Below are positions 1 to 64,000 of a stretch of DNA of 64,000 nt, in pieces (the first letter of the stretch is position 1; each line of letters starts with the position of its first letter). The DNA is from Umezawaea tangerina. Its GTDB lineage: Bacteria > Actinomycetota > Actinomycetes > Mycobacteriales > Pseudonocardiaceae. The stretch is taken from positions 186,001-250,000 of the forward strand of contig NZ_PVTF01000005.1 in NCBI RefSeq assembly GCF_003002815.1, given 5' to 3'. Under the pieces are notes generated by a model. That model had not been told where the DNA came from. It saw nothing but the letters and a program-made list of their open reading frames with translations, and did no database searches. The translations under genes were made by a program, and so were the position numbers.

Positions 1-116
1 GCGTCACCGACGATGTCCCGCAACGGTTCGAGCTCGCGGTAGCTCGCGTCTCCCGGCTCGATCGTCCTCAGGCGGACGATGTTCTCCCGCAGCCATCCGG
101 TGATGTCGATGTCCAT
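1..116 (-). CDS. Erythromycin esterase-like protein (N-terminal fragment, runs off left edge)
   Basis: A minus-strand reading frame starts at the ATG at 116 and is open to the window edge, giving 38 residues. The visible part has a helix (WLRENIVRLRTIEP) and then ELEPLRDIVGDA, which resembles the start of erythromycin-esterase-family proteins, where a pl.D.iVGDA segment precedes the catalytic GEatHG motif. The catalytic part lies outside the window, so the call rests on this short match. The next gene, on the same strand, ends 55 bases upstream. Confidence 0.4.
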   Translation of the reverse strand, partial: MDIDITGWLRENIVRLRTIEPGDASYRELEPLRDIVGD

Positions 117-171
117 TCCCCGACCGTAGAACCTGACGCGACGTCAGGATCAAGCCCGACAACACCCCCGG

Positions 172-735
172 TCACGACACCGTCTCCCCCAACGCCGCCA
201 CCACCAGCCCGTAGGTCTCCTGCACCTCCCCCACCACGCTGCGCACCACCACCGCCCCCGGACGCATGCGCACGACCTCCAGCAGCCTGTCGTACATGCC
301 TTCCAGCACGACCGACCCGCCGTTCACCCCGATCAGTCGGAAGTGGTGGCGGACCCACGGGTCGACGCTGCCCCGAGCCCGGTGGTTGAACCGCTCCACC
401 GCCACCGCCCGGTCGTCCAGCAGGACCACCTCGACGAAGTCCGCCCCGTGCTCGCGCACGAACCCCTCGAACGACTCGACCTCCTCGACCTGCCCGAAGA
501 AGTGGGGCAGCACGACATCCCGCCCACCACGCAGATGAGCCGCCACCATCGCCCGCCCAAGTTCCCACACCACCGGCCACGTGTCGGTCTCCTCGTCCTC
601 CCACCCACCGACCAGCCGATGCAGGCCGTCGATGTCGAGGTGCAGGGCGCCGGGATGCCGATCGACGTAGACCGCCGCCAACGTCGACTTGCCGATGCCG
701 GGCGGGCCGTTCAGGTGGATGAGTCGCGCCACCAT
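172..735 (-). CDS. P-loop kinase-like ATP-binding protein
   Basis: This is a 187-residue cytoplasmic protein. A Walker A motif, GPPGIGKST, lies about ten residues from the start. It is followed by LHLDID, a position where nucleotide and small-molecule kinases often carry a Walker B or substrate acid, and by arginine-rich stretches near residues 120-130 that could form a lid. The size and layout fit the shikimate-kinase/zeta-toxin-like P-loop kinase group, but the substrate is unknown. The frame stays open to an ATG at 786. I prefer the ATG at 735 because the P-loop then sits at the extreme N-terminus, as is usual for the family, and because 786 would run through the inverted-repeat region's border. 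It is divergent from the ATPase gene at 846. Confidence 0.72.
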   Translation of the reverse strand: MVARLIHLNGPPGIGKSTLAAVYVDRHPGALHLDIDGLHRLVGGWEDEETDTWPVVWELGRAMVAAHLRGGRDVVLPHFFGQVEEVESFEGFVREHGADFVEVVLLDDRAVAVERFNHRARGSVDPWVRHHFRLIGVNGGSVVLEGMYDRLLEVVRMRPGAVVVRSVVGEVQETYGLVVAALGETVS

Positions 736-799
736 GTCCACCTTATCGACAAGATCCACCCACCGCCCCCACGATTCCGCTGTCAATGACGATGGCCCG

Positions 800-836
800 C
801 ATCTATGTAGATGCAGTCTACGTAGATGGCATCTAC
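800..836. promoter_or_regulatory. Three stacked inverted repeats in a divergent promoter (operator candidate)
   Basis: Three overlapping dyads are packed into 37 bases: CATCTA-TG-TAGATG (800-813), TCTACGTAGA (817-826) and GTAGATG-G-CATCTAC (822-836). They end 9 bases before the ATG at 846 of the ATPase gene and lie upstream of the divergent kinase gene. All share the half-site CATCTAC. The arrangement suggests cooperative binding of a dimeric regulator, perhaps autoregulation; the binding protein is not identified. Confidence 0.5.
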
Positions 837-845
837 ACTGCTGCC

Positions 846-2294
846 ATGTCGTTTTTCGTGGGCAGGCACACTGAGCTCCGCTTGTTGCACAAGCGACTCG
901 ATCGGGTCATCGCGTCGCGGACCGGCTCGGCGATCGCCATTCGCGGCCGACGCCAAGTGGGCAAGTCGCGGCTGGTGCAGGAGTTCTGCGATCTGGCCGA
1001 CATCCCCTATCTGTACTTCGCCGCCACCAAGGGCGCGTCAGCGGTCGAGTCGGTCACCGCCTTGCTAGCCGAACTCGCCGACTCGTCCCTCGCGGCGGCC
1101 GGGCGCGCGTTGCCACCTGTTGGGGTCACCGGTGGATGGCCTGACGCGTTCCGCGTCCTGGACTCGACGCTGCCGGAGACACCGTCGATCGTGGTGCTCG
1201 ACGAAGTGCCCTGGCTGGCCGAGCAGGACAGAGTCTTCGACGGCGCGTTGCAGACCGCGTGGGACCGGCTGTGGTCACAACGCCCGGTGCTGCTGGTGCT
1301 GCTGGGCAGCGACCTGCACATGATGGAACGCCTCACCGCCTACGACCGCCCCTTCTACGGCCGCGCGGACAACCTCGTGCTCGGACCGCTCAACCCCGCG
1401 GAGACGGGGCGTGCTCTTGGCCTGGACGGGGCGGACGCGATCGATGCGCACCTGGTCACCGGCGGACTGCCCGGCATCCTCCGCAGTTGGCCCTCTGGCA
1501 TGCCCCCGGCCGAGTTCTTGCGCCGCGAGTGCGAAGACCCCGCCGCACCGTTGTTCGGCGTGCCCGAATCCTCGATGTTGGCGGAGTTCCCCGACCCCGA
1601 CCAGGCCCACCGCGTCGTGGAGTCGATCGGCGGGGACAACCGCACGCACGCCAACATCGCCGCCACCGCCGGAAGCACCCAGGGGAAAATCCCCTCTGGG
1701 ACGCTGTCACCGCTGCTGCGCCGGCTCACCGAGGAGAAGCGGGTCCTCGCAGTGGACCACCCGCTGTCGACCACGCCGGGCAAGCCGGGGCTCTACCGGG
1801 TCGCCGACAGCAACCTGCGCTTCTACCTGCCCATCGGACGCTCCATCCAGGACCAGGCCCGCCGCGGACGTCCCCACATCGGCGCACGCGTGCTGGACCG
1901 GCAGTGGACCAGTTGGCGTGGTCGCGCCGTCGAACCGCTCATCCGCGAGGCCCTGGAACTCGCCGGACAGGCAGGCGATCTGCCCTGGCCCGACACCGGT
2001 TCGGTGGGCGGCTGGTGGAACCGGCAGCACAACCCCGAGGTCGACCTCGTCGGAGCCGACCGCTCCCCCGTCGCCACCCGGATCGACTTCGCCGGGTCGA
2101 TCAAGTGGATCACCAGCCGCTTCGACCGCCACGACCTCGAAGCACTGCGACACGCGGCCGGCCACGTCCCGGGTTACGACGACCGGCGCTCCGGACTGGT
2201 CGTGGTGTCCCTGTCGGGCGCGGACATCAGCGTCGATGACGTGGACCTGGTGTGGGGACCGGACGACATCATGGGTTGCTGGACGGCCGGCTGA
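846..2294 (+). CDS. Archaeal-type AAA ATPase with DUF234-like C-terminus
   Basis: This 482-residue protein starts FFVGR, the standard opening of the Arch_ATPase family. It has a Walker A motif, GRRQVGKS, about 35 residues in, a Walker B strand IVVLDE near residue 120, and a C-terminal winged-helix plus DUF234-like region with a nuclease-like EVDLVG motif near residue 400. Family members are stand-alone ATPases of unclear role, often in defence- or transfer-associated islands. The frame is open upstream to an ATG at 786, but that would put a periodic IYVDAVYVDGIY peptide, encoded by the inverted repeats, ahead of the conserved start. I therefore chose 846. The gene is probably monocistronic. 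Confidence 0.8.
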   Translation: MSFFVGRHTELRLLHKRLDRVIASRTGSAIAIRGRRQVGKSRLVQEFCDLADIPYLYFAATKGASAVESVTALLAELADSSLAAAGRALPPVGVTGGWPDAFRVLDSTLPETPSIVVLDEVPWLAEQDRVFDGALQTAWDRLWSQRPVLLVLLGSDLHMMERLTAYDRPFYGRADNLVLGPLNPAETGRALGLDGADAIDAHLVTGGLPGILRSWPSGMPPAEFLRRECEDPAAPLFGVPESSMLAEFPDPDQAHRVVESIGGDNRTHANIAATAGSTQGKIPSGTLSPLLRRLTEEKRVLAVDHPLSTTPGKPGLYRVADSNLRFYLPIGRSIQDQARRGRPHIGARVLDRQWTSWRGRAVEPLIREALELAGQAGDLPWPDTGSVGGWWNRQHNPEVDLVGADRSPVATRIDFAGSIKWITSRFDRHDLEALRHAAGHVPGYDDRRSGLVVVSLSGADISVDDVDLVWGPDDIMGCWTAG

Positions 2295-2395
2295 GCGGCA
2301 CGCGTCGTCCAAGTTGGACCGTCTGGGTGATCAGGACGGAGAGCGGCCCGGTCAACCCCCACAGCGCGTGGTCCACCGGATGTCGGGGTCGAGGT

Positions 2396-2433
2396 GGCAC
2401 AGTGGCGGGGTGATGGGCTCGGCACAGTGGCGG
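2396..2433. repeat. 13-bp direct repeat upstream of the DUF1801 gene
   Basis: GGCACAGTGGCGG occurs at 2396-2408 and again at 2421-2433, 25 bp apart, ending 6 bases before the GTG at 2440. It may be a regulatory direct repeat or a small local duplication. The rest of the 2295-2440 gap shows nothing recognisable. Confidence 0.5.
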
Positions 2434-2439
2434 TGAGGT

Positions 2440-2862
2440 GTGAACGTGGCGGACGGCAAGAACAAGACGACGGCGACCGAGGGTGATGTGACGGCGTTCG
2501 TCGACGCGGTGGTCGACGAGCAGCGGCGGTCGGACGCGAGGTTGCTCGTGGGGCTCATGGGGGAGGTGACCGGGCTGCCCGCTGTGCTGTGGGGCAGTGC
2601 GATCATCGGGTTCGGGTCGCGGCACTACCGCTACCCCTCCGGCCGTGAAGGGGACACGGTGATGGTCGGTTTCTCGCCGCGCAAGGCCGAGACGGTGTTG
2701 TACCTGAGCGGTGGTCTGGACGAGTACGACGATCTCCTGCCCCGGCTCGGGAAGCACAAGGTCGGCAAGAGCTGCCTCTACCTCAAGCGGGTGGACCAGG
2801 CAGACACGGCCGCGTTGCGCGAGATCATCGCCAGGTCCTACCGGATGGCGGCCGAGGCCTGA
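2440..2862 (+). CDS. DUF1801 (YdhG-like) domain protein
   Basis: This 140-residue protein matches DUF1801 through most of its length. It has the family's GFGS.HYRYPSGREGD segment near residues 58-75, GFSPRKAE near 79-86, and the LGKHKVGKSCLYLKRV signature near 105-120. The family adopts a fold related to the cystathionine/YdhG group and has no assigned reaction; it is common as a single gene in actinomycetes. The start is GTG at 2440; another GTG at 2446 is possible and has better spacing to the GGTGAGG upstream. The protein is cytoplasmic with no signal peptide. Nothing in the neighbours indicates its role. Confidence 0.8.
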   Translation: MNVADGKNKTTATEGDVTAFVDAVVDEQRRSDARLLVGLMGEVTGLPAVLWGSAIIGFGSRHYRYPSGREGDTVMVGFSPRKAETVLYLSGGLDEYDDLLPRLGKHKVGKSCLYLKRVDQADTAALREIIARSYRMAAEA

Positions 2863-3027
2863 CCGGTCGACAGCCGGTGATGGAATCGCGCCACCGTAAG
2901 CATTCGGCGGATCGCCGACCACCTGGAACGCACAAATCCGAGTCTGGGCGGTGAAAAGCGCGTGCGCCGGGCTAAGCTCGAACTCTCCGGCAGTTGCGGT
3001 CAGCGCGGATCCGAGGGAGCTACCGAA

Positions 3028-3768
3028 GTGGTCGAGACGCACGACATCGCCCGCCCGCCAGCCGAGCTCAGCGCGGCCCTCGCGGCCATCGGCAGCGCGA
3101 CGGCCAGCGCCGAGCTCAGTCGCATGGGCATCCGCAGCGCGTTCATCCGCGGCCCGGTGTCGGTGACGCCGGGCGTGCGCGTGGCGGGACCGGCTCTGAC
3201 GTTGCAGTTCCTGCCGAAACGGGAGGACCTCTACCCCGTCGACGAGTACGCCGAGCCGGAGAAGCAGTTGCACCGGCACGTGATGTACCACGCCCAGCCC
3301 GGTGACATGATCGTCGTGGACGCGCGCGGTGACATGGGCAGCGGTGTGTTCGGCGAGATGATGCTGACCTACTTCAAGGGTCGCGGTGGTGCGGGCGTGG
3401 TGGTCGACGGGTGCCTGCGCGACATCGGCGAGGCCAAGAAGCTCGGTCTCGGGCTGTGGATCCGCGGTGCCACACCGAACTTCCACGCCCAGACCGACAT
3501 CGTCCCGGTCGCCGTCAACGTGCCGGTGGCGTGCGGTGGCACGCTCGTCGAGCCGGGCGACATCGTCGTCGCCGACGACGACGGGGCCGTGGTGGTGCCG
3601 GTCAAGCTCGCGCCCGCACTGGTGGCCGTCGCCCAGGAACACGCGGAATGGGAGGAGTTCTCCCGGATCCGGCTGGCCGAGGGCGGCGACATGCGGTTGT
3701 ACTACCCGTTGTCGGACGAGGCCCGGCCCGAGTACGAGCGGTGGCGCGCCGAGCGCGGCCCGGCCTGA
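3028..3768 (+). CDS. RraA-family lyase (HMG/oxaloacetate-type aldolase-decarboxylase)
   Basis: This 246-residue protein is of the RraA/dimethylmenaquinone-methyltransferase-like fold. It shows the family's GDMGSGVFGEMM segment and the GVVVDGCLRDI motif, whose Arg and Asp bind substrate and divalent metal in 4-hydroxy-4-methyl-2-oxoglutarate aldolases. A long C-terminal helix follows, as in the lyases. The frame is open further upstream, but GTG at 3028 follows GAGGGAG by 8 bases and gives a family-like N-terminus. It faces the sugar-acid dehydratase gene with only 9 bases between the two stops. The context suggests a retro-aldol or decarboxylation step on a 2-keto acid made by the dehydratases; the substrate is unknown. 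Confidence 0.78.
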   Translation: MVETHDIARPPAELSAALAAIGSATASAELSRMGIRSAFIRGPVSVTPGVRVAGPALTLQFLPKREDLYPVDEYAEPEKQLHRHVMYHAQPGDMIVVDARGDMGSGVFGEMMLTYFKGRGGAGVVVDGCLRDIGEAKKLGLGLWIRGATPNFHAQTDIVPVAVNVPVACGGTLVEPGDIVVADDDGAVVVPVKLAPALVAVAQEHAEWEEFSRIRLAEGGDMRLYYPLSDEARPEYERWRAERGPA

Positions 3769-3777
3769 CGGGCGTTC

Positions 3778-5064
3778 TCAGCTCCACAGCCGGTCGTGGC
3801 TCGACTCACCGTCCCAGTGCGTCGTCTCGGCGAAGAACACCGGGTCGCGCGGGTCGAGGTGGCGGCTCAGCAGGTCCTCGTCGATGTCTCCGAACCCCAG
3901 CCCCGGCGTGTCCGGAACGGTGATGTGGCCGTCCTGGATCAACGGCCGGGGCAGGTCGGTGACGAGGTCGCTCCAGAACTCCACCTCGGCCGCGTGGTGT
4001 TCGAGCGCGAGGAAGTTCTCCGTGGCGGCGGCCAGGTGCACGCACGCCATCGTCGCGATCGGCGACGCCGCCAGGTGCAGCGCCATCGCGACCCCGCGCT
4101 CCTGCGCGTAGTCGCCGAGCCGCTTGGTCTCCGCGATCCCGCCCGCCGTCGCCGGGTCGGGGTGCACGACGCGGATGGCGCCCGCGTCGAGCAGCGGCCG
4201 GAAGCCGTCGAGCAGGTAGATGTCCTCCCCCGTGCACGTCGGGACGGTGACGGCGGCGGTGAGCTGCCGCCACTGGTCGGTCAGCTGCCACGGGATCAGG
4301 TCCTCGATCCACGCCAGGGTGAACGGCTCCAGCGCACGGCCGATCCGGATGCAGGAGTCCAGGGCGATGTGGCCGAAGTGGTCGGCGGCGAGCGCGATGT
4401 CGTAGCCGACGACCGAGCGGACGGTGTCCACGTAGGACGCCAGGTGGTCGACGCCCTTCGCGGTGACCTGGATCCCGGTGAACGGGTGCATCGTCGTCCG
4501 GTCCGCGCGGGCGCCCGGCGGCGCGATCAGCGCCCCCGGCACGTCCCACAGCAGGTCGATGCCCACGTCCATCTTCAGCATCGTGAACCCGCGCTGCTTG
4601 CGCTCCAGCAGCCGGGCGCCCATCGCTTCCGGGTCCGGCAGCGACGGGGTGTCCGCGTAGCAGCGGATCTCGTCGCGGAACCGGCCCCCGACCAGCGCGT
4701 ACGCGGGCACCCCGTACGCCTTGCCCGCCAGGTCCATCAGCGCCATCTCGACGCCGGAGACCCCACCGCCCTGGCGCCCGTGGAACCCGAACTGCTTGAT
4801 CTTGCGGAAGATCTTGTCGACGTTGCAGGGGTTCTCGCCGACGAGCCTGCTCTTGAGCACCAGCGCGTAGGTGGCGCTGGCCTGGTCGCGCACCTCCCCG
4901 TACCCGACCAGGCCCTGGTTGGTGTCGATCCTGATGATCGACGACCGGAACGGCACGCCGGTCACGTTGGCCACCCGCAGGTCGGTGATGCGCAGGTCGC
5001 TCGGCCGGGACGCGGTCGGGACGTGCTCCTCGGTGACCGTCGGGGTCTCGCTGTGCACGCTCAT
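3778..5064 (-). CDS. Enolase-superfamily sugar-acid dehydratase (mandelate racemase/MLE group)
   Basis: This 428-residue protein has the two-domain enolase-superfamily layout. The capping domain is residues 1-140. In the barrel, Lys164 sits in a KMD motif, the metal ligands are probably Asp228, Glu254 (WIED) and Glu280 (CTGED), and His330 (ALHLA) is a candidate general base. Such enzymes remove a proton alpha to a carboxylate and usually dehydrate aldonates or aldarates to 2-keto-3-deoxy acids. The ATG at 5064 overlaps the permease stop by four bases (ATGA), so translation is coupled and this is the last gene of the transport operon. The divergent gene at 10607 encodes a second, distinct member. 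The exact substrate cannot be read from the sequence. Confidence 0.85.
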   Translation of the reverse strand: MSVHSETPTVTEEHVPTASRPSDLRITDLRVANVTGVPFRSSIIRIDTNQGLVGYGEVRDQASATYALVLKSRLVGENPCNVDKIFRKIKQFGFHGRQGGGVSGVEMALMDLAGKAYGVPAYALVGGRFRDEIRCYADTPSLPDPEAMGARLLERKQRGFTMLKMDVGIDLLWDVPGALIAPPGARADRTTMHPFTGIQVTAKGVDHLASYVDTVRSVVGYDIALAADHFGHIALDSCIRIGRALEPFTLAWIEDLIPWQLTDQWRQLTAAVTVPTCTGEDIYLLDGFRPLLDAGAIRVVHPDPATAGGIAETKRLGDYAQERGVAMALHLAASPIATMACVHLAAATENFLALEHHAAEVEFWSDLVTDLPRPLIQDGHITVPDTPGLGFGDIDEDLLSRHLDPRDPVFFAETTHWDGESSHDRLWS

Positions 5065-7073
5065 CCCTTCACGGCCCCCGCGGTGAGGCCCTCCGTCAGG
5101 AACCTTTGCCCGAAGCCGTACATGAGCACGACCGGGATGCTGATCAGCAGCGAGGCCGCGGCCAGCTGGCCCTGCGGCACGACGTCGCCGAAGATCATCG
5201 ACTGCATGCCGACGGGCAGCGTCTTGTAGTCGTCCTTGGTGATGAACACGAAGGCGAACAGGAACTCGTTCCACGCGTTGGTGAGCGTGAACAGCGCGAC
5301 CGCGAGCAGACCGGGTTTGGCCAGCGGCAGCACGATCCGGGTGAACGCCCCGAACCGCGTGCAGCCGTCGACCAGCGCCGCCTCCTCCAGGTCGGCCGGG
5401 ATCGACTTGAAGTAGCCCACGAGCAGCCAGGTCGCGAACGGCAGGGTGAACGTGGGGTAGGCGAGCACGAGCGCCCACAACGAGTCGTTGAGCCCGATGC
5501 CGCTCATCATCTGGTACAGCGGGATGAACAGCAGCGCGCCCGGCATCACGTAGGTGAGCAGGATCATCACCGTGAAGCTCTCCGAGCCCCGGAACCTCAG
5601 CCGTGCCAACGCGTAGCCCGCCAGCGCCGCGCAGACCAGCGCGATCGCGGTGGACGCCACCGACACCAGGATCGTGTTGACGTACCAGGTCCCGAACGCC
5701 TTGCCCGTGAACAGGTTGGTGAACTGCTCGGTGCTCCACGGGGTCGGCCAGAGGTCGTTGGTGCGCGCGACGATCTGGTCGTCGGACTTGAAGGCGGTGA
5801 TCGTCATCCAGTAGAGCGGGGCGAGCACGAAGGCCAGCAGGCCCACGAGCGCGATCCCGCTGCCGGTGCCGCTGACCAGGCGCGCCGCCAGCTGGTTGCC
5901 CCGCGCGGCGAGCGCGGAGACCACCCGTCCGACGGCGGCCGCGAGCACCACGAACACGCCCAGCACGAGCGCGGCCTTCCACACGATGTGCGGCGACGCC
6001 CAGACCAGGACGAGCGCCGAGGCCACGACGATCACCCAGGGCAGCGCCGTGCGCTGGGCGGGGGTCAGCCGCCTGCGGCCCATGTCGGCCGCCCCCGGCT
6101 GGTCGCCGCGGCGCATCATCCGCACGAGGATCACCACGAGGATGGCGATGACCGGCAGCATCACCAGGGTGACCGCGGCGCCCGCGCCCGCTTGGAGCTG
6201 CTGGATGGCCTTGGAGTAGGCCACCATCACGTACGGGGCGGTGGCGTCCCCCGGTCCGCCCTGGGTCATCAGCCAGATCAGGTCGAAGTTGTTGAACGTC
6301 CAGATGGACGACAGCAGCACCGTCACGATCATGATGTTGCGCAGGCCGGGCAGCGTGATGTGCAGGAAGCGCTGCCACGGCGAGGCGCCGTCCATGATCG
6401 CCGCCTCGTAGAGGCCGCCGTCGATGGCCTTGAGCCCGGCGAGGAACGTCACCGTGAAGAACGGGATGCCCTTCCACACGTTGACCAGGATGACCGCGGG
6501 CATCGCGAGCTCGGGATCGGACAGCCACTCCGCGGGCCAGGAGTCGACGAGCCCGATCGTGGCGAGGAGGGGCCCGATGCCGGAGTCGGTGAGCAGGACG
6601 TTGACGCTGCCGAAGATCGGGTCGAACAGCGACCGCCAGGTGAAGGCCGTCACGACCGTCGGCACCACCCACGGCAGCAGGATCACCCCGGCGATGACCG
6701 CCCGGCCGCGGCGCATGTGGTGCAGCATCATCGCCGCGATGAGGCCGAGGGTCACCTTGAAGATCTCGGCATAGGCGGTGAAGACGAACGAGTTGAGCAC
6801 GCCCTTGTGGAACAGGGCGTCGTGGACGAGTGCGGCGTAGTTGTCCAGCCCGACGAAGACCGTCTCCGCGCCGTGGCGTTCGGTGGTGCTGGTGACGACC
6901 GAGCTGACGATCGGGAACAGGATCAGGCCGGCGACCAGCAGCAGCGTCGGCCCGATGAACACCGCGGCGAGGCGCCAGTCGCGTCCGAGCAGCCGCTGCG
7001 ACGCGGGGCGCGAGGAAGGCGCGCGCGGCGCCGGGCGGACCGGCGCCGGGCGCGGCGGACGCAGGACGGTCAC
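5061..7073 (-). CDS. Fused carbohydrate ABC transporter permease (MalF-MalG type in one chain)
   Basis: This 670-residue membrane protein contains two complete binding-protein-dependent permease domains. The first has its EAA loop near residues 223-245 (EAAIMDGASPWQRF). The second has its loop near 564-586 (EAALVDGCTRFGAF). In most sugar importers these are separate UgpA/MalF and UgpE/MalG subunits of about 300 residues. Between them lies a linker (about 325-410) with two extra hydrophobic segments. The start is GTG at 7073, overlapping the binding-protein stop (GTGA). No ATPase gene is nearby, so a shared MsmK-type ATPase elsewhere probably energises it. It most likely imports the sugar acid or a precursor used by the dehydratases. 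Confidence 0.9.
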   Translation of the reverse strand: MTVLRPPRPAPVRPAPRAPSSRPASQRLLGRDWRLAAVFIGPTLLLVAGLILFPIVSSVVTSTTERHGAETVFVGLDNYAALVHDALFHKGVLNSFVFTAYAEIFKVTLGLIAAMMLHHMRRGRAVIAGVILLPWVVPTVVTAFTWRSLFDPIFGSVNVLLTDSGIGPLLATIGLVDSWPAEWLSDPELAMPAVILVNVWKGIPFFTVTFLAGLKAIDGGLYEAAIMDGASPWQRFLHITLPGLRNIMIVTVLLSSIWTFNNFDLIWLMTQGGPGDATAPYVMVAYSKAIQQLQAGAGAAVTLVMLPVIAILVVILVRMMRRGDQPGAADMGRRRLTPAQRTALPWVIVVASALVLVWASPHIVWKAALVLGVFVVLAAAVGRVVSALAARGNQLAARLVSGTGSGIALVGLLAFVLAPLYWMTITAFKSDDQIVARTNDLWPTPWSTEQFTNLFTGKAFGTWYVNTILVSVASTAIALVCAALAGYALARLRFRGSESFTVMILLTYVMPGALLFIPLYQMMSGIGLNDSLWALVLAYPTFTLPFATWLLVGYFKSIPADLEEAALVDGCTRFGAFTRIVLPLAKPGLLAVALFTLTNAWNEFLFAFVFITKDDYKTLPVGMQSMIFGDVVPQGQLAAASLLISIPVVLMYGFGQRFLTEGLTAGAVKG

Positions 7074-8494
7074 TGCTTGTACCCCTGCTGCTCGAAGACC
7101 TGGACGATCCGGGCGTGGGCCGCGGCGACGGCCTCGGCGGGCCGGGTGCCCTGGATGACCGACTGCATCATGTCGGTGAGCACGTAGGCGGCGGTGGCGG
7201 CTTGCTCGCCGGGGCTCGGGGCCTGCGGGAACGCGTAGCCGGTCTTGGTGGTCACCGGCAGCGGCGTGCGGGTCTGCTCCCGCAGCGCGGGGAAGGCCGG
7301 GTCACCGCTGGTGTAGTACGGGTCGGAGTCCCACACCTTGTCCCACGAGGGGTTGACCAGGCACGGTGCTCCCTTCGCGACGCCGAGCAGCGCGCTCCCG
7401 CCGACCATGAACTTCGCGACCACCTTGGCCAGGTCTGGGTTCTTGGCCCCCTTGAACACGACGAACGAGTTGGACTCGCCGAACGCGAGCGGCTTGTCGA
7501 GCGCCGGTCCGGTGGCGCCGTTGAACGGGTGCGTGTTGGCGTAGACCGGGTTGTTCTTGGTCTTCGAGTCGGCGTAGACGCTGAACTGGTTGAGCGTGAG
7601 CCCCAGGATCTGGGCCAGCCAGTTCTCGTTGTTGCTGGAGTCGGTCCAGCTCCCGATCCCCGGTGGCAGCATCGGCGCGTACTTCGGGTTCGTGTAGATG
7701 TCGCCGATGAACGTGACGGCGGCGACGGTCTCCGGCGAGTTGAACACCACCTTCGTGCCGGTGTTGTCCGCCATCGCCCCGCCGTAGGTGTTGATGACGT
7801 TGGCGATGAAGCCGTTGGCGTCGCCGGAGCGGTTCACCGTGAGGCCCCAGCCGAAGCGCTTCTTCGCCGGGTCGGAGACCGCCAACGCGTTGTCGCGCAG
7901 CTCCTCCCACGAGTAGTACGGCTTGAGCGGGAGCCCCTTCTCCTGGTACCAGTCCTTGCGCAGGTACATCGCGGACGCGATGAAGTGGTACGGGATCGCG
8001 AACCAGCGCCCGTCGAACACGCAGTAGTTGTTCGCCTCCGTCGCGGGGTCCCCGTAGAGCTTGCGCATCTCCTCGACCACGTCGGTGACGTCGGTGAGGG
8101 CACCGAGGTTGTGCAGCTGGCCGACGAACCGCCGGTCGCTCACGAAGGCGAGGTCGCGGCTGGTGCCCGCCTTCACCTCGGCGTCCATCTTCGCGACCAT
8201 GTCGCCCGCGTCGCCGGAGACCAGGTCGTTGCGGACCGTGGTCCCGGTGGCCTGCGCGAACACCTGCAGCGACGCGTCCAGCGCTTTGTTGGCGGACTCC
8301 GAGTACAGCTTCTGCGAGAGCATCCCCACCGATCCCCCGCGCAGCGAGGCCGCCTGGTCGAGCAGCGCCTGGGGCACCTTGACGTCGACCTGCGGTGTGC
8401 TGGCCGGAGAACCCCCGCACCCGGCGAGACCGAGCACGCCCAGTGCGCTCATCCCGAGGAACGTGCGCCTCGACAGGTCCGTTTTCTGTTCCAT
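7070..8494 (-). CDS. Extracellular solute-binding lipoprotein of the sugar ABC importer
   Basis: This 474-residue protein has an N-terminal twin-arginine motif (SRRTFLG, Arg9-Arg10), a hydrophobic stretch and a lipobox LAGC with Cys26, so it is probably Tat-exported and lipid-anchored. The rest is a family-1-like solute-binding fold with NAYGG-like and WEEL segments typical of carbohydrate-binding proteins. A GAGGAG ribosome site precedes ATG 8494. The gene overlaps the fused permease by four bases. It delivers the ligand to that permease; the ligand is presumably a sugar, sugar acid or oligosaccharide. Confidence 0.9.
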   Translation of the reverse strand: MEQKTDLSRRTFLGMSALGVLGLAGCGGSPASTPQVDVKVPQALLDQAASLRGGSVGMLSQKLYSESANKALDASLQVFAQATGTTVRNDLVSGDAGDMVAKMDAEVKAGTSRDLAFVSDRRFVGQLHNLGALTDVTDVVEEMRKLYGDPATEANNYCVFDGRWFAIPYHFIASAMYLRKDWYQEKGLPLKPYYSWEELRDNALAVSDPAKKRFGWGLTVNRSGDANGFIANVINTYGGAMADNTGTKVVFNSPETVAAVTFIGDIYTNPKYAPMLPPGIGSWTDSSNNENWLAQILGLTLNQFSVYADSKTKNNPVYANTHPFNGATGPALDKPLAFGESNSFVVFKGAKNPDLAKVVAKFMVGGSALLGVAKGAPCLVNPSWDKVWDSDPYYTSGDPAFPALREQTRTPLPVTTKTGYAFPQAPSPGEQAATAAYVLTDMMQSVIQGTRPAEAVAAAHARIVQVFEQQGYKQ

Positions 8495-8506
8495 GACAAC
8501 TCCTCT

Positions 8507-8528
8507 CGCGTCCGGTCGTGCGGACGCG
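8507..8528. promoter_or_regulatory. Inverted repeat in the leader of the solute-binding protein gene
   Basis: CGCGTCCG-N6-CGGACGCG is a perfect 8-bp dyad 13 bases upstream of the ATG at 8494. It could be an operator, an mRNA hairpin tuning binding-protein expression, or a weak terminator after the oxidoreductase gene. The sequence alone does not decide. Confidence 0.3.
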
Positions 8529-8591
8529 TACCGACGGGGCGACGTTGCAACCGGCGGAACAGCGGGAGTGAGGCCCCCGCTGCCGGGTCGT

Positions 8592-9740
8592 TCATGCGGC
8601 GAAGGACGCCGTACTGCTGATGCGTTGTCCTGGCAGTCCGTCGAACAGCCCGGTCGAGCCGCGGGGCCGCCACAGCGGTACCGGGCCCGCGCCGGGCACG
8701 GGGTCGAGCTCCAGGACAGCCGCCCGTTCCGCGGAGTCGAAAGCCCGCTGGACGACCATGGCGTTGGCGACGCTCTGCGCGACGCTGCCGACCGGCCTGA
8801 CCCCGAACTGCACGGCGTCGGCGAAGTCGACGAGCTCCGCGTGGTAGCCGTTGTCGATGCCGCGGAAGACCGTCGTGCGGGTGGTGGCGTCGGGGCTGCT
8901 GCGCGTCACGCGCCGCTCCGACTCGGATCCGGCGAGCACGAGCACACCCTCGGTGCCGTAGAGCCGCATGTCATTGGGCTCGGGCGGCACCGGGATCTCG
9001 GGGTAGGACGCGGTGTAGTTGCCGATGGCGCCTCCGGTGAAGACGAGGTTGAGGGCGAGGTCCGACGGTGCGTCGATCGTGGTGTTGGCGGCCTGCACGG
9101 CACCGTGCACGCGCGCGATGTCGCCGCACAGCAGGCGGATCTGGGCGATGTGGTGCACGCCCGCGTCGAGGTGCACGCCGCCGCGGTACTGCGGGCGCTG
9201 CCGCCACGACGTGCTCGCGAACCTGCCCTCGCGGGGCACCATCTGGCCGGTGTGCCGCCACGCCACCAGGTGCAGGCGGCCGATCGCGCCGTCGTCGAGC
9301 AGTGAGCGCGCGTAGCGCAGGTCGTCGCGGTAGAAGAAGTTCTCGCCCACCACGAACGTCCGGTCCGGATGCCGTGCCGCCAAGGCGAGGAAAGCCTCGG
9401 CCTGCTCCGCGTCGACACCGGTCGGCTTCTCGCAGAGCACGTCCTTGCCCGCCGTGAGCGCGTCGCGCGCCACCTCGTACAGGTGCGGGATCGGGACGGA
9501 GATCAGCACGGCGTCCACGTCGTCGCGGGCCAGCAGCGCGGCCCGGTCGGCGACGGCGAGGGCCGGGTCGGTCCCGCTGTAGTCGGCGAACCGCTTGCCC
9601 TGCTCGGTGGACACGTCGGTGAACGCGGTGACCGCGTACCGGTCGCCGAGCCCGCGCAGCGCGGGCCAGTGCAGCTTCTCGACCGCGAGTCCGGTGCCGA
9701 TGAGCCCCAACCGGATCGGCGGTATCGCAGGTTCCGCCAT
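8592..9740 (-). CDS. Gfo/Idh/MocA-family NAD(P)-dependent oxidoreductase
   Basis: This 382-residue protein has an N-terminal Rossmann fold with GLIGTG at residues 13-18, the conserved CEKP motif near residue 100 whose Lys is catalytic, and the C-terminal GFO_IDH_MocA alpha/beta domain with DAGVHHI near 180, where the His pair takes part in catalysis. The family oxidises or reduces sugar ring hydroxyls and inositols. It lies between the GntR gene (48 bases upstream) and the binding-protein gene (97 bases downstream) on the same strand. It is therefore probably an enzyme of the same catabolic operon, producing the lactone or acid that feeds the dehydratases. Confidence 0.86.
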   Translation of the reverse strand: MAEPAIPPIRLGLIGTGLAVEKLHWPALRGLGDRYAVTAFTDVSTEQGKRFADYSGTDPALAVADRAALLARDDVDAVLISVPIPHLYEVARDALTAGKDVLCEKPTGVDAEQAEAFLALAARHPDRTFVVGENFFYRDDLRYARSLLDDGAIGRLHLVAWRHTGQMVPREGRFASTSWRQRPQYRGGVHLDAGVHHIAQIRLLCGDIARVHGAVQAANTTIDAPSDLALNLVFTGGAIGNYTASYPEIPVPPEPNDMRLYGTEGVLVLAGSESERRVTRSSPDATTRTTVFRGIDNGYHAELVDFADAVQFGVRPVGSVAQSVANAMVVQRAFDSAERAAVLELDPVPGAGPVPLWRPRGSTGLFDGLPGQRISSTASFAA

Positions 9741-9788
9741 GCCTCGTCCGTCCTCGTCATCGGTTCCGGATGTCGGTCGTGCAGTGGT

Positions 9789-10532
9789 CTAGCGCCGCCG
9801 GGCGGCCCGTTTGGTCTTCCGCTCCTTCTCCGCGAGGAGCGTGGAGTTGTTGGCCAGGTGCTTGCGCATCGCCGCGCGGGCACCCTCCGGGTCGCGCGCC
9901 ACCAGCGCCTCGTAGATCTCCGTGTGGTCGGTGGTGGCCTTGCGCAGCGCGGCAGGCGCTTCGTTGGTGATGCGTCGGCTGGCCGTGCCGAGCCAGCGGG
10001 CGGAGTACATTATCCGGTCGAGGATGCGGTTGTCAGCAGCCCGGCAGATCTCCATGTGGAACTCGTGGTCGACCTCGAGGTAGGCGTCGGGATCCCCTTC
10101 GAGCGCGGACATGCGGTCGATCTCGCCCCTGAGCCGGTCCAGCGTCTCGTCGGTGACGCTGGCCGCGGCCATCGCGGCGAGCTCGGGCTCCAGCAGCACG
10201 CGCATCTGGTCCAGCTCCTGCAACAGCTCGGTGACCGTCTCCCCCGGCAGCCACTCGACCAGCAGCGGACTCAGGTAGTCCCACTCCGCGCGGGGGCGCA
10301 CCACGACGCGGCGGCCCTGCGCCACGTCGACGATGTCCAGCGAGGCGAGGATCTTGAGCGTCTCGCGCGCCACCACGCGGGACACCCCGAACTCCTGGGA
10401 GATGTCGAGCTCCGACGGGAACGGCCCGTCCTCCACGGCACCGCTGACGATGCGCCGGGTCAGGTGTGCCGCCACCTGCACCGGGAGGGTCCGGACCTTG
10501 ACAGCGTCCGGAGACTCTTGTCTCCTTTGCAT
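9789..10532 (-). CDS. FadR-subfamily GntR transcriptional regulator (FCD domain)
   Basis: This 247-residue regulator has an N-terminal winged helix. FPSELDISQEFGVSRVVARETLKIL near residues 38-62 is the GntR recognition region. A C-terminal all-helical FCD ligand domain follows, with Asp/His metal-ligand positions near VDHEFHMEI. FCD regulators of sugar-acid operons sense acids such as galactonate or glucuronate. No Shine-Dalgarno sequence precedes ATG 10532, and a TATAAG hexamer lies 8 bases upstream of it on this strand, so the message may be leaderless. The gene is divergent from the dehydratase at 10607 and heads the import/catabolism operon, so it probably represses both directions. Confidence 0.87.
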   Translation of the reverse strand: MQRRQESPDAVKVRTLPVQVAAHLTRRIVSGAVEDGPFPSELDISQEFGVSRVVARETLKILASLDIVDVAQGRRVVVRPRAEWDYLSPLLVEWLPGETVTELLQELDQMRVLLEPELAAMAAASVTDETLDRLRGEIDRMSALEGDPDAYLEVDHEFHMEICRAADNRILDRIMYSARWLGTASRRITNEAPAALRKATTDHTEIYEALVARDPEGARAAMRKHLANNSTLLAEKERKTKRAARRR

Positions 10533-10540
10533 GTCATCAG

Positions 10541-10553
10541 CTTATAGGACAAG
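10541..10553. promoter_or_regulatory. FadR-type operator candidate overlapping a divergent promoter
   Basis: CTTAT-AGG-ACAAG is an imperfect dyad (4 of 5 half-site positions match) of the size bound by FadR-subfamily GntR proteins. On the minus strand it contains TATAAG, a plausible -10 element placed so that transcription would start at about the ATG at 10532. Binding here would block transcription of the regulator gene and could affect the dehydratase gene starting at 10607. Confidence 0.4.
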
Positions 10554-10606
10554 TGAACCATCGCGAAGAGTCCGTCTCATATGCGTGACCCGGCGGCGGG
10601 AGAGCA

Positions 10607-11764
10607 ATGCGGATCGTGAACGTCACGACGGCGGTGGTGGCCTACCACGGTCAGGCCACCCTGGTTCGGATCGACACCGACGAGGGCCTCAGCGGGTTCG
10701 GCGAGGCCAATCCCGACGCGGGCGCGGGCGCCGTCGTCGGGATGATCGAGTACCTGGCGCCCCTGCTGATCGGCGAGGACCCGCGCAACGTCGAGCGGTG
10801 CTGGGAGAAGCTGCGCCGCAACAAGGTCTTCGCGGGCCCCCAGGCCGGGGTGTTCGTGATCGCCCTGTCCGGCATCGAGATCGCGCTGTGGGACCTCGCG
10901 GGCAAGGCAGCGGGCCAACCGGTCTACCGGTTGCTCGGCGGGAAGTTCCGCGACCGGATCCGCCTCTACGCCGACTGCGGCGACGGCGACGACCCGGCGG
11001 GCTCGATCTCCGGGTGCGTCGACCGGGCCCAGCGGATGGTCGCCGAGGGCTTCACGGCCATCAAGTTCGACATCGACAACCTGCACCACCCCGCCAAGTT
11101 CGACGCCTTCAACCACACGGTCAACGCCGCCGAGCTGCGCTCGATGGTCGAGCGGGTGGCGGCCGTGCGGGAGGCGATCGGGCCGGACGTCGACCTGGCC
11201 ATCGACCTGCACGCCCGCTACGACGTGCCCAGCGCGTGCCGGATCGCGTGGGAGCTGGAGCAGTTCAACCTGATGTGGCTGGAGGAACCGGTCCCCGCGG
11301 AGAACATCGACGCGCTGGTGCGGGTGCGGGCGCAGACCCGCACACCGATCTGCGCGGGCGAGAACCTCTACCTGCGCTGGGGATTCCGCGAACTGCTCGA
11401 ACGCGGCGCCGTGGACGTCATCGAGCCGGACGTGCCGAAGTGCGGCGGCCTTGCCGAGGCCAAGAAGATCGCCAACCTCGCGGAGCTGCACTACATCCCG
11501 TTCGCGCCGCACCTCGTGTCGACGCCGCTGGGCACCATGGCCACGTCGCACCAGTGCGGGGCGATCCCCAACTTCTACGTCCAGGAGTGGCACGCCCTGG
11601 AGGAGCGCGCGGTGTGGGACAGCTACGTCCACGCCCCCGACGGCAGCGGCTCGATCGTCAAGGACGGCTACATCACGCTCCCCGACACCCCCGGCATCGG
11701 CGTGGAGCTCGACATGGACGGCGTCCGCGCCAACGCCGTTCCGGGTTACGGGGTGTTCGAGTAG
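10607..11764 (+). CDS. Second enolase-superfamily sugar-acid dehydratase
   Basis: This 385-residue protein begins MRIVNV and has the enolase-superfamily capping domain (residues 1-120). In the barrel, Lys153 lies in IKFD, the probable metal ligands are Asp200 (AIDLHARYD), Glu226 (WLEEP) and Glu252 (CAGEN), and His302 (PHLVSTPLG) is the probable general acid/base. This pattern resembles galactonate-dehydratase-type members. GGGAG precedes the ATG. It is transcribed away from the GntR/import operon and shares its control region. Together with the unlike enzyme at 3778 it suggests two successive or epimer-specific dehydrations in one pathway. Confidence 0.86.
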   Translation: MRIVNVTTAVVAYHGQATLVRIDTDEGLSGFGEANPDAGAGAVVGMIEYLAPLLIGEDPRNVERCWEKLRRNKVFAGPQAGVFVIALSGIEIALWDLAGKAAGQPVYRLLGGKFRDRIRLYADCGDGDDPAGSISGCVDRAQRMVAEGFTAIKFDIDNLHHPAKFDAFNHTVNAAELRSMVERVAAVREAIGPDVDLAIDLHARYDVPSACRIAWELEQFNLMWLEEPVPAENIDALVRVRAQTRTPICAGENLYLRWGFRELLERGAVDVIEPDVPKCGGLAEAKKIANLAELHYIPFAPHLVSTPLGTMATSHQCGAIPNFYVQEWHALEERAVWDSYVHAPDGSGSIVKDGYITLPDTPGIGVELDMDGVRANAVPGYGVFE

Positions 11765-11776
11765 CGGATCGCGGGG

Positions 11777-12415
11777 TCACGGTCCCGACGGGACGGTCGA
11801 CCCCGCGACGAGCGGCAGGAAGATGTCGTCGACGATCGACCGGACCCGCTCCGCGGAGACCGGCCGCAGCGTCATGAGGATGTCGTGGCGCACGAGCTGG
11901 AGCGGCAGGTCGAGCACGTCCCGCGGGATCCGCGCGAGGTCGATCTCGCCGCGGTCGTGCGCACGGCGGAACACGGCGTCCGACCGCCACGGGCCGTCGC
12001 CGCGCACGACCAGGCGGACTTCCTCCGGGGTGATCCCGGCGCTGTCGCGCAGGCCCGCGAGGGTCGCGCCGACGAGCGTCGCGAGCTCGACCCGCTCGGC
12101 GTTGAGGTTGCCGAGCAGGGCGAGCATGTCGTCGCGCAGGGAGCCGGTGTCCGGGATCGTGACCGGGTGGGTGTCGCCGTAGTGGCGGATGGCGGCGAGC
12201 ACGACGTCGTTCTTGTTCGTCCAGCGGCGGTAGAGCACCGCGACCCCGGTCCTCGCGCGGTCCGCCACGGACTCCATCGTCAGCTTCGCGAAGCCGACCT
12301 CGTTCAGCTCCTCCCACGCCGCGGCGAGGAGCGCGTGCTCCAGTTCGACGCCTCGGCGTCGGCGCTTGACCACGTCGGACGCCGTCGTGGCCCGATCGGT
12401 CTCCTCGTTCGTCAC
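11777..12415 (-). CDS. TetR-family transcriptional regulator
   Basis: This 212-residue protein has an N-terminal TetR helix-turn-helix (TMESVADRARTGVAVLYRRW near residues 45-65). Its C-terminal region resembles the TetR_C_16/AcrR-like ligand domains. The start is GTG at 12415. It is divergent from the FAD monooxygenase at 12626 across 210 bases. In that gap AGCAT-AAGAG-ATGCT (12422-12436), close to its own start, is a small dyad that could be an operator. The usual logic is repression of the adjacent monooxygenase until a small aromatic or drug-like ligand binds. The ligand is unknown. Confidence 0.85.
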   Translation of the reverse strand: MTNEETDRATTASDVVKRRRRGVELEHALLAAAWEELNEVGFAKLTMESVADRARTGVAVLYRRWTNKNDVVLAAIRHYGDTHPVTIPDTGSLRDDMLALLGNLNAERVELATLVGATLAGLRDSAGITPEEVRLVVRGDGPWRSDAVFRRAHDRGEIDLARIPRDVLDLPLQLVRHDILMTLRPVSAERVRSIVDDIFLPLVAGSTVPSGP

Positions 12416-12625
12416 CCACGCAGCATAAGAGATGCTTGCGTTCCTTAGCGATGCCCTCTACGGTCGAAGTTAAAGAATGAATCCAACTCTTATCGGGATC
12501 CACGACGTCCGCGTGCGGTCAGGCGGACGACAGGTGGGTCCGCGATGCCGGAGACCGCGTGGTTCCCCGTTCCCGGATCCGGGGCCGCGGACGTCCTCCG
12601 GCGACCCAGACGTCGAGGAAGGCAC

Positions 12626-13810
12626 ATGAACTCCATCCTGATCTCCGGCGCCAGCATCGCGGGGCCCGCGCTGGCCCACTGGCTCCACCGCTACGGCTTC
12701 GACGTCACGGTCGTGGAGCAGAGCGGTGCCCTGCGCGGCGGCGGCTACCCGATCGACATCCGCGGCACGGCACTGGACGCGGTCGAGCGGATGGGCCTGC
12801 TGCGGGACCTGCGAGCCGCCCACGTCGACACCAGGGGGATCACCTTCCTGCACCCCGACGGCAGCCCGATCACCTCGCTCCGCCCGGACGCCCTCAGCGG
12901 CGGCGTCGAGGGTCGTGACCTGGAGGTGCGCCGTGGCGACCTCGCCCAGACCCTCTACGCCACCGTCCGCGACGACGTCGAGTTCCTCTTCGACGACAGC
13001 ATCACCGCTCTCGACGACCACGCCGGCGGTGTCGACGTGACCTTCCGCGGCGGCGCCCAGCGCACGTTCGACCTCGTCGTCGGCGCCGACGGCCTGCACT
13101 CCACCGTCCGCGCCCTCGCCTTCGGCCCCGAGGAGCGGTTCCACCACTACCTCGGCTACTGCTTCGCGGGCTTCACGATGCCCAACGACCTCGGGCTCTC
13201 CCACGAGATCCTCTTCTGGAACGCCGTGGGCCGGGCCGCCAGCCTCTACGCGGTCGGTGACGGGGACGAGCTGTTCGCCTTCCTCGTCTTCGCCCGTGCC
13301 GAAGCCCCGTTCGCCGCCTTCCGCGACCCGGCCGCGCAACGCGACCTCGTCGGCTCGGTCTTCGCCGAGGACGGCTGGGAGGTCCCCCGCATGGTCTCCG
13401 CCATGCAGGCCGCCGACGACCTCTTCTTCGACGTCGTCAGCCAGATCCACCTGCCCCGCTGGTCGACCGGCCGCGTCGCCCTGGTCGGCGACGCCGCCCA
13501 CGCGCCGTCGTTCCTGACCGGTCAGGGCTCCAGCCTCGCCCTCGCCGGCGCGTACATGCTCGCCGGCGAGTTGGCCACCGCCCCCGACCACACGAGCGCG
13601 TTCACCGCCTACGAGAAGGAGACGCGCCCGTTCGTGGAGATGAACCAGGGCCTGGTCACCGCGGGCGGTGCCCGGCTCTTCCCCGCCACGGCGGAGGCCT
13701 TGACCCAGCGCAACACCGCCCTCCTCGGCCTGGACGCCATGCCCTCCGGCACCGGCCGCCCGGCCCACACCGCGCTCCGCCTGCCCGCCTTCGCCCCCTC
13801 CCGGACCTGA
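12626..13810 (+). CDS. FAD-dependent aromatic-type monooxygenase
   Basis: This 394-residue class A flavoprotein monooxygenase has an N-terminal FAD-binding GASIAGPALA motif (residues 7-16), a DG-type motif GADGLHS near residue 155, and GDAAHAP near residue 290, which binds the flavin ribityl and pyrophosphate. The order and spacing match PHBH-fold enzymes such as TetX-like and polyketide hydroxylases. The ATG at 12626 follows GAGGAAGG and gives the normal N-terminus. It hydroxylates or inactivates an aromatic compound, substrate unknown. The adjacent divergent TetR gene suggests inducible detoxification. Confidence 0.86.
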   Translation: MNSILISGASIAGPALAHWLHRYGFDVTVVEQSGALRGGGYPIDIRGTALDAVERMGLLRDLRAAHVDTRGITFLHPDGSPITSLRPDALSGGVEGRDLEVRRGDLAQTLYATVRDDVEFLFDDSITALDDHAGGVDVTFRGGAQRTFDLVVGADGLHSTVRALAFGPEERFHHYLGYCFAGFTMPNDLGLSHEILFWNAVGRAASLYAVGDGDELFAFLVFARAEAPFAAFRDPAAQRDLVGSVFAEDGWEVPRMVSAMQAADDLFFDVVSQIHLPRWSTGRVALVGDAAHAPSFLTGQGSSLALAGAYMLAGELATAPDHTSAFTAYEKETRPFVEMNQGLVTAGGARLFPATAEALTQRNTALLGLDAMPSGTGRPAHTALRLPAFAPSRT

Positions 13811-13902
13811 TCCCCGCACCACCCGATGCGCACTCCGAAGGGGCACCGAGCCCACATGTCCCGGCCTTCGCCGCCGAGCCGCGCGCGGCGGGACCACGAC
13901 TG

Positions 13903-13925
13903 CCCGCCCGGCGTCGCCGGGCGGG
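13903..13925 (+). terminator. Hairpin downstream of the FAD monooxygenase
   Basis: CCCGCCCGGC-gtc-GCCGGGCGGG forms a perfect 10-bp GC stem with a 3-base loop, 93 bases after the stop at 13810 and before the response-regulator gene. There is no U-tract, which is usual for actinobacterial terminators. Confidence 0.45.
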
Positions 13926-13959
13926 CGGTGGACAAGCGCGGCGTGGGAGGGGACGCGCC

Positions 13960-14640
13960 GTGACGCTGCGGGTGCTGCTCGCCGACGACCAGGCGCTGCT
14001 GCGCGACGCCTTCCGGATCCTCCTGGACACCGCCGACGACATCACCGTGGTCGGCGAGGCCGGTGACGGCGGGGAGGCGGTGCGGCTCACCCGTGAGCAC
14101 CGACCGGACGTGGTGGTCATGGACATCCAGATGCCCGTGATGGACGGTCTCACCGCCACGTCGCACATCCGCGCGGACCCGGAGCTGCGCGCCAGCCGCA
14201 TCCTGATCCTCACCACCTACGAGACCGACGAGCACGTCGCCCGAGCGCTGCGCGCGGGCGCGGGCGGCTTCATCGGCAAGAGCATCGGGGCCGAGGAGCT
14301 GCTCGACGCCGTCCGCGCGATCGCCGACGGCGACGTCCTCCTCTCCCCCGCCGCGACCCGCTCCCTGGTCGCCAGTTTCCTGGCCACCCCCGACAGCACC
14401 GCGCCGCACCAGGCCGGACAGCTCGCCGTGCTCACCCCGCGCGAACGCGAGATGGTGGCCCTGGTCGCGACCGGCCTGTCCAACCAGGACATCGCCGCAC
14501 GGATGTTCCTCAGCCCCTTCACCGTCCGCGCCCACGTGCAGCGCGCCATGACGAAGCTGGAAGCGCGCGACCGGGCGCAGCTCGTCGTCATCGCCTACCA
14601 GACGGGCCTGGCCCGTGCCGCGCCCGGCGCCGTGTCGTAG
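13960..14640 (+). CDS. NarL/FixJ-type response regulator (orphan)
   Basis: This 226-residue protein has a receiver domain in residues 1-120 with acidic pair Asp9-Asp10, phosphoacceptor Asp55 (VVMDIQMP) and a conserved Lys in GKS near 107. A LuxR-type helix-turn-helix follows near 155-215 (LTPREREMV, LSNQDIAARM). The start is GTG at 13960 after GGGAGGGGA. No histidine kinase adjoins it, so its partner must be encoded elsewhere or it is phosphorylated by cross-talk. It converges with the MFS gene. Confidence 0.87.
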   Translation: MTLRVLLADDQALLRDAFRILLDTADDITVVGEAGDGGEAVRLTREHRPDVVVMDIQMPVMDGLTATSHIRADPELRASRILILTTYETDEHVARALRAGAGGFIGKSIGAEELLDAVRAIADGDVLLSPAATRSLVASFLATPDSTAPHQAGQLAVLTPREREMVALVATGLSNQDIAARMFLSPFTVRAHVQRAMTKLEARDRAQLVVIAYQTGLARAAPGAVS

Positions 14641-14672
14641 TCCGGCGCCGGGCCCCGTCCACCGAACCACCC

Positions 14673-16067
14673 CTACCGGGGTACCGACGACCTCGTGATC
14701 CGGACGACGAGCAGTGGCAACGCCGCGATGAGACCCGTGACGACGAACGCCGCGGCGAAGGCGGACTCGGTCGGCAGGCCCGTGACCGGGTCGGTCCCGA
14801 GGGCGAGGACCCCGCCGCCGAGCTGGGTGCCCAGCGCGGCGCCGATCACGCGCGTCACCACGAGCAGGCTCGTCGCGATGCCGATGTCCTTGGTCTCCAC
14901 GGAGGCCGCGGCACCGGCGAGCAGCGCCGTGGTCGCGAGGCCCACGGCGAACGCGGTCAGCACCCTGGCGAGGACGAGCTGCCACACCGCGTCGTGCAGC
15001 AGGGCCAGGGCGCACATCGTGACCGCCGTGACGGCGGCGCCCACGACGACCACGGCACGCGGACCGAACCGCCGGGACGCGATACCGCCGACCGAGTCGC
15101 TCACCACGCCGATCAGGGCACCCGGCAGCAGGTACAGGCCGATCCGGGTGGTGTCCGCCGCGAAGCCGTACCCGTCACCGGACACCGCGAACAGCTGCGG
15201 GAGCAGGATGGCGATCATCCCGAACCCGGTGGCCACCAGGAAGGTGAGCACGTAGGCGTTCCGCGTCGCGGGCACCGCCAGCATCCGCAGGTCGACCGTC
15301 GGCGTGGCGGACCTGCGTTCGACGAGGATCCACGCGGTCGTGCAGGCGGCGACGACCAGCACGACGGCGACCATCGCGAGCGGCGGCAGGCCACCGCTCG
15401 TCAGCACACCGAGCCCGACCATGAACGCGAGCAGCGTGGCGCTCAGCAGACCCACGCCGAGCCAGTCGATCCCGGAGTCCGATCCGGTCGGCGGGTCGTG
15501 CGGCATGAGCCGCACCACGACCACCGTCGTCACGATGACCGCGGCCGTCGGCAGTGCGAACATCCAGTGCCACGACAGCCCGTCCGCGATCGGTCCCGCC
15601 ACCACCGTCCCCACCATGCCGCCGCCGGTGAACAGCGCGACGACCAGCCCGACCGCCGCCTGCGACTCCCCGCTCGAGAGGTGCTTGCGCACCAGGATGA
15701 AGGACAGGGGCAGCGCTCCGACCATGCCGCCCTGGAGCACCTGCCCCAGCAGCAGCACCGGCAGGGTGGGCGCCAGGCTGGACAGCAGACCACCGGCCGA
15801 GATGACGGCCACCAGCCAGATCAGGACCCGCTTCCCGCCGTAGCGGTCGCCGAGCTTGCCCGCGACGGGTGCGATGACCGCGCCGGTGAGGGCGAACGCG
15901 TTGGCGACCAGGGCTCCCTCCGCGGGACTGATCCCCAGTTCCCGTTGCAGCAGCGGGAGCGCGGGCTCCACAACGGACTGCAGCGCGCCGAGGGCGAGCG
16001 CGAGGATGCCGAGGGCACCGACCGACGACCTCCCGATGCGGACCGGGGAGACCACAGCGTCGAACAT
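14673..16067 (-). CDS. Major facilitator superfamily exporter (14-helix drug type)
   Basis: This 464-residue integral membrane protein has about 14 hydrophobic segments. A GDRYGGKRV loop, the MFS motif A, lies between helices 2 and 3 near residue 70, and a GPIADGLSWHWMF segment near 150-165 resembles the motif C and post-C region of DHA2/EmrB-QacA exporters. ATG 16067 has AAAGGA five bases upstream and starts the protein at its first helix; the longer open frame adds an unlikely Arg-rich extension. It probably exports a hydrophobic or cationic compound by proton antiport. The neighbouring monooxygenase makes a detoxification role plausible. Confidence 0.85.
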   Translation of the reverse strand: MFDAVVSPVRIGRSSVGALGILALALGALQSVVEPALPLLQRELGISPAEGALVANAFALTGAVIAPVAGKLGDRYGGKRVLIWLVAVISAGGLLSSLAPTLPVLLLGQVLQGGMVGALPLSFILVRKHLSSGESQAAVGLVVALFTGGGMVGTVVAGPIADGLSWHWMFALPTAAVIVTTVVVVRLMPHDPPTGSDSGIDWLGVGLLSATLLAFMVGLGVLTSGGLPPLAMVAVVLVVAACTTAWILVERRSATPTVDLRMLAVPATRNAYVLTFLVATGFGMIAILLPQLFAVSGDGYGFAADTTRIGLYLLPGALIGVVSDSVGGIASRRFGPRAVVVVGAAVTAVTMCALALLHDAVWQLVLARVLTAFAVGLATTALLAGAAASVETKDIGIATSLLVVTRVIGAALGTQLGGGVLALGTDPVTGLPTESAFAAAFVVTGLIAALPLLVVRITRSSVPR

Positions 16068-16459
16068 GGACGTCCTTTCGTCGTCGACCACCAGGTGGGG
16101 TCGACCGCCAGTGCAGGGGCTTCGACCTCCAACACTCCCCGCGGGCACCTCGCCGGGCATCGTTCGTCGTCGCCGTCTTCCCCTGGTGCGCCCGGACCAG
16201 CCGGGCCCCGTCCTGGTGCGCACGCACTACAGACCGCCCAGGACCGCGAACGGCCGATGGCCACCTCAACGGCCCACGCCGTTACCCGAGTGGACGTTGC
16301 GGAGGGCGGAACGGTTCTACGGAAAGTAGCGAGGGGTCCGATCCAGACCGATCAGTCGTCACCTGTTCAGCCCAGCCACCTTCTACCCGCTGCCATCCGC
16401 GGGAGCGACCACTGGGCCGATCGCGGCCTCTTGACGTGAACCGGTTTCGCGCCTCGACG
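16068..16459. other. Intergenic, no gene seen
   Basis: About 390 bases lie between the divergent MFS and chitinase genes. Several frames stay open by GC bias, but none has a ribosome site plus a recognisable protein. I see only promoter-sized space here. Confidence 0.6.
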
Positions 16460-16475
16460 ATTGGTCCATACCTAT
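16460..16475 (+). promoter_or_regulatory. Possible DasR (dre) site upstream of the chitinase
   Basis: ATTGGTCCATACCTAT keeps the TGGTC...ACC core of the 16-bp dre site (consensus ASTGGTCTAGACCAST), matching about 11 of 16 positions, and lies about 60 bases upstream of ATG 16537. In streptomycetes DasR controls chitin and N-acetylglucosamine genes through such sites. Both the match and the transfer to this organism are tentative. Confidence 0.4.
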
Positions 16476-16536
16476 CGGCGTAGCCAGACCGGATCGGTCG
16501 TACCGCGCACGACCGGCATGACAAGAGGAGTTCCGA

Positions 16537-17274
16537 ATGTCGATACCCCGGTTCCTGAAGCGCGCCGGAGTGGCCGTGAGCGCACTCGTCGCCACCACTG
16601 GCGTCCTGGTGCTCCCGGCCACGACCTCATCAGCACAACCGTCCACATCGGACGCGTCCTTCGTGGTCGGCGAAGCCCAGTTCGACCAGATCTTCCCCGG
16701 CCGCAACAGCTTCTACACCTACGGCGGTCTGACGGCCGCGCTCGACGCCTACCCCGGCTTCGCCAACACCGGCGACGACACGGTGAAGAAGCAGGAAGCC
16801 GCGGCGTTCCTGGCCAACGTCAACCACGAGACCGGCGGTCTCGTCTACGTCGTGGAGCAGAACACCGCGAACTACCCGCACTACTGCGACACCAGCCAGT
16901 CCTACGGCTGCCCGGCGGGCAACGCCGCGTACTACGGCCGCGGCCCGATCCAGCTCAGCTGGAACTTCAACTACAAGGCCGCCGGGGACAACCTCGGCAT
17001 CGACCTGCTCGGCAACCCCTACCTCGTCGAGCAGGACGCGGCCGTCGCGTGGAAGACCGGGCTCTGGTACTGGAACACCCAGACCGGCCCCGGCACGATG
17101 ACCCCGCACGACGCGATGGTCAACGGCCGCGGCTTCGGCGAGACGATCCGCAGCATCAACGGCTCGATCGAGTGCAACGGCGGCAACCCCGCCCAGGTGC
17201 AGAGCCGGATCGACAAGTACACGCAGATCACCGGGATCCTGGGTGTCCCGGCGGGCGACAACCTGTCCTGCTGA
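16537..17274 (+). CDS. Secreted family 19 chitinase
   Basis: This 245-residue protein has a signal peptide of about 33 residues (ending TTSSAQP) followed directly by a GH19 catalytic domain. The catalytic acid is Glu98 in NVNHETGG and the probable base is Glu107. YYGRGPIQLSWNFNY near residues 130-145 is the GH19 substrate-cleft signature. Cys pairs support an extracellular fold. It lacks a chitin-binding module, as in many bacterial class IV/Streptomyces-type catalytic domains. It cleaves beta-1,4 bonds of chitin with inversion. GAGGAG precedes the ATG and a strong terminator follows the stop, so it is monocistronic. Confidence 0.92.
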   Translation: MSIPRFLKRAGVAVSALVATTGVLVLPATTSSAQPSTSDASFVVGEAQFDQIFPGRNSFYTYGGLTAALDAYPGFANTGDDTVKKQEAAAFLANVNHETGGLVYVVEQNTANYPHYCDTSQSYGCPAGNAAYYGRGPIQLSWNFNYKAAGDNLGIDLLGNPYLVEQDAAVAWKTGLWYWNTQTGPGTMTPHDAMVNGRGFGETIRSINGSIECNGGNPAQVQSRIDKYTQITGILGVPAGDNLSC

Positions 17275-17284
17275 CACCAGCACG

Positions 17285-17326
17285 GCGTGGAGGGCCCTCC
17301 CGGACGTCCGGGAGGGCCCTCCACGC
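17285..17326 (+). terminator. Strong terminator hairpin after the chitinase
   Basis: A 42-base perfect palindrome (arms beginning GCGTGGAGGGCCCTCC) starts 10 bases after the chitinase stop and can form a stem of about 20 bp. It has no U-tract, as usual in high-GC actinomycetes. Confidence 0.8.
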
Positions 17327-17386
17327 GTTCATGGGGACGTCCTGCTGCACGTGCCAGGGAACCACCGTTGCGAGCCACCCCCGTCT

Positions 17387-17412
17387 TGCTTTACGTTACG
17401 TAACGTAAAGCA
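17387..17412. promoter_or_regulatory. 26-bp perfect palindrome: TetR operator of the AKR-TetR operon
   Basis: The half TGCTTTACGTTAC is followed by its exact reverse complement. The site ends at the GAGGAGGA ribosome site of the aldo/keto reductase. It is AT-rich compared with its surroundings and of TetR-operator size. The co-transcribed TetR gene at 18408 is the likely binder, giving autorepression. Confidence 0.75.
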
Positions 17413-17424
17413 GAGGAGGAGACG

Positions 17425-18411
17425 ATGGACCACACCACCCTCGGATCGCTCGTGGTGTCCGCCCAGGGGTTGGGCTGCATGAGCATGAGCGAGCACTACG
17501 GCCCGACCGACTGGGACCGGGCGACCTCGGCCGTGCGTCGAGCGCTGGACCTCGGTGTCACGCTGCTGGACACGGCCGACATCTACGGCGCCGGGCACAA
17601 CGAGGTGCTGCTGGGCCGCGCCATCGCCGACCGGCGCGACGAGGTCGTCGTGGCCACGAAGTTCGGGGTCGACCGCTCCGCGGGCGACCACCGCCGCCGG
17701 GTGCGGGGAGAGCCGGACTACGTGCGGCGCAGCTGCGACGCCTCGCTGCTGCGGTTGGGAGTCGACCACATCGACCTGTACTACCTGCACCGGCCGCCGC
17801 AGGACGTCGACCTGGCCGAGGCGGTCGACGCGATGGCGGGTCTGGTGGCCGCGGGCAAGGTGCGCCACCTCGGGCTGTGCGAGGTCGACGCCGACCAGCT
17901 GAGGCGGGCGCACGAGGTGCACCCGATCACCGCGGTCCAGAGCGAGTACTCGTTGTGGAGCCGGGACGTCGAGGCCATCGCGCCGGTCATGGCGGAGCTG
18001 GGCGTCGGCCTGGTGCCGTACTCCCCGCTGGGACGCGGATTCCTCACCGGCGACGTCGCTCCGGACTCGCTCGGGGCGGCCGACGTGCGGCGCGGGCATC
18101 CGCGGTTCCAGGGCGACGACGGGACCGCCAACCAGCGCCTCGCCGACCGGATCGGTGCGGTGGCACGGGATCTGGGCGTCACCGGTGCCCAGCTCGCCCT
18201 GGCCTGGGTTCACGCAGGCGGCCGCAGGCTCGGGCTGCCGGTCGTGCCCATCCCCGGCACCAGCAGCCCGGACCACGTGTCCGACAACGTGAAGGCGCTG
18301 GACATCGTGCTCGAGGACGCGGTGCTCGCCGAGCTGGAACCGTTCGCGCAGGAGGTGCGCGGCGACCGCAACGGTCCCCTGCAGGCCTCCGCGACCCAGG
18401 CGCGGTCGTGA
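17425..18411 (+). CDS. Aldo/keto reductase
   Basis: This 328-residue TIM-barrel NADPH-dependent reductase has the AKR signature LLDTADIYGAGHNE (Asp and Tyr of the catalytic tetrad), VVATKFG (Lys) and YYLHRPP (His), in the usual order and spacing. It reduces aldehydes or ketones. An ideal GAGGAGGA site lies 4 bases before the ATG, right after the 26-bp palindrome. Its stop overlaps the start of the TetR gene (GTGA), so the two are translationally coupled. The likely role is inducible detoxification of a carbonyl compound that also releases the repressor. Confidence 0.9.
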   Translation: MDHTTLGSLVVSAQGLGCMSMSEHYGPTDWDRATSAVRRALDLGVTLLDTADIYGAGHNEVLLGRAIADRRDEVVVATKFGVDRSAGDHRRRVRGEPDYVRRSCDASLLRLGVDHIDLYYLHRPPQDVDLAEAVDAMAGLVAAGKVRHLGLCEVDADQLRRAHEVHPITAVQSEYSLWSRDVEAIAPVMAELGVGLVPYSPLGRGFLTGDVAPDSLGAADVRRGHPRFQGDDGTANQRLADRIGAVARDLGVTGAQLALAWVHAGGRRLGLPVVPIPGTSSPDHVSDNVKALDIVLEDAVLAELEPFAQEVRGDRNGPLQASATQARS

Positions 18412-18998
18412 CCGGCTCCAGGGGCCGCCCCCGCGAGGGCACGCACGAGGTCCGCGCGCTGGAAAGCGCGGGCGAGCTGCTCCTGGAGGGCGGGGTGGCC
18501 GCCTGCACCGTCGAGGCCGTCAGCAAGCGCAGTGGCGTCAGCAAACCGACCCTCTACCGGCGCTGGCCGCACCGCACCGCACTGGCGATCGACGCGTTCG
18601 CCGCCCGCATCGGCGAGCTCGTGCCGGTGGTCGAGACCGGGGACGCCGCGGAAGACCTCGTCCGGGCGGTGGCCAACCTCGCCGAGCAGTACCAGGGCCG
18701 CGACGGAGTCGTCTTCGCCGAGCTCATCGCCGCCGCCGTGCTGGAACCCGGCACCGCCGACCTGCTCAACGACCGCTTCTTCGCCCCTCGCCGCGCGGTG
18801 CTGCGCGCCCTGTGGGCCACCGGTGTCGACCGCGGCCAACTCGACCCGCACGTCGACGCCGACCTCATGATCGACCTGCTGTTCGGACCGGAGACGTTCC
18901 GCCTGCTCCTGGGCCACGGGCCGACCGACCCGCACTCGGCCGTCCAGCTCGCCCGCGCCGCCCTGCGCGGATTCGTCCTCACCCCACCGCGGCACTGA
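18408..18998 (+). CDS. TetR-family regulator of the aldo/keto reductase operon
   Basis: This 196-residue protein starts with the GTG at 18408 inside the AKR stop. The N-terminal helix-turn-helix is AVSKRSGVSKPTLYRRWPHR near residues 36-55, followed by a helical ligand domain ending in a family-typical amphipathic helix. The frame is open far upstream through the AKR gene, but homology begins only here. Coupling to the AKR gene and the upstream palindrome imply autoregulation. A terminator follows at 19013. Confidence 0.86.
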   Translation: MTGSRGRPREGTHEVRALESAGELLLEGGVAACTVEAVSKRSGVSKPTLYRRWPHRTALAIDAFAARIGELVPVVETGDAAEDLVRAVANLAEQYQGRDGVVFAELIAAAVLEPGTADLLNDRFFAPRRAVLRALWATGVDRGQLDPHVDADLMIDLLFGPETFRLLLGHGPTDPHSAVQLARAALRGFVLTPPRH

Positions 18999-19012
18999 CC
19001 CGCGGAGGACCA

Positions 19013-19050
19013 CCTCCTGCTGCCCGGCACCGACACCGGGCAGCAGGAGG
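19013..19050 (+). terminator. Terminator hairpin after the AKR-TetR operon
   Basis: CCTCCTGCTGCCCGG and its exact complement form a 15-bp stem with an 8-base loop, beginning 15 bases after the TetR stop. Confidence 0.78.
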
Positions 19051-19534
19051 ACCGGACCCGTCGACGTCGAGGCCCTGTGTCGCGGGCGCTTGCCGACCTC
19101 ATCACCGCGTTCGCCACGTCCTGATCGTCGCCCCGAACAGGTCGACTGTGGCGCCGGTCACACCCAGGCATCCCTTTTGCGGGAGCGGTCGTGTTCACAT
19201 CGTAAGGAACATTAACCCGCCAGGAGATGCCCATGAAGAAGTCGGCCATTCACTGAAACCGAGGATGACGTCAGTTCGGACGACCACCGACCGCTGACGA
19301 TTCCCGAATTCACACACCCAGGTATCTCCTGCTACAGGCGCGCGCCTTCATCCGGTCACCTGTAAACCGCATCGGGCCTGGTCACGCCCTTCCCAGTGCG
19401 GAAGGGCCGCGTCGACTCGGTTTCCAACCGGACATCCGGCACCCGTCGTCGTGCGATCGACCCGGAAGAACAGCACGGCCGCTGTCGCGCGCGCCATTCC
19501 ACGACCGTGAACGAACAATCGACAGGACAACCGC
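19051..19534. other. Intergenic, no supported gene
   Basis: About 480 bases hold no recognisable gene. A 7-codon frame (ATG at 19232, preceded by AGGAG) encodes MKKSAIH and stops. It could be a leader peptide or a chance sequence. Confidence 0.5.
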
Positions 19535-21163
19535 GTGCTGCGAAGAATTCCCTCCGACGACACCGGATTCGCCTCACGCGTACTCGACCCGGTGCACGAG
19601 GACGTCGCACCGCGAATGCCGGTCGCGGACGACGGCAACCGTTGGCGTCGACCCGCGCTGGTCCTGGCGGCGATGGTCGCCGCGGCGCTGCTCACGGCGC
19701 TGGTGTTCGTGGTGCGCGCGGGTGACCCCGGCGTCTCCAACTGGCCGGTGAACTGGGAACTGTGGTCCAGCGACAACGGGGTGCTCTTCCAGCTGCTCCA
19801 GGACGTCGTGGCGGGCCGCGATCTGGACTGGAGCTTCTCACCGCAGGTCTACGTCTTCCCCGAGATGCCGGTGAGCGCGGTCGCCTTCGCGCTCGCGAGC
19901 GGTGACGTCTACGCCTACTACCTGTTCGTGGCGGCCATCAACAACGCGTTGCTGTTCGGCGCGCTCTACCTGGTGGTGCGCCTGCTCTTCCCCGACGCGC
20001 GGGTCGTGGCGCAGCTCGCCCGGGCGGCGGTCGCGTGGCTGCCGCTCGTGATCCTGCCGCTCGTCGGGACGGCCTGGGTGTTCTCGTTCCACCTCGCGCC
20101 CACCTACTACTTCGGCATGTACCTCGTCCTGCTGGGGGCGCCCGCGCTCTACCTCGTGCGCTCCCAGAACGCGCGGTGGGCGATCGCCGCCGCGATCACG
20201 CTGACCGCCGCGTCGAACCCGCTCGTCCTGGTGTTCGCGGTGCCGGCGCTCGTGCTCGTCGGGCTGCTCGTGGCACTGCGATCGGGCTGGCGGACGATCG
20301 GACGCCCGGCATCGCTGCTCGGCGGAGTGCTCGTCACGGCTCTCGTCGTCCGGCTCGTCGCCTTCACCGGGATGCAGGGCACCTCGCCGTTCACCTACGT
20401 CGACCTCGAGCTGTTCCAAGCGCGGCTCGGCTGGCTGTGGCCGCACGCCTCGGATCCGACGGGTAACTCGATCCTCCTCACCGGACTGCTCGCCGCCGTC
20501 GTGTGCCTCGTGGGAGCGGTGTTCCTCGCTCGGCGCTACTGGCGCCACCGCGACCCGCGCAGGCTCGTCGCCGTCTGGTACGGCCTCGTCCCGCTCGTGG
20601 GGCTCGTGGGCACGGCCGTGCTGCTCATCACGCACCAGTACTACCTGTGGCCGGTGCTCATCGCGCCGATGGTCTTCCTGCTGCTGGCCGTTCCCTTCCG
20701 CGCCGTGCCGTGGACGCTCGCCGCAGGACTCGTCGTGCTCCTCTCACTGGTGGTGACGACCTCGTCGTTCGGCGACGAGGGGCGCTACTTCGGGCATCGC
20801 TCGGCGGAGACCACGTGCCTGGACACCGTGCTGCCCGCCGGTCACGAGGTCGGCTACGCGACCTTCAGCGACGCGCGCCGGCTCCAGCTCACCAGCCTGC
20901 GCGGCATCCGGTTCATCCCGCTCAAGTCGAGCGGCGTCCAGGCGACCTGGCTCACCAACCTGGACTACCTGCACGCCGAGACGGGCACCTTCTTCTACCT
21001 CAACGAGGCCTGGGGTGAGCCCGTGATCGACAAGGACCTGATCAGCCGGTCCTTCGGCGAGCCCGACCAGGTCCTCGGCTGCGGCGACCGGCTGGCGATC
21101 TGGCTGTACGACGACCCGGCGAAGCTCGCGCGCATCACCGAGCACTTCCACGTCCGGCGGTGA
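19535..21163 (+). CDS. Polytopic membrane protein of unknown function
   Basis: I do not recognise this 542-residue protein. About ten hydrophobic segments run from residue 40 to 415, separated by short loops. The first extracytoplasmic loop (about 60-105) is rich in Trp, Asp and Tyr (NWPVNWELWSSDNG, DWSFSPQVYVFPE). A soluble C-terminal domain of about 125 residues contains two cysteines and no known motif. The layout, with an acidic-aromatic first loop followed by many helices, recalls GT-C-type glycosyltransferases, which is only a suggestion. The start is GTG at 19535 with AGGA upstream. It stands alone between the AKR operon and the reductase block. Confidence 0.72.
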   Translation: MLRRIPSDDTGFASRVLDPVHEDVAPRMPVADDGNRWRRPALVLAAMVAAALLTALVFVVRAGDPGVSNWPVNWELWSSDNGVLFQLLQDVVAGRDLDWSFSPQVYVFPEMPVSAVAFALASGDVYAYYLFVAAINNALLFGALYLVVRLLFPDARVVAQLARAAVAWLPLVILPLVGTAWVFSFHLAPTYYFGMYLVLLGAPALYLVRSQNARWAIAAAITLTAASNPLVLVFAVPALVLVGLLVALRSGWRTIGRPASLLGGVLVTALVVRLVAFTGMQGTSPFTYVDLELFQARLGWLWPHASDPTGNSILLTGLLAAVVCLVGAVFLARRYWRHRDPRRLVAVWYGLVPLVGLVGTAVLLITHQYYLWPVLIAPMVFLLLAVPFRAVPWTLAAGLVVLLSLVVTTSSFGDEGRYFGHRSAETTCLDTVLPAGHEVGYATFSDARRLQLTSLRGIRFIPLKSSGVQATWLTNLDYLHAETGTFFYLNEAWGEPVIDKDLISRSFGEPDQVLGCGDRLAIWLYDDPAKLARITEHFHVRR

Positions 21164-21207
21164 GGCGGGCGAGCGTCCGGCCGGTGGTACGACGCCAGGC
21201 GACCCGA

Positions 21208-22236
21208 TCACGAGCGGCTGACGACGACCTTGCCGACCGTGCGGCCGGACTCCACCATCCGGTGGGCCTCGCGCAGGTTCTCCGCCGTGAAACCGACGAG
21301 CTCCGTGGTCAGGGTGCTGCGCAGGTCGCCGGAGTCGAACATCTCCGAGGCGCGGTTGAGCAGGTCGCGCTGGACGGCGATGTCGGCGGTCTCGAAGGCG
21401 CTGCGGGTGAACATCCACTCCCAGTGCCAGCTGATGCTCTTCCGCATCAGCGGCTGGAGGTCGAGGTCGGGGTGCCCGTCGATGGCGCAGACCTCGCCGA
21501 AGGGCTTGCTGATCTCCGCGTAGGCCTCGACGTTGCCCTTGGAGTAGGGGCTGAAGATGTAGTCGACCCCGTCGGGGACCCCGGCCAGGACGTTCGCGGC
21601 GAAGTCGCCGCTGTGGTCGACCACCGCGTCGGCGCCGAGCAGGTGGACCCAGTCGCGGGACTCCTCGCGCGACGCGGTCGCGACCACGGTCAGCCGGGTG
21701 GTCTTCTTCGCCAGCTGGATGAGCATCGACCCGACCCCACCGGCGCCCGCGACCACGAGCAGCGTCCCCCGGCTCGACGGGGTCAGTCCGAACTTGTCGG
21801 ACATCGCCTCCCACGCGGTGATGGTGGTCAACGGGACGGCCGCGGCCTCGGCCCAGGTCAGGCTGGACGGCTTGCGCCCGACGATCCGGGAGTCGACCGC
21901 GTGGTACTCGGCGTTGCTGCCGGGCCGGGTCACGTCACCGGCGTAGTAGACCTCGTCGCCGATCGCGTACCCGGACGCCTCGGGACCGAGGGCGACTACC
22001 GTGCCCGCGGCGTCGAAGCCGAGCACCGCGGGCGTCTCCGCGGTGGGCGCGGCGGCGCGGCGCTTGACGTCCGCGGGGTTGACCGACACCGCGGCGACCC
22101 GGACGAGGAGGTCCCGCGCGCGCAGCTCGGGCAGGGGAAGCTCGGCTTCCACCAGGCACTCCGCGTCGGTGACGGGCAAACCGCGGTAGGAGCCGACGGC
22201 GGTCATGCGGTCGGGCAGGCGTGGAACTGTCGTCAT
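21208..22236 (-). CDS. Zinc-type alcohol dehydrogenase-like NADP-dependent oxidoreductase (MDR)
   Basis: This 342-residue medium-chain reductase has a GroES-like domain in residues 30-150 (VSVNPADVKRR) and a Rossmann domain with AGAGGVGSM near 165. The ZADH-type set GFDAAGTV and SWHWEWMF matches the ZDH/YogA group, which reduces quinones or enals and does not use the classical zinc Cys ligands. ATG 22236 gives a 342-residue protein; a second ATG at 22206 is possible. An operator-like sequence at 22261-22297 lies just upstream and recurs at the HxlR gene. It probably belongs to that electrophile-response regulon. Confidence 0.85.
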   Translation of the reverse strand: MTTVPRLPDRMTAVGSYRGLPVTDAECLVEAELPLPELRARDLLVRVAAVSVNPADVKRRAAAPTAETPAVLGFDAAGTVVALGPEASGYAIGDEVYYAGDVTRPGSNAEYHAVDSRIVGRKPSSLTWAEAAAVPLTTITAWEAMSDKFGLTPSSRGTLLVVAGAGGVGSMLIQLAKKTTRLTVVATASREESRDWVHLLGADAVVDHSGDFAANVLAGVPDGVDYIFSPYSKGNVEAYAEISKPFGEVCAIDGHPDLDLQPLMRKSISWHWEWMFTRSAFETADIAVQRDLLNRASEMFDSGDLRSTLTTELVGFTAENLREAHRMVESGRTVGKVVVSRS

Positions 22237-22260
22237 GCCCGCGACGCTAGTCGCACGGGG

Positions 22261-22297
22261 GTACTTTCCCGCAAGGTGACCAACTTCCCGATGGGAA
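22261..22297. promoter_or_regulatory. HxlR-regulon operator candidate, copy 1
   Basis: This 37-base block, running from GTACTTTCCCGCAAGG to ACTTCCCGATGGGAA, lies 25 bases upstream of the MDR gene start at 22236. It matches the sequence at 24921-24961 (read on the minus strand) at 30 of 37 positions. The TCCCGCAAGG core also resembles the arms of the inverted repeat at 24605-24665. Confidence 0.65.
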
Positions 22298-22316
22298 CCG
22301 GACCTTCTCGTGCCTG

Positions 22317-22365
22317 CCCCGACGACCCGTTCCCTTGTGGACGGTGGGGGAACGGGTCGTCGGGG
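22317..22365 (-). terminator. Terminator hairpin after the Old Yellow Enzyme gene
   Basis: An 18-bp perfect stem (CCCCGACGACCCGTTCCC and its complement) with a 13-base loop begins 12 bases past the stop of the minus-strand ene-reductase gene. Confidence 0.7.
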
Positions 22366-22376
22366 GCCATCGCCTC

Positions 22377-23450
22377 CTACTGCCCGAGAGTCGGGTAGTC
22401 GGTGTAGCCACGGGAGTCTCCCCCGAAGAACGTGGCCGGGTCGGCGTCGTTCAGAGCGGCCCCCGCGGTCAGGCGCTCGACCAGGTCGGGGTTGGCCAGG
22501 GCCAGGCTCGCGACCGTGACGAGGTCCGCGAGGCCGCTGTCCAGGTCGGCGACCCTCGTGGCCAGGTCGGCGCCCGCGCGGTTCACGACCAGCGTGCTGC
22601 TCCAGGCTTCCCGGATCACGCGCAGGAGCTTGTCGTCGTCCCCGCGCTGGACCACCTCCAGGTAGGCCAGCCCCAGGGGTTCCAGCGCCCGCACCAGTGC
22701 CGGGTAGAGCTCGTCGACGTCGTCCTCGACGATGCCGTTCTGGGGGATTCCGGGGGTGATCCTGATGCCGGTGCGGTCGGCACCGATCTCCTCGGCGACG
22801 GCGGTGGCCACCTCGACGGCGAACCGGACGCGGTTGTCGACCGACCCGCCGTAACCGTCGGTGCGCCGGTTCGCACTGCCGGAGAGGAACTGCTGCACCA
22901 GGTAGCCGTAGCCCCCGTGGATCTCCACGCCGTCCGCTCCCGCCCGGATCGCGGCGGCAGCGGCGACCCTGAAGTCCTGGACGGTCGAGGCCACCTCGTC
23001 GGTGCTCAGCCCACGCGGCTCGGGAATGGGCAGCCGGCCGGTGGCGGTGGGCATCTCCGCGTCCGGTCGGATCGGCGAGGGGGCCACGGGCTGACGGCCG
23101 TGCGGCGTGTTGGAGGGGTGTGAGACACGGCCCGCGTGCATGAGCTGGATGAAGATCTTCCCGCCGCCGCGGTGGACCGCGTCGGTCACCTGGCGCCATC
23201 CCGCGACGTGCTCGTCGGTGTAGATCCCAGGGGTCAGCAGATATCCCTGTCCGTCGGCCGAGATCTGCGTCCCCTCGGAGATGATCAGGCCCATCGAGGC
23301 GCGCTGACCGTAGTACTCGGCGTTCAGCGCGGTCGGGACGCCTTCCGGTGTCGACCTGTTGCGCGTCATGGGCGACATCACGAGGCGGTTCGCGAGGTTC
23401 ACGGCGCCGACCTGCGCGGGCCTGGAGAACGAGGACGCTGGGGTGCTCAT
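22377..23450 (-). CDS. Old Yellow Enzyme family ene-reductase
   Basis: This 357-residue FMN-dependent TIM-barrel protein shows the OYE landmarks RLVMSPMTR (23-30), IQLMHAGR (101-108) and an HGGYGYLVQQF segment (178-188). Such enzymes reduce C=C bonds of enals, enones and quinone-like electrophiles. The active-site pair is unusual. The first residue is the expected His178 and Tyr183 is the expected proton donor, but the second anion-binding position, normally Asn or His, is Tyr181. AAGGA precedes ATG 23450. The gene lies 100 bases downstream of the MDR gene on the same strand, so the two probably form one operon driven from the 24526-24700 region. Confidence 0.88.
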   Translation of the reverse strand: MSTPASSFSRPAQVGAVNLANRLVMSPMTRNRSTPEGVPTALNAEYYGQRASMGLIISEGTQISADGQGYLLTPGIYTDEHVAGWRQVTDAVHRGGGKIFIQLMHAGRVSHPSNTPHGRQPVAPSPIRPDAEMPTATGRLPIPEPRGLSTDEVASTVQDFRVAAAAAIRAGADGVEIHGGYGYLVQQFLSGSANRRTDGYGGSVDNRVRFAVEVATAVAEEIGADRTGIRITPGIPQNGIVEDDVDELYPALVRALEPLGLAYLEVVQRGDDDKLLRVIREAWSSTLVVNRAGADLATRVADLDSGLADLVTVASLALANPDLVERLTAGAALNDADPATFFGGDSRGYTDYPTLGQ

Positions 23451-23550
23451 GGTGGTGGGTCCTTCGGTGATGGGGTGGGGTGTCGGGATCGACTGAGGGC
23501 CGGACGGGGGCGCGTCGGGAGCGGAGGGCTGATGCGCCGCACCGGGGAGG

Positions 23551-24525
23551 TCAGTCCGGGGCACCGGTGGTGAGCACGAGCTTCCCCTTGGTGCGCCGAT
23601 CCTCGCCGCGCGAGTGGGCCTCACCCGCCTGGCGCAGGTCGAAGACCTCCTCCACCTCGACCGTGAACTTGCCCGTGTCGAAGAGCGCGGCGATCGCGGC
23701 GAGGCCCGCACCGTCGGGTTCGACGAGGAACGGCGTCGTCCGGACGCCCAGCGATGCCGCGACCTCCGCCAGTTCGGGAGACACACCCGAGGGGATCGCC
23801 ACCACCAGGCCGCCGGGGCGCACGGTCCGCGCGGAGCGGGTCCCGGTCCTGTCGTGCGCGTCGCCGACGAGGTCGATCACCACGTCGATGTCGCCGACGA
23901 CCTCCTCGAAGCGGACCGACGTGTAGTCGACCACCTCGTCCGCGCCGAGCCCGGTCAGCCAGTCGTCGCGCTCGGCACTGGCGGTTCCGACGACGTGGGC
24001 GCCGAGGTGCTTGGCGAACTGGACGGCGAGGTGGCCGACACCGCCGGCGGCGGCGGTCACCAGGACCCGTTGGCCGGGCTGGACCTTCGCGGTGTCCACG
24101 AGCGCCTGCCAGGCGGTGAGCCCGGCCAGCGGGATCGCGGCCGCCTGGACGTGGCTGGCGCGTGCGGGCTTGAGGGCGAACTGCCGCGCGGGCGCGGTCA
24201 CGTACTCGGCGTACGCCTTCGCCGGGCGCGGGAACCACGGCATCCCGTACACCTCGTCACCGACCTCGAGGGTGGTGACGCCGAACCCGACCTCCTCGAC
24301 CACTCCCGAGACGTCCCAGCCGAGCGTGACCGGGAAGTCGCCGAGCAGCCCCGACACGCCGCTGCCCGCCCTGGACTGCCAGTCCACCGGGTTCACCCCG
24401 GCGGCGTGCACCCGCACCAGCACCTCGGTCGGCAGGGGGACAGGCCTGTCCACCCGCTCGAAGCGCAACACCCCCGGATCGCCGAAGCCCTGCTGGCGCA
24501 CGGCGAACATGCTCGTATCCGACAT
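23551..24525 (-). CDS. NADP-dependent quinone oxidoreductase-like MDR protein
   Basis: This 324-residue protein has a GroES-like domain (VHAAGVNPVDW near residue 40) and a Rossmann domain with TAAAGGVGHLAVQ near 150. It lacks zinc-binding Cys residues, as in quinone oxidoreductases. It reduces quinones or alpha,beta-unsaturated carbonyls with NADPH. AAAGGA lies five bases before ATG 24525. It is the first gene of the MDR-OYE operon. Upstream lie an 80-base gap and then a 27-bp inverted repeat whose arms contain the TTACCCGCAAGG core also found near the HxlR gene. Confidence 0.87.
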   Translation of the reverse strand: MSDTSMFAVRQQGFGDPGVLRFERVDRPVPLPTEVLVRVHAAGVNPVDWQSRAGSGVSGLLGDFPVTLGWDVSGVVEEVGFGVTTLEVGDEVYGMPWFPRPAKAYAEYVTAPARQFALKPARASHVQAAAIPLAGLTAWQALVDTAKVQPGQRVLVTAAAGGVGHLAVQFAKHLGAHVVGTASAERDDWLTGLGADEVVDYTSVRFEEVVGDIDVVIDLVGDAHDRTGTRSARTVRPGGLVVAIPSGVSPELAEVAASLGVRTTPFLVEPDGAGLAAIAALFDTGKFTVEVEEVFDLRQAGEAHSRGEDRRTKGKLVLTTGAPD

Positions 24526-24604
24526 CGAAGTCCTTTTCTCGTGGTGGACGGGGTCGCCCGGTCCGCGGGCCGTCGTCCAGAGGCACGAGCGTATGCACGG
24601 GGAT

Positions 24605-24665
24605 GTGGTTACCCGCAAGGGTTGCTGCTTCCCCTGGCGAAGCAGCAACCCTTGCGGGTAACCAC
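24605..24665. repeat. 27-bp perfect inverted repeat with a 7-base loop
   Basis: The left arm, 24605-24631 (starting GTGGTTACCCGCAAGG), is exactly complementary to 24639-24665, with loop CCCTGGC. It lies in the upstream region of the MDR-OYE operon, 80 bases before the start codon. Each arm contains the TTACCCGCAAGG core of the HxlR-type operator, so it may be two operators in opposite orientation. A terminator or insertion scar is less likely in this position. Confidence 0.7.
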
Positions 24666-24700
24666 GACGGCGCGTCTACGGTCCACGCGGCACCTGGTCG

Positions 24701-24870
24701 GCCGAGACTTCGGCCGCGGTCCACCTGTCCACAGTGGATGGTGGCTTCGCCATCACCTGCGCCGAGGTGCCCGGCATCGACGCGGCCGAGGTCGCGGAGA
24801 CCGTGAGGTCGGGCTGCGTCGCGCCCAAGGCGCCGGCCGTGCAGATCCCCCTCGACGCGACCCTCGTCCG
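24701..24870 (+). pseudogene. Decayed C-terminal fragment of an OsmC-type peroxiredoxin
   Basis: Read on the plus strand from 24701, this stretch encodes about 57 residues including AAVHLSTVDGGFAIT, EVPGIDAAEVAETV, a single Cys in SGCVAPKAP, and IPLDATLV. These line up in order with the second half of OsmC/lipoyl-dependent peroxiredoxins, which read roughly VDGGFAIT...KVPGID...CPVSKAL...ITLDATL. About eight residues are missing between FAIT and AEVPGID, and the CPVSKAL site has become CVAPKAP. There is no N-terminal half and no start codon with a ribosome site. I infer a remnant of a peroxide-detoxifying gene, overlapped by the regulatory region of its neighbours. Confidence 0.55.
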
Positions 24871-24920
24871 AGGCACCCCGCTGGTGCGGGCGAGGCCCCG
24901 CACCAGCGGGTGTGGTCGTC

Positions 24921-24961
24921 GTACTTCCCGATGGGAAGTAGGCGACCTTGCGGGTAAGTAC
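24921..24961. promoter_or_regulatory. HxlR-regulon operator candidate, copy 2 (HxlR promoter)
   Basis: The 41-base block is bounded by GTAC on both ends. It contains the perfect dyad ACTTCCC-GAT-GGGAAGT and, in reverse orientation, ACTTACCCGCAAGG. It lies 85 bases upstream of the HxlR start and matches copy 1 at 22261 in opposite orientation, which suggests autoregulation. Confidence 0.65.
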
Positions 24962-25046
24962 CCCCCGCGGGATACCGTCGCGTGGAGACCGGAGGGTGAC
25001 CGCGACGGCGTGGTCCCCCGCCGTGGGCTACGACGGGAGAGTCGCC

Positions 25047-25424
25047 ATGACCGCGAAGTGCGCCACAGGAAGGCACTCCGACCACGACGTCTACGCGGCG
25101 CAGTGCCCGTGCCGGACGATGTTGGACCTGTTGGCCAACAAGTGGTCCGCACTCGCCATCGGCTCCCTGGAGGACGGGCCGCGGCGCTTCGGCACCCTCC
25201 AGCGGGAGCTGCAGGGCGTCAGCCCGAAGGTGCTGACCCAGACGCTGCGTCGACTGGAGGACTACGGCCTCGTCGACCGCACCGTCTACCCCGTCGTGCC
25301 CCTGCACGTCGAGTACTCCCTCACCACGCTCGGCAAGAGCGCCGCCGCACCGCTGGCCGCGCTGCGGAACTGGGTGGAGGACAACATGGACGCCGTCAAC
25401 GAGACCGTCCTGGGCTGTCCCTGA
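25047..25424 (+). CDS. HxlR-family regulator with Cys-rich N-terminus
   Basis: This 125-residue winged-helix regulator has the HxlR signature: LDLLANKWSALAI near residues 25-37, FGTLQRELQGVSPKVLTQTLRRLEDYGLVDR near 48-79, and the VEYSLTTLG wing. Cysteines lie at residues 5, 20 and 22 (CPC just before the first helix). In the related YodB, HypR and QorR proteins a cysteine here senses quinones, diamide or disulfide stress. ATG 25047 follows GGGAGAG. Operator-like repeats before this gene and before the two reductase promoters point to a local regulon for electrophile detoxification. Confidence 0.87.
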   Translation: MTAKCATGRHSDHDVYAAQCPCRTMLDLLANKWSALAIGSLEDGPRRFGTLQRELQGVSPKVLTQTLRRLEDYGLVDRTVYPVVPLHVEYSLTTLGKSAAAPLAALRNWVEDNMDAVNETVLGCP

Positions 25425-25463
25425 CGGACGGGACCCCGGCGATGACGGCGGTCGGCGTGCGAC

Positions 25464-25907
25464 TCACGTCCGGGACGTGCCGCCGTTGTCCTCCAACGAC
25501 GCCCGCATCCCGGCGCACAGCCGGTGCAGCAGTGCCAGGTCCTCTTCGGACAGACCCACCTCGCACACCATCCGCTCGGGCACGTCCCAGGCGGCCCGCT
25601 GCAATTCCCGACCGGCGTCGGTCAGCGCGACCACGAGCCTGCGCTCGTCGGCGGCGTCCCGAGCCCGCGTGAGCACACCCTTGTCCTGCAAGCGCTTCAG
25701 CAGCGGCGTGAGGGTCGGGGAGTCCAGCCGCGTCTTGCGCCCCAGCTCCACGACGCTCACCTCGTCGGCCTCCCACAGCGCCAGCATCACCACGTACTGC
25801 GGGTAGGTGAGCCCCAGCGGCTCCAGCATCGGCCGGTAGGCGCGCTGGATCGCCTGCACGGTGGTGTACAGGTCGAAGCACGGCTGGTCGTGCAGGCTGT
25901 GGGCGAT
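25464..25907 (-). CDS. OhrR-like MarR regulator with a non-standard start codon
   Basis: This is a MarR-family winged-helix protein. RAYRPMLEPLGLTYPQYVVMLALWE and LDSPTLTPLLKRLQDKGVLTR are very close to organic-hydroperoxide regulators (OhrR). Upstream of the first standard start (GTG 25859) the same frame still encodes HDQPCFDLYTTVQAI, which aligns with the OhrR segment LCFALY, whose Cys is the peroxide sensor. The only well-placed initiation site for this segment is an ATC at 25907, seven bases after AGGA, one base away from ATG. I therefore place the start there (147 residues). Starting at 25859 would remove the sensor cysteine. An in-frame TAG at 25917-25919 separates it from the upstream small gene. 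Confidence 0.72.
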   Translation of the reverse strand: MAHSLHDQPCFDLYTTVQAIQRAYRPMLEPLGLTYPQYVVMLALWEADEVSVVELGRKTRLDSPTLTPLLKRLQDKGVLTRARDAADERRLVVALTDAGRELQRAAWDVPERMVCEVGLSEEDLALLHRLCAGMRASLEDNGGTSRT

Positions 25908-25916
25908 GGGAGCGTC

Positions 25917-26144
25917 CTAGCGCCAGTAGTGGTTGGCCGCCGCGATCGTAGCGAACTCCACCGCGACCACGTGCGCGATCGCGACCAGCGCCACCGGGTC
26001 CTCGGCGTAGACCGGCCGCAGCCTGACCCGCACCTCGGCGTCGGGCTGCGTCGCCTTGACGGTGCTCCTGGCCAGCTTGATCGCCAGCGCACGCCCCTCC
26101 TCGACGGTGGGGGTGATGAGCGAGAGGTCGGTCGCGGTCGTCAT
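25917..26144 (-). CDS. Small conserved-looking protein of unknown function
   Basis: This 75-residue acidic-to-neutral protein starts at ATG 26144 with AAGGAG at good spacing. It has one predicted amphipathic helix (VEEGRALAIKLARSTV) and a hydrophobic stretch (VALVAIAHVVAVEFATIAA) ending in NHYWR. I do not recognise it. It ends in TAG at 25917-25919, in the same frame as the OhrR-like gene and just 9 bases before that gene's inferred start, so the two are co-transcribed. It might be a partner or small effector of the peroxide regulator, which is inference from position only. Confidence 0.65.
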   Translation of the reverse strand: MTTATDLSLITPTVEEGRALAIKLARSTVKATQPDAEVRVRLRPVYAEDPVALVAIAHVVAVEFATIAAANHYWR

Positions 26145-26162
26145 GGTGTCTCCTTCGTCGTG

Positions 26163-26185
26163 TTAGTTAACGCGCTAATTATTAG
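26163..26185. promoter_or_regulatory. AT-rich dyads upstream of the small gene-MarR operon
   Basis: TTAG-N8-CTAA (26163-26178) overlaps CTAAT-T-ATTAG (26175-26185), 18 bases before ATG 26144 on the other strand. MarR operators are AT-rich dyads of this size. ATTATTAGT at 26178-26186 recurs at 26271-26279. Confidence 0.45.
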
Positions 26186-26275
26186 TGCATGAACCAATAT
26201 GAATCAAGCATGAGCCGCATCACCACCGACCGCTGTCCACGTGGTGGACGTGCCATGTGTAGTCGTGGTTATTAT

Positions 26276-26293
26276 TAGTCAACATTATGACTA
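26276..26293. promoter_or_regulatory. Perfect dyad upstream of the SGNH hydrolase
   Basis: TAGTCA-N6-TGACTA lies 19 bases before ATG 26313 and overlaps the second copy of ATTATTAGT. It may be a second site for the MarR protein encoded by the divergent operon. Confidence 0.45.
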
Positions 26294-26312
26294 TGGAGGC
26301 CCTGGACAGTCG

Positions 26313-27131
26313 ATGAAGCCGCACGAGACGAGCGCCCCCGACCCCGTTCGCAGCACCGAGTACCTGCGCTACGTCGCCTTGGGCGACAGCCAGACCGAAG
26401 GCGTCGGGGACGGTGACGACATCACGGGCCTGCGGGGGTGGGCCGACCGGCTCGCCGAGAACCTCACCGTCGGCAACCCAGGGTTCCGCTACGCCAACCT
26501 CGCCGTCCGCGGCAGGCGCGCGGGCGAGGTCCGGGCCGAGCAGCTGGGGCCCGCTCTCGCCCTGCGTCCCGACGTGGCCACTGTCGTCGCCGGGGTCAAC
26601 GACCTGCTCCGGCCGCGGGTCGAGACGGCCGCGGTGGTCGGTCACCTGGAGGCGATGTTCGCCGCGCTGACCGAGTCCGGAGCCCGCGTGGCGACCGTGA
26701 CGTTCCCCGACCTCACCAGGGTCATCCCCCTCGCCCGACCGGTCCGCTCCCGCATCCTCGACATCAACGACCGGATCCGCGCCGCGGCCGCCCGGCACGG
26801 GGTCGCGGTCGCGGAGATCGCCCGGCACTCCTCCGTCGCCGACCGCCGGTTCTGGAGCGAGGACCGGCTGCACTGCAGCCCGTTGGGGCACCAGCTGATC
26901 GCCGACGCGGTCGCGCACGCCCTGGGGGTGCCGGGCAGCAGCGACTCCTGGACCCAACCGCCGCCACCCGACCTCATGCCGACGCCACGGGGTGCCGCCG
27001 CCGAACTGCGCTGGGCCGCCACCTTCCTGCGTCCGTGGCTGGGCAGGCGCCTGCGCGGGCAGTCCTCCGGCGACCAGCGCACGGCCAAGCACCCGCAGCT
27101 GCACCGGATCGAGGCACCGCGCTTGTCGTGA
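26313..27131 (+). CDS. SGNH/GDSL-family hydrolase
   Basis: This 272-residue cytoplasmic esterase-type protein carries the four SGNH blocks: GDSQTEG with nucleophile Ser26, a Gly in LAVRGRRAGEV, GVNDLL with the oxyanion Asn, and EDRLHCSPLGH with the catalytic Asp and His near residue 190. There is no signal peptide, and a Pro-rich C-terminal tail follows the domain. It hydrolyses an ester or acyl group, substrate unknown. Its promoter region is shared with the MarR operon and contains a matching repeat, so it may respond to the same signal. It converges with the alpha/beta hydrolase. Confidence 0.87.
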   Translation: MKPHETSAPDPVRSTEYLRYVALGDSQTEGVGDGDDITGLRGWADRLAENLTVGNPGFRYANLAVRGRRAGEVRAEQLGPALALRPDVATVVAGVNDLLRPRVETAAVVGHLEAMFAALTESGARVATVTFPDLTRVIPLARPVRSRILDINDRIRAAAARHGVAVAEIARHSSVADRRFWSEDRLHCSPLGHQLIADAVAHALGVPGSSDSWTQPPPPDLMPTPRGAAAELRWAATFLRPWLGRRLRGQSSGDQRTAKHPQLHRIEAPRLS

Positions 27132-27153
27132 CGGCGCGGCGGATGTGCCGCAA

Positions 27154-27906
27154 CTACAGGCCGTCCCAGAAGTCCGACAGCACGCGGGCGGACCGGACCG
27201 GGTCCTGGAGCATCCACCAGTGGCCGAGACCGTCGAGGTCGACGGCACGGGCACCGGCGCGCCCGGCGGCGCGGTGGCGGAGGGCGACGCTGCCCGCGGT
27301 GAGGTCGTCGGTGGCCACGGGCACCAGACCGGGTCGGGCCGCCGCGCGGGCCAGATCACGCCCGCGTCCGGCCAGCACGTCCTCGGGCACGGAGCGGTAC
27401 AGCGCGAGGATCGCCCTGGCCATGTCGGGACCTTGGCCGAGCGCCACCGCTCCGGCCGCCGACTCCGGGATGCCCCACGAGACCATGCGCGCCGTGCGCG
27501 CGGCGACGTCCCCGGAGAAGGTCTCCTCCAGGTGGCGTTCACCGTCCCCCGGCGTCTGCCAGACCTTGGCGATCTCGTGCCAGGTGAAGTCCGGCTCGTA
27601 GCCGCCGATGGTGTCGCTGACCCAGCTGCGCAGCAGGTCGGGACGTGCCATCGCCACCTCCAGCACGTAACCGCCGCCGAAGTCGTGGCCGACCAGGTCC
27701 ACCGGCGTGGTGAACCGCGACAACTCCTCCACGAGCCAGTCCCGGTAGTCGAGGAAGGTGGCGCCGAAGCCCGCGGGCAGAGCGGCGCCGAACCCCAACG
27801 GCGAAAGCCGCACCACATCCCGCTGCCGGGCTTCGGGCAGCTCCGCGATCAGGGGTGCCCACACCGCTGAGGTCACCGGGACACCGTGGACGAAGACGAT
27901 GGTCAT
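27154..27906 (-). CDS. Alpha/beta-hydrolase (dehalogenase/epoxide-hydrolase-like)
   Basis: This 250-residue alpha/beta-fold protein has an FVHG oxyanion motif at residues 5-8. The nucleophile elbow is GHDFGG, where Asp75 replaces the usual Ser; this is typical of haloalkane dehalogenases, epoxide hydrolases and fluoroacetate dehalogenases. The catalytic His is in GLGHWW near residue 231. The start is ATG 27906, which begins directly with the first beta strand; longer upstream frames add unrelated sequence. No neighbour indicates the substrate. Confidence 0.83.
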   Translation of the reverse strand: MTIVFVHGVPVTSAVWAPLIAELPEARQRDVVRLSPLGFGAALPAGFGATFLDYRDWLVEELSRFTTPVDLVGHDFGGGYVLEVAMARPDLLRSWVSDTIGGYEPDFTWHEIAKVWQTPGDGERHLEETFSGDVAARTARMVSWGIPESAAGAVALGQGPDMARAILALYRSVPEDVLAGRGRDLARAAARPGLVPVATDDLTAGSVALRHRAAGRAGARAVDLDGLGHWWMLQDPVRSARVLSDFWDGL

Positions 27907-28117
27907 ACCGGCTACTACAGCAACACCCCGGCACCGACGTCCAAGACCTGTTCCGCACCTCGTCATGCCGCAAGCGCATGACTCCGCGACGCCCCCGGTT
28001 GGGCCGAGCGCAGGCAAAGCGGAACCTTCCGCCGGGTTTCCCTGGCCACGCGATACCGGGCAGCGGGATGGTGACGGGGTTCCGGTTGGTCGGACGTCGT
28101 CGACGGGGTGGGCGCGC

Positions 28118-28807
28118 ATGAGTGGGTTCGACGTCGACGTCGGCGAGGTGCGGGCGCACGCCGAAGCCGTCTCGATCTTCTCCGACCAGGTGGACGCGGC
28201 AGGCGACACGGCGCGGGCCGCGGTGGGCGGTGACGCGTTCGGCTTGTTCGGAGCCTCCTTCGCCTCGGCTCTCGTGCTCGCCGCCGACCAGGTCCGCGAC
28301 GCCATCGCGGGAGGCGCCGTGTCCCTCACCGACGTGCGGGTCGGGCTGCGCGAGACCGCCGACCTCTACCAGCAGGTCGACGAGGCGCAAGCCCAGCTGT
28401 TCCGCGGCGTCGACGGGGAGCCGGACCACTCCGGTACCACCTCCACCTCCGGAGCCGCCGCTTCCGGGACGGGCTCGCCGAGCACCACCCGCGGGATGCC
28501 GTCGACCACTCCGGTCTCCGGCGACCGGCCGTTCCAGCAGGGCGACGTCATCCCGGCCAAGCTCGGCCGACCCCCTCAGCCGTCCCCGCCCGGTCAGCGC
28601 GCGAAAGCCGTCGCCGTGCTCCAGCGGATCGCCGAGGAGGAGACCAGGTTCTGGAACTCCGACCGGGGCAACTGGGTCGGTTCCCTGATGCCGGCGAGCA
28701 TGCGGTACTCGATGCTGGTCAGCAGCAGGGACAGCTGGCTCGCCGAGTTCCCGCCCGCGGAACGGGATCGGATCGCCAGGCAGCTGGGTGTCCGGCCGGG
28801 GGGCTGA
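28118..28807 (+). CDS. EspC-like type VII secretion target protein
   Basis: This 229-residue protein has an N-terminal 95-residue helical hairpin (VDVGEVRAHAEAVSIFSDQVDAA, then GLRETADLYQQVDEAQ) that matches the ESX/EspC-family secretion targets. A Ser/Thr/Pro/Gly-rich linker (about 100-145) and a distinct C-terminal domain of about 75 residues follow, with FWNSDRGNWVGSLMP and SRDSWLAEFPP. Such proteins leave the cell through ESX systems, and the C-terminal part may be the effector module. No ESX core genes are in the window. The start is ATG 28118. Confidence 0.68.
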   Translation: MSGFDVDVGEVRAHAEAVSIFSDQVDAAGDTARAAVGGDAFGLFGASFASALVLAADQVRDAIAGGAVSLTDVRVGLRETADLYQQVDEAQAQLFRGVDGEPDHSGTTSTSGAAASGTGSPSTTRGMPSTTPVSGDRPFQQGDVIPAKLGRPPQPSPPGQRAKAVAVLQRIAEEETRFWNSDRGNWVGSLMPASMRYSMLVSSRDSWLAEFPPAERDRIARQLGVRPGG

Positions 28808-28866
28808 CGGACCCGTCGCGGTGTCCGAAAAGGACGCTCAGCCGTGCGCGCCGGACGGGTCTCACC

Positions 28867-31107
28867 TCACCCCTGCTCCGCCCCCAGCGGTTCGAGCCGG
28901 GCGGGCACGTGCTTGTGCCACGGTGTGCCCGCCCACTCGTCGCGGTCCTCGGCGGCGGTGAGCTCGTTCGGGGCGACTCCCGTGCGCTCCCGCACGGTGA
29001 GCCCGAGGCCGTTGGGCAATGAGATGTGGCCCGACCGCATGGTCTCCGTGACGTCGACGGGCACTTCCGCGTTCCCCCGTCGGGTGGTGAGCCTGACCCG
29101 GTCGCCGGTCGTGACGCCCAGCCGGGTCGCGTCGGTGGTGCTGATGCGCAGCCGTCCGTCCGGGTCGCGCCGTCGCCAGCTGGGATCGCGCATGATCGTG
29201 TTGGCCGTGAAGGCTCGCCGTTCCCCCGCCGACAGCACGAACGGCCAGTCCGGGTCCTGGTGCGGGACAGGGCGGTCGCGCAACGCGGCCACGGCGGCGA
29301 GCAGTTCCGGCACATCCAGGTTGATCCGCTCACCGGGCAGGCGCCGCCACGACGCGTCGTCCTCGTCGTGGGTGATCTCCACGCCGTGCGAGCCGTGCAC
29401 GATCGCGTCGAAAAGCCGCTCCCCCGCACCGAACCCGGTCCCGTAGCCAGCTTTCTCGACACCTGCCGGGTTCTTGCGGGCGCACTCGTGCGCGGCCATC
29501 CACAGCACAGCGGCCGCGGAGGCGTCGTGCGGCAGCGTCGGCCCCAGCGTGCGGTACAGCAGGACGGACGCGAACCGCCGTTTCACCGGGTCCGCCAGGA
29601 CCGGGAGGAACGCCTGCGCGAACTCGGCGCGCCCCACCGCCGCGGCCGCCCGCAGCGGCGCGTAGTCCTGCTCGGTGAGCACACCGGCGGCCTCGACGAG
29701 CCGGGCGTGGATCTCCGGTTCGGGCAGCACGCCCTCCGGTGCGGGCACGACGGGGTGCCGCAGGTGGAAGACGTTGCGCGGGAAGTCGAAGTTGAAGAAG
29801 GTGGCCTCGAACTTCTCGAACTGCGTCGGCGCGGGCAGCACGTAGTCGGCCAGGCGCGCGGTCTCGGTCATCGCGACGTCGATCACCACCACGAGCTCCA
29901 GCGCGGCGAGCGCCTCGCGCATCCGGGCCGAGTCGGCCAGGGAGTGCGCGGGGTTGGCGCTCTCGACCACCATCGCCCGGTAGCGGGCCGGGTGGTCGGT
30001 CAGGATCTCCTCCGCGATCACGTTGCACGGGACGAGGCCGCTGATGATCCGCGCGCCCGCGACCGGGCTGCGCGGGCCCTCGTCGCCCGCGTACCCGCGG
30101 TCGCGGCCGATCGGCACCAGGCTGGAGGGCACGTACTGGGCGCCCCGTTTGCCGAAGTTGCCGGTGAGCAGCCAGACCAGCTTCTCGACGTAGCTCACCA
30201 GCGTGGAGTCGCGGTTCATCTGGACCCCGAGGTCCTCGAACACGGCGACGGACTCCGCCTCCGCGATCCGGGCGGCCACCGAGCGCACCAGCGCCTCGTC
30301 GACGTCGGCGACGGCGCAGTAGTCGGCGACGGGTACTCGCCCCAGGACGTCGGTGACGGCGTCGAGGCCGTCCGCGTGCTCGGCGAGCCAGTCCGCGGCG
30401 ATCAGCCCCTCCTGCACGAGCACCGCGGCCAGCGCGGTCACCAGGTAGAGGTCGGTGCCGGGCCGGACCTGGAGGTGGAAGTCGGCCAGCTCCGCCGTCT
30501 CGGTCCGCACGGGGTCGATCACGACCATCGACCGGGCCGGGTCCTTGGCGATGTCCTTGAGCACCGAGCGGGCGCGCGGGAACCCGTGGGACTGGTAGGG
30601 GTTCTTGCCGATGAACAGCGCGACCTCGCAGTGCTCGAAGTCCGCGCGGACCATGGCGCCGGTCATGCGGGCGTTGACCCAGAACTCGCCGGTCTTCTCC
30701 TGGGCGAGCGCGGACGAGCGGTAGCGGCCGCCGAACGCGGCCATGCCCGCGGGCGAGTACGCGCCGCCGAGGTGGTTGCCCTGGCCACCGCCACCGTAGT
30801 AGAAGATCGTCTCCCCGCCGAAGGCGTCGCGGACCTCACCCAGCCGCCGGGCGATCCCGCTGATGGCGGTGTCCCAGTCGACCTCCTCGAACGTGCCGTC
30901 GGGCCGGCGCCGCAACGGGCGCGTGATCCGACCGGTGTTCCCGTTCTGGTGCAGGTCCAGGCGCAGCGCCTTGTTGCACGTGTAGCCGGCCGACGCGGGG
31001 TGGAGCTTGTCGCCGCGGATCTTGTCGAACGACCGGCCGTCCTCGCCGACCAGGATCTCGATCCCGCAGTTGCACTCGCAGAGGATGCAGGCGCTGGGCT
31101 TCCACAT
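28867..31107 (-). CDS. Molybdopterin-dependent oxidoreductase with N-terminal 4Fe-4S site
   Basis: This 746-residue protein has an N-terminal cluster motif, Cys7-x2-Cys10-x3-Cys14, with the fourth ligand in GYTCNK near residue 44. Molybdopterin domains follow with YYGGGGQGNHLGG, VVIDPVRTETAELAD and a C-terminal dinucleotide-binding domain ending near residue 740. It belongs to the DMSO-reductase superfamily, in the cytoplasmic formate-dehydrogenase/assimilatory-nitrate-reductase-like set. There is no Tat signal. Electron partner genes are absent. TAGGAG, overlapping the TetR stop, is the ribosome site for ATG 31107. The two genes form an operon, and the substrate is unknown. Confidence 0.87.
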   Translation of the reverse strand: MWKPSACILCECNCGIEILVGEDGRSFDKIRGDKLHPASAGYTCNKALRLDLHQNGNTGRITRPLRRRPDGTFEEVDWDTAISGIARRLGEVRDAFGGETIFYYGGGGQGNHLGGAYSPAGMAAFGGRYRSSALAQEKTGEFWVNARMTGAMVRADFEHCEVALFIGKNPYQSHGFPRARSVLKDIAKDPARSMVVIDPVRTETAELADFHLQVRPGTDLYLVTALAAVLVQEGLIAADWLAEHADGLDAVTDVLGRVPVADYCAVADVDEALVRSVAARIAEAESVAVFEDLGVQMNRDSTLVSYVEKLVWLLTGNFGKRGAQYVPSSLVPIGRDRGYAGDEGPRSPVAGARIISGLVPCNVIAEEILTDHPARYRAMVVESANPAHSLADSARMREALAALELVVVIDVAMTETARLADYVLPAPTQFEKFEATFFNFDFPRNVFHLRHPVVPAPEGVLPEPEIHARLVEAAGVLTEQDYAPLRAAAAVGRAEFAQAFLPVLADPVKRRFASVLLYRTLGPTLPHDASAAAVLWMAAHECARKNPAGVEKAGYGTGFGAGERLFDAIVHGSHGVEITHDEDDASWRRLPGERINLDVPELLAAVAALRDRPVPHQDPDWPFVLSAGERRAFTANTIMRDPSWRRRDPDGRLRISTTDATRLGVTTGDRVRLTTRRGNAEVPVDVTETMRSGHISLPNGLGLTVRERTGVAPNELTAAEDRDEWAGTPWHKHVPARLEPLGAEQG

Positions 31108-31119
31108 CAGGTCGGGCTC

Positions 31120-31698
31120 CTAGTCTCGTCGCTCCAGCAGGGACGTCATCTCGACCAGCACGTCGTCGAGCGGGCCCAGGTCGCGGTCGGCCCGGCAGAG
31201 GATGACCGCTCCCTCGATGGCGGACACGACCAACGTCGCCAGCCGGTGCGCGCGCGGTGCCGGGAAACCGCTGGCGCACAGGACGTCGGTGAGGCTCGCG
31301 TGCCATCGGGCGAAGATCTCGCGCACCACCTCGCCCGCGTCGGGGACGAGGTCGCGGCTGTCCGACGCCATGGCCGCGACGGGGCACCCCGCCCGGTAGT
31401 CGGTCTTGGTCAGCGCCCGCTTCCAGAAGAGCACCAGGCGGTCGAGCGTCTGCTGGACGTCGCCCTCCGACGCCGAGTCCTCGACCATCGCGGTGATGAA
31501 GTCCCCGGCCTGGCGGACCGCCCCCAGGACGATCTCGTTCCGGCCGCCGGGGAAGTGGTGGTAGACCGACCCCCGCGGCGCGCCGCTGTGGGCCAGCACC
31601 GCGTCGACCGTCACGCCGGCGGCGCCGCGTTCCCGCAGCAGCAGCACGGCGCTGTCCAGCATCCGCTGCTTGGTGCCCTGCCTGCCCTGGTCGGCCAT
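31120..31698 (-). CDS. TetR-family regulator (LmrA/YxaF type)
   Basis: This 192-residue regulator has a helix-turn-helix near residues 30-50 (VDAVLAHSGAPRGSVYHHFPGGRNEI). The GSVYHHFPGG form and the C-terminal YRAGCPVAAMA segment are characteristic of the LmrA/YxaF subgroup. It heads the operon with the molybdopterin oxidoreductase, whose start lies 12 bases after its stop. It probably represses its own operon. GGAGTATTGCAGAGTCC upstream of its start (around 31720) is a weak dyad. Confidence 0.86.
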   Translation of the reverse strand: MADQGRQGTKQRMLDSAVLLLRERGAAGVTVDAVLAHSGAPRGSVYHHFPGGRNEIVLGAVRQAGDFITAMVEDSASEGDVQQTLDRLVLFWKRALTKTDYRAGCPVAAMASDSRDLVPDAGEVVREIFARWHASLTDVLCASGFPAPRAHRLATLVVSAIEGAVILCRADRDLGPLDDVLVEMTSLLERRD

Positions 31699-31797
31699 CG
31701 CTCCCCGCTCCCTCGAATAAGGAGTATTGCAGAGTCCATAATCGGTGTCATGGGCCAGCGGTCGTCCTAGGGGTTGTGATCGACCCGGCGCCGCCCG

Positions 31798-34700
31798 TCA
31801 GTCCACCAGGGTGGCCAGTTCGGCCAGCAGTTCCGACGCGGTCACCGGGCTCAGCTCGGCGAAGGTGCGACCGGCCCCGACCAGGCCGACCTCGCGCAGG
31901 TGCTGGGGTCCGGACTCGTGCGGCATCCCGACCACGAGGCCGGGGTCCAGGGTGATCGCGATCGAGCCGCCACCGGGCAGGGAGCGGGTGATCCCGTTCT
32001 CGATCCCGGCGTCCATCGGCGTGCCGCGCTCCCACTCCCCCTTGGTCAGCCCCAACAGCCTGCCTGCGTCGACCCGGACGCCCCGGTACCCGTCCAGCAC
32101 CCCCGACGACAGCTCGGCCTCGGTGAACCGGTGCACCGGCCGCCCCAGCTGCCGGAACGGTTGCAGGATCCCGTAGTCGGCGAACACCTCCGCCCACGGC
32201 GCCACGTCCTCGCCCAGGTGCACCGAGTGCGCCACCCCGACGACGGCGTCCTCCGGCAACGGGAAGGTGTCGTCGCGCACGTCCGCGAACGTGCCGTCCT
32301 CGGCCACCCGGAACGAGCGCCCGGCGCCGGTCACCCACACCAGCCGCCGGACCAGGTGCCGCAGCAGCGGGTGGGCGACCAGCAGCGCGCGGAACGCGGC
32401 GGCGGGCCACCGGCGTTCCAGCACCATCGACCGCTCCAGCCTGACCACCTGGTCGGCGGCGACCGCGCGGACGTCCTCCTTCAGCTGCCCGAACCGCTTG
32501 TGCTCCGCGACCGCCAGCTCGCCGTCGTCCTGCGCACCCGGCTTCGGCAGCGCCTTCAGCCGCGTGCCGGCCCCGTCCAGCACGAACGGCCGCAGCTGCT
32601 CGTCGAACCCGATGGTGAACCGCCGCGGGCCGTAGTCGACCGTCGTCGCCGCCGCGTCGTCCAGCCCGAGGTCGGGCACCAGCCGGTCGCCCAGCTCGTC
32701 GGCGGTCAGCCCCATCCCGGCCGCGACCTCCTCGACCTTCTCCCGAGCCCGGTACCGGATCCCGCCGAACGCCACCCGCTGCGCGATCCGGTTCAGCACC
32801 CCCAACGCCGTGTCGGTGCCGATCGCGGCCAGCACGTCCAACCCGACCACCGCACGCGCGTGCTGCGACTCCCCCGGCCACACGCGGATGAACGGCTCCA
32901 ACGCGCGTGCCGTCCCGTCGTCGCCCAGCAGGCCGAGCGACGGCAGCACCCAGCCCTCCTCGGCGGGCATGCCGTTCTTCCGCCACAGCTCGAACAGCTC
33001 CCACGAGAACCGCGCCAGCGACGCCGCGTCGCACGCCTCCCGGACGGCCTCCACCCCGGCGTGCTCGACGTCCGGCGTGCTCAGCGCCAGCAGGACCAGC
33101 AGGTTGCGGACGGCGTCGGCGGGCAGCGCCTGCCTCGTCCCGCACAACCGGACCGGGGGCAGCACGACCGGGTCGAGCCAGTCGCCGAACCCTGGGGCCA
33201 CCACCGGCGGCACGTCCGCGAGCACGGCTTCGACGGCCTTCTCCGCCTCGGGTCCGTACTCGCGCGCCGCGGCCACGGCCTCTTCCGGGATGACGCGCAG
33301 CGCCGCCTCCGCGGCCTGGCGCGCCCCACCCGGCTTGCCCACCGCGTCGGGCACCAGCAACCGGGCGGCGGGGCCCGCGTGCCGCCGCAGCCACGTCGGG
33401 GCGAACTCCTGGGCGGACTTGAGCTTCACCAGCCACTTCGCGACCAGCCGCGCCGCCTTCAGCGACACCACCGGCGCCACCAGGTCGCCCTTGCCCTCCC
33501 GCGACAGGGTCGCGATGGCCAGGGCGTTCGGGATGGCGTCGACCCCGAACCGGGCCAGGAGCCGCTTGCCGTCGTCGGCTCCGACGGAGATCGCGCCGAC
33601 GTCCCACTCGGCCACCAGCGGGCGGAGCACGTCCACCGGGCCGTGGGCGAAGAGTGCGACCTGCCGGACGCCGTGGAGCCCACCCGCCAGGTACTCCTCG
33701 ATGGTCGGAGCCCAGTCGACGGACTCGGCGTGGCCGCCGAGCCCGCCCTCGTACCTCTCCCGCTCGCCGGGTTCCCACTCCACCGCCGGGCGGTCCACCG
33801 CACGAAGGCCCTTCACCACCAACGGTTCCGCGGGCACGACCTCCGCCACCCACGGCGGGTCGACGAGCACGGCGGGCAGCGCGCCCGGGGGCGCCACGTC
33901 GAGGGCCGCGCGCGTCTGCTCGACCGACTCCCGCACGGCGTCGGGCAGGTCGTCGCGCTCGGCCAGTTCGGGATTACTCGTGAGGTGGCGTTCCAGCAAC
34001 CTTCCGGCCACGGGGTCCTCGGCGGCGGCGAACCGGTGCAGCGCCGTCACGGGGTCGCGGCGGGCCAGGTCGACCACGGTGGGCAGCACCCGCCTGACCT
34101 CCAGGCGGGCCAGCAGCGCGTCGAACGTCGCGGGAGTCGGGAACGCGGCCATCGCCTCCAGGACCACGTCCCGCACGTCGCCGTCCGACTCCCGACCGGT
34201 GTCCAGGAGCACCGCGAGGGCGGGCACGGCGTCCGGGCCGACGCCGTCGACCACCGTGAACAGGCCGTCCCGCCCGTGCCGGGGGTACCGCCGCAGAACC
34301 CGGTCCACTTGGGCCACTGTGCCGACCGAGTAGGCCAGCACCGCGGACGCGCGCACGCGCTCGGGGACCTCGGTCCGCTCGACCTCGCCGAGCGCCTCGT
34401 CGACCCAGTCCCGCCGGGTCGGGAAGAGGTACGACGCCAGCACCATCGCGCCGAGACCGGTGCGCTGGGATCCCACGGCCTCCACGGCGTCCTCGTGCTC
34501 CGCGTCGGAGGCCTCCGCGAGCAAGGCCCGCAACCGCCGCGCGGTCCGCAGGCCGACCTCGCCCGGCTCCGGCACCCGTCGCAGGCAGGACGACCACAGG
34601 GTCCGGTGCACCTCGACGCCGGGCATCTCCACGACGGCACGCGCGGCCAACGGCAGCCCGTGCCGCACCACCATCGCGTCGGCCGCCCACGCCTCGGACC

Positions 34701-34959
34701 CCAGCAGCACCGCCACCACCGCCGCGCCCACCGGCGACGCCTCGCCCGCCAGGTGCGCGCGAGCCGCGGAGACCAGCTCGGGATCGCTCGACGGCTCGTC
34801 CAGCACCGCCTCCACCCTGGGCAGGTCCGCGGCCAGCACCGCCCGTGCCTTCTCCACCGCGCCGACGTCGACCACGGCACCACCCTGAACCCCGCCGCCG
34901 CGCCGCACGTGGACGTGCGGCCACCACTCGACGGGAACGCCGAACGCAGACGTGCTCAC
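31798..34959 (-). CDS. DUF4132-domain protein with HEAT-like N-terminal region
   Basis: This 1053-residue cytoplasmic protein has, in residues 60-400, helical, HEAT-like pairs rich in Ala, Leu and Arg. The C-terminal half (about 760-1050) matches DUF4132 of the MolR/WGR-associated group, including DYGPRRFTIGFDEQLRP near 770, LERSMVLERRWPAAAFRALLVAHPLLRHLVRRLVW near 825-860, and a late FTEAELSSG. The function of DUF4132 is unknown. The start is GTG 34959 with AAGGGG five bases away. It stands alone, and the convergent and divergent neighbours give no pathway context. Confidence 0.82.
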   Translation of the reverse strand: MSTSAFGVPVEWWPHVHVRRGGGVQGGAVVDVGAVEKARAVLAADLPRVEAVLDEPSSDPELVSAARAHLAGEASPVGAAVVAVLLGSEAWAADAMVVRHGLPLAARAVVEMPGVEVHRTLWSSCLRRVPEPGEVGLRTARRLRALLAEASDAEHEDAVEAVGSQRTGLGAMVLASYLFPTRRDWVDEALGEVERTEVPERVRASAVLAYSVGTVAQVDRVLRRYPRHGRDGLFTVVDGVGPDAVPALAVLLDTGRESDGDVRDVVLEAMAAFPTPATFDALLARLEVRRVLPTVVDLARRDPVTALHRFAAAEDPVAGRLLERHLTSNPELAERDDLPDAVRESVEQTRAALDVAPPGALPAVLVDPPWVAEVVPAEPLVVKGLRAVDRPAVEWEPGERERYEGGLGGHAESVDWAPTIEEYLAGGLHGVRQVALFAHGPVDVLRPLVAEWDVGAISVGADDGKRLLARFGVDAIPNALAIATLSREGKGDLVAPVVSLKAARLVAKWLVKLKSAQEFAPTWLRRHAGPAARLLVPDAVGKPGGARQAAEAALRVIPEEAVAAAREYGPEAEKAVEAVLADVPPVVAPGFGDWLDPVVLPPVRLCGTRQALPADAVRNLLVLLALSTPDVEHAGVEAVREACDAASLARFSWELFELWRKNGMPAEEGWVLPSLGLLGDDGTARALEPFIRVWPGESQHARAVVGLDVLAAIGTDTALGVLNRIAQRVAFGGIRYRAREKVEEVAAGMGLTADELGDRLVPDLGLDDAAATTVDYGPRRFTIGFDEQLRPFVLDGAGTRLKALPKPGAQDDGELAVAEHKRFGQLKEDVRAVAADQVVRLERSMVLERRWPAAAFRALLVAHPLLRHLVRRLVWVTGAGRSFRVAEDGTFADVRDDTFPLPEDAVVGVAHSVHLGEDVAPWAEVFADYGILQPFRQLGRPVHRFTEAELSSGVLDGYRGVRVDAGRLLGLTKGEWERGTPMDAGIENGITRSLPGGGSIAITLDPGLVVGMPHESGPQHLREVGLVGAGRTFAELSPVTASELLAELATLVD

Positions 34960-35162
34960 ATCGCCCCTTCACCGGTCGACGACTTCTCAGGACCACCACA
35001 CCGGACCGCCGAGGCGAAGGTCCACAAAGGACGGAAAGCTCCAGTCCCCCGCCACGGCCGGGCCGGTGCCGCAGACCTTATTGGGGTGGTCCGACAATTC
35101 CGACCGGCGGCGCACAGCCGCCCTGGTCACCCGCGCAAGACCGGATCGGCACGGCGGAGGCG

Positions 35163-35720
35163 TCAGGTGTCGCGCGTGTGCAGCCCGGCCAGTGCCGCGT
35201 CGAGGATCGGCTGCCGGTACTCCGGGGTGCCGGGGATCTTCGCGATGGCCATCACGAGGTCGAGGACCTGATCGAGGTCGAGGTCGCCCGCGATCTGCCG
35301 CGCGTCCTGGGCGGCGGCCAGCAGCGGCCTGCCCGCGGTGAGCATCCGGCCGCGGGTCTGGAAGACGGGATCGGACGTGTCGGTGTGCTCGAGCAGCCCG
35401 AGCACCACCGGCCGCTTGGTGGCGACGTACTGGAAGAACCGGCGCAGCCAGGCCGTGAGCCGGTCCGCCGGGCTGTCGCCCTCGACCGTCGCGGCGGCGG
35501 CGCAGACCTCGTCGACCTCGTCGACGAGCAGCGCCTCCAGCAGCTCGTGGCGGGTCGCGAAGTTGCGGTACAGGGTAGCCGAGCCGACCCCGGACCTCCG
35601 GGCGATCTCGGCCATCGACGTCTCGGCCCCGGTGGCGGCGAAGGCGGTGCGCGCGGCGTCGAGGATCCGTTGGCGGTTGCGGGTCGCGTCGGCTCTTCGA
35701 GCGGGCGGGTGGTCGGTCAT
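35163..35720 (-). CDS. TetR-family repressor of the adjacent MFS exporter
   Basis: This 185-residue protein has a helix-turn-helix AEIARRSGVGSATLYRNFATRHEL near residues 37-60 and a C-terminal domain of the SBD-like TetR_C_33 type. ATG 35720 has AAGGGA at 8 bases; an ATG-type upstream extension to 35756 would enter the palindrome. It is divergent from the exporter at 35819. The palindrome at 35740-35756 lies between them, the standard arrangement for a drug-responsive repressor. Confidence 0.87.
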   Translation of the reverse strand: MTDHPPARRADATRNRQRILDAARTAFAATGAETSMAEIARRSGVGSATLYRNFATRHELLEALLVDEVDEVCAAAATVEGDSPADRLTAWLRRFFQYVATKRPVVLGLLEHTDTSDPVFQTRGRMLTAGRPLLAAAQDARQIAGDLDLDQVLDLVMAIAKIPGTPEYRQPILDAALAGLHTRDT

Positions 35721-35739
35721 TCGAACGTCCCTTGCATAA

Positions 35740-35756
35740 GTGGGGAGGGTCCCCAC
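35740..35756. promoter_or_regulatory. TetR/MFS operator candidate
   Basis: GTGGGGA-GGG-TCCCCAC is a perfect 7-bp dyad in the divergent TetR/MFS promoter. Confidence 0.6.
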
Positions 35757-35818
35757 ATAATGTGAACACCCTCTCCGTTTCCCTCGGGGACTCTACCGAA
35801 CCCGTTCGAGGACCAGCC

Positions 35819-37312
35819 ATGAGCACAGCGAACAACCCCGCGGCGACGGCGACGACCGGCCCGCCACACCCCGTCCGCCGCAGGCTGGTGCTGGCGATCT
35901 GCTGCCTCAGCGTGGGCGTGACCGGCATCAACCTCACCATCGTCAACGTCGCGCTCCCGTCGATCGGCAGGGACCTGCACGCCTCGGTCAGCGCCCTCCA
36001 GTGGACGGTCGACGCCTACTCCCTGGTCATGGCCTGCCTGCTCATGCTGTCCGGCTCGATGGCCGACCGCTTCGGCCGCAAGCGGATCTTCCAGCTCGGC
36101 CTGTCGCTGTTCTCCCTCGGCTCGCTCCTGTGCGGCCTGGCACCGGGCGCCGGGTGGCTGATCGCCTTCTGCGGCCTGCAGGGGGTGGGCGGCTCGATGC
36201 TCAACCCGGTCGCGATGTCGATCATCGTCAGCGTGTTCACCGACGGCCGGGAACGGGCGCGGGCGATCGGCGTGTGGGGATCGGTGATCGGGGTGACCAT
36301 CGCGGCCGGGCCCGTGCTCGGCGGCCTGCTGGTCGGCGGAGTCGGCTGGCGATCGGTGTTCTGGGTGAACGTCCCGATCGGGATCGCCGTCCTCCTGCTC
36401 ACCCGCCGGTTCGTGCCCGAGTCCAAGGCCGCCCGCGCCCGCGCGTTCGACCCGGCAGGCCAGGCGCTGATCGTCGTCCTGTTCGCGTCGATCGTCGCCG
36501 CGACGATCGAGGGCCCCCACCGCGGGTGGACGAACCCGTGGATCCTCGGGCTGGTGGTGCTCGCCGTCCTGGCCCTCCTCGGGATCCTCACCGTCGAGCC
36601 CCGGCGGTCCGAGCCGCTGGTCGACCTGCGGTTCTTCCGCAGCCCCCCGTTCTCCGGCGCGAACGCGATCGCCGTGGTGATGTCGGCCTGCCTCGGCGGG
36701 TTCCTGTTCCTCAACACCCTCTACCTCCAGGACGTCCGACACCTCAGCCCGCTGCACGCCGGGCTGATGATCATCCCGATGGCCGCGGGGCAGGCGGTCG
36801 CCGCGACCCTCTCGGGGCGGCTCCTCGCCTCACGGGGCCCCCGCCTCCCCCTCACGCTGGGCGGCGCGCTGCTCGCCGTCGGCGCCTTCCTGCTCGTCCC
36901 CCTGGCCGCGTCCACCGGGACCGTCCACCTGCTGGCCGCCTACGCCGTCTTCGGCCTCGGCGCGGGCATGACCAGCCCACCGGTCACCAACACCGCCGTC
37001 TCCGGCATGCCGTCCGACCAGGTCGGCGTCGCGGGCGCCCTCGTGGCCAGCGCCCGCCAGTTCGGCGCCTCCATCGGCGTCGCCGTCACCGGCTCGATCG
37101 TGGCGGGCACCGGCACCGGTTTCGTCGACGCCGGCCATACCGCCTGGGCCGTCCTGGGGGGCTGCGGACTCGTCGCACTCGCGCTCGGCGTCGTGTCCAC
37201 CAGCGGCTGGGCCAAAGCCGCCGCCGCGCGCAACGGCCTGCGGCTCGCCGGCGCCCCGATCCCCCGACCACGCGACGACCGCGCGGACCTCGCCGAGGCG
37301 AGGACCGAGTAA
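35819..37312 (+). CDS. DHA2-family MFS multidrug exporter
   Basis: This 497-residue protein has 14 predicted helices. Motif A is ADRFGRKR near residue 82 and motif C is GPVLGGLLVGGVGWRSVFWVNVP near 160-182, and NVALPSIGRDL near 42 is typical of EmrB/QacA-type exporters. The ATG at 35819 gives the usual short cytoplasmic N-terminus before helix 1. The divergent TetR and the operator at 35740 indicate ligand-induced expression. The cytochrome P450 gene begins 67 bases after its stop in the same direction. They may be co-expressed, and a P450 product could be an exported compound. Confidence 0.9.
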   Translation: MSTANNPAATATTGPPHPVRRRLVLAICCLSVGVTGINLTIVNVALPSIGRDLHASVSALQWTVDAYSLVMACLLMLSGSMADRFGRKRIFQLGLSLFSLGSLLCGLAPGAGWLIAFCGLQGVGGSMLNPVAMSIIVSVFTDGRERARAIGVWGSVIGVTIAAGPVLGGLLVGGVGWRSVFWVNVPIGIAVLLLTRRFVPESKAARARAFDPAGQALIVVLFASIVAATIEGPHRGWTNPWILGLVVLAVLALLGILTVEPRRSEPLVDLRFFRSPPFSGANAIAVVMSACLGGFLFLNTLYLQDVRHLSPLHAGLMIIPMAAGQAVAATLSGRLLASRGPRLPLTLGGALLAVGAFLLVPLAASTGTVHLLAAYAVFGLGAGMTSPPVTNTAVSGMPSDQVGVAGALVASARQFGASIGVAVTGSIVAGTGTGFVDAGHTAWAVLGGCGLVALALGVVSTSGWAKAAAARNGLRLAGAPIPRPRDDRADLAEARTE

Positions 37313-37379
37313 CGCGGTGCCGCCCGCGACCAATAATCCCAGTGCGCTTGGATTCGATCTTGAGCGATGGAGGCTCCCG

Positions 37380-38570
37380 ATGACCGCACCCGACCTGCAG
37401 ACCGCCCGGCGCTGCCCGTACGCGCCCCCGGACGAGCACACCCGCATCCGGGACACCGGTTCCGGGATCTCCAGGGTGACCCTGCCCAGCGGCCAGGTCG
37501 CCTGGGCGGTGGGCAGGCTCGAGCACGTCCGGGCCGTGCTCACCGACCCGCGCTTCAGCTCCGACCGCCGCAACCCCGGCTTCCCCCGGTTCACCCGCGA
37601 CCGGCCCGCCTACGACATCATGCGCCGCACGATGATCCAGCTGGACCAGCCCGAGCACGGTCCGGCGCGCAAGGCCGTGGTCGGCGAGTTCACCGTGCGC
37701 CGCATGGCGGGCCTGCGCCCGCGCATCCAGAAGATCGTCGACGAGCGCGTCGACGCGCTGCTGGCCGGGCCGCGCCCCGTCGACCTCGTGCAGGCCCTGT
37801 CCCTGCCGGTGCCGTCACTGGTCATCTGCGAACAGCTCGGCGTGCCCTACCACGACCACGACTTCTTCCAGGCGCGCAGCTCGACCCTGCTGAGCCGCGC
37901 CCTCACCGCCGAGGGCAGGAGGCAGTCGCTCACGGAGCTGCGCGACTACCTCAAGGACCTGGTCGCCAAGAAGGCCGCCGAACCGACCGACGACCTGCTG
38001 GGCCGCCAGCTCGCCCAGGGCGGCGACCCCGACGACGTCGTGTCGCTGGCGTTCCTGCTGCTGGTCGCCGGGCACGAGACCACCGCCAACATGATCTCGC
38101 TCGGGGTGGTGACGCTGCTGGAGCGCCCCGAGGAGCTGGCGGCGCTGCGCGAGGACCCGACGCGCACCCCGCTCGCGGTCGAGGAGCTGCTGCGGGTCTA
38201 CACCATCGCCGAGTTCGCCAACGCCCGCGTGGCCGTCGAGGACGTCGAGATCGGCGACGTGACCATCCGGGCGGGCGACCCCGTCCTCGCGTTGAGCAAC
38301 GCCGCCAACCACGACCCCTCGGCCTTCGACGAGGCGGACGAGATCAAGCTCGACCGGGGCGCCCGCAACCACCTCGCCTTCGGTTTCGGCATCCACCAGT
38401 GCCTCGGCCAGAACCTGGCCCGGATGGAGCTGCAGATCGTCTTCGACACGCTCTTCCGCCGGGTTCCGACGCTCCGGCTGGCCACTCCCGCCGACGCGCT
38501 GCCCTACAAGGACGACGCCCTCGTCTACGGCATCCACGAGGTGCCCGTGACGTGGGACGAGCCCGCGTGA
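37380..38570 (+). CDS. Cytochrome P450 (CYP105-like)
   Basis: This 396-residue soluble bacterial P450 has an I-helix AGHETT near residue 235, an ExxR motif in EELLR near 275, and the heme loop FGFGIHQCLG with Cys341 as axial ligand. The N-terminus lacks a membrane anchor, so it needs ferredoxin partners encoded elsewhere. The length and motif style resemble CYP105 enzymes, which hydroxylate diverse metabolites and drugs. GGAGG precedes ATG 37380. It follows the MFS gene and ends 16 bases from the stop of the convergent TrpB-like gene. The substrate is unknown. Confidence 0.9.
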   Translation: MTAPDLQTARRCPYAPPDEHTRIRDTGSGISRVTLPSGQVAWAVGRLEHVRAVLTDPRFSSDRRNPGFPRFTRDRPAYDIMRRTMIQLDQPEHGPARKAVVGEFTVRRMAGLRPRIQKIVDERVDALLAGPRPVDLVQALSLPVPSLVICEQLGVPYHDHDFFQARSSTLLSRALTAEGRRQSLTELRDYLKDLVAKKAAEPTDDLLGRQLAQGGDPDDVVSLAFLLLVAGHETTANMISLGVVTLLERPEELAALREDPTRTPLAVEELLRVYTIAEFANARVAVEDVEIGDVTIRAGDPVLALSNAANHDPSAFDEADEIKLDRGARNHLAFGFGIHQCLGQNLARMELQIVFDTLFRRVPTLRLATPADALPYKDDALVYGIHEVPVTWDEPA

Positions 38571-38586
38571 GCGGGACCGCGGCCCG

Positions 38587-39819
38587 TCAGCCCCCGAGCA
38601 CCCCACCGCCGTCCTGCCTGGCCAGCACGAAGTCGACGTCCTTGTCGCCGCGCCCCGACAGGTTGACCAGGATGCGCTCGGTGGGCGGCCTGCCCGCCGC
38701 CAGGCGGATCGCGAACGCGAGCGCGTGCGAGCTCTCGAGCGCCGGGACGATGCCCTCCGACCGCGCGACGCGGACGAACGTGGCGACCGCCTCCTCGTCG
38801 GACGCGGTGTCGACGGACAACCGGCCGGTCGCGCGCAGCATGGCGATCTCGGGGCCGACACCGGGGTAGGCGAGTCCCGAGGCGACCGACAGCACCGTCG
38901 AGGGTCCGCCGCCGTCGTCCTGGAGGACGACCGACCGGGCGCCGTGCAGGGTTCCCGGACGTCCGAAGGTCAGGGTGGCCGCGTGCTGACCGGGTCGGGC
39001 GCTCCTGCCGAGGGGTTCGACCGCGTGCAGGGCGACCTCGGGGTCGTCCAGGAAACCGGAGTACACCCCGAGCGCGTTGGAGCCACCGGCGACGCAGGCG
39101 ACGACGTGGTCGGGCAGCGTTCCGCCGGTGATCGACAGGAACTGGGCGCGGGCCTCCTGCCCGACGACCGACTGGAAGTCCCGGACGATCATCGGGAACG
39201 GGTGCGGTCCGATGGCCGAGCCGATCGCGTAGAGGGCGTGGCCGTGCTGCTCGCTGTAGGCGTGCAACGCGGAGTCGCTGGCCTCCTTCAACGTCGCCTG
39301 GCCGGAGGCCACCGGGACGACCCGCGCGCCCAGCAGGCGCATGAGGCCGACGTTCGCGTCGACCTTGTCGACGTCGACCGCGCCCATGTGCACCTCGCAG
39401 TCGAGCCCGAACCGGGCGGCGGCACTGGCGAGTGCGACGCCGTGCTGTCCCGCGCCCGTCTCGGCGATCAGCTTCCGCTTGCCCATCCTCCTGGCCAGGA
39501 GCGCGAACCCGACACAGTGGTTGATCTTGTGCGCACCGGTGTGGTTGAGGTCCTCGCGCTTGACGTAGAGCCCGGCGCCACCGATCTCGTCCGAGATGTT
39601 CTCCAGGTGGTGCACCGGCGTCGGTCTGCCCTGCAGTCCGGTTCGGACGGTGTCCAGCTCGCGCCGGAAGTCCGGCGACGACCGGATCTCCTCGTACGCA
39701 CCGGCGAGCTCGTCGAGCACCGGTCCCAGGTGCGGAGGCCAGTGGTTGCCGCCGAAGTCCCCGTAGTAGCCGTCGGCATCGGGGAAACGGTCGGCGTGGG
39801 TGCTTCCGCTGTGCGGCAT
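38587..39819 (-). CDS. Tryptophan synthase beta-like PLP enzyme with altered active site
   Basis: This 410-residue fold-type II PLP enzyme closely follows TrpB. The PLP lysine is Lys98 in HTGAHKIN, the catalytic Glu is Glu120 in AETGAGQHG, the phosphate loop is GGSNA (245-249), and SGRGDKD is near the end. No trpA or other trp genes are nearby. Two residues that close the enzyme around serine, Asp305 and Arg141 of the Salmonella enzyme, align with Ala317 (GLAYPG instead of GLDYPG) and Lys152. The reaction may therefore be a different beta-replacement, or the enzyme may work without a TrpA partner. I prefer ATG 39819, with AAAGG at eight bases, to GTG 39828. It converges with the P450 gene. 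Confidence 0.85.
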   Translation of the reverse strand: MPHSGSTHADRFPDADGYYGDFGGNHWPPHLGPVLDELAGAYEEIRSSPDFRRELDTVRTGLQGRPTPVHHLENISDEIGGAGLYVKREDLNHTGAHKINHCVGFALLARRMGKRKLIAETGAGQHGVALASAAARFGLDCEVHMGAVDVDKVDANVGLMRLLGARVVPVASGQATLKEASDSALHAYSEQHGHALYAIGSAIGPHPFPMIVRDFQSVVGQEARAQFLSITGGTLPDHVVACVAGGSNALGVYSGFLDDPEVALHAVEPLGRSARPGQHAATLTFGRPGTLHGARSVVLQDDGGGPSTVLSVASGLAYPGVGPEIAMLRATGRLSVDTASDEEAVATFVRVARSEGIVPALESSHALAFAIRLAAGRPPTERILVNLSGRGDKDVDFVLARQDGGGVLGG

Positions 39820-39898
39820 CGTGACCACCTTTCAGGCAGTCGACGGTAAGCCCGGCCGAACCCCGGAATCTTGAACAGGATGTGCGCGCCGCCACGCC

Positions 39899-40684
39899 CT
39901 AGGTGCGGTGCACGCCCCGCGACAGCGCTCCCGGCGGCACGCCGAACACCTTCTTGAACTCGCGGGTGAGGTGCGGCTGGTCGCTGAAGTTCACCATCTG
40001 CGCGACGTCGTTCAGCCCGAACCCGGCGCAGATGAGCTCACGCGCCCTGGCGACGCGGACCTGGCGGACGTAGGTCTGCGGGGGAATGCCGACCGTCCTG
40101 CGGAAGGAGCGCACGAGGTGGCTCGGGTTGACCCCGATCTCGCGCGCCAGGTCGTCGGTGCGGGTCGAGGCCAGGTCGTCCCGCCTCACCAGCCCGCACA
40201 CCGTGCGCGCGATCGACAGCGGGGTCGACGTCGGGGACTCCACCGTGAACGCGCAGTCCCGCAGCACCCGCCGCAGGGACTCCTCGACCGACGTGTCGTC
40301 GACGACCGGCGCCGACAGCGCGTCGACCAGCCCACGGGTCGCCCGGCTCCGCGTCACCACGTCGGTGCGCACGGTCCGGACCTCGTCCGGCCCGATCGTC
40401 CCGGTGCAGCTGTCGAGGAACGCCTCCGACGGGTAGAGGACGTCGTACCGCGCGGGACTGCCCGCGCTCCGGCCCGCGTGCACCTCGAACGGGTTGAAGA
40501 AGAACACGTCGCCCGCGTGGACGGTCCCGCTCCAACGACTCGACCGGATGTGCGCGCTCCCGCCCGTGACGACCACGACCGAGTACGTGCCGTGCAGGTG
40601 CGGGTCGAAGTCCACCGCCGCGGCCCGCGCGCGGAGCAGGTCCGCGTGCTGGAGCGCGAACGTCATCGAGTCGACCCGTGTCAC
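39899..40684 (-). CDS. AraC-family regulator with cupin sensor domain
   Basis: This 261-residue protein has an N-terminal cupin-like region in residues 25-85 (HLHGTYSVVVVTGG, GDVFFFNPFEVH) and a C-terminal double helix-turn-helix near 165-255 (EIGVNPSHLVRSFRR, GLNDVAQMVNFSDQPHLTREFKK). It activates transcription in response to a small molecule. It starts at GTG 40684 with GGAGA upstream and ends 79 bases before the TrpB-like gene on the same strand. That gene is the nearest candidate target, or the two may be co-transcribed. Confidence 0.86.
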   Translation of the reverse strand: MTRVDSMTFALQHADLLRARAAAVDFDPHLHGTYSVVVVTGGSAHIRSSRWSGTVHAGDVFFFNPFEVHAGRSAGSPARYDVLYPSEAFLDSCTGTIGPDEVRTVRTDVVTRSRATRGLVDALSAPVVDDTSVEESLRRVLRDCAFTVESPTSTPLSIARTVCGLVRRDDLASTRTDDLAREIGVNPSHLVRSFRRTVGIPPQTYVRQVRVARARELICAGFGLNDVAQMVNFSDQPHLTREFKKVFGVPPGALSRGVHRT

Positions 40685-40748
40685 GACGACGAGTCTCCAC
40701 CGGACGTCCGAACGCCGCCGCCCGCGTCGCGCGGGCCCGCCCCGCGCA

Positions 40749-41303
40749 TCAGACCGCCGAGTCCGTCAGGACCGCGCCCATCACCAGGTCGAAGAGCCGC
40801 TTGGCCCGCGCCTCCTGCCCCGGTTGGTCGCCCAGCCAGGCGAACGCCGACACCAGCGAGAAGAGGTCCGCGCCGTCGACGTCGGTCCGCGCCACGCCCG
40901 CGGCCTGGGCCCGGACGAGGAGCTGGGCGCCTGCCGCGCGCAGGGCGACGCAGGAGGCGTGGAGGGCGGACTCGGGCTCCTCGATGGCCTTCACCATCGA
41001 CGTCACCACCCCGTGGTAGTCCGTGGTCAACCCGACGAACTCGCGCATCCAGCCCATCAGCGCCTCTTGCGGTGAGCGGGTGGCCTCGACCTCGGCGGCT
41101 CGCGCCGTCAGCTCGTCGAAGCCCGTGCGCAGCAGTGCCTCCAGCAGCGCCTCCCTGGTCGGGAAGTGCCGCAGCAGCGTCGCCAGCCCGACCTCGGCCT
41201 TGCGGGCGATGTCGCGCATCGACGCGTCGACGCCCTGCTCGGCGAGGACGGCGCCGGCCACGACGAGCAGGCGGTCGCGATTGGCCTGGGCGTCCGCCCT
41301 CAT
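40749..41303 (-). CDS. TetR-family regulator
   Basis: This 184-residue protein has a helix-turn-helix DIARKAEVGLATLLRHFPTREALLEALL near residues 31-58, and its C-terminal region is like SbtR/TetR_C_33 regulators. ATG 41303 has AAGGGG about 7 bases upstream; the frame continues far upstream on this strand only by GC bias. It is divergent from the oxidoreductase at 41415. The 112-base gap carries three 21-bp-spaced repeats that are its likely operator. It probably represses the oxidoreductase-SnoaL operon and itself. Confidence 0.87.
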   Translation of the reverse strand: MRADAQANRDRLLVVAGAVLAEQGVDASMRDIARKAEVGLATLLRHFPTREALLEALLRTGFDELTARAAEVEATRSPQEALMGWMREFVGLTTDYHGVVTSMVKAIEEPESALHASCVALRAAGAQLLVRAQAAGVARTDVDGADLFSLVSAFAWLGDQPGQEARAKRLFDLVMGAVLTDSAV

Positions 41304-41322
41304 GTGCCACCCCTTGACTAAC

Positions 41323-41385
41323 CGGATCACTGAACCATATATTCGGATCAGTGGTCCGGAAAAACGGATCCCTGGTTCACTTAGT
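41323..41385. promoter_or_regulatory. Three direct repeats at exact 21-bp spacing (TetR operator array)
   Basis: CGGATC begins at 41323, 41344 and 41365. Each copy is followed by a variant of ACTGAACC (ACTGAACC, AGTGGTCC, CCTGGTTC). A 21-bp spacing is two helical turns and puts all copies on one face of the DNA. The array occupies the divergent promoter between the TetR gene and the MDR-SnoaL operon. Confidence 0.7.
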
Positions 41386-41414
41386 CTAGCCCGCGAGAGA
41401 CGCAGGAGAGCGCT

Positions 41415-42428
41415 GTGCCCACACAGACCATGAAGGCGATCCGGCTGCACGAGTTCGGCGGCCCCGAGGTGCTGCGGTACGAGCAGGTGCCGGTGCCCGA
41501 GGCGGGGCCGGGCGAGGTGCTCATCCGCGTGCACGCGGTCGGCCTGAACCCGCCCGACTGGTACGCCCGCGAAGGCATGCCCGGCGTGCCCGCCGAGCTG
41601 AAGCCCCCGATCCACCTGCCCCTGATCCCCGGTACCGACGTCTCGGGCGTCGTGGCGGCCGTCGGCGCCGACGTCGACGCCTTCGCGGTCGGCGACGAGG
41701 TGCTCGGCATGCTGCGCTTCCCCACCGCCCTGCAGAGCGACGCCTACGCCGAGTACGCCACCGCGCCCGCCTCCGACCTCGCCCGCAAGCCGGCCTCCGT
41801 CGACCACGTGCAGGCCGCGGGCCTGGCCATGTCGGGGTTGACCGCGTGGCAGTTCCTGGTCGAGCTCGGCCACGACCACCCCTCGCCGTTCCAGCGGGCC
41901 CGACACCGCCCGATGGCCCTCGACAGCGGGAAGACCGTGCTCGTCAACGGCGCGGCGGGCGGTGTGGGGCACCTCGCCCTCCAACTGGCCAAGTGGCGCG
42001 GCGCCCGCGTCATCGCCGTGGCCTCCGGCTCCCACGAGGCGTTCCTGCGCGAGCTCGGCGCCGACGAGTTCATCGACTACACCAAGGACCGCCCCGAGGA
42101 CACCGTCCGCGACGTCGACCTCGTCATGGACAACGTCGGAGGCCCCCGCAGCAGGCGGTTCCTGCGCACCCTCAAGCGCGGCGGCGCCCTCTACCCCGTG
42201 TACTTCGGCGAGTTCGACGAGGACGAGAACACCAGGCTCGGCGTCACGGTCACCGCGACCCAGGTCCGCGCGAACGGCGCACAGCTCACCGAGCTGGCCC
42301 GCCTGATCGAGGACGGCACGATCCGCGTGGCGATCGACAGCACCTTCCCGCTCGAGGACGCCCAGTCGGCGCACAAGCGGGCCGCCGACGGACACCTGCG
42401 GGGCAAGATCGTCCTGACCGTCGCATGA
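41415..42428 (+). CDS. NADP-dependent quinone oxidoreductase-like MDR protein
   Basis: This 337-residue medium-chain reductase has a GroES-like domain (VHAVGLNPPDWYAREG near residue 45) and a Rossmann domain with NGAAGGVGHLALQ near 178. It has no structural zinc motif. It shares the overall type of the genes at 23551 and 21208, but has an extra loop (HDHPSPFQRARHRP) before the Rossmann fold. The start is GTG 41415 after AGGAGAG. Its stop overlaps the SnoaL-like gene (ATGA). It presumably reduces a quinone or enone, under control of the divergent TetR. Confidence 0.88.
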   Translation: MPTQTMKAIRLHEFGGPEVLRYEQVPVPEAGPGEVLIRVHAVGLNPPDWYAREGMPGVPAELKPPIHLPLIPGTDVSGVVAAVGADVDAFAVGDEVLGMLRFPTALQSDAYAEYATAPASDLARKPASVDHVQAAGLAMSGLTAWQFLVELGHDHPSPFQRARHRPMALDSGKTVLVNGAAGGVGHLALQLAKWRGARVIAVASGSHEAFLRELGADEFIDYTKDRPEDTVRDVDLVMDNVGGPRSRRFLRTLKRGGALYPVYFGEFDEDENTRLGVTVTATQVRANGAQLTELARLIEDGTIRVAIDSTFPLEDAQSAHKRAADGHLRGKIVLTVA

Positions 42429-42907
42429 GCCCGCACGCCGCCCCCGGCTGGGGAAGCAGCCACCTCACCACGATCGGTCCGGGGCCGGTCGCCCTCGCCC
42501 CGGCGGAGCAGCTGGCCATCCACCAGGTGCTGGTCCGCTACGCCTTCGCCCTGGACCAGCAGGACCTGGCGGAGCTGGAGTCCGTCCTGACCGAGGACGC
42601 CACGTGGGCGTTCACCATCGCCGGCCAGAGCGACCTCGGACCGGTCACCGGACGCGCGGCGATCCTCCGGTTCGTCCGCGAGGCGATCGACGCGGAGACC
42701 GACCAGCGGCGGCACAACCTGGTCAACGTCGTCCTCCGCGGCGCCGACGCCGGTACGGCGGTCGCGCACGCCTACCTCATGCTCACGTCGAACGCGGGCG
42801 GGGGCTCGGGCGTGATCGCGACCGGCTTCTACACCTTCCGGCTCGAACGGGCCGGGGGCGGGTGGCGGATCGCCGAGCTGTTCCTCGGCACCGACAACGC
42901 CTGGTAG
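42425..42907 (+). CDS. SnoaL/NTF2-like protein
   Basis: This 160-residue cone-shaped alpha+beta-barrel protein has the NTF2-like features IHQVLVRYAFALDQQDLAELESVLTEDATWAF near residues 30-62, TGRAAILRFV and a C-terminal YTFRLERAGGGWRIAELFL strand pair. Members are polyketide cyclases, dehydratases, ketosteroid isomerases or hydroxylase-like proteins. ATG 42425 overlaps the MDR stop, so the two act together, perhaps as a reductase with an isomerase/cyclase on the same xenobiotic. A bidirectional terminator follows at 42960. Confidence 0.84.
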   Translation: MSPHAAPGWGSSHLTTIGPGPVALAPAEQLAIHQVLVRYAFALDQQDLAELESVLTEDATWAFTIAGQSDLGPVTGRAAILRFVREAIDAETDQRRHNLVNVVLRGADAGTAVAHAYLMLTSNAGGGSGVIATGFYTFRLERAGGGWRIAELFLGTDNAW

Positions 42908-42959
42908 CGCGTCGCCGATCGGGGATCGCGCTTTTGCCGACAACGCCTTCCTGCGCGGG

Positions 42960-43000
42960 CCGGCTCGTCGAGCTCGTCGGTGACGAGCTCGACGAGCCGG
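42960..43000. terminator. Bidirectional terminator hairpin
   Basis: A 19-bp perfect stem (CCGGCTCGTCGAGCTCGTC and complement) with a 3-base loop sits between the plus-strand SnoaL stop (42907) and the minus-strand small gene stop (43004), and can serve both. Confidence 0.75.
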
Positions 43001-43003
43001 GGT

Positions 43004-43171
43004 TCAGCTCTGGAACGCGGCGGTCAGGACCGCCAACAACGCGCCGGGGCCAGCCAGGAAGACGAGGCCCAGGACACCGAGGAGCGGTTTGTCCTTGACG
43101 AGCATCGCCGCCAGGAGGCCGACGCCTGCCACGACAACGCCGATGAACAGCACGAGCACAACAGCGAACAT
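43004..43171 (-). CDS. 55-residue membrane protein of unknown function
   Basis: An ATG at 43171 opens a 55-codon frame ending in TGA beside the terminator. The product has two hydrophobic helices, residues 2-20 (FAVVLVLFIGVVVAGVGLL) and 29-50 (LGVLGLVFLAGPGALLAVL), joined by a basic MLVKDKP turn. This is a plausible hairpin membrane protein. AGGAA lies close to the start. The neighbouring terminator ends exactly at its stop, which supports a real transcript. The function is unknown. Confidence 0.6.
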   Translation of the reverse strand: MFAVVLVLFIGVVVAGVGLLAAMLVKDKPLLGVLGLVFLAGPGALLAVLTAAFQS

Positions 43172-43331
43172 GTTCCTGCCCTAGGGGGAGTTCCAGCGGT
43201 GCGGACGCACGCCGCCGACCGCGTTCACCCCACGCGGCCAGGACGGGACGGCACACGTGGGCACGCGGAAGCCGCCGACCCACGACCGCGGGAAGGCGAG
43301 CGCGATCGACGCGCGGCGGGAAGGATTCGGT

Positions 43332-43712
43332 TCAGGTGGTCGACAACGGGACCGGGGGTGCTCGCCCCGTCCGCGGTGTCGACATCGCGGACGCCGTCGC
43401 GGTGCGGTCGACGGCATCGGTGGGCGAAGGCCCGTTCCGAGCGGCCTCACCGATCCGCCGCGGGCACACGGCCCACCAGGTGTCCGGCAGCGACGTCGCC
43501 TGGACGGACCGGGCCACCGCGAACAGCCGGACGCGGTCCTGCATGCCGTCGTGCATCGTCGGGACGGACGACGCCGACCCGACGCCCGGCACCCGGTGGT
43601 CGGCCGCGTTCCCGCCGTCGACGAGCGGTGCCGAGGGTGCGCTCACTCCGAGCAGGGCCAGCAGCAGGGCGAGCAGGAGCCCGGATCGGCGCGCTCTCGC
43701 CACTGCCTGCAC
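43332..43712 (-). CDS. Small secreted protein in the copper operon, function unknown
   Basis: This 126-residue product has a signal-peptide-like N-terminus: basic VQAVARARRSG, a hydrophobic LLLALLLALLGVS core, and a cleavage site near SAPSAP. The mature part is low in motifs, with one Cys, two adjacent Trp and an MHDGM that might bind metal. GGGGAGGGAG lies 8 bases before GTG 43712. A longer GTG start at 43760 is possible. It lies 81 bases after the CopA stop on the same strand. A periplasmic-type copper protein is conceivable but not shown. Confidence 0.5.
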   Translation of the reverse strand: MQAVARARRSGLLLALLLALLGVSAPSAPLVDGGNAADHRVPGVGSASSVPTMHDGMQDRVRLFAVARSVQATSLPDTWWAVCPRRIGEAARNGPSPTDAVDRTATASAMSTPRTGRAPPVPLSTT

Positions 43713-43793
43713 CCGCTCGGCTCCCTCCCCGCGCTGCGGACTCAGTCGAGGTAGCCACACCCTACTTGCCGTCCGGCGGTGCCGGATCCGCCG

Positions 43794-46016
43794 TCAGCCG
43801 CCGGGCGTGAACCCCCTCAGCCTGAGGCTGTTGGTCACCACCAGCACCGACGACAGCGACATGGCCGCTCCCGCGATGAGCGGGTTGAGCAGTCCGAAGG
43901 CGGCCAGCGGGATCGCGGCGACGTTGTAGCCGAACGCCCACACGAGGTTGCCCCGGATCACGCCGAGGGTGCGGTTGGCCAGCACGATGGCGTCCGGCAC
44001 GGCGGTGAGGTCGTCGCGCACGACCACGACGTCGGCGGCCTGGACGGCGATGTCGCTGCCCCGCGCCATCGCCATGCCCAGGTCCGCGCAGGCGAGCGCG
44101 GGCCCGTCGTTGACGCCGTCGCCCACCACGGCGACCCGGTGCCCCTTCTCGCGCAGCACCTCCACCGCCGCGGCCTTCTCGGCGGGGCGGACGTCGGCCA
44201 TCACCTCGGTGATGCCGATCTCGTCGGCGACCGCGCGGGCGACCACCGCGTTGTCGCCGGTGAGCAGCACGGTGCGCAGGCCGAGGCGGTGCAGGCGGGC
44301 CACGGCGGCGGCCGCACCGGGTTTCACGGTGTCGCGCAACGCGATCCCGCCGACCACCTCGCCGTCGCGCGCCACGAGCACGCGGGTGGAGGCCATCTCG
44401 GCCAGGAGCCACCGGTGCACCGACGCGGAGGCGGTGACACCTTCGACGGCCATCGACGCGAGGCTGCCGACCACCACCGGGTGCCCGTCGACGTCACCCC
44501 GCGCTCCCGCGCCGACGAGCGCCCGGAACGCGGTGACCGCGGGCAGGTCCGCTCCGGCCGCCCGGACCACGGCCTCGGCGATCGGGTGCTCCGAGGCCGC
44601 CTCGACCGCGCCCGCCCACCGCAGGACGTCCACTGCGGACACACCGGTGAACGGGGTGGTGTCCACGACGGACATCCGGCCGGTGGTCACGGTGCCGGTC
44701 TTGTCCAGCACCACGGTGTCCACCGCGCGGGTGGCCTCCAGCGCGTCCGGCCCCTTGATCAGGACGCCGAACTGCGCGGCGCGGGCCACACCGACCACCA
44801 GCGCGGTCGGCGTGGCCAGGCCCAGCGCGCACGGGCAGGCGATGATCAGCACCGACACGGCCGCGGTGAAGGCCTCGCGCACGCCGTACCCGGCTGCCAG
44901 CCACCCTCCCAGTGCCACCAGCGCCACCGCGAGGACCGCGGGCACGAACACCGCGCACACCCGGTCCACCAGGTGCTGCACGGACGACTTGCGCTGGGTG
45001 GCCTCCTCCACGAGCACGCTCATCTGCGCGAGCTGCGTGTTGGCGCCCACCCCGGTGGCGCGCACGACCAGTCGCCCGGCCTGGTTGACCGTGCCGCCGA
45101 CGACCCGCGAGCCCGGTTCCACCTCGACGGGAACCGACTCGCCGGTCACCGCCGAGACGTCCACGGCCGAGTCCCCTTCGACGACCTGGCCGTCGGCGGC
45201 CAGCGCCTCACCGGGCCGGACGACGAAGAGCTCCCCGACGCGCAGCTCGGCGACGGGGACGACGCGTTCGACACCGTCGCGCAGGACCCGGACGTCCTTG
45301 GCCGCCAACCCGGCGAGCGCGGCCAGCAGGTCGACCGCGCTGCGCCGGGAACGGCTCTCGAAGTACCTGCCCGCCAACAGGAACGTGGTCACGCCCGCCG
45401 CGACGTCGAGGTAGACGGCGTCCGCGCCGGAGGTCGTGGTGCCGAACCCGAGCCAGTAGCCGGGCCGGTCGGCGCCGAAGAGCACCGACCACACCGTCCA
45501 GCCGAACGAGGCCAGCACCCCCAGCGACACCAGGGTGTCCATGCTGGACGACCCGTGGCGCAGGGTGCGCACCGCCGCCCGGTGGAACGGCCACGCCGAG
45601 TAGCCGACCACCGGCAGCGCCAGCAGCACGCACAGCGCCTCCCAGCCGGGGAACCGGAGGGCGGGCACCAGGGCGAGGGTGATGGACAGGTTGCCCAGCG
45701 GGATCGCCAGCACCGCCGCGACCACGAGCCGCCTGCGCAGGTCGTCCACCTTGGCGGTGTGCGCGGCGCGGCTGTCGTCGTCGCGCAGGCGGACGCGCGC
45801 GTCGTACCCCGCGCGGCGCACCGCCTCGACCGCGTCCTCGGCGGCGAGCCCCGGTGGGAGGTGCACGACCGCCCGTTCGGTGGCGTAGTTGACCGAGGCG
45901 TGCACCCCGTCGAGCTTGTTCAGCTTGCGCTCGACGCGGGCGGCGCAGGCCGCGCAGGTCATGCCGGACACGGCCAGTTCGACCGACGCGGGCGCGCCGG
46001 TCAGCAGTGCGGTCAT
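43794..46016 (-). CDS. copA: Copper-translocating P1B-type ATPase
   Basis: This 740-residue P-type ATPase has an N-terminal heavy-metal-associated domain with GMTCAAC (Cys21, Cys24). Its membrane segments include the CPC metal-transport motif in IACPCALG, which is diagnostic of Cu(I) or Ag(I) pumps. An actuator TGES follows, then the phosphorylation loop DKTGT, the HP motif in SEHPIAE and GDGVNDGPAL. These occur in normal order at full length. It exports Cu(I), and possibly silver, at ATP cost. GGAG precedes ATG 46016. It starts 26 bases after the CopD-CtaG stop, so the two form an operon. Confidence 0.92.
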   Translation of the reverse strand: MTALLTGAPASVELAVSGMTCAACAARVERKLNKLDGVHASVNYATERAVVHLPPGLAAEDAVEAVRRAGYDARVRLRDDDSRAAHTAKVDDLRRRLVVAAVLAIPLGNLSITLALVPALRFPGWEALCVLLALPVVGYSAWPFHRAAVRTLRHGSSSMDTLVSLGVLASFGWTVWSVLFGADRPGYWLGFGTTTSGADAVYLDVAAGVTTFLLAGRYFESRSRRSAVDLLAALAGLAAKDVRVLRDGVERVVPVAELRVGELFVVRPGEALAADGQVVEGDSAVDVSAVTGESVPVEVEPGSRVVGGTVNQAGRLVVRATGVGANTQLAQMSVLVEEATQRKSSVQHLVDRVCAVFVPAVLAVALVALGGWLAAGYGVREAFTAAVSVLIIACPCALGLATPTALVVGVARAAQFGVLIKGPDALEATRAVDTVVLDKTGTVTTGRMSVVDTTPFTGVSAVDVLRWAGAVEAASEHPIAEAVVRAAGADLPAVTAFRALVGAGARGDVDGHPVVVGSLASMAVEGVTASASVHRWLLAEMASTRVLVARDGEVVGGIALRDTVKPGAAAAVARLHRLGLRTVLLTGDNAVVARAVADEIGITEVMADVRPAEKAAAVEVLREKGHRVAVVGDGVNDGPALACADLGMAMARGSDIAVQAADVVVVRDDLTAVPDAIVLANRTLGVIRGNLVWAFGYNVAAIPLAAFGLLNPLIAGAAMSLSSVLVVTNSLRLRGFTPGG

Positions 46017-46042
46017 CGCTGTCACTCCGGTGGTGGGTGGTT

Positions 46043-47950
46043 CTAGTGCCCGCGCTCGACGAGGTCGGCGAGCATGGCGTTGTAGGCGTCGAGCCGGTCG
46101 TCCTCGCCGCTGTCGAGGCGCCGGTCGGTCCGGGTGGCTTCGCGCCGGTCGGCCGCCGCCCACTGCCGCAGCAGGGCGACGACGACCACGAGCATCGGGA
46201 GCTCCCCGGTGGCCCAGGCGATCCCGCCGCCCAGGCGCTGGTCGGTGAGCAGGTCCGGCACCCAGGACAGGTCCAGGTACCGGTAGTAGGTCTCGGCGAC
46301 CACGGTCCGCGTGCTCATCAGGATCACGCCGAAGAACGCGTGGAACGGCATGACCGCGAACAGCAGCCCCAGGCGGGCCAGGTGCGGCAGGGGGTGCGGT
46401 GGCCGGTCGACGCCGATCACCAGCCAGTAGAAGGCGTAGCCCGACAGCAGGAAGTGCAGGTTCATCAGCTGGTGCGCCCAGTGGTAGGGCATCGCCGCGC
46501 CGAACAGGCCGGAGAAGTAGAGCAGGTAGAACGAGGCTACGAACACGATCGCGGCGACGGCCGGATGCCCGACCAGCCGAGCGGCTCTGGAGCGGGTCAG
46601 GGCGAGCAGCCACGCACGGGGACCCGGCGGGAGGGTCCGCAGCGCCAGCGTGACGGGCCCGCCGAGGACCAGCAGCACCGGGGCGAGCATCGTCAGCGAC
46701 ATGTGGGCGACCATGTGCAGGCTGAAGGTGCCGGGCGAGTAGCGGCCCAGGCCGGAGGAGGTGGTCGCCAGCACCACCAGGCAGCCCGACAGCCACGCCA
46801 CCGTGCGCCCGACCCGCCAGGCGTCACCGCGGCGGCGCAGCGCCCGCACACCGATGGCGTAGGCCACGGCCAGCAGGACCGCGCCCAGCCCGAGCAGCAG
46901 GTCGGGGCGCCAGTCCAGCAGCACCGCACCGATCGTCGGTGGCGCGGGGAGGTCGTAGCCCAGCAACGTCTCCTGGACCGTGGGCCGGTCGGCGAGGTAG
47001 GACGGCGGCACCAGGTGGGTCAGCCCGACCGACGCCGCCATGGCGAGTCCGAGCACGACCAGTTCGACCGCGAACGGCCACCGCGCGCCCCACCAGCGGC
47101 GCAGCACGAGCAAGGCGCCGCAGACGGCCACCTTCACGGCGAGCAGCACCGCGTAGCCGTCGACCGCTCCGCGCGCCAGCACCAGACCGGTCACGGTGCC
47201 GCTGAGCACCAGCACACCCAGGCACACCAGGGTGAGCCCGCGGTAGCGGCGCAGCACCAGCTCGCGGTCGCGCGACCCCGGTCGGCGCAGGAACGCGCGC
47301 AGTGCGACCAGCGCGCCCACCCACACCCCGGCTGCCGGGACGTGCCACACCATCGCGTTGGTCGCCACGTCGTGCCACGCGCCGACGGACACGTGACCGG
47401 CGATGACCGGTGGCAGCAGACCGACGGTGGCGATCACCAGCCACAGGGCGGCCGTGGCCCAGGTCAGCGTCACCCTCGCGCCCACGGCGACGACCAGCGC
47501 GGCACCGACCACGAGCAGCCACGCCTTGGGCTCCTCCGTGGCGTCGACCAGCGCGGCCAGGTTGTCCCACACCACGGCCGGGGGCAGTCCGGACGCGTCG
47601 CCCGCGGACAACGGCACCGCCGCGAGGGCGGCGGCCGCCCACACCGCCGCGGCCGTGGACGCGGTGCGCACCGCGGCGAACGCGTCCGCGGACAACCCCT
47701 CCCCCCGCCCCGCGGGCACTACGAACACCGCGAACGCCAAGGCGCCCACGGCGACCACTCCCGCGGCGTCGGCCGTGGACCTGACCAGTCCGAACAGGAG
47801 CGAGGCGAGCCTGCCGGGGTCGCTGTCCCCCAGCACCGCGTGCACGTCGCCCGCCCACAGGACGACCACCACGACACCGAGCGCCCCTGCGCCGCAGCCG
47901 ATCAGCGCGGCTCGATCCACCTTCACGTGAGTGCTTGTCGCATCCCCCAT
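46043..47950 (-). CDS. CopD-CtaG fusion membrane protein (copper handling)
   Basis: This 635-residue protein has about 14 to 16 hydrophobic segments. The N-terminal half resembles CopD (copper resistance/uptake) with an HVPAAGVWVGAL motif near residue 210. The C-terminal half, about 360-600, matches caa3-type cytochrome oxidase assembly factor CtaG, with HMVAHMSLTMLAPVLL and HFLLSGYAFYWLVIGVD carrying the conserved His residues. Such fusions are common in actinobacteria and supply or move copper across the membrane. ATG 47950 lies within a G-tract dyad; GTG 47926 is an alternative. Confidence 0.88.
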   Translation of the reverse strand: MGDATSTHVKVDRAALIGCGAGALGVVVVVLWAGDVHAVLGDSDPGRLASLLFGLVRSTADAAGVVAVGALAFAVFVVPAGRGEGLSADAFAAVRTASTAAAVWAAAALAAVPLSAGDASGLPPAVVWDNLAALVDATEEPKAWLLVVGAALVVAVGARVTLTWATAALWLVIATVGLLPPVIAGHVSVGAWHDVATNAMVWHVPAAGVWVGALVALRAFLRRPGSRDRELVLRRYRGLTLVCLGVLVLSGTVTGLVLARGAVDGYAVLLAVKVAVCGALLVLRRWWGARWPFAVELVVLGLAMAASVGLTHLVPPSYLADRPTVQETLLGYDLPAPPTIGAVLLDWRPDLLLGLGAVLLAVAYAIGVRALRRRGDAWRVGRTVAWLSGCLVVLATTSSGLGRYSPGTFSLHMVAHMSLTMLAPVLLVLGGPVTLALRTLPPGPRAWLLALTRSRAARLVGHPAVAAIVFVASFYLLYFSGLFGAAMPYHWAHQLMNLHFLLSGYAFYWLVIGVDRPPHPLPHLARLGLLFAVMPFHAFFGVILMSTRTVVAETYYRYLDLSWVPDLLTDQRLGGGIAWATGELPMLVVVVALLRQWAAADRREATRTDRRLDSGEDDRLDAYNAMLADLVERGH

Positions 47951-47955
47951 CGGGG
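47945..47955. promoter_or_regulatory. G-tract dyad at the copper operon start (CsoR-like site candidate)
   Basis: CCCC-ATC-GGGG with flanking TAG/ATC gives a TACCCC...GGGG arrangement, loosely like CsoR copper-repressor operators. It overlaps the ATG at 47950, which is unusual for an operator and might mean that translation starts at GTG 47926 instead. This is a weak call. Confidence 0.28.
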
Positions 47956-48247
47956 TAGTTCCCGGAACCGTCCCGGGTGTAATCCGACCCACACGTCGAC
48001 CAGTCGCGGTCCTATTCCACCTGGGTCACCGCGAATACCCGATTCATGCAGGTTCGGCGGCCCGGATCAAGGACGAATCCGTCACAGGAAACCCCGCACT
48101 GTGAAAAGCGCAAACGGGTAATGCGTGAGCGGTGGTCGACGGAGGAATACCCATCGGCAAGTAGCCTTGGCAAGTCACCCGTCCTCGTTCCGAGGGGTTT
48201 TCACGGGCGGACTCCGGCATCTCAGGATTCACGACGGGTGGGCCGCG

Positions 48248-49471
48248 ATGACCATTCCCCCGGACGGCCGCACACGCGTGCTCGTCACCGTCAACCCGTT
48301 CGAATCGCACGTCCGCGGACTGGTCACGCTCGTCACCACGTTGAGCGGGCTCGGCCACGACGTGCGGATCGCGGTTCCCGACGGCTGGTCCGGACGGCTG
48401 CGCGACTACGGGGTGACGACTGTCGAGATCGCGCCGATGTGGCTCGACCCCAAGTTCGCCACCGTGGTCTTCGGTGCCCTGCTCGACGGGGGCGCGGCGG
48501 GCTTCGACCGGACCCTGATCACGGAGTTCACCTCCCCCCGCTTCGTCACTCCCGTCGTCGACGGAGTGCTCGCCTTGTCCGAGCACTGGCGACCGCACGT
48601 GATCGTGCACGAATGCACCGAATTCGGCGGATATCTGGCCGCCGAAGTGCTCGGGATACCGCACGTCGTCGTGGACATCGGCTCGTTGGAGGCGATTGCG
48701 CTGGGCCTGCACGACGAGGTCGTCCAACCTGCGCTGACCGGCCTGCGCTCACGGCTCGGACTCGCGCCGGAGCCCTCGACACCGGGAATCCTGCGCCACC
48801 TCACGGTCTCGGTGACGCCGGAGCAGTTCAACCACGCGGACTTCGGGCCGCCACTCGCCCGTTATCGGCACGAGCTTCCCGTGCGGCACGACGAGCGGTT
48901 GCCGGGCGTGTTCGCCCGACTGCCCGACGACAGACCGGTCGTCTACCTCTCGATGGGGTCGATCGGTCCCCTCTCCTCGCGTTTCACGCAGCGGTCGACC
49001 GAGATCTACGACGAGCTCTTCACCGCGCTGGCCGCGCTCGAGTGCTCCGTCATCGCCGCCCTGCCGTCGCGGTACGAGCCGCTGTTCCCGTCACTGCCGC
49101 CCCACGTCCACACCATGCCGTGGGTTCCCCAGTCGCTCGTGCTGGAGCACGTGGACCTGTTCATCACCCACGGCGGCCTGAACTCGATCCGCGACACGAT
49201 CACCTGCGGGGTGCCGCAGGTCCTGATGCCCTTCTTCGCCGACCACCCCGGCAACGCGCGGCGCTGCGAGCGGCTCGGGACCGGCGTCCGGGTCGACCCG
49301 ACCACGGTCACCGCGGCGGAGGTGCGCTCCGCCTGCGAGCGCGTGCTGGCGGACCCCTCCTACCGGCGCAGGACGGAAGATCTCCGACGGCACATGCGGG
49401 CGCTACCCCCGCAGACCGCGTTCGCCGGGGACCTGGACCTCCTCGTCCAGCAGTGCTCGGGCGTCCTGTGA
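48248..49471 (+). CDS. GT1-family glycosyltransferase (MGT-like)
   Basis: This 407-residue GT-B glycosyltransferase has an N-terminal acceptor domain (RVLVTVNPFESHVRGLV near residues 9-26). The donor-binding domain has VYLSMGSIGPLSS near 230, then HTMPWVPQSLVLEHVDLFITHGGLNSIRDT near 300-330, including the HGG and N-S residues that bind the NDP-sugar. This is the pattern of macrolide/UDP-glucuronosyl-type transferases. The start is ATG 48248. Its stop overlaps the next gene's GTG (GTGA). With the two following genes it forms a compact sugar-making and attaching unit; the acceptor is unknown. Confidence 0.86.
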   Translation: MTIPPDGRTRVLVTVNPFESHVRGLVTLVTTLSGLGHDVRIAVPDGWSGRLRDYGVTTVEIAPMWLDPKFATVVFGALLDGGAAGFDRTLITEFTSPRFVTPVVDGVLALSEHWRPHVIVHECTEFGGYLAAEVLGIPHVVVDIGSLEAIALGLHDEVVQPALTGLRSRLGLAPEPSTPGILRHLTVSVTPEQFNHADFGPPLARYRHELPVRHDERLPGVFARLPDDRPVVYLSMGSIGPLSSRFTQRSTEIYDELFTALAALECSVIAALPSRYEPLFPSLPPHVHTMPWVPQSLVLEHVDLFITHGGLNSIRDTITCGVPQVLMPFFADHPGNARRCERLGTGVRVDPTTVTAAEVRSACERVLADPSYRRRTEDLRRHMRALPPQTAFAGDLDLLVQQCSGVL

Positions 49472-50775
49472 TCAAGAGGGAGGATCTGCTCCAGGCGATC
49501 CGGGAGTACCACGAGCAGCAGGCGGATCGGCCTTTCGTGCCCGGCACCACCGAGATCCCGGTGTCCGGCGCCTGCCTCGACGCCGACGACAAGACCGCGC
49601 TGGCCGCGGCCGCGGTGGACCTGCGCATCGCGGCAGGAGCCCTGGCGCACAGCTTCGAGACGTCGTTCGCCCGCAAGATCGGCACGCGCAAGGCGCGGCT
49701 GACGAACTCCGGCTCGTCGGCCAACCTGCTGGCCATGACCGCGTTGACGGCACCGGAACTGGGCGACGCCCGACTGCGTCCGGGCGACGAGGTCGTCTCC
49801 GCCGCGGCGGCGTTCCCGACCACGGTCAACCCGATCCTGCAGAACGGTCTGACTCCGGTGTTCGTGGACGTCGACGAGCACACCTACAACCCCACACCGG
49901 AGTCGGTGGAGGCGGCCATCGGACCGCGGACCCGCGCCGTGGTGCTGGCCCACACGCTCGGCAACCCGTTCCCCGCCGCGGAGGTCGCCGAGCTGTGCCG
50001 CGACCGCGGGCTGTTCCTGGTCGAGGACAACTGCGACGCGGTCGGGTCGCGGTACGGGTCGCGGCTCACCGGGACGTTCGGCGACCTGTCGACCGTCAGC
50101 TTCTACCCGGCCCACCACCTGACCACGGGCGAGGGCGGCTGCGTGCTCACCGACAACCTGGTCCTGGCCAGGGTGGTGAAGTCCTTGCGCGACTGGGGAC
50201 GCGACTGCTGGTGCGCGCCGGGCGAGAGCGACAAGTGCGGGAGGCGGTTCGACTTCGCGTTGGGCGACCTGCCCCGCGGGTACGACCACAAGTACACCTA
50301 CTCGCACATCGGCTACAACCTGAAGGCGACCGACCTGCAGGCCGCCCTCGGCCTGTCCCAGCTGGCGAAGCTCGACGCCTTCTGCGCGACCAGGCGGCAC
50401 AACTGGTCCAGGCTCCGCGAAGGGCTCGACGGCGTCGACCACCTGCGCCTCCCCGAACCGACGCCCGGTAGCGACCCGAGCTGGTTCGGTTTCGCGATGA
50501 CCGTCACGCCGGACGCCCCGTTCAGCCGGGTCGCCATCGTCGCCTTCCTCGAAAGCCGCCGGATCTCCACCCGCGTCCTGTTCGCCGGCAACGTCCTGCG
50601 CCACCCCGCGTACTCGGGAGTCCCCTGCCGGGTTCCCGGAAGCCTCGCGGTCAGCGACCACGTCGCCGACAACACCTTCTGGGTCGGCGTGTACCCCGGC
50701 ATCACCGACGAGATGACCGACTACCTCGTCGCCTCGGTCCGCGAGTTCGTCGCGGGCCACGGGCGTCCCTCGTGA
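49468..50775 (+). CDS. NDP-4-keto-6-deoxyhexose 3-dehydrase (PLP, iron-sulfur type)
   Basis: This 435-residue protein of the DegT/DnrJ/EryC1/StrS fold is in the RfbH/E1/SpnQ subgroup. The usual PLP lysine is replaced in SFYPAHHLTTGEGG (His216-His217), the mark of the C-3 dehydrases. A Cys cluster in RDCWCAPGESDKC (Cys247, Cys249, Cys257) matches the 2Fe-2S site of E1-type enzymes. It removes the 3-hydroxyl of an NDP-4-keto-6-deoxyhexose using PMP and reductase electrons. It is coupled by four-base overlaps to the transferase before and the reductase after. It implies that a 3,6-dideoxy or 2,3,6-trideoxy sugar is made. Confidence 0.9.
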   Translation: MIKREDLLQAIREYHEQQADRPFVPGTTEIPVSGACLDADDKTALAAAAVDLRIAAGALAHSFETSFARKIGTRKARLTNSGSSANLLAMTALTAPELGDARLRPGDEVVSAAAAFPTTVNPILQNGLTPVFVDVDEHTYNPTPESVEAAIGPRTRAVVLAHTLGNPFPAAEVAELCRDRGLFLVEDNCDAVGSRYGSRLTGTFGDLSTVSFYPAHHLTTGEGGCVLTDNLVLARVVKSLRDWGRDCWCAPGESDKCGRRFDFALGDLPRGYDHKYTYSHIGYNLKATDLQAALGLSQLAKLDAFCATRRHNWSRLREGLDGVDHLRLPEPTPGSDPSWFGFAMTVTPDAPFSRVAIVAFLESRRISTRVLFAGNVLRHPAYSGVPCRVPGSLAVSDHVADNTFWVGVYPGITDEMTDYLVASVREFVAGHGRPS

Positions 50776-51626
50776 GCAGGGTCCTCGTCACCGGCGCGGG
50801 CGGCCTGCTCGGCACCCGGCTGACGGGTCCCACGAGTCCTTTCCGCGACGGCGTCCGGACCGTCGTGGGGTTCGGGTCGGGCGAGCTCGACATCACCGAC
50901 GCCGCGGCGTTGGACGACGCCGTCGACCGGCACGACGTGGTGATCAACTGTGCGGCCTACACCGCGGTCGACGACGCCGAGACCCACGGCGACCGGGCCT
51001 TCGCGGTCAACGCGCTCGGCGCCGGGCTGCTGGCCAGGACCTGCGCAGGCAAACGAGCGCGCCTGGTGCACCTCTCCACCGGCTACGTCTTCGACGGCAC
51101 CGCCCCCGACCCGTACGAGACCACCTCGCCGACCGCGCCGGTCAACGTGTACGGCAGGTCCAAACTGGCGGGCGAGCAGGCCGTGCGGGACGAGCTCCCC
51201 GGCGCCCTCGTCGTCCGCACCATGTGGCTGCACGCGGGTCCGACGGCCGGCTTCCCCGCCGTCCTCCTGCGCGAGTGCCGTCAGGGCAACACCGTCGCGG
51301 TCGTCGCCGACCAGATCGCCTCCCCCACCTCCGTCGGCGACCTCGTGTCCGCGTTGGCCGATCTCGTCGCGCACCCCGATCCCCCGGTCCTGACCCACGC
51401 GACCTCGACGGGCGCGGTCTCCAAGTACGAGTTCGCCCGCGCCGTCGCCGCGACCGCGGGTCTCGACGCCGACCTGGTGCGCCCCTGCCGGACAGCCGAC
51501 GCGCGGACCGGAGCGGACCGGCCCCTGAACGCCGTGCTGTCGGACTCCTCGTGGACGGCCTGCGGGTTGACACCGCTGCCGCACTGGCGTGACGGGTTGC
51601 GCCGCGCCGGCGCGGCGGAGGCGTGA
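50772..51626 (+). CDS. RmlD-like NDP-4-keto-sugar 4-reductase
   Basis: This 284-residue extended SDR has a Rossmann motif VTGAGGLLGTRL at residues 6-17, LSTGYVFDG near 105 (usual form STDYVFDG, here Gly for Asp), and the catalytic YGRSK pair near 132-136. It is the dTDP-4-dehydrorhamnose-reductase type and would reduce the 4-keto group of the 3-deoxy sugar formed by the preceding enzyme. GTG 50772 overlaps the dehydrase stop. NDP-hexose synthase and 4,6-dehydratase genes are absent from the window and must lie elsewhere. Confidence 0.87.
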   Translation: MSRVLVTGAGGLLGTRLTGPTSPFRDGVRTVVGFGSGELDITDAAALDDAVDRHDVVINCAAYTAVDDAETHGDRAFAVNALGAGLLARTCAGKRARLVHLSTGYVFDGTAPDPYETTSPTAPVNVYGRSKLAGEQAVRDELPGALVVRTMWLHAGPTAGFPAVLLRECRQGNTVAVVADQIASPTSVGDLVSALADLVAHPDPPVLTHATSTGAVSKYEFARAVAATAGLDADLVRPCRTADARTGADRPLNAVLSDSSWTACGLTPLPHWRDGLRRAGAAEA

Positions 51627-51687
51627 CGGCGAGGCCGTCCACCGAAGGTGGGGCCGAGTCCGGTCCGATCGTCGACGACCCGGTCTT

Positions 51688-51711
51688 GGCGGTGGCGGTG
51701 GCGGTGGCGGT
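51688..51711. repeat. Four tandem GGCGGT hexamers
   Basis: Four perfect copies of GGCGGT lie between the convergent RmlD-like and GPP34 genes, touching the last base of the GPP34 stop. It is probably slippage-prone filler, with no visible function. Confidence 0.8.
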
Positions 51712-52361
51712 CAGGTCACCGCGGTCACCACCACGACCGTGGCGGCGGCGGTGGACGCGGCGATGGCGGCCGCCGTCCTGGCCACCGCAGTGCCCACCGC
51801 CGCGGCACCCCAGTTGCCGCGTTCCAGATCCTTCGCGCGCCGGTGGACCTCACCCGACCACGCCAGCGGCGGCCGCAACAGGGGCAGCGCGCCGCTCGCC
51901 GACAGCAGCGCGACCAGCGCGGCGGTGCGGGGATCGGCGTCCTCGCCGTCGACCAGCACGGCGCGGATCCGCTGCCGGACCTCCTCCTCGTGCCGCACGT
52001 CCTCCGCGGGCAGCCTGGTCGTGCGGAACAGGCCCAGCACGCGCTTCTCCTCCCGGCGGACGAAACCCTTGTCCACGAGGCGGTCGACCACCCGCTGCCA
52101 CAGACCGGAGCCGATCCTGAGCAGGGTCGCGTCCACGGACCGGGGCTTGTCGGCGACCTTCTCGTACCCCAGGCGCAGCAACGGGTCCTCCGGTGCGGTG
52201 CCCACGGGCAGCACCTTCTTGTCCCGGACCTCGACGAGGCCCGCCAGCGCCAGCTCCACCAGCACCGCGCCGCCCGTTGTGTAGTGCAGGGTCCCCGCGG
52301 CGGCCGGGGTCCCGGACTCGTCGTCCATCAACAGCAGCGCGAGGTCTTCGGCTATCAGCAT
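51711..52361 (-). CDS. GPP34 (GOLPH3-like) family protein
   Basis: This 216-residue protein matches the GPP34/Vps74 fold. It opens LIAEDLALLLMDDESG, followed by LVELALAGLVEV near residue 33, a winged helical core with LVDKGFVRREEKRVLGLFRTTRLP near 95-118, and VRQRIRAVLVDGEDADPRTAALVALLSASG near 128-157. The C-terminus is a hydrophobic Ala/Thr/Val segment that may touch the membrane. Eukaryotic members bind PI4P; the bacterial role is unknown. AAGGGGAG precedes ATG 52361, nine bases after the response regulator stop, so it is in the two-component operon. Confidence 0.88.
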   Translation of the reverse strand: MLIAEDLALLLMDDESGTPAAAGTLHYTTGGAVLVELALAGLVEVRDKKVLPVGTAPEDPLLRLGYEKVADKPRSVDATLLRIGSGLWQRVVDRLVDKGFVRREEKRVLGLFRTTRLPAEDVRHEEEVRQRIRAVLVDGEDADPRTAALVALLSASGALPLLRPPLAWSGEVHRRAKDLERGNWGAAAVGTAVARTAAAIAASTAAATVVVVTAVT

Positions 52362-52370
52362 GGTCTCCCC

Positions 52371-52973
52371 TTAGAGCCAGTCGTGTTCTCTTGCGTACCG
52401 GGCGGCTTCGTGCCTGGTCCTGGTCTGCGTCTTCTGCATCGCGTTGGACAGGTAGTTGCGGACGGTGCCCTCCGCGAGGTGGAGCCGGACCGCGATGTCG
52501 GCGACCGAGTAGCCCTCCCTGGTCACCCGCAGCACGTCGACCTCGCGGTCGGTGAGCGGGCAGTCGTCGATCACCGCGAGCGCGGAGACGTCCGGGTCGA
52601 TCCACCGCCTGCCGCCGTGCAGGGCGGCGATCACCGACGTGATGAGGGAGGGGTCCGCGGACTTGCTGACGAACCCCTGCACGCCGAGCTTGAGCGCCTT
52701 GCGCAGCACACCGGGCCGCGCGTGCCGGGTCAGCATGAGGACCACCTGCTCGGGACGCACCCGGCGGATCTCCGCGACCGCCCCCAACCCGTCCACGGTG
52801 GGCATCTCCAGGTCGATCACGAGGACGTCCGGCCGGTGTTCGAGCGTGGCGGCGACGGCCTGCTCGCCGTCCTCGGCCTCCGCGAGGACGGTGATGTCGC
52901 CCACCAGCGGGAGCAGCGCGGCCATCGCCTTGCGCAGGAGGGCTTCGTCGTCGGCCAGCACCACGGTGGTCAT
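52371..52973 (-). CDS. NarL/LuxR-type response regulator
   Basis: This 200-residue protein has a receiver domain with Asp8-Asp9, phosphoacceptor Asp54 (LVIDLEMP) and Lys in VSKSA near 104. The LuxR helix-turn-helix is near 135-195 (LTDREVDVLRV, SVADIAVRLHLAEGTVRNYLSNAMQKTQ). It closely resembles DesR-type regulators of membrane-sensing systems. ATG 52973 overlaps the kinase stop (ATGA). It should be phosphorylated by that kinase, and its own operon, including the GPP34 gene, is a likely target. Confidence 0.9.
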   Translation of the reverse strand: MTTVVLADDEALLRKAMAALLPLVGDITVLAEAEDGEQAVAATLEHRPDVLVIDLEMPTVDGLGAVAEIRRVRPEQVVLMLTRHARPGVLRKALKLGVQGFVSKSADPSLITSVIAALHGGRRWIDPDVSALAVIDDCPLTDREVDVLRVTREGYSVADIAVRLHLAEGTVRNYLSNAMQKTQTRTRHEAARYAREHDWL

Positions 52974-54097
52974 CGCGCCACCGCCGACCGGAAGGCCGCG
53001 GCCGTGACGAACTCGCCGTCGTGTCGCGTCACCGTCAGCTCTCCCCCCTCACCCGCGAGCCTCTCCCTGAGCGTGGACAGGCCGCGCAGTTCCGGCGGTC
53101 CGCCGTCGTGCGCGCCGTCGTTGACGATCGTGATCCCGAACTCCGACAGCGTGATCCGCACCTGTGCCGCCTGGGCGTGGCGGAGGATGTTGGTCGTCGT
53201 CTCGCGCAGGACCTGGCCGAGCAGTTCACCCGCGCGTCCGTCCACTTGCGCCTCCCGGACGATCCGAACGCGGATGCCCGCGGCCTCGAACAGGTTCTTG
53301 GCGTTCTCCAGCTCTCCCGCGAGGTTGAGCCGCCGCTGGGCGTACGCGAGCTCCTTGGTCTGCTTGATCGTGTCGCCGACCAGGGCGTGCACCTCGCGCA
53401 GCTCCTGCTCCGCACGCCCGGCGTCCACCCGCACCAGCCTCTCCGCCAGCGCCGTCTTGAGCTTCACCACGTGCAACGTGTGCCCCTGGATGTCGTGCAG
53501 CTCGCTGGCGAACCGGATCCGCTCCCGCGCCACGGCCAGCTCCGCCTCCTGCTCGCGCGCCTCCTCCAGCTCCGCCATGAGGCGGTAGAAGGCCTGGTTG
53601 GCGAACATGAAACCGAGCGTGCACACGGCGACGGCGGTCGGGACGAGCGCGTACTGGAAGAGGACCCCGCCGGTGCTCCCCCGCGAGACCAGCAACCGCG
53701 TCGCGCCCACCGCGGCGACGAACGCCGTGAGCGCCACCGCGGCCGGAATCCGGTACCGCGGCAGCTGCGGCACGACGAGCGGGCCGACGATCGTGAGGCT
53801 GTAGAACGCGGTGGCGCTGCCACCGACCAGCACGCCGAAGACCCACACCGCCGCGCTGGAACCCAGGCACGGCAACGCGATGGCGAGGAGGTCGTCCTGC
53901 GCCCACCGCACGACCGCGACCATGGCGACGAGCACCCCGGCGACCAGCACGGCCGCCTCCCACCAGGTGCTGGAGTCGAACGCGATCAGCAGCGTCCCGA
54001 CCGGGACGATCACCGCGAGCTGCGTGGTGATGTTCAGCCTGCGCATCCTGCCGCGGGCGGTGCGCTCGGACACCGCGCCCGGCGATTCGGTGTCCAC
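52970..54097 (-). CDS. DesK-like sensor histidine kinase
   Basis: This 375-residue kinase has five to six N-terminal helices (residues 25-170) forming a membrane sensor without an extracellular domain, as in DesK. A dimerisation/phosphoacceptor helix contains ELHDIQGHTLHVV near 200-212, with His in HDIQGH. The ATPase domain has LRETTTNILRHAQA near 295-308 (N box) and a degenerate G region near LRGLSTLRERLAG. GTG 54097 follows GGAGG; the frame extends to 54223 without support. It senses a membrane state and passes phosphate to the regulator translated from the overlapping gene. Confidence 0.88.
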   Translation of the reverse strand: MDTESPGAVSERTARGRMRRLNITTQLAVIVPVGTLLIAFDSSTWWEAAVLVAGVLVAMVAVVRWAQDDLLAIALPCLGSSAAVWVFGVLVGGSATAFYSLTIVGPLVVPQLPRYRIPAAVALTAFVAAVGATRLLVSRGSTGGVLFQYALVPTAVAVCTLGFMFANQAFYRLMAELEEAREQEAELAVARERIRFASELHDIQGHTLHVVKLKTALAERLVRVDAGRAEQELREVHALVGDTIKQTKELAYAQRRLNLAGELENAKNLFEAAGIRVRIVREAQVDGRAGELLGQVLRETTTNILRHAQAAQVRITLSEFGITIVNDGAHDGGPPELRGLSTLRERLAGEGGELTVTRHDGEFVTAAAFRSAVAR

Positions 54098-54229
54098 TTC
54101 GGCCTCCGTGGTCGACGGTGTTGCCCGCCCAGTATCGAGCCGGGTGGACGACCGCACCAGTGACACCACGTCATACCGGTGTGGCGGAACCGCCTGCCCT
54201 GTGATGGGCGGTGGTGCACCCACGAGCGA

Positions 54230-55786
54230 TCAGCCTGGCTCGGCCGCGCAGGCCAGGTCCTCGGTGACGCGCTTGCCCGTGACGAGGAACTCGGAGGCCT
54301 TGTCGTTGGCGCACTTGTTCTCCTTGAACGGGTAGGCGAGGTGGCCGCCCTGGTCGACGGTGATCATCCGGGCCCGGTCGCCCAGCGCACCGCGCATCTT
54401 CCTCGCCACGGCCAGCGGCGTGATGGGGTCGCGGAGGTTCTGCACGATGAGGACGTTCGAGGGCCCTTGGCCGGTGATGCGGGTCTGGGGCTCCACCGGG
54501 TCCGGCCAGAAGGCGCAGGGACCGATGTTCGACGCGGCCGAGCCGAACATCGGGTGCGCCACCCGGTCCTCGGCGTGTTCGTCCACATAGGTCTGCACGG
54601 ACGTCGGCCACCGCGAGTCGTTGCAGAGCACGTGGAGCTGGCTCGCGAGGTAGTTGTCGGCGGGCTTGGCGGGCCAGCGCACCGCGTCCTCCTGGTCGGC
54701 ACTGGCCGGACCGGCCGTGGTGCCACCGCTCGGCTTGCTCTCCGTGCTCGGCGCGGCATCGGGCCTCCACGTGCCGTTGTCCACGTCGCGCCAGGTCTCG
54801 GCGAGCTTCCCGAGGGCGTTGTCGTAGTACATGCCGCCGAACGTGGTCTGGCGGAACAGCCCACCGGCGTCGGTGCCGATACCGGGCAGCGCGTCGAGCC
54901 TCGCCGTGAGCTCGTAGTACTTCGCGGTCACCTGCTCCGGGGTCGTGCCGAGGCCGTAGTCGGGGTGGTTGGCGGCGACGTACTCGGCGAAGTCGGGGAA
55001 GCGGTCCTCGAAGCCCTGGGCGAACATCCGCGAGCCTTCGCGGTCCCACCCGCCAGGGCCCAGCGAGCTGTCGATGAGCACGCGGTCGGTGCTCGCCGGG
55101 AACAGCGTCGTGTAGACCGCGCCCAGGTAGGTGCCGTAGGAGATGCCGAAGTAGGAGGCCTTCTCCTCCCCCAGTGCGGCCCGCACCCGGTCGAGGTCCC
55201 TGGCCGTGTTCGCGGTGCTGATGTGCGGGAGGAGGTCCTGGGACGCGGAGTGGGCGCAGTTGTCGGCGACCTGCTTGACCAGCACGGCCTTCGTGCGCAC
55301 GTCGTCGGCGGTGGCGGCGTGCAGCGGGATGTTGGTGTAGTAGGCGGGTGTCTTGGCCAGGTCGCAGGTGACGGGTGTGCTGCGGCCGACGCCGCGCGGG
55401 TCCATGCCGATGACGTCGTAGCTGTCCAGCACGTCCTGCGGCAGTCCGACGGCCTTCAGGTCGAGCGGGTGCCTGAGCCCTTCACCGCCGGGTCCGCCGG
55501 AGTTCGTGAGCAGGATCCCCCGCCGCTTCTCCGGGTGCGTGCTGGCCAGTCGCGAGATCGCGATCTGGATCTTCCTGCCGTCGGGCGCGTGGTAGTCCAA
55601 CGGCACGTCGAGCAGGGCGCACTCAAGGCCGGGCCCGCCCGCGTCCTGCGGGCAAAGGCCCCACCGCACTTCCGCACGGGTCGGCGCACTCGAGCTCGGT
55701 GTGGCCGTGCAGGCCACTGTGGACGCAGCGACAACCACCGCCGCGAGGGCGAGGCGGGATTTCCTCCGCAGGTGAACGTTCGACAT
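54230..55786 (-). CDS. Secreted tripeptidyl-aminopeptidase-like alpha/beta hydrolase (lipoprotein)
   Basis: This 518-residue S33-type hydrolase begins with a signal peptide ending in STVAC, a lipobox, so it is probably membrane-anchored outside the cell. The hydrolase core has NSGGPGGEG near residue 95 (oxyanion loop), nucleophile Ser in GISYGTYLG near 215, a C-terminal TAP-type domain with LRDPITP (Asp), and DQGGHLAY with the catalytic His near 485. Such Streptomyces-type enzymes trim peptides or hydrolyse esters and amides. Mature-region cysteines suggest disulfides. The start is ATG 55786. It is divergent from the acyltransferase-like gene. Confidence 0.86.
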   Translation of the reverse strand: MSNVHLRRKSRLALAAVVVAASTVACTATPSSSAPTRAEVRWGLCPQDAGGPGLECALLDVPLDYHAPDGRKIQIAISRLASTHPEKRRGILLTNSGGPGGEGLRHPLDLKAVGLPQDVLDSYDVIGMDPRGVGRSTPVTCDLAKTPAYYTNIPLHAATADDVRTKAVLVKQVADNCAHSASQDLLPHISTANTARDLDRVRAALGEEKASYFGISYGTYLGAVYTTLFPASTDRVLIDSSLGPGGWDREGSRMFAQGFEDRFPDFAEYVAANHPDYGLGTTPEQVTAKYYELTARLDALPGIGTDAGGLFRQTTFGGMYYDNALGKLAETWRDVDNGTWRPDAAPSTESKPSGGTTAGPASADQEDAVRWPAKPADNYLASQLHVLCNDSRWPTSVQTYVDEHAEDRVAHPMFGSAASNIGPCAFWPDPVEPQTRITGQGPSNVLIVQNLRDPITPLAVARKMRGALGDRARMITVDQGGHLAYPFKENKCANDKASEFLVTGKRVTEDLACAAEPG

Positions 55787-55936
55787 GCTGGTGATCCCAC
55801 TCCCCGCGGCGATCGTCCGGCAGGGTCGCCACGTCACCACCGGACATGACGTGACGTCACTGGCGCCGGTCGTGCGCCGCGCCGAACACCGTTCACACCG
55901 GCGGCGGACGGGGCGCAACCCGGTAAGGTCGACCGC

Positions 55937-56881
55937 GTGGACCCGCACGACACCGCCGCCCGGCTCGGGGTACCCGTCGAGGAGGTCGACCGCGTGCACC
56001 GGCTCGCCGGTGACCGGCCGTCGGCTCCCCTGCCCGCCAAGTCCGACGCGCCCGCGATCCTCGACCGCCTCGCGGTGCGCCCGGACGACGCCGCCGAGAT
56101 CATGGCCGGGTGGCCGGACCACGACTCTCCACTGTGGACTCCCGAGCTGCGCTGGCTGCTCGACCGCTCGACCGCCCTGGTCCGCGCCGACCTCGGCGGC
56201 CACGCGTGGCTCCCGCCCGGCCCGGAGCTGCCCCGCGACCGGGGTCCCGCCTGGCGGCACCTCTACGTGTACGCCTACCTGGCCCTGGTCGACGTCGTCG
56301 TGGGGTACCACCGCGACCACGGCATCCCCGACGCCGTGTCGTGGACGACCCTCGCCGACCTGGGTCGCAACCTCGCGGTCGACCGGCGGATGCACCGCGA
56401 GGGCTGGCCGGTCATGCAGAGCTGGCTGACGCTGCACGCGCGCGGCGGCGTCTACGAACTGGGCCGGTTGCAGCACCAACGCGGCGGCACGGCCATCGGC
56501 CTGCACGTGCCCGAGTCCGGGCCGCTGACCCCGGAGTCCGTCACGGCGTCGCTCGACGAGGCCCGCGCGTTCTTCCCGCGCCACTTCCCCGACGAGCACT
56601 ACACGGCGTTCTCCTGCGGCTCGTGGCTGCTCGACCCGCAACTGCTGGAGTACCTGCCCGCGGACTCCAACATCGTCCGGTTCCAGCGGAGGTTCGAGCT
56701 GGAACCCTACGAGGAGCCGGAAGGCCTCGACGCCGACGTCGAGGCGCTGCGGTTCGTGTTCCGCACCCTGACCACACCCCTGGACCGGCTGCCGCAGCGC
56801 ACCTCGCTCCAGCGCGCGGTCGTCGGCCACTTCAAGGCCGGTGGCCACCTGCACTGGCGCAGCGGCCGCTTCCCGCTCTGA
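55937..56881 (+). CDS. N-acyltransferase-like protein (NAT_N/GNAT_C type)
   Basis: This 314-residue cytoplasmic protein resembles the actinobacterial acyltransferase-domain proteins formed of a helical N-terminal domain (about 1-150, with AWRHLYVYAYLALVDVV near 112-128) and a GNAT-like C-terminal domain. The latter has GGVYELGRLQHQRGGTAIGLHVPESGPLTPESV near 172-204 and HYTAFSCGSWLLDPQLLEYLPADSNIVRFQRRF near 228-260. The substrate is unknown. The start is GTG 55937. It precedes the SARP gene by 98 bases in the same direction and may be co-regulated with it. Confidence 0.72.
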   Translation: MDPHDTAARLGVPVEEVDRVHRLAGDRPSAPLPAKSDAPAILDRLAVRPDDAAEIMAGWPDHDSPLWTPELRWLLDRSTALVRADLGGHAWLPPGPELPRDRGPAWRHLYVYAYLALVDVVVGYHRDHGIPDAVSWTTLADLGRNLAVDRRMHREGWPVMQSWLTLHARGGVYELGRLQHQRGGTAIGLHVPESGPLTPESVTASLDEARAFFPRHFPDEHYTAFSCGSWLLDPQLLEYLPADSNIVRFQRRFELEPYEEPEGLDADVEALRFVFRTLTTPLDRLPQRTSLQRAVVGHFKAGGHLHWRSGRFPL

Positions 56882-56979
56882 CGGGTCCCGCGGCCCGTAC
56901 GACATTCGGGGAGAACCCCACCCGCCACCGGCGATCCGTCCGATAATTTCGGTAGGACACCCTGGGGGGGGAGTGGCTC

Positions 56980-59900
56980 ATGCGGATCCGCGTGTTGGGA
57001 CCGGTCACCGTGGGGACGGAGACCGGGGCGAGCGGGCTCGGCGGCCCGAAGCCGAAGGCGCTGCTGGTCGCCCTGCTGCGGCAGGCGCGGCACGTGGTCG
57101 CCACCGAACGGCTCGTGGACCTGCTGTGGGACGACTCGCCGCCGTCCTCGGCCACGGCGCTGGTGCACACCTACGTGTCGGTGCTGCGCCGGGGGATGGC
57201 CGCGGCCGGACTGGCCGAGGCGGTGCGCACCCGCGCCCCCGGCTACCTGCTCGACGTCGAGCACGGGGAGTGCGACGTCGACCTGTTCGAACACGAGCAC
57301 GAGCGGGCGCGCGAGGCGGAGCGCGACGGGGCGTTCGCCCTGGCCCACGAGCACTACCGGCGGGCGCTGTCGCTGTGGCGAGGACAGGCTCTCGGCGGGG
57401 TGGACGCCCGGTTCGCCGTCGCCTGGGCCGACGAGCTGCACGAACGCAGGCTGGCCGCGCGCGACGGGCTGGCCCGGTCCGACCTGGCGCTGGGCCGCGC
57501 CGAGGACGCCGCCCACGAACTGCGCGGACTGGTCACCGAACACCCGCTGCGCGAGGAGACCCGCGCCCTGCTGATGCGCGCCCTCGCCGAGTCCGGCAGG
57601 CAGGCCGACGCCCTGGAGGTCTACCGCGAGGGGCGCCGCCACCTGCTCGACGAGCTGGGCATCGAGCCCGGCAGGCCGTTGCGGGACCTGCACACCGCCA
57701 TCCTCGACGGCTCGGTGCCCGCCACCCGCGCCACCCCCGCGTCCCCCGTCCGCGTCTCCGCCCGTCCCGTGGCGCACACCCTCCCGCCCGACATCGGCGA
57801 CTTCACCGGGCGCACCGGCGAACTGGCCTCGGTGCTGGCGCTGGGCGGCACCCCGCCCGACGACCGCGTCACCAGGCCTGTCGTGGTGGTGTCCGGTGCG
57901 GGCGGGACCGGCAAGTCGACGCTGGCCGTGCACGCCGCGCACCGCCTCGCCCCGCGCTACCCCGACGGCCAGCTGTTCGTGGACCTGCGCGGGTTCGGCG
58001 CGGAACTGAGCCCGTTCACCGCCCTGGGCCGATTCCTGACCGCGCTGGGCGTGCGCGCCGCCGACCTGCCCACCACCCTGGACGAGCGGATCGCGCTGTA
58101 CCGGCAGCGCTTGGCCGGTCTGCGGCTGATCATCGTGCTGGACAACGCCCGCGCCGAGCAGCAGGTCCGCCCGCTGCTCCCCGGCGAACCGGGCTGCCTG
58201 GTGCTGGTGACCAGCCGGTCCAGGCTGGCCGGCATCGGCGGCGCGTTCCCCGTCGAGCTGGAGGTCCTGCGGACCCCGTCCGCGCTGGAGATGCTGGGCA
58301 AGATCATCGGACCGGAGCGGGTCGCGGGCGACCCGGACGCCGCCGGGCGCATCGCCGCCCTGTGCGCGGGCGTGCCGCTGGCCATCCGCGCGGCCGGCGC
58401 GAAACTGCTGGCCCGACCGCACTGGCCGCTCAAGTCGCTGGCCGCCCGCCTGGCCGACGAACGGCGCAGGCTCGACGAGCTGACCGTCGGCGACCTGGCC
58501 ATCCGGTCCTGCCTGTCGCTGAACTACGCCGAGCTGGACGACCGCAGGCGGCGCGCGTTCCACCTGCTGTGCCTGCTCGACCTGCCCGACTTCGGCTGGT
58601 GGTTGGCCGCACCGCTGCTGGACGTCGACACCGCCGAGGCAGAGGACGTCGTCGAGCACCTGGTCGACCTGCGGCTGCTCGACGTCGCCGGGGTCGACCA
58701 GATCGGCCGGGTCCGCTACCGCTTCCACGACCTCGTCCAGCTCTTCGGCGCCGAGCAGGCCGCCGAGCACGAGACCCGCGAGACCGTGACCGACGCCGTG
58801 GCGCGCTCGCTGACCGCGTGGGCGGACCTGGTCGAGGCGGGGGCACGTCGGCTGCCGCGGGTGACCCTTGGCCTGCGGATCGCGCCGAGCCGACAGGCCG
58901 AGGCCCACCCCGAGCTGATCGCCGAGGTCGAAGCGGACCCCGTGGGCTGGCTCAGGGCGGAGACCAGCACCGTGGTGCGCGCCGTGGAACGGGCTCGTGA
59001 GCTCGGTGTCGGCCGGACCGCCACCCTGCTGGTGTCCTCCCTGCTCTCGTCGACCTTCGCCGTGCGCAACGAGTTCGACGGGTGGCAACGCACCCAGGAG
59101 GTCGCGCTCGCCCTGGCCCGCGAAGGCCACGACCGGCGCGCCGAGGCGGTCGTGCTGGCCGGTTTGGGCCAGCTGCACTACGAGAAGGACGACTTCGCCA
59201 CCGCCCGGACCCACTTCGAGCAGGCCCTGCGGCACGCCGACGCCGTCGACGACGACGCCGTGCGCGCGGTGTGCCTGGTCGGCATCGGCACCGTGCGCCG
59301 GGAACAGGGCCACGTCGTCCCCGCGACGTACGCCCTCACCACCGCGGCCGACCTGGCCGAACGCCTCGGCGAGGACAGCGTGGTCGCCGCCGCCGAGTAC
59401 GGCCTCGGCGCCCTGCACCGCGACCACGGCGACCTCGGTGAGGCCGCCGACCGGTTCCGCCGGGCCGCGCACCGCTACGCCGCCGTGGAGGACCCGCGCG
59501 GTGAGGCCCTGGCCATGCGCGGCCTGAGCCTGTGCCACCGGGCTCGCGGCGAGTACCGGGAGGCCGCCGACCTCAGCGGCCGGGCCGCCGCGAACCTCCT
59601 CGCGGCGGGCGACGAACTGGGCGCCACCTACTCCCGGCAGGCGTGGGTGAAGGCGAGCCTGCGCCTGGTCCCCGCCGTCGACCTGGTCGGCCCGCTGGTC
59701 GAGTGCCTGGCGGTGTGCGAACGCGGCCACGACCGGTTCGGCGTCGCCCTGGTCACCCGCACCCTCGGCGAGCTCCACCTGGCCCGCAACGACCTCCCCG
59801 CCGCCCGCGAGCACCTGACCGCGGCACTGGCCCTGTGGACCGAGCTCGGCCTGGACGTCTGGCGCGCCCGCACCCTGCGCGACTTGGCCGCCGCCGACCC

Positions 59901-60030
59901 GTCCCGGCAGGACGAGCACTGGACCGCCGCCCTCGACCTGCTGCACGGCACCGGCGCGCGCGAGGAGCGCGAGCTCGCCGCCACCACCCCGCGGCAGTGG
60001 CGCGACACCGTCCGCCGACAGGCGACCTAG
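56980..60030 (+). CDS. SARP-type regulator with NB-ARC and TPR domains (AfsR-like)
   Basis: This 1016-residue multidomain activator has an OmpR-like winged DNA-binding domain at residues 1-95 (MRIRVLGPV, GPKPKALLVALL). The bacterial transcriptional activation domain is at about 98-245 (ECDVDLFEHE, LLDELGIEPGRPLRDLH). The NB-ARC ATPase spans about 290-580, with Walker A GAGGTGKST near 306 and a Walker B IIVLDN near 386. TPR-like helical repeats run from about 690 to the end. AfsR/DnrI proteins of this shape activate secondary-metabolite or developmental genes. ATG 56980 follows a G-rich ribosome site. Its TAG stop coincides with the target duplication of the insertion element; the site without the element would still read TAG, so the gene is intact. 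Confidence 0.92.
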   Translation: MRIRVLGPVTVGTETGASGLGGPKPKALLVALLRQARHVVATERLVDLLWDDSPPSSATALVHTYVSVLRRGMAAAGLAEAVRTRAPGYLLDVEHGECDVDLFEHEHERAREAERDGAFALAHEHYRRALSLWRGQALGGVDARFAVAWADELHERRLAARDGLARSDLALGRAEDAAHELRGLVTEHPLREETRALLMRALAESGRQADALEVYREGRRHLLDELGIEPGRPLRDLHTAILDGSVPATRATPASPVRVSARPVAHTLPPDIGDFTGRTGELASVLALGGTPPDDRVTRPVVVVSGAGGTGKSTLAVHAAHRLAPRYPDGQLFVDLRGFGAELSPFTALGRFLTALGVRAADLPTTLDERIALYRQRLAGLRLIIVLDNARAEQQVRPLLPGEPGCLVLVTSRSRLAGIGGAFPVELEVLRTPSALEMLGKIIGPERVAGDPDAAGRIAALCAGVPLAIRAAGAKLLARPHWPLKSLAARLADERRRLDELTVGDLAIRSCLSLNYAELDDRRRRAFHLLCLLDLPDFGWWLAAPLLDVDTAEAEDVVEHLVDLRLLDVAGVDQIGRVRYRFHDLVQLFGAEQAAEHETRETVTDAVARSLTAWADLVEAGARRLPRVTLGLRIAPSRQAEAHPELIAEVEADPVGWLRAETSTVVRAVERARELGVGRTATLLVSSLLSSTFAVRNEFDGWQRTQEVALALAREGHDRRAEAVVLAGLGQLHYEKDDFATARTHFEQALRHADAVDDDAVRAVCLVGIGTVRREQGHVVPATYALTTAADLAERLGEDSVVAAAEYGLGALHRDHGDLGEAADRFRRAAHRYAAVEDPRGEALAMRGLSLCHRARGEYREAADLSGRAAANLLAAGDELGATYSRQAWVKASLRLVPAVDLVGPLVECLAVCERGHDRFGVALVTRTLGELHLARNDLPAAREHLTAALALWTELGLDVWRARTLRDLAAADPSRQDEHWTAALDLLHGTGAREERELAATTPRQWRDTVRRQAT

Positions 60031-60195
60031 GGCGTGTGTCGAAGTCCGTGTTCGCGGTAGCCGGGCCTGAGGCGGCCCCTGGCGGTGCGGCCGACTGGCC
60101 CGCATACAACAGCGGTATGCGGGCCAGTCGGCCGCACCGCCAGGAACCACCTCAGGCGCGACTCCCATCGAACGAGACTTCGACACACGCCCTAG
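60027..60195. mobile_element. IS5-type miniature inverted-repeat element with CTAG target duplication
   Basis: A 161-base element (60031-60191) is bounded by perfect 16-bp terminal inverted repeats, GGCGTGTGTCGAAGTC and its complement. It is flanked by CTAG on both sides, fitting the YTAR target of IS5-group transposons. Its centre is a 30-bp perfect stem (60078-60107 with 60115-60144) around a 7-base loop, with further matches outside (CCTGAGG/CCTCAGG). It carries no transposase gene, so it is non-autonomous. It lies right after the SARP gene and upstream of the hydrolase pair, and its hairpin could end SARP transcripts. Confidence 0.75.
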
Positions 60196-60455
60196 AGGCG
60201 ATCTACAGGTGCGCGAGGCCTGCCTGTACGCCACTTGGAGCCGACCTGCAGGCGTGGTCGCCAGGCTTCTGGTTGTCAGCGAAGACGACGACCGGGAACC
60301 GAGGTGCGACCACGACGCCCACCGCGGGAACGCCGTCCCCGGCCTGGGGGCCCGCCCGACCGGACGTCGTGCTCGTCGCACCGCCGCACGAGTGGACACC
60401 GCTCGCGCCCGACCCGGTGAACCAGAAACCGCCGAACTCCCGGAAGGACCGGACC

Positions 60456-61961
60456 ATGCTCCACAAGACCGGCTCCACCCTGCGCGCGATCCTCCTCGCC
60501 GCGGCCGTCGCGGGCAGCGCACTGCTCACCGCGGGACCGTCCGCCGCCGCGCAGGACGACTTCTCCACCATGCTCGCCTGCGAGCAGTACGCGAACCACC
60601 GCACCACCACGCGCGACGAGATGCTGACCCGCTCGCAGAGCTGGATCAGCGCACGCGTCCCGTACAGCCAGGGCACCTGCTACCGCAACGCCTACGGCCA
60701 GTACCGCACCGACTGCTCCGGTTACGTCTCGATGATCTGGGGCGCCCGGCACAGCTACACCACCAGCGACATCGACTACATCTCCCACGAGATCCCGCGC
60801 GCCGACCTGCGCCCCGGCGACGCGCTCAACGACCCCGGCTCCCACGTCGCGCTGTTCCTGCGCTGGGCCGACGCGGCCAAGACCCAGCCGGTCGTCCGCG
60901 AACAGGCCGGTCCCAACGGCTCTCCGACGACGGAACGCACCTGGTCCGCGGCCACCGCGAGCGCGTACACCCCGATCCGGTACGACCACGTGGCCGACGC
61001 GGCGACTCCGCCACCCGCCGACACTGCGGACCCGATGTACCACCAGATCCGCAACGCCAACGGCACGTGGACCGGGTTCCGCCCCCTCGCCGGGTACGAG
61101 ACCGACCTCCCCGGCGACGCCAAGGACGTGGGCATCGCGACCATGGCCGACGGCACCGCGCAGGCCGTGATCATCGGCGCGGATGACGTGGTGTACCACC
61201 AGATCCGCGCCGCCGACGGCACCTGGAGCGGCTTCCGGCCGTTGGCGGGCAACGGCACCACCGCACCCGCCAAGGCCAAGCGGGTCGCCGTCACCGGCAT
61301 GGCCGACGGCCGGGCGCAGCTGGTCATCATCGGGTGGGACGACCGGATCTACCACCAGGTCCGCGACGTCGACGGCACCTGGAGCGGCTTCCAGCCCGTC
61401 AACGGCATGAACACCACGACACCCGCCGCGGGCAAGGACGTCGCCATCGACGCCCTGCCGGACGGCAGCGCGCACCTCGTGATCACCGGTGCCGACGACG
61501 TGGTCTACCACCGGGTCCGCACCGACGCGGGCTGGACCGAGTTCCGACCGGTGGCCGGGTACCAGACCACCGCCCCGGCCAAGGGGAAGCGGGTCGCCGT
61601 GACCGGCATGGCCGACGGCCGCGCCCAGCTGGTCATCATCGGCTGGGACGACCGGATCTACCACCAGGTCCGGAACGTCGACGGCACCTGGACCGGGTTC
61701 CAGCCCGTCAACGGGATGAACACCACCACGCCCGCCGCGGGCAAGGACGTCGCCATCGACGCCCACCCGGACGGCACCGCCCAGTTGCTGGTCATCGGTG
61801 CCGACGGCGGTGTCTACCACCGCGTCCGCACCGACACCGGGTGGACCGAGTTCACGCCCGTCGCCGGCATGGGCACCACCGCGGGCGCGAAGGGCAGCCA
61901 GGTCGCCATCTCCGCCCAGGACGACGGCACCGCCCAGATCATGATCGTCGGCGGCGCCTGA
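60456..61961 (+). CDS. Secreted NlpC/P60-like cysteine hydrolase with six-repeat propeller-like C-terminus
   Basis: This 501-residue protein has a signal peptide of about 32 residues ending SAAAQ. Residues 36-185 form an NlpC/P60-like domain with nucleophile Cys87 in RTDCSGYV and His130 in DPGSHVALF, the layout of peptidoglycan endopeptidases; extra cysteines (42, 75) may pair. A Pro-rich hinge follows. From residue 194 there are six repeats of about 51 residues, each of the form YHQIR..DGTW.GF.PL.G followed by DG.AQ.VIIG. These alternate between ADDV and WDDR endings. Such repeats probably fold as a six-bladed propeller binding wall glycans. GGAAGGA precedes ATG 60456. The gene after it encodes a different hydrolase with the same C-terminal half. 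Confidence 0.82.
   Translation: MLHKTGSTLRAILLAAAVAGSALLTAGPSAAAQDDFSTMLACEQYANHRTTTRDEMLTRSQSWISARVPYSQGTCYRNAYGQYRTDCSGYVSMIWGARHSYTTSDIDYISHEIPRADLRPGDALNDPGSHVALFLRWADAAKTQPVVREQAGPNGSPTTERTWSAATASAYTPIRYDHVADAATPPPADTADPMYHQIRNANGTWTGFRPLAGYETDLPGDAKDVGIATMADGTAQAVIIGADDVVYHQIRAADGTWSGFRPLAGNGTTAPAKAKRVAVTGMADGRAQLVIIGWDDRIYHQVRDVDGTWSGFQPVNGMNTTTPAAGKDVAIDALPDGSAHLVITGADDVVYHRVRTDAGWTEFRPVAGYQTTAPAKGKRVAVTGMADGRAQLVIIGWDDRIYHQVRNVDGTWTGFQPVNGMNTTTPAAGKDVAIDAHPDGTAQLLVIGADGGVYHRVRTDTGWTEFTPVAGMGTTAGAKGSQVAISAQDDGTAQIMIVGGA
61035..61958 (+). repeat. Six tandem coding repeats (about 154 bp each) in the NlpC/P60-like gene
   Basis: Six in-frame repeats of about 51 codons run from the MYHQIR near 61035 to the stop. 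Odd repeats mostly end IGADDV and even repeats IGWDDR, so the array looks like a duplicated two-blade unit. Repeats 2 and 4 and repeats 3 and 5 are nearly identical over long stretches. Confidence 0.8.
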
Positions 61962-62034
61962 GCTCTCCGGGTGGTCCGCCGCGGACGACCGCGGCGGACC
62001 ACCGCCACCCCCTCGACACCCAGGAGGAAAGACC

Positions 62035-63588
62035 GTGAAGATCCCCGGCAGAGCGGCGTTGCTCGGCATCGTCGCGGCCGCCGCGCTGAGCGCGATGGCC
62101 CCGTCCGCCCAAGCCGCCCCGTCCAACGACGAGCTGCTCACCACCACCGCCCCCGCCACCACGACCAGCAGCGCCCGGTCTCAGGCGGACTACTGGGCCG
62201 CCGCCGAACCGCGTGCCCGCGCCGTCAAGGCCGAGTACGACATCCCGGCCTCCGTCACCGCCGCCCAGGCCGCGCACGAGTCCGCGTACGGCGGCAGCAG
62301 GCTCGCCGCGGAGTTCGACAACCACTTCGGCATGAAGTGCGTCTCGGCCACGAACCCCGGCCCCATCGCCGTCGGCTGCCGCAGCCTGTCGACCGAGGAG
62401 TGCCAGCCCAGCTGCACGCCCACCACGGCCTACTTCCGCGTGTACGCCACCATGACCGACTCGTTCCGCGACTACGGCAGGGTCCTGACCACCAGCTCCA
62501 ACTACACCCACGCGCTGCCCTACCGGCACGACCCCCGCGAGTTCATCCGCCAGGTCGCCCGGAGCTACGCGACCGACCCGGACTACGCGACCAAGATCAT
62601 CGCGATGATGGACGCCAACGACCTCTATCGCTACGACGTCGGCGGCGCGACGCAGCACGCGCCGATGTACCACCAGATCCGCGCGGCCGACGGCACCTGG
62701 TGCGGTTTCCGGTCACTGGCCGGCTACCAGACCACGTTGCCGGGCAACGCCAAGGACGTCGCGGTCGCCGCTCTCGACGACGGCACGGCGCAGGTGCTGA
62801 TCATCGGCGCGGACGACGTGGTCTACCACGAGATCCGCGCAGCCAACGGCACCTGGAGCGGCTTCCAACCCCTGGCGGGCAACGGCACCACCGCACCCGC
62901 CAAGGGCAAGCAGGTCTCCATCACGGGGACGGCCGACGGCACCGCCCACGTGGTCATCGTCGGCTGGGACGACCGCGTCTACCACCAGGTCCGCGCAGCC
63001 GACGGCACGTGGACCGGCTTCCAACCCCTGGCGGGCAACGGCACCACGCTCCCCGCGGTGGGCAAGGACGTGGCGATCGCCGCACTGCCGGGCGGCACCG
63101 CCCAGGTGCTCATCATCGGCGCGGACGACGTCGTCTACCACGAGATCCGCACCGCCAACGGCACCTGGAGCGGCTTCCAACCCTTGGCGGGCAACGGCAC
63201 CACCGCACCGGCCAAGGGCAAGCGCGTCGCGATCGCGGGCATGACCGACGGCACCGCCCAGGTGGTCATCGTCGGCTGGGACGACCGGATCTACCACCAG
63301 ATCCGCGACACCGCGGGCGGCTGGAGCGGGTTCCAACCGGTCAACGGCATGAACACCACCCTCCCCGCCGCGGGCAAGGACGTCGCCATCGGCACCCACC
63401 CCGACGGCACCGCCCAGCTGCTGGTCATCGGCAGCGACGACGGCATCTACCACCGCATCCGCACAACCACCTCCTGGACCCCCTTCACCACCGTCGCCGG
63501 CACCGACGGCACCCCCGCCAAGGGCTCACGGGTAGCCCTCTCCGGCACCCCCGACAACACCGCGCAGATCCTCATCACCGGCCGGTGA
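62035..63588 (+). CDS. Secreted glucosaminidase-like muramidase with the same six-repeat C-terminus
   Basis: This 517-residue protein has a signal peptide of about 27 residues ending AQA. A Thr/Ser/Pro-rich stretch is followed by a lysozyme-fold domain of the FlgJ/endo-beta-N-acetylglucosaminidase type (about 50-205), with IPASVTAAQAAHESAYGGS containing catalytic Glu82, and then NHFGMKC. Residues 211-517 are six repeats of the same family and order as in the preceding protein, alternating ADDV and WDDR. It should cut glycan strands of peptidoglycan. GTG 62035 has an ideal AGGAGGAAAG site. The 73-base gap suggests co-transcription, and the pair can attack both peptide and glycan bonds while sharing a targeting module. 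Confidence 0.84.
   Translation: MKIPGRAALLGIVAAAALSAMAPSAQAAPSNDELLTTTAPATTTSSARSQADYWAAAEPRARAVKAEYDIPASVTAAQAAHESAYGGSRLAAEFDNHFGMKCVSATNPGPIAVGCRSLSTEECQPSCTPTTAYFRVYATMTDSFRDYGRVLTTSSNYTHALPYRHDPREFIRQVARSYATDPDYATKIIAMMDANDLYRYDVGGATQHAPMYHQIRAADGTWCGFRSLAGYQTTLPGNAKDVAVAALDDGTAQVLIIGADDVVYHEIRAANGTWSGFQPLAGNGTTAPAKGKQVSITGTADGTAHVVIVGWDDRVYHQVRAADGTWTGFQPLAGNGTTLPAVGKDVAIAALPGGTAQVLIIGADDVVYHEIRTANGTWSGFQPLAGNGTTAPAKGKRVAIAGMTDGTAQVVIVGWDDRIYHQIRDTAGGWSGFQPVNGMNTTLPAAGKDVAIGTHPDGTAQLLVIGSDDGIYHRIRTTTSWTPFTTVAGTDGTPAKGSRVALSGTPDNTAQILITGR
62665..63585 (+). repeat. Six tandem coding repeats in the glucosaminidase-like gene
   Basis: Six in-frame repeats of about 51 codons begin at the MYHQIR near 62665. 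They match the array in the upstream gene in number, phase and alternating type, and share long identical codons, which suggests duplication of the whole array followed by homogenisation. Confidence 0.8.
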
Positions 63589-63605
63589 CGCACCACAGCC
63601 GACAA

Positions 63606-63647
63606 CTGGGGCGTGGCGGGGAGATTCGTCTCCCCGCCACGCCCCAG
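63606..63647 (+). terminator. Terminator hairpin with UUCG tetraloop after the hydrolase pair
   Basis: A 19-bp perfect stem (CTGGGGCGTGGCGGGGAGA and complement) is closed by TTCG, an unusually stable tetraloop, 17 bases after the stop at 63588. Confidence 0.85.
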
Positions 63648-64000
63648 TACACCGCCCGCTCGGACGGCCCCGGACGGGTCCGGGCGACTACCCCAGTAGT
63701 CCACAAAGGACTCGATCGCCGCCGAGTCGTGCGCCGGGCCAAGGGAAAGCGGCCGCCGTGCGGTCGGCCGTGCTAATCTGGGATGAGCGTGTCGGTCGAG
63801 GGGACGATCGAAACGGGGGGATTGGTCATTCGACGTCGATGAGCCACGTGCGGTGACGTTCGCGCGGCGCGGTTCCCGCCGCACCACAGCCAGGCAGCCG
63901 CACATCTGCGGTTGCTCGCCAGGTGGGAAACAGACCCTGGTACGGGATCCGTTCTCGACATGTCCCCGCCGCCTTCGCGGGATCGTCGGACCGGATCGTC
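63648..64000. other. Right-edge intergenic sequence with a possible promoter
   Basis: No gene is supported in the last 350 bases. GCTAATCT near 63771-63778 resembles a -10 element reading to the right. A GGGGGG tract near 63815 resembles the leader before the SARP gene, so a gene may begin beyond the window edge or in this stretch with a start I cannot fix. Confidence 0.35.

Follow-up and report, generated by a model that had tools for sequence, protein, structure and literature searches.

Enzymes that cut the glycan strands of peptidoglycan and enzymes that cut its peptides are well known to act jointly on cell walls. Two described systems resemble in part the arrangement considered here. 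In the available text on the GH184 enzymes, one wall-binding module is naturally joined to C40, M23, GH24, GH73 and other catalytic domains (PMC10394673), and the accessible part of a report on archaea describes secreted modular peptidoglycan hydrolases that are used against other cells (PMC12352652). A search of the open-licence literature found no description of hydrolase pairs that share a propeller, an absence that carries little weight. Here we analyse a candidate pair of this kind in a stretch of 64,000 nucleotides from Umezawaea tangerina (the window; contig NZ_PVTF01000005.1, positions 186,001 to 250,000), in which a preliminary description had proposed that two adjacent secreted wall hydrolases of different fold share one targeting half. 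The span given there (60456..63588) and the residues Cys87, His130 and Glu82 proved exact, and the features of the locus are collected in Table 1. Our favoured reading, which we regard as moderately probable, is that the products of the two genes form a co-targeted pair that lyses peptidoglycan, one case of a recurrent actinomycete cassette. There is good support for a co-targeted lytic device against two bonds as an architecture; from it we infer enzyme activity, sugar binding and joint action of the two proteins.

Table 1. Features of the hydrolase-propeller gene pair and the surrounding DNA (positions within the window)
Feature	Position	Strand	Description and evidence
MITE-like element	60027..60195	.	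169 bp, perfect 20-bp inverted ends; between SARP gene and pair
Upstream DNA common to window and Lentzea pairs, probable promoter/control region	60196..60298	+	local alignment, about 100 bp
Gene 1, NlpC/P60-like protein, secreted-looking, propeller at C-terminus	60456..61961	+	501 aa; ORF call
NlpC/P60-like half of gene 1 with Cys87, His130	60546..61019	+	11-row alignment, AlphaFold2
Six-repeat propeller half, gene 1	61020..61958	+	six YHxxR repeats; pLDDT mostly above 90; Foldseek and VIA-align to lectin propellers
Perfect 15-bp hairpin between genes, directly 3' of gene 1	61970..62003	+	folds at -41.8 kcal/mol
Gene 2, GH73 glucosaminidase, secreted-looking, propeller at C-terminus	62035..63588	+	517 aa; ORF; PF01832
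GH73 glucosaminidase domain with Glu82	62209..62622	+	PF01832, residues 59-196
Six-repeat propeller half, gene 2	62656..63585	+	71% identical to gene 1 half; AlphaFold2 high confidence; Foldseek to PHL, CV39L, AAL
Perfect 20-bp hairpin 3' of gene 2, probable unit end	63605..63648	+	inverted repeat

The front half of the gene 1 protein carries the catalytic Cys/His order and context of NlpC/P60 enzymes (Asp-Cys-Ser-Gly, then His), with Cys87 lying within TDCSGY and His130 within SHVALF, and the Cys, the His and the Asp before the Cys are invariant across an 11-row alignment of gene 1 relatives. The NlpC/P60 Pfam profile (PF00877) did not match the window's gene 1 protein and matched 2 of 11 relatives, with a best E of 4e-4. 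By hhalign, the gene 1-type domain aligned with 95% probability to eight ordinary NlpC domains from its own genome, over 52 columns that span the Cys and His motifs. PDB profile matches were weak (best E 0.0047); of the 12 at E<=1, six were named NlpC/P60, Spr/MepS or cell-wall hydrolase and the other six were xylanase and SufS entries. When modelled inside the whole protein by AlphaFold2, residues 51-180 reached pLDDT values of about 80-96, and a structure search with the whole gene 1 model gave results filled by propellers. We read this half as a divergent NlpC/P60-like subfamily that appears to lie mostly beyond Pfam detection; the NlpC/P60-like domain originally proposed is thus borne out by motifs and hhalign but not by a Pfam match for the window protein.

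The glucosaminidase-like domain claimed for gene 2 was confirmed by PF01832, which matched at E 1.4e-27 (97.2 bits compared with a cut-off of 30.2), and the catalytic Glu82 sits within AHESAYG; the front half can be firmly predicted to be a GH73 glucosaminidase. The gene opens with a GTG start codon preceded by a GGAGGAAA ribosome site. Because the GH73 half was modelled poorly by AlphaFold2 (pLDDT under 50 over most of residues 1-165), only the propeller of the gene 2 model was used. Both gene products have a signal peptide-like N-terminal stretch, judged by eye, which suggests that both are exported.

The N-terminal halves of the two proteins are dissimilar, since their alignment score of 29 lies beside a shuffled mean of 33, whereas the C-terminal halves align with a score of 1181 (200 shuffles: mean 46, maximum 76). 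The six matching repeats reported for each protein are clearly present as six YHxxR repeats per C-terminal half, spaced 51-52 residues apart, and the blades alternate between two types, which fits a period of 309-312 bp beside one of 156 bp. The six-bladed fold that had been suggested was also predicted for both proteins by AlphaFold2 and Foldseek, with VIA-align in agreement for gene 1, and the C-terminal halves are therefore predicted to be six-bladed beta-propellers of the PLL/PHL/CV39L/AAL lectin type. PDB entry 8q82 matched the gene 2 protein at E 1.7e-29; the NCBIfam lectin models NF052348 and NF052350 gave best scores of 92.9 bits (cut-off 200) and 102.2 bits (cut-off 350), both too low. 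The repeats also matched Runt-domain and acylphosphatase entries, which we attribute to chance or low complexity. Separately, the gene 1 repeats showed a weak likeness (E about 0.006) to Tc-toxin B-component chains in the PDB.

What the propeller binds is less certain than its fold. At the sugar-contact positions taken from the available part of the PHL work (PMC5584973), the lectin motif Trp, Gln, Trp is replaced by Tyr, Arg, Phe in 12/12 window blades, by a mapping that relies on sequence alignment only. Because these recorded contact positions are changed, sugar binding by the window propellers is less certain, and the same change is what one would expect if the propeller were a scaffold that binds another secreted protein, or its own kind, rather than a glycan-targeting module. 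Propellers indeed bind many kinds of ligand, but the nearest solved relatives of these ones, by sequence and by fold, are sugar-binding lectins, and one aromatic-rich motif is kept in 12/12 window blades, which makes the scaffold reading improbable in our judgement.

The exact pairing of an NlpC-like with a GH73 gene was found in two genomes only, the window's and that of Lentzea terrae (Pseudonocardiaceae), in the same gene order and with protein identities of about 80% and 78% to the window pair. The adjacency anticipated for relatives held for the architecture but not for the exact pair: other Pseudonocardiaceae genomes include some in which neighbouring genes share the propeller and their front halves differ from the window's. 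Propeller matches occurred in 23/390 genomes of that family at E 1e-8 and in 30/390 by profile at 1e-12. None of the other ORFs in the 16-kb Lentzea stretch strongly matched one from the window or the downstream stretch.

In the window, both genes lie on the + strand with a gap of 73 bp; the Lentzea pair has hairpins at both of the same places, after gene 1 and after gene 2, in other sequence. The first of these hairpins may stop transcription, and so put the two genes on separate transcripts, or may only trim it. The DNA conserved upstream of both pairs starts after the MITE-like element, which overlaps the stop codon of the SARP gene and is present at 24 places in the genome at >=92% identity over nearly its full length. 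From this conserved DNA past the MITE, and from the hairpins after both genes, the pair appears to be a separate unit under control of its own. By contrast, the suggestion that the upstream SARP regulator controls the pair found no support: the neighbours of the Lentzea pair differ, the best SARP relative in Lentzea is on a different contig (C44) from the pair (C35) and the MITE intervenes. We note that a divergent Lentzea ORF (L050, 10054-12348), about 3.4 kb upstream of the pair, is 29% identical over 225 aa to the SARP protein; this weak similarity would suggest a regulator of related make-up near the Lentzea pair but a different gene from the SARP.

Filamentous actinomycetes require enzymes that remodel the walls of spores and hyphae. 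The two genes could accordingly encode developmental autolysins that remodel or free the producer's own spores, sporangia or hyphae, with the propeller reading a stage-specific glycan of its own surface. In keeping with such a role, the GH73 domain of gene 2 scores 179.7 bits with the NCBIfam model of the sporangiospore-maturation hydrolase GsmA (NF038016); this score is under the equivalog cut-off of 240, however, and the match is limited to the catalytic part (model positions 152-316). Moreover, the propeller had no match in two congeners at the thresholds used and is patchy across the family, and no conserved developmental neighbour was seen in the Lentzea stretch. A search of the open-licence literature for GsmA or a sporangiospore hydrolase returned nothing. 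We regard developmental autolysis as rather unlikely and retain the co-targeted lytic pair, for which, given that the genes occur patchily and in differing surroundings, the wall of another cell (in competition, predation or scavenging) is weakly favoured over the producer's own as the target.

In a search of 394 genomes from a second actinomycete family, probably Streptomycetaceae, 165 had propeller matches at E 1e-15. The best 150 matches comprised 144 genes in 108 groups, and 70 of these 144 genes were clustered within 12 kb, forming 34 groups. The survey took every one of these multi-gene groups and 20 of the 74 single groups. Together with a Pseudonocardiaceae part that includes some, not all, of the search matches, the survey covered 89 loci (the window + 16 + 20 + 52); L049 and L066-L068, which came with the set of 16, were excluded because they are downstream or paralogue stretches. 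Each front half was assigned to a class from its similarity to 25 reference domains chosen by the author, and because the classes rest on these domains, unrecognised enzymes are missed. Pfam was used to check the CHAP, M23, RPF-type transglycosylase, SLT_3 and Rv2525c/GH25-like references, and PDB profiles of the muramidases 8b2h and 8b2e to check the GH184-like ones. In total, 112 of 176 propeller ORFs were classified; the longest-ORF starts used overlap neighbouring genes at many loci.

At least two tool-supported hydrolase-propeller genes were present at 43 of the 89 loci (9 in the window's family, 34 in the second), and all 43 unite a glycan cutter (GH73, SLT_3, RPF, GH184-like or GH25-like) with a peptide cutter (NlpC-like, CHAP or M23), in 13 combinations, with two genes of one class at the same locus in 0/43. 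Shuffling of the labels gave a mean of 22.2 opposite-type loci of 43 and a maximum of 35 in 50,000 trials, in a test that assumes genes to be exchangeable and leaves some effect of shared ancestry in place. When each combination was counted once to blunt phylogenetic repetition, 13/13 were of opposite type compared with a shuffled mean of 7.2, a result reached in 27 of 50,000 trials. Among all ways of splitting the eight families into two bins, one split alone leaves every combination straddling the bins, and it is the biochemical one. Without the GH25-like class, whose catalysis is predicted, 42/42 loci still unite both cutter types. A further 'M15-like' class (L060, L061, L136), recognised by eye from an HxH motif, was dropped for want of a Pfam, PHROG or PDB match, which changed the count from 44/44 to 43/43. 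Overall, recurring matched sets built from other enzyme types suggest a two-cut tool aimed at one surface. The paired wall-cutting device of the preliminary description is partly upheld, by the propeller, the peptide- and glycan-cutting halves and the 43/43 loci, but not by recurrence of the exact pair.

A single classified hydrolase was present at 22/89 loci and none at 23/89; L169 and L171, two of the 34 multi-gene groups, each yielded one classifiable gene. For 20 chosen loci, most of them single, wider stretches were inspected, and at least 10 still had no recognised partner; in these stretches a GH184-like gene with another C-terminal part lay near three M23 genes. Other secreted proteins, among them trypsin-like, PHP-domain and GH43-like ones, carry the same propeller, and stand-alone propeller genes occur in tandem arrays (L123-L125). 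Because trypsin-like, PHP-domain and other secreted proteins carry it, the propeller is not wall-specific; an early proviso that the repeats might prove to be a known, unrelated domain with a non-wall role was half right, as they match a known lectin propeller that also sits on such proteins. These associations would follow from ordinary domain shuffling, in which a sticky secreted propeller is copied to adjacent hydrolase genes that need not work jointly. Chance copying, however, leaves the 43/43 opposite-type loci and the lack of same-class loci unexplained, and we consider it very improbable as a full account. Found on non-wall enzymes, alone in arrays and on unpaired hydrolases, the propeller is best described, as judged from these architectures, as a general secreted targeting module that has apparently been recruited repeatedly for matched wall-cutting pairs.

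Among 48 pairs of propellers at the same locus, there were 26 in which the partners were more alike at third codon positions than either gene was to its best same-class counterpart at another surveyed locus. Third positions were closest to the partner in 13/14 M23+SLT_3, 5/6 CHAP+RPF, 2/2 M23+RPF and 2/2 CHAP+GH184-like pairs, one of the last two being divergently transcribed and 100% identical; partners were closest for 0/9 GH184+M23, 0/3 NlpC+SLT_3 and 0/2 GH73+NlpC pairs, the last being the window type. The window and Lentzea pairs are not homogenised: identity at third positions is 0.73 and 0.70 between partners, compared with 0.74 and 0.80 to relatives of the same class. At the protein level, 47/90 genes had their partner as the nearest propeller, and a coarse blade signature, whose agreement partly restates homology, was identical in 27/47 partner pairs compared with 12.5% of random non-partners. 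Similarity at third positions suggests gene conversion and not protein selection alone, and the results point to conversion as a process that may keep partner propellers alike in many tightly packed cassettes. Gaps between GH184 and M23 genes range from 202 to 5680 bp, and distance alone thus fails to explain their lack of homogenisation.

The cassette principle would then be one cutter per bond type, each fused to the same propeller. Following export of both proteins, the shared lectin-type propeller would dock each enzyme, multivalently, on the same repeated surface glycan; the NlpC/P60-like enzyme would cleave stem peptides and the GH73 enzyme the glycan strand, and the wall beneath the docking site would lose both kinds of bond. 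We also put forward, more tentatively and as something rather short of probable, that matched-warhead cassettes are a widespread actinomycete weapon design, with cutters drawn freely from at least eight catalytic families and with conversion keeping a pair on one sugar while the aim diverges among cassettes. The genome itself appears to enforce joint cutting, in that neighbours attack opposite bonds and share one targeting half that is kept alike in many cassettes. If so, every cassette would point to two matched enzymes and, via its propeller, to a surface sugar, which would let one ask directly which cells actinomycetes dissolve and would supply ready-made enzyme pairs for synergy testing.

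Compared with known systems, the window propellers resemble the PLL/PHL/CV39L lectins of Photorhabdus and Chromobacterium in repeat sequence and in fold, and these lectins head the Foldseek results. They differ from them in the reported PHL contact residues and the unreached NCBIfam lectin cut-offs, and in having six repeats placed behind hydrolases, whereas the Photorhabdus lectins are, in the accessible parts of their descriptions, seven-bladed and free (PMC6943638, PMC5584973). The six-bladed fucose lectins AAL and AFL are about 10-12% identical to the window propellers, and common descent with them is only possible. Gene 1 has the Cys/His motif order of the NlpC/P60 (C40) endopeptidases and a weak profile similarity to them; gene 2 has its catalytic domain in common with GsmA and FlgJ-type GH73 enzymes but a different targeting half. 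Among relatives, front halves of the GH184-like class match 8b2h (E 1.9e-15) and 8b2e (1.1e-11), but the module of the GH184 system is SH3-like and fungal, and side-by-side gene pairs are not described in the available text of that work (PMC10394673). A term search of the accessible archaeal text returned no propeller or lectin; as that text describes them, the archaeal hydrolases, like the window's, combine a catalytic with a targeting part, with replacement of the catalytic part and transfer between lineages (PMC12352652).

At L058, one of the fetched genomic stretches carrying propeller genes, the propellers of the GH184-like (glycan-cutting) and CHAP (peptide-cutting) proteins were 100% identical, including at third codon positions; the two copies make up an inverted repeat almost 1 kb long.

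Upstream of the pair in the window, the end of the MITE-like element overlaps the stop codon of the SARP gene. As the genome search revealed, this element occurs at 24 places in the U. tangerina genome, at ≥92% identity and nearly full length. The regulator has dozens of relatives per genome in the genus and in Lentzea (57-69 matches each, E 1e-30).

Features and their coordinates (L058 in its own numbering)
Feature	Position	Description
Large SARP/AfsR-like regulator	56980-60030	
MITE-like element	60027-60195	169 bp; almost a palindrome, its perfect 20-bp ends carrying CTAG
GH184-like and CHAP genes	L058 4794-8026	divergently transcribed

In the U. tangerina genome, an NlpC-like gene related to gene 1 (L066, 5747-7357) ends in a Trp-rich repeat very unlike that of gene 1, and a third, remote propeller ORF of 291 aa (L133, 4967-5842) lies elsewhere. 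Stand-alone propeller genes of ~320-400 aa form tandem arrays in three genomes of one genus (L123, L124 and L125).

An additional propeller protein (L127, 2690-4693) adjoins a set containing the peptide cutter M23, and similar genes stand beside M23-containing sets at L145, L147, L149-L152, L155, L156, L158, L159, L161, L163 and L164. A domain scan, which covered the L127 copy, detected a GH43 domain there; among the sequences listed, the front halves of the genes at the other loci resemble one another by eye. Proteins of this type would be a third cutter, whose target is perhaps a non-peptidoglycan wall sugar.
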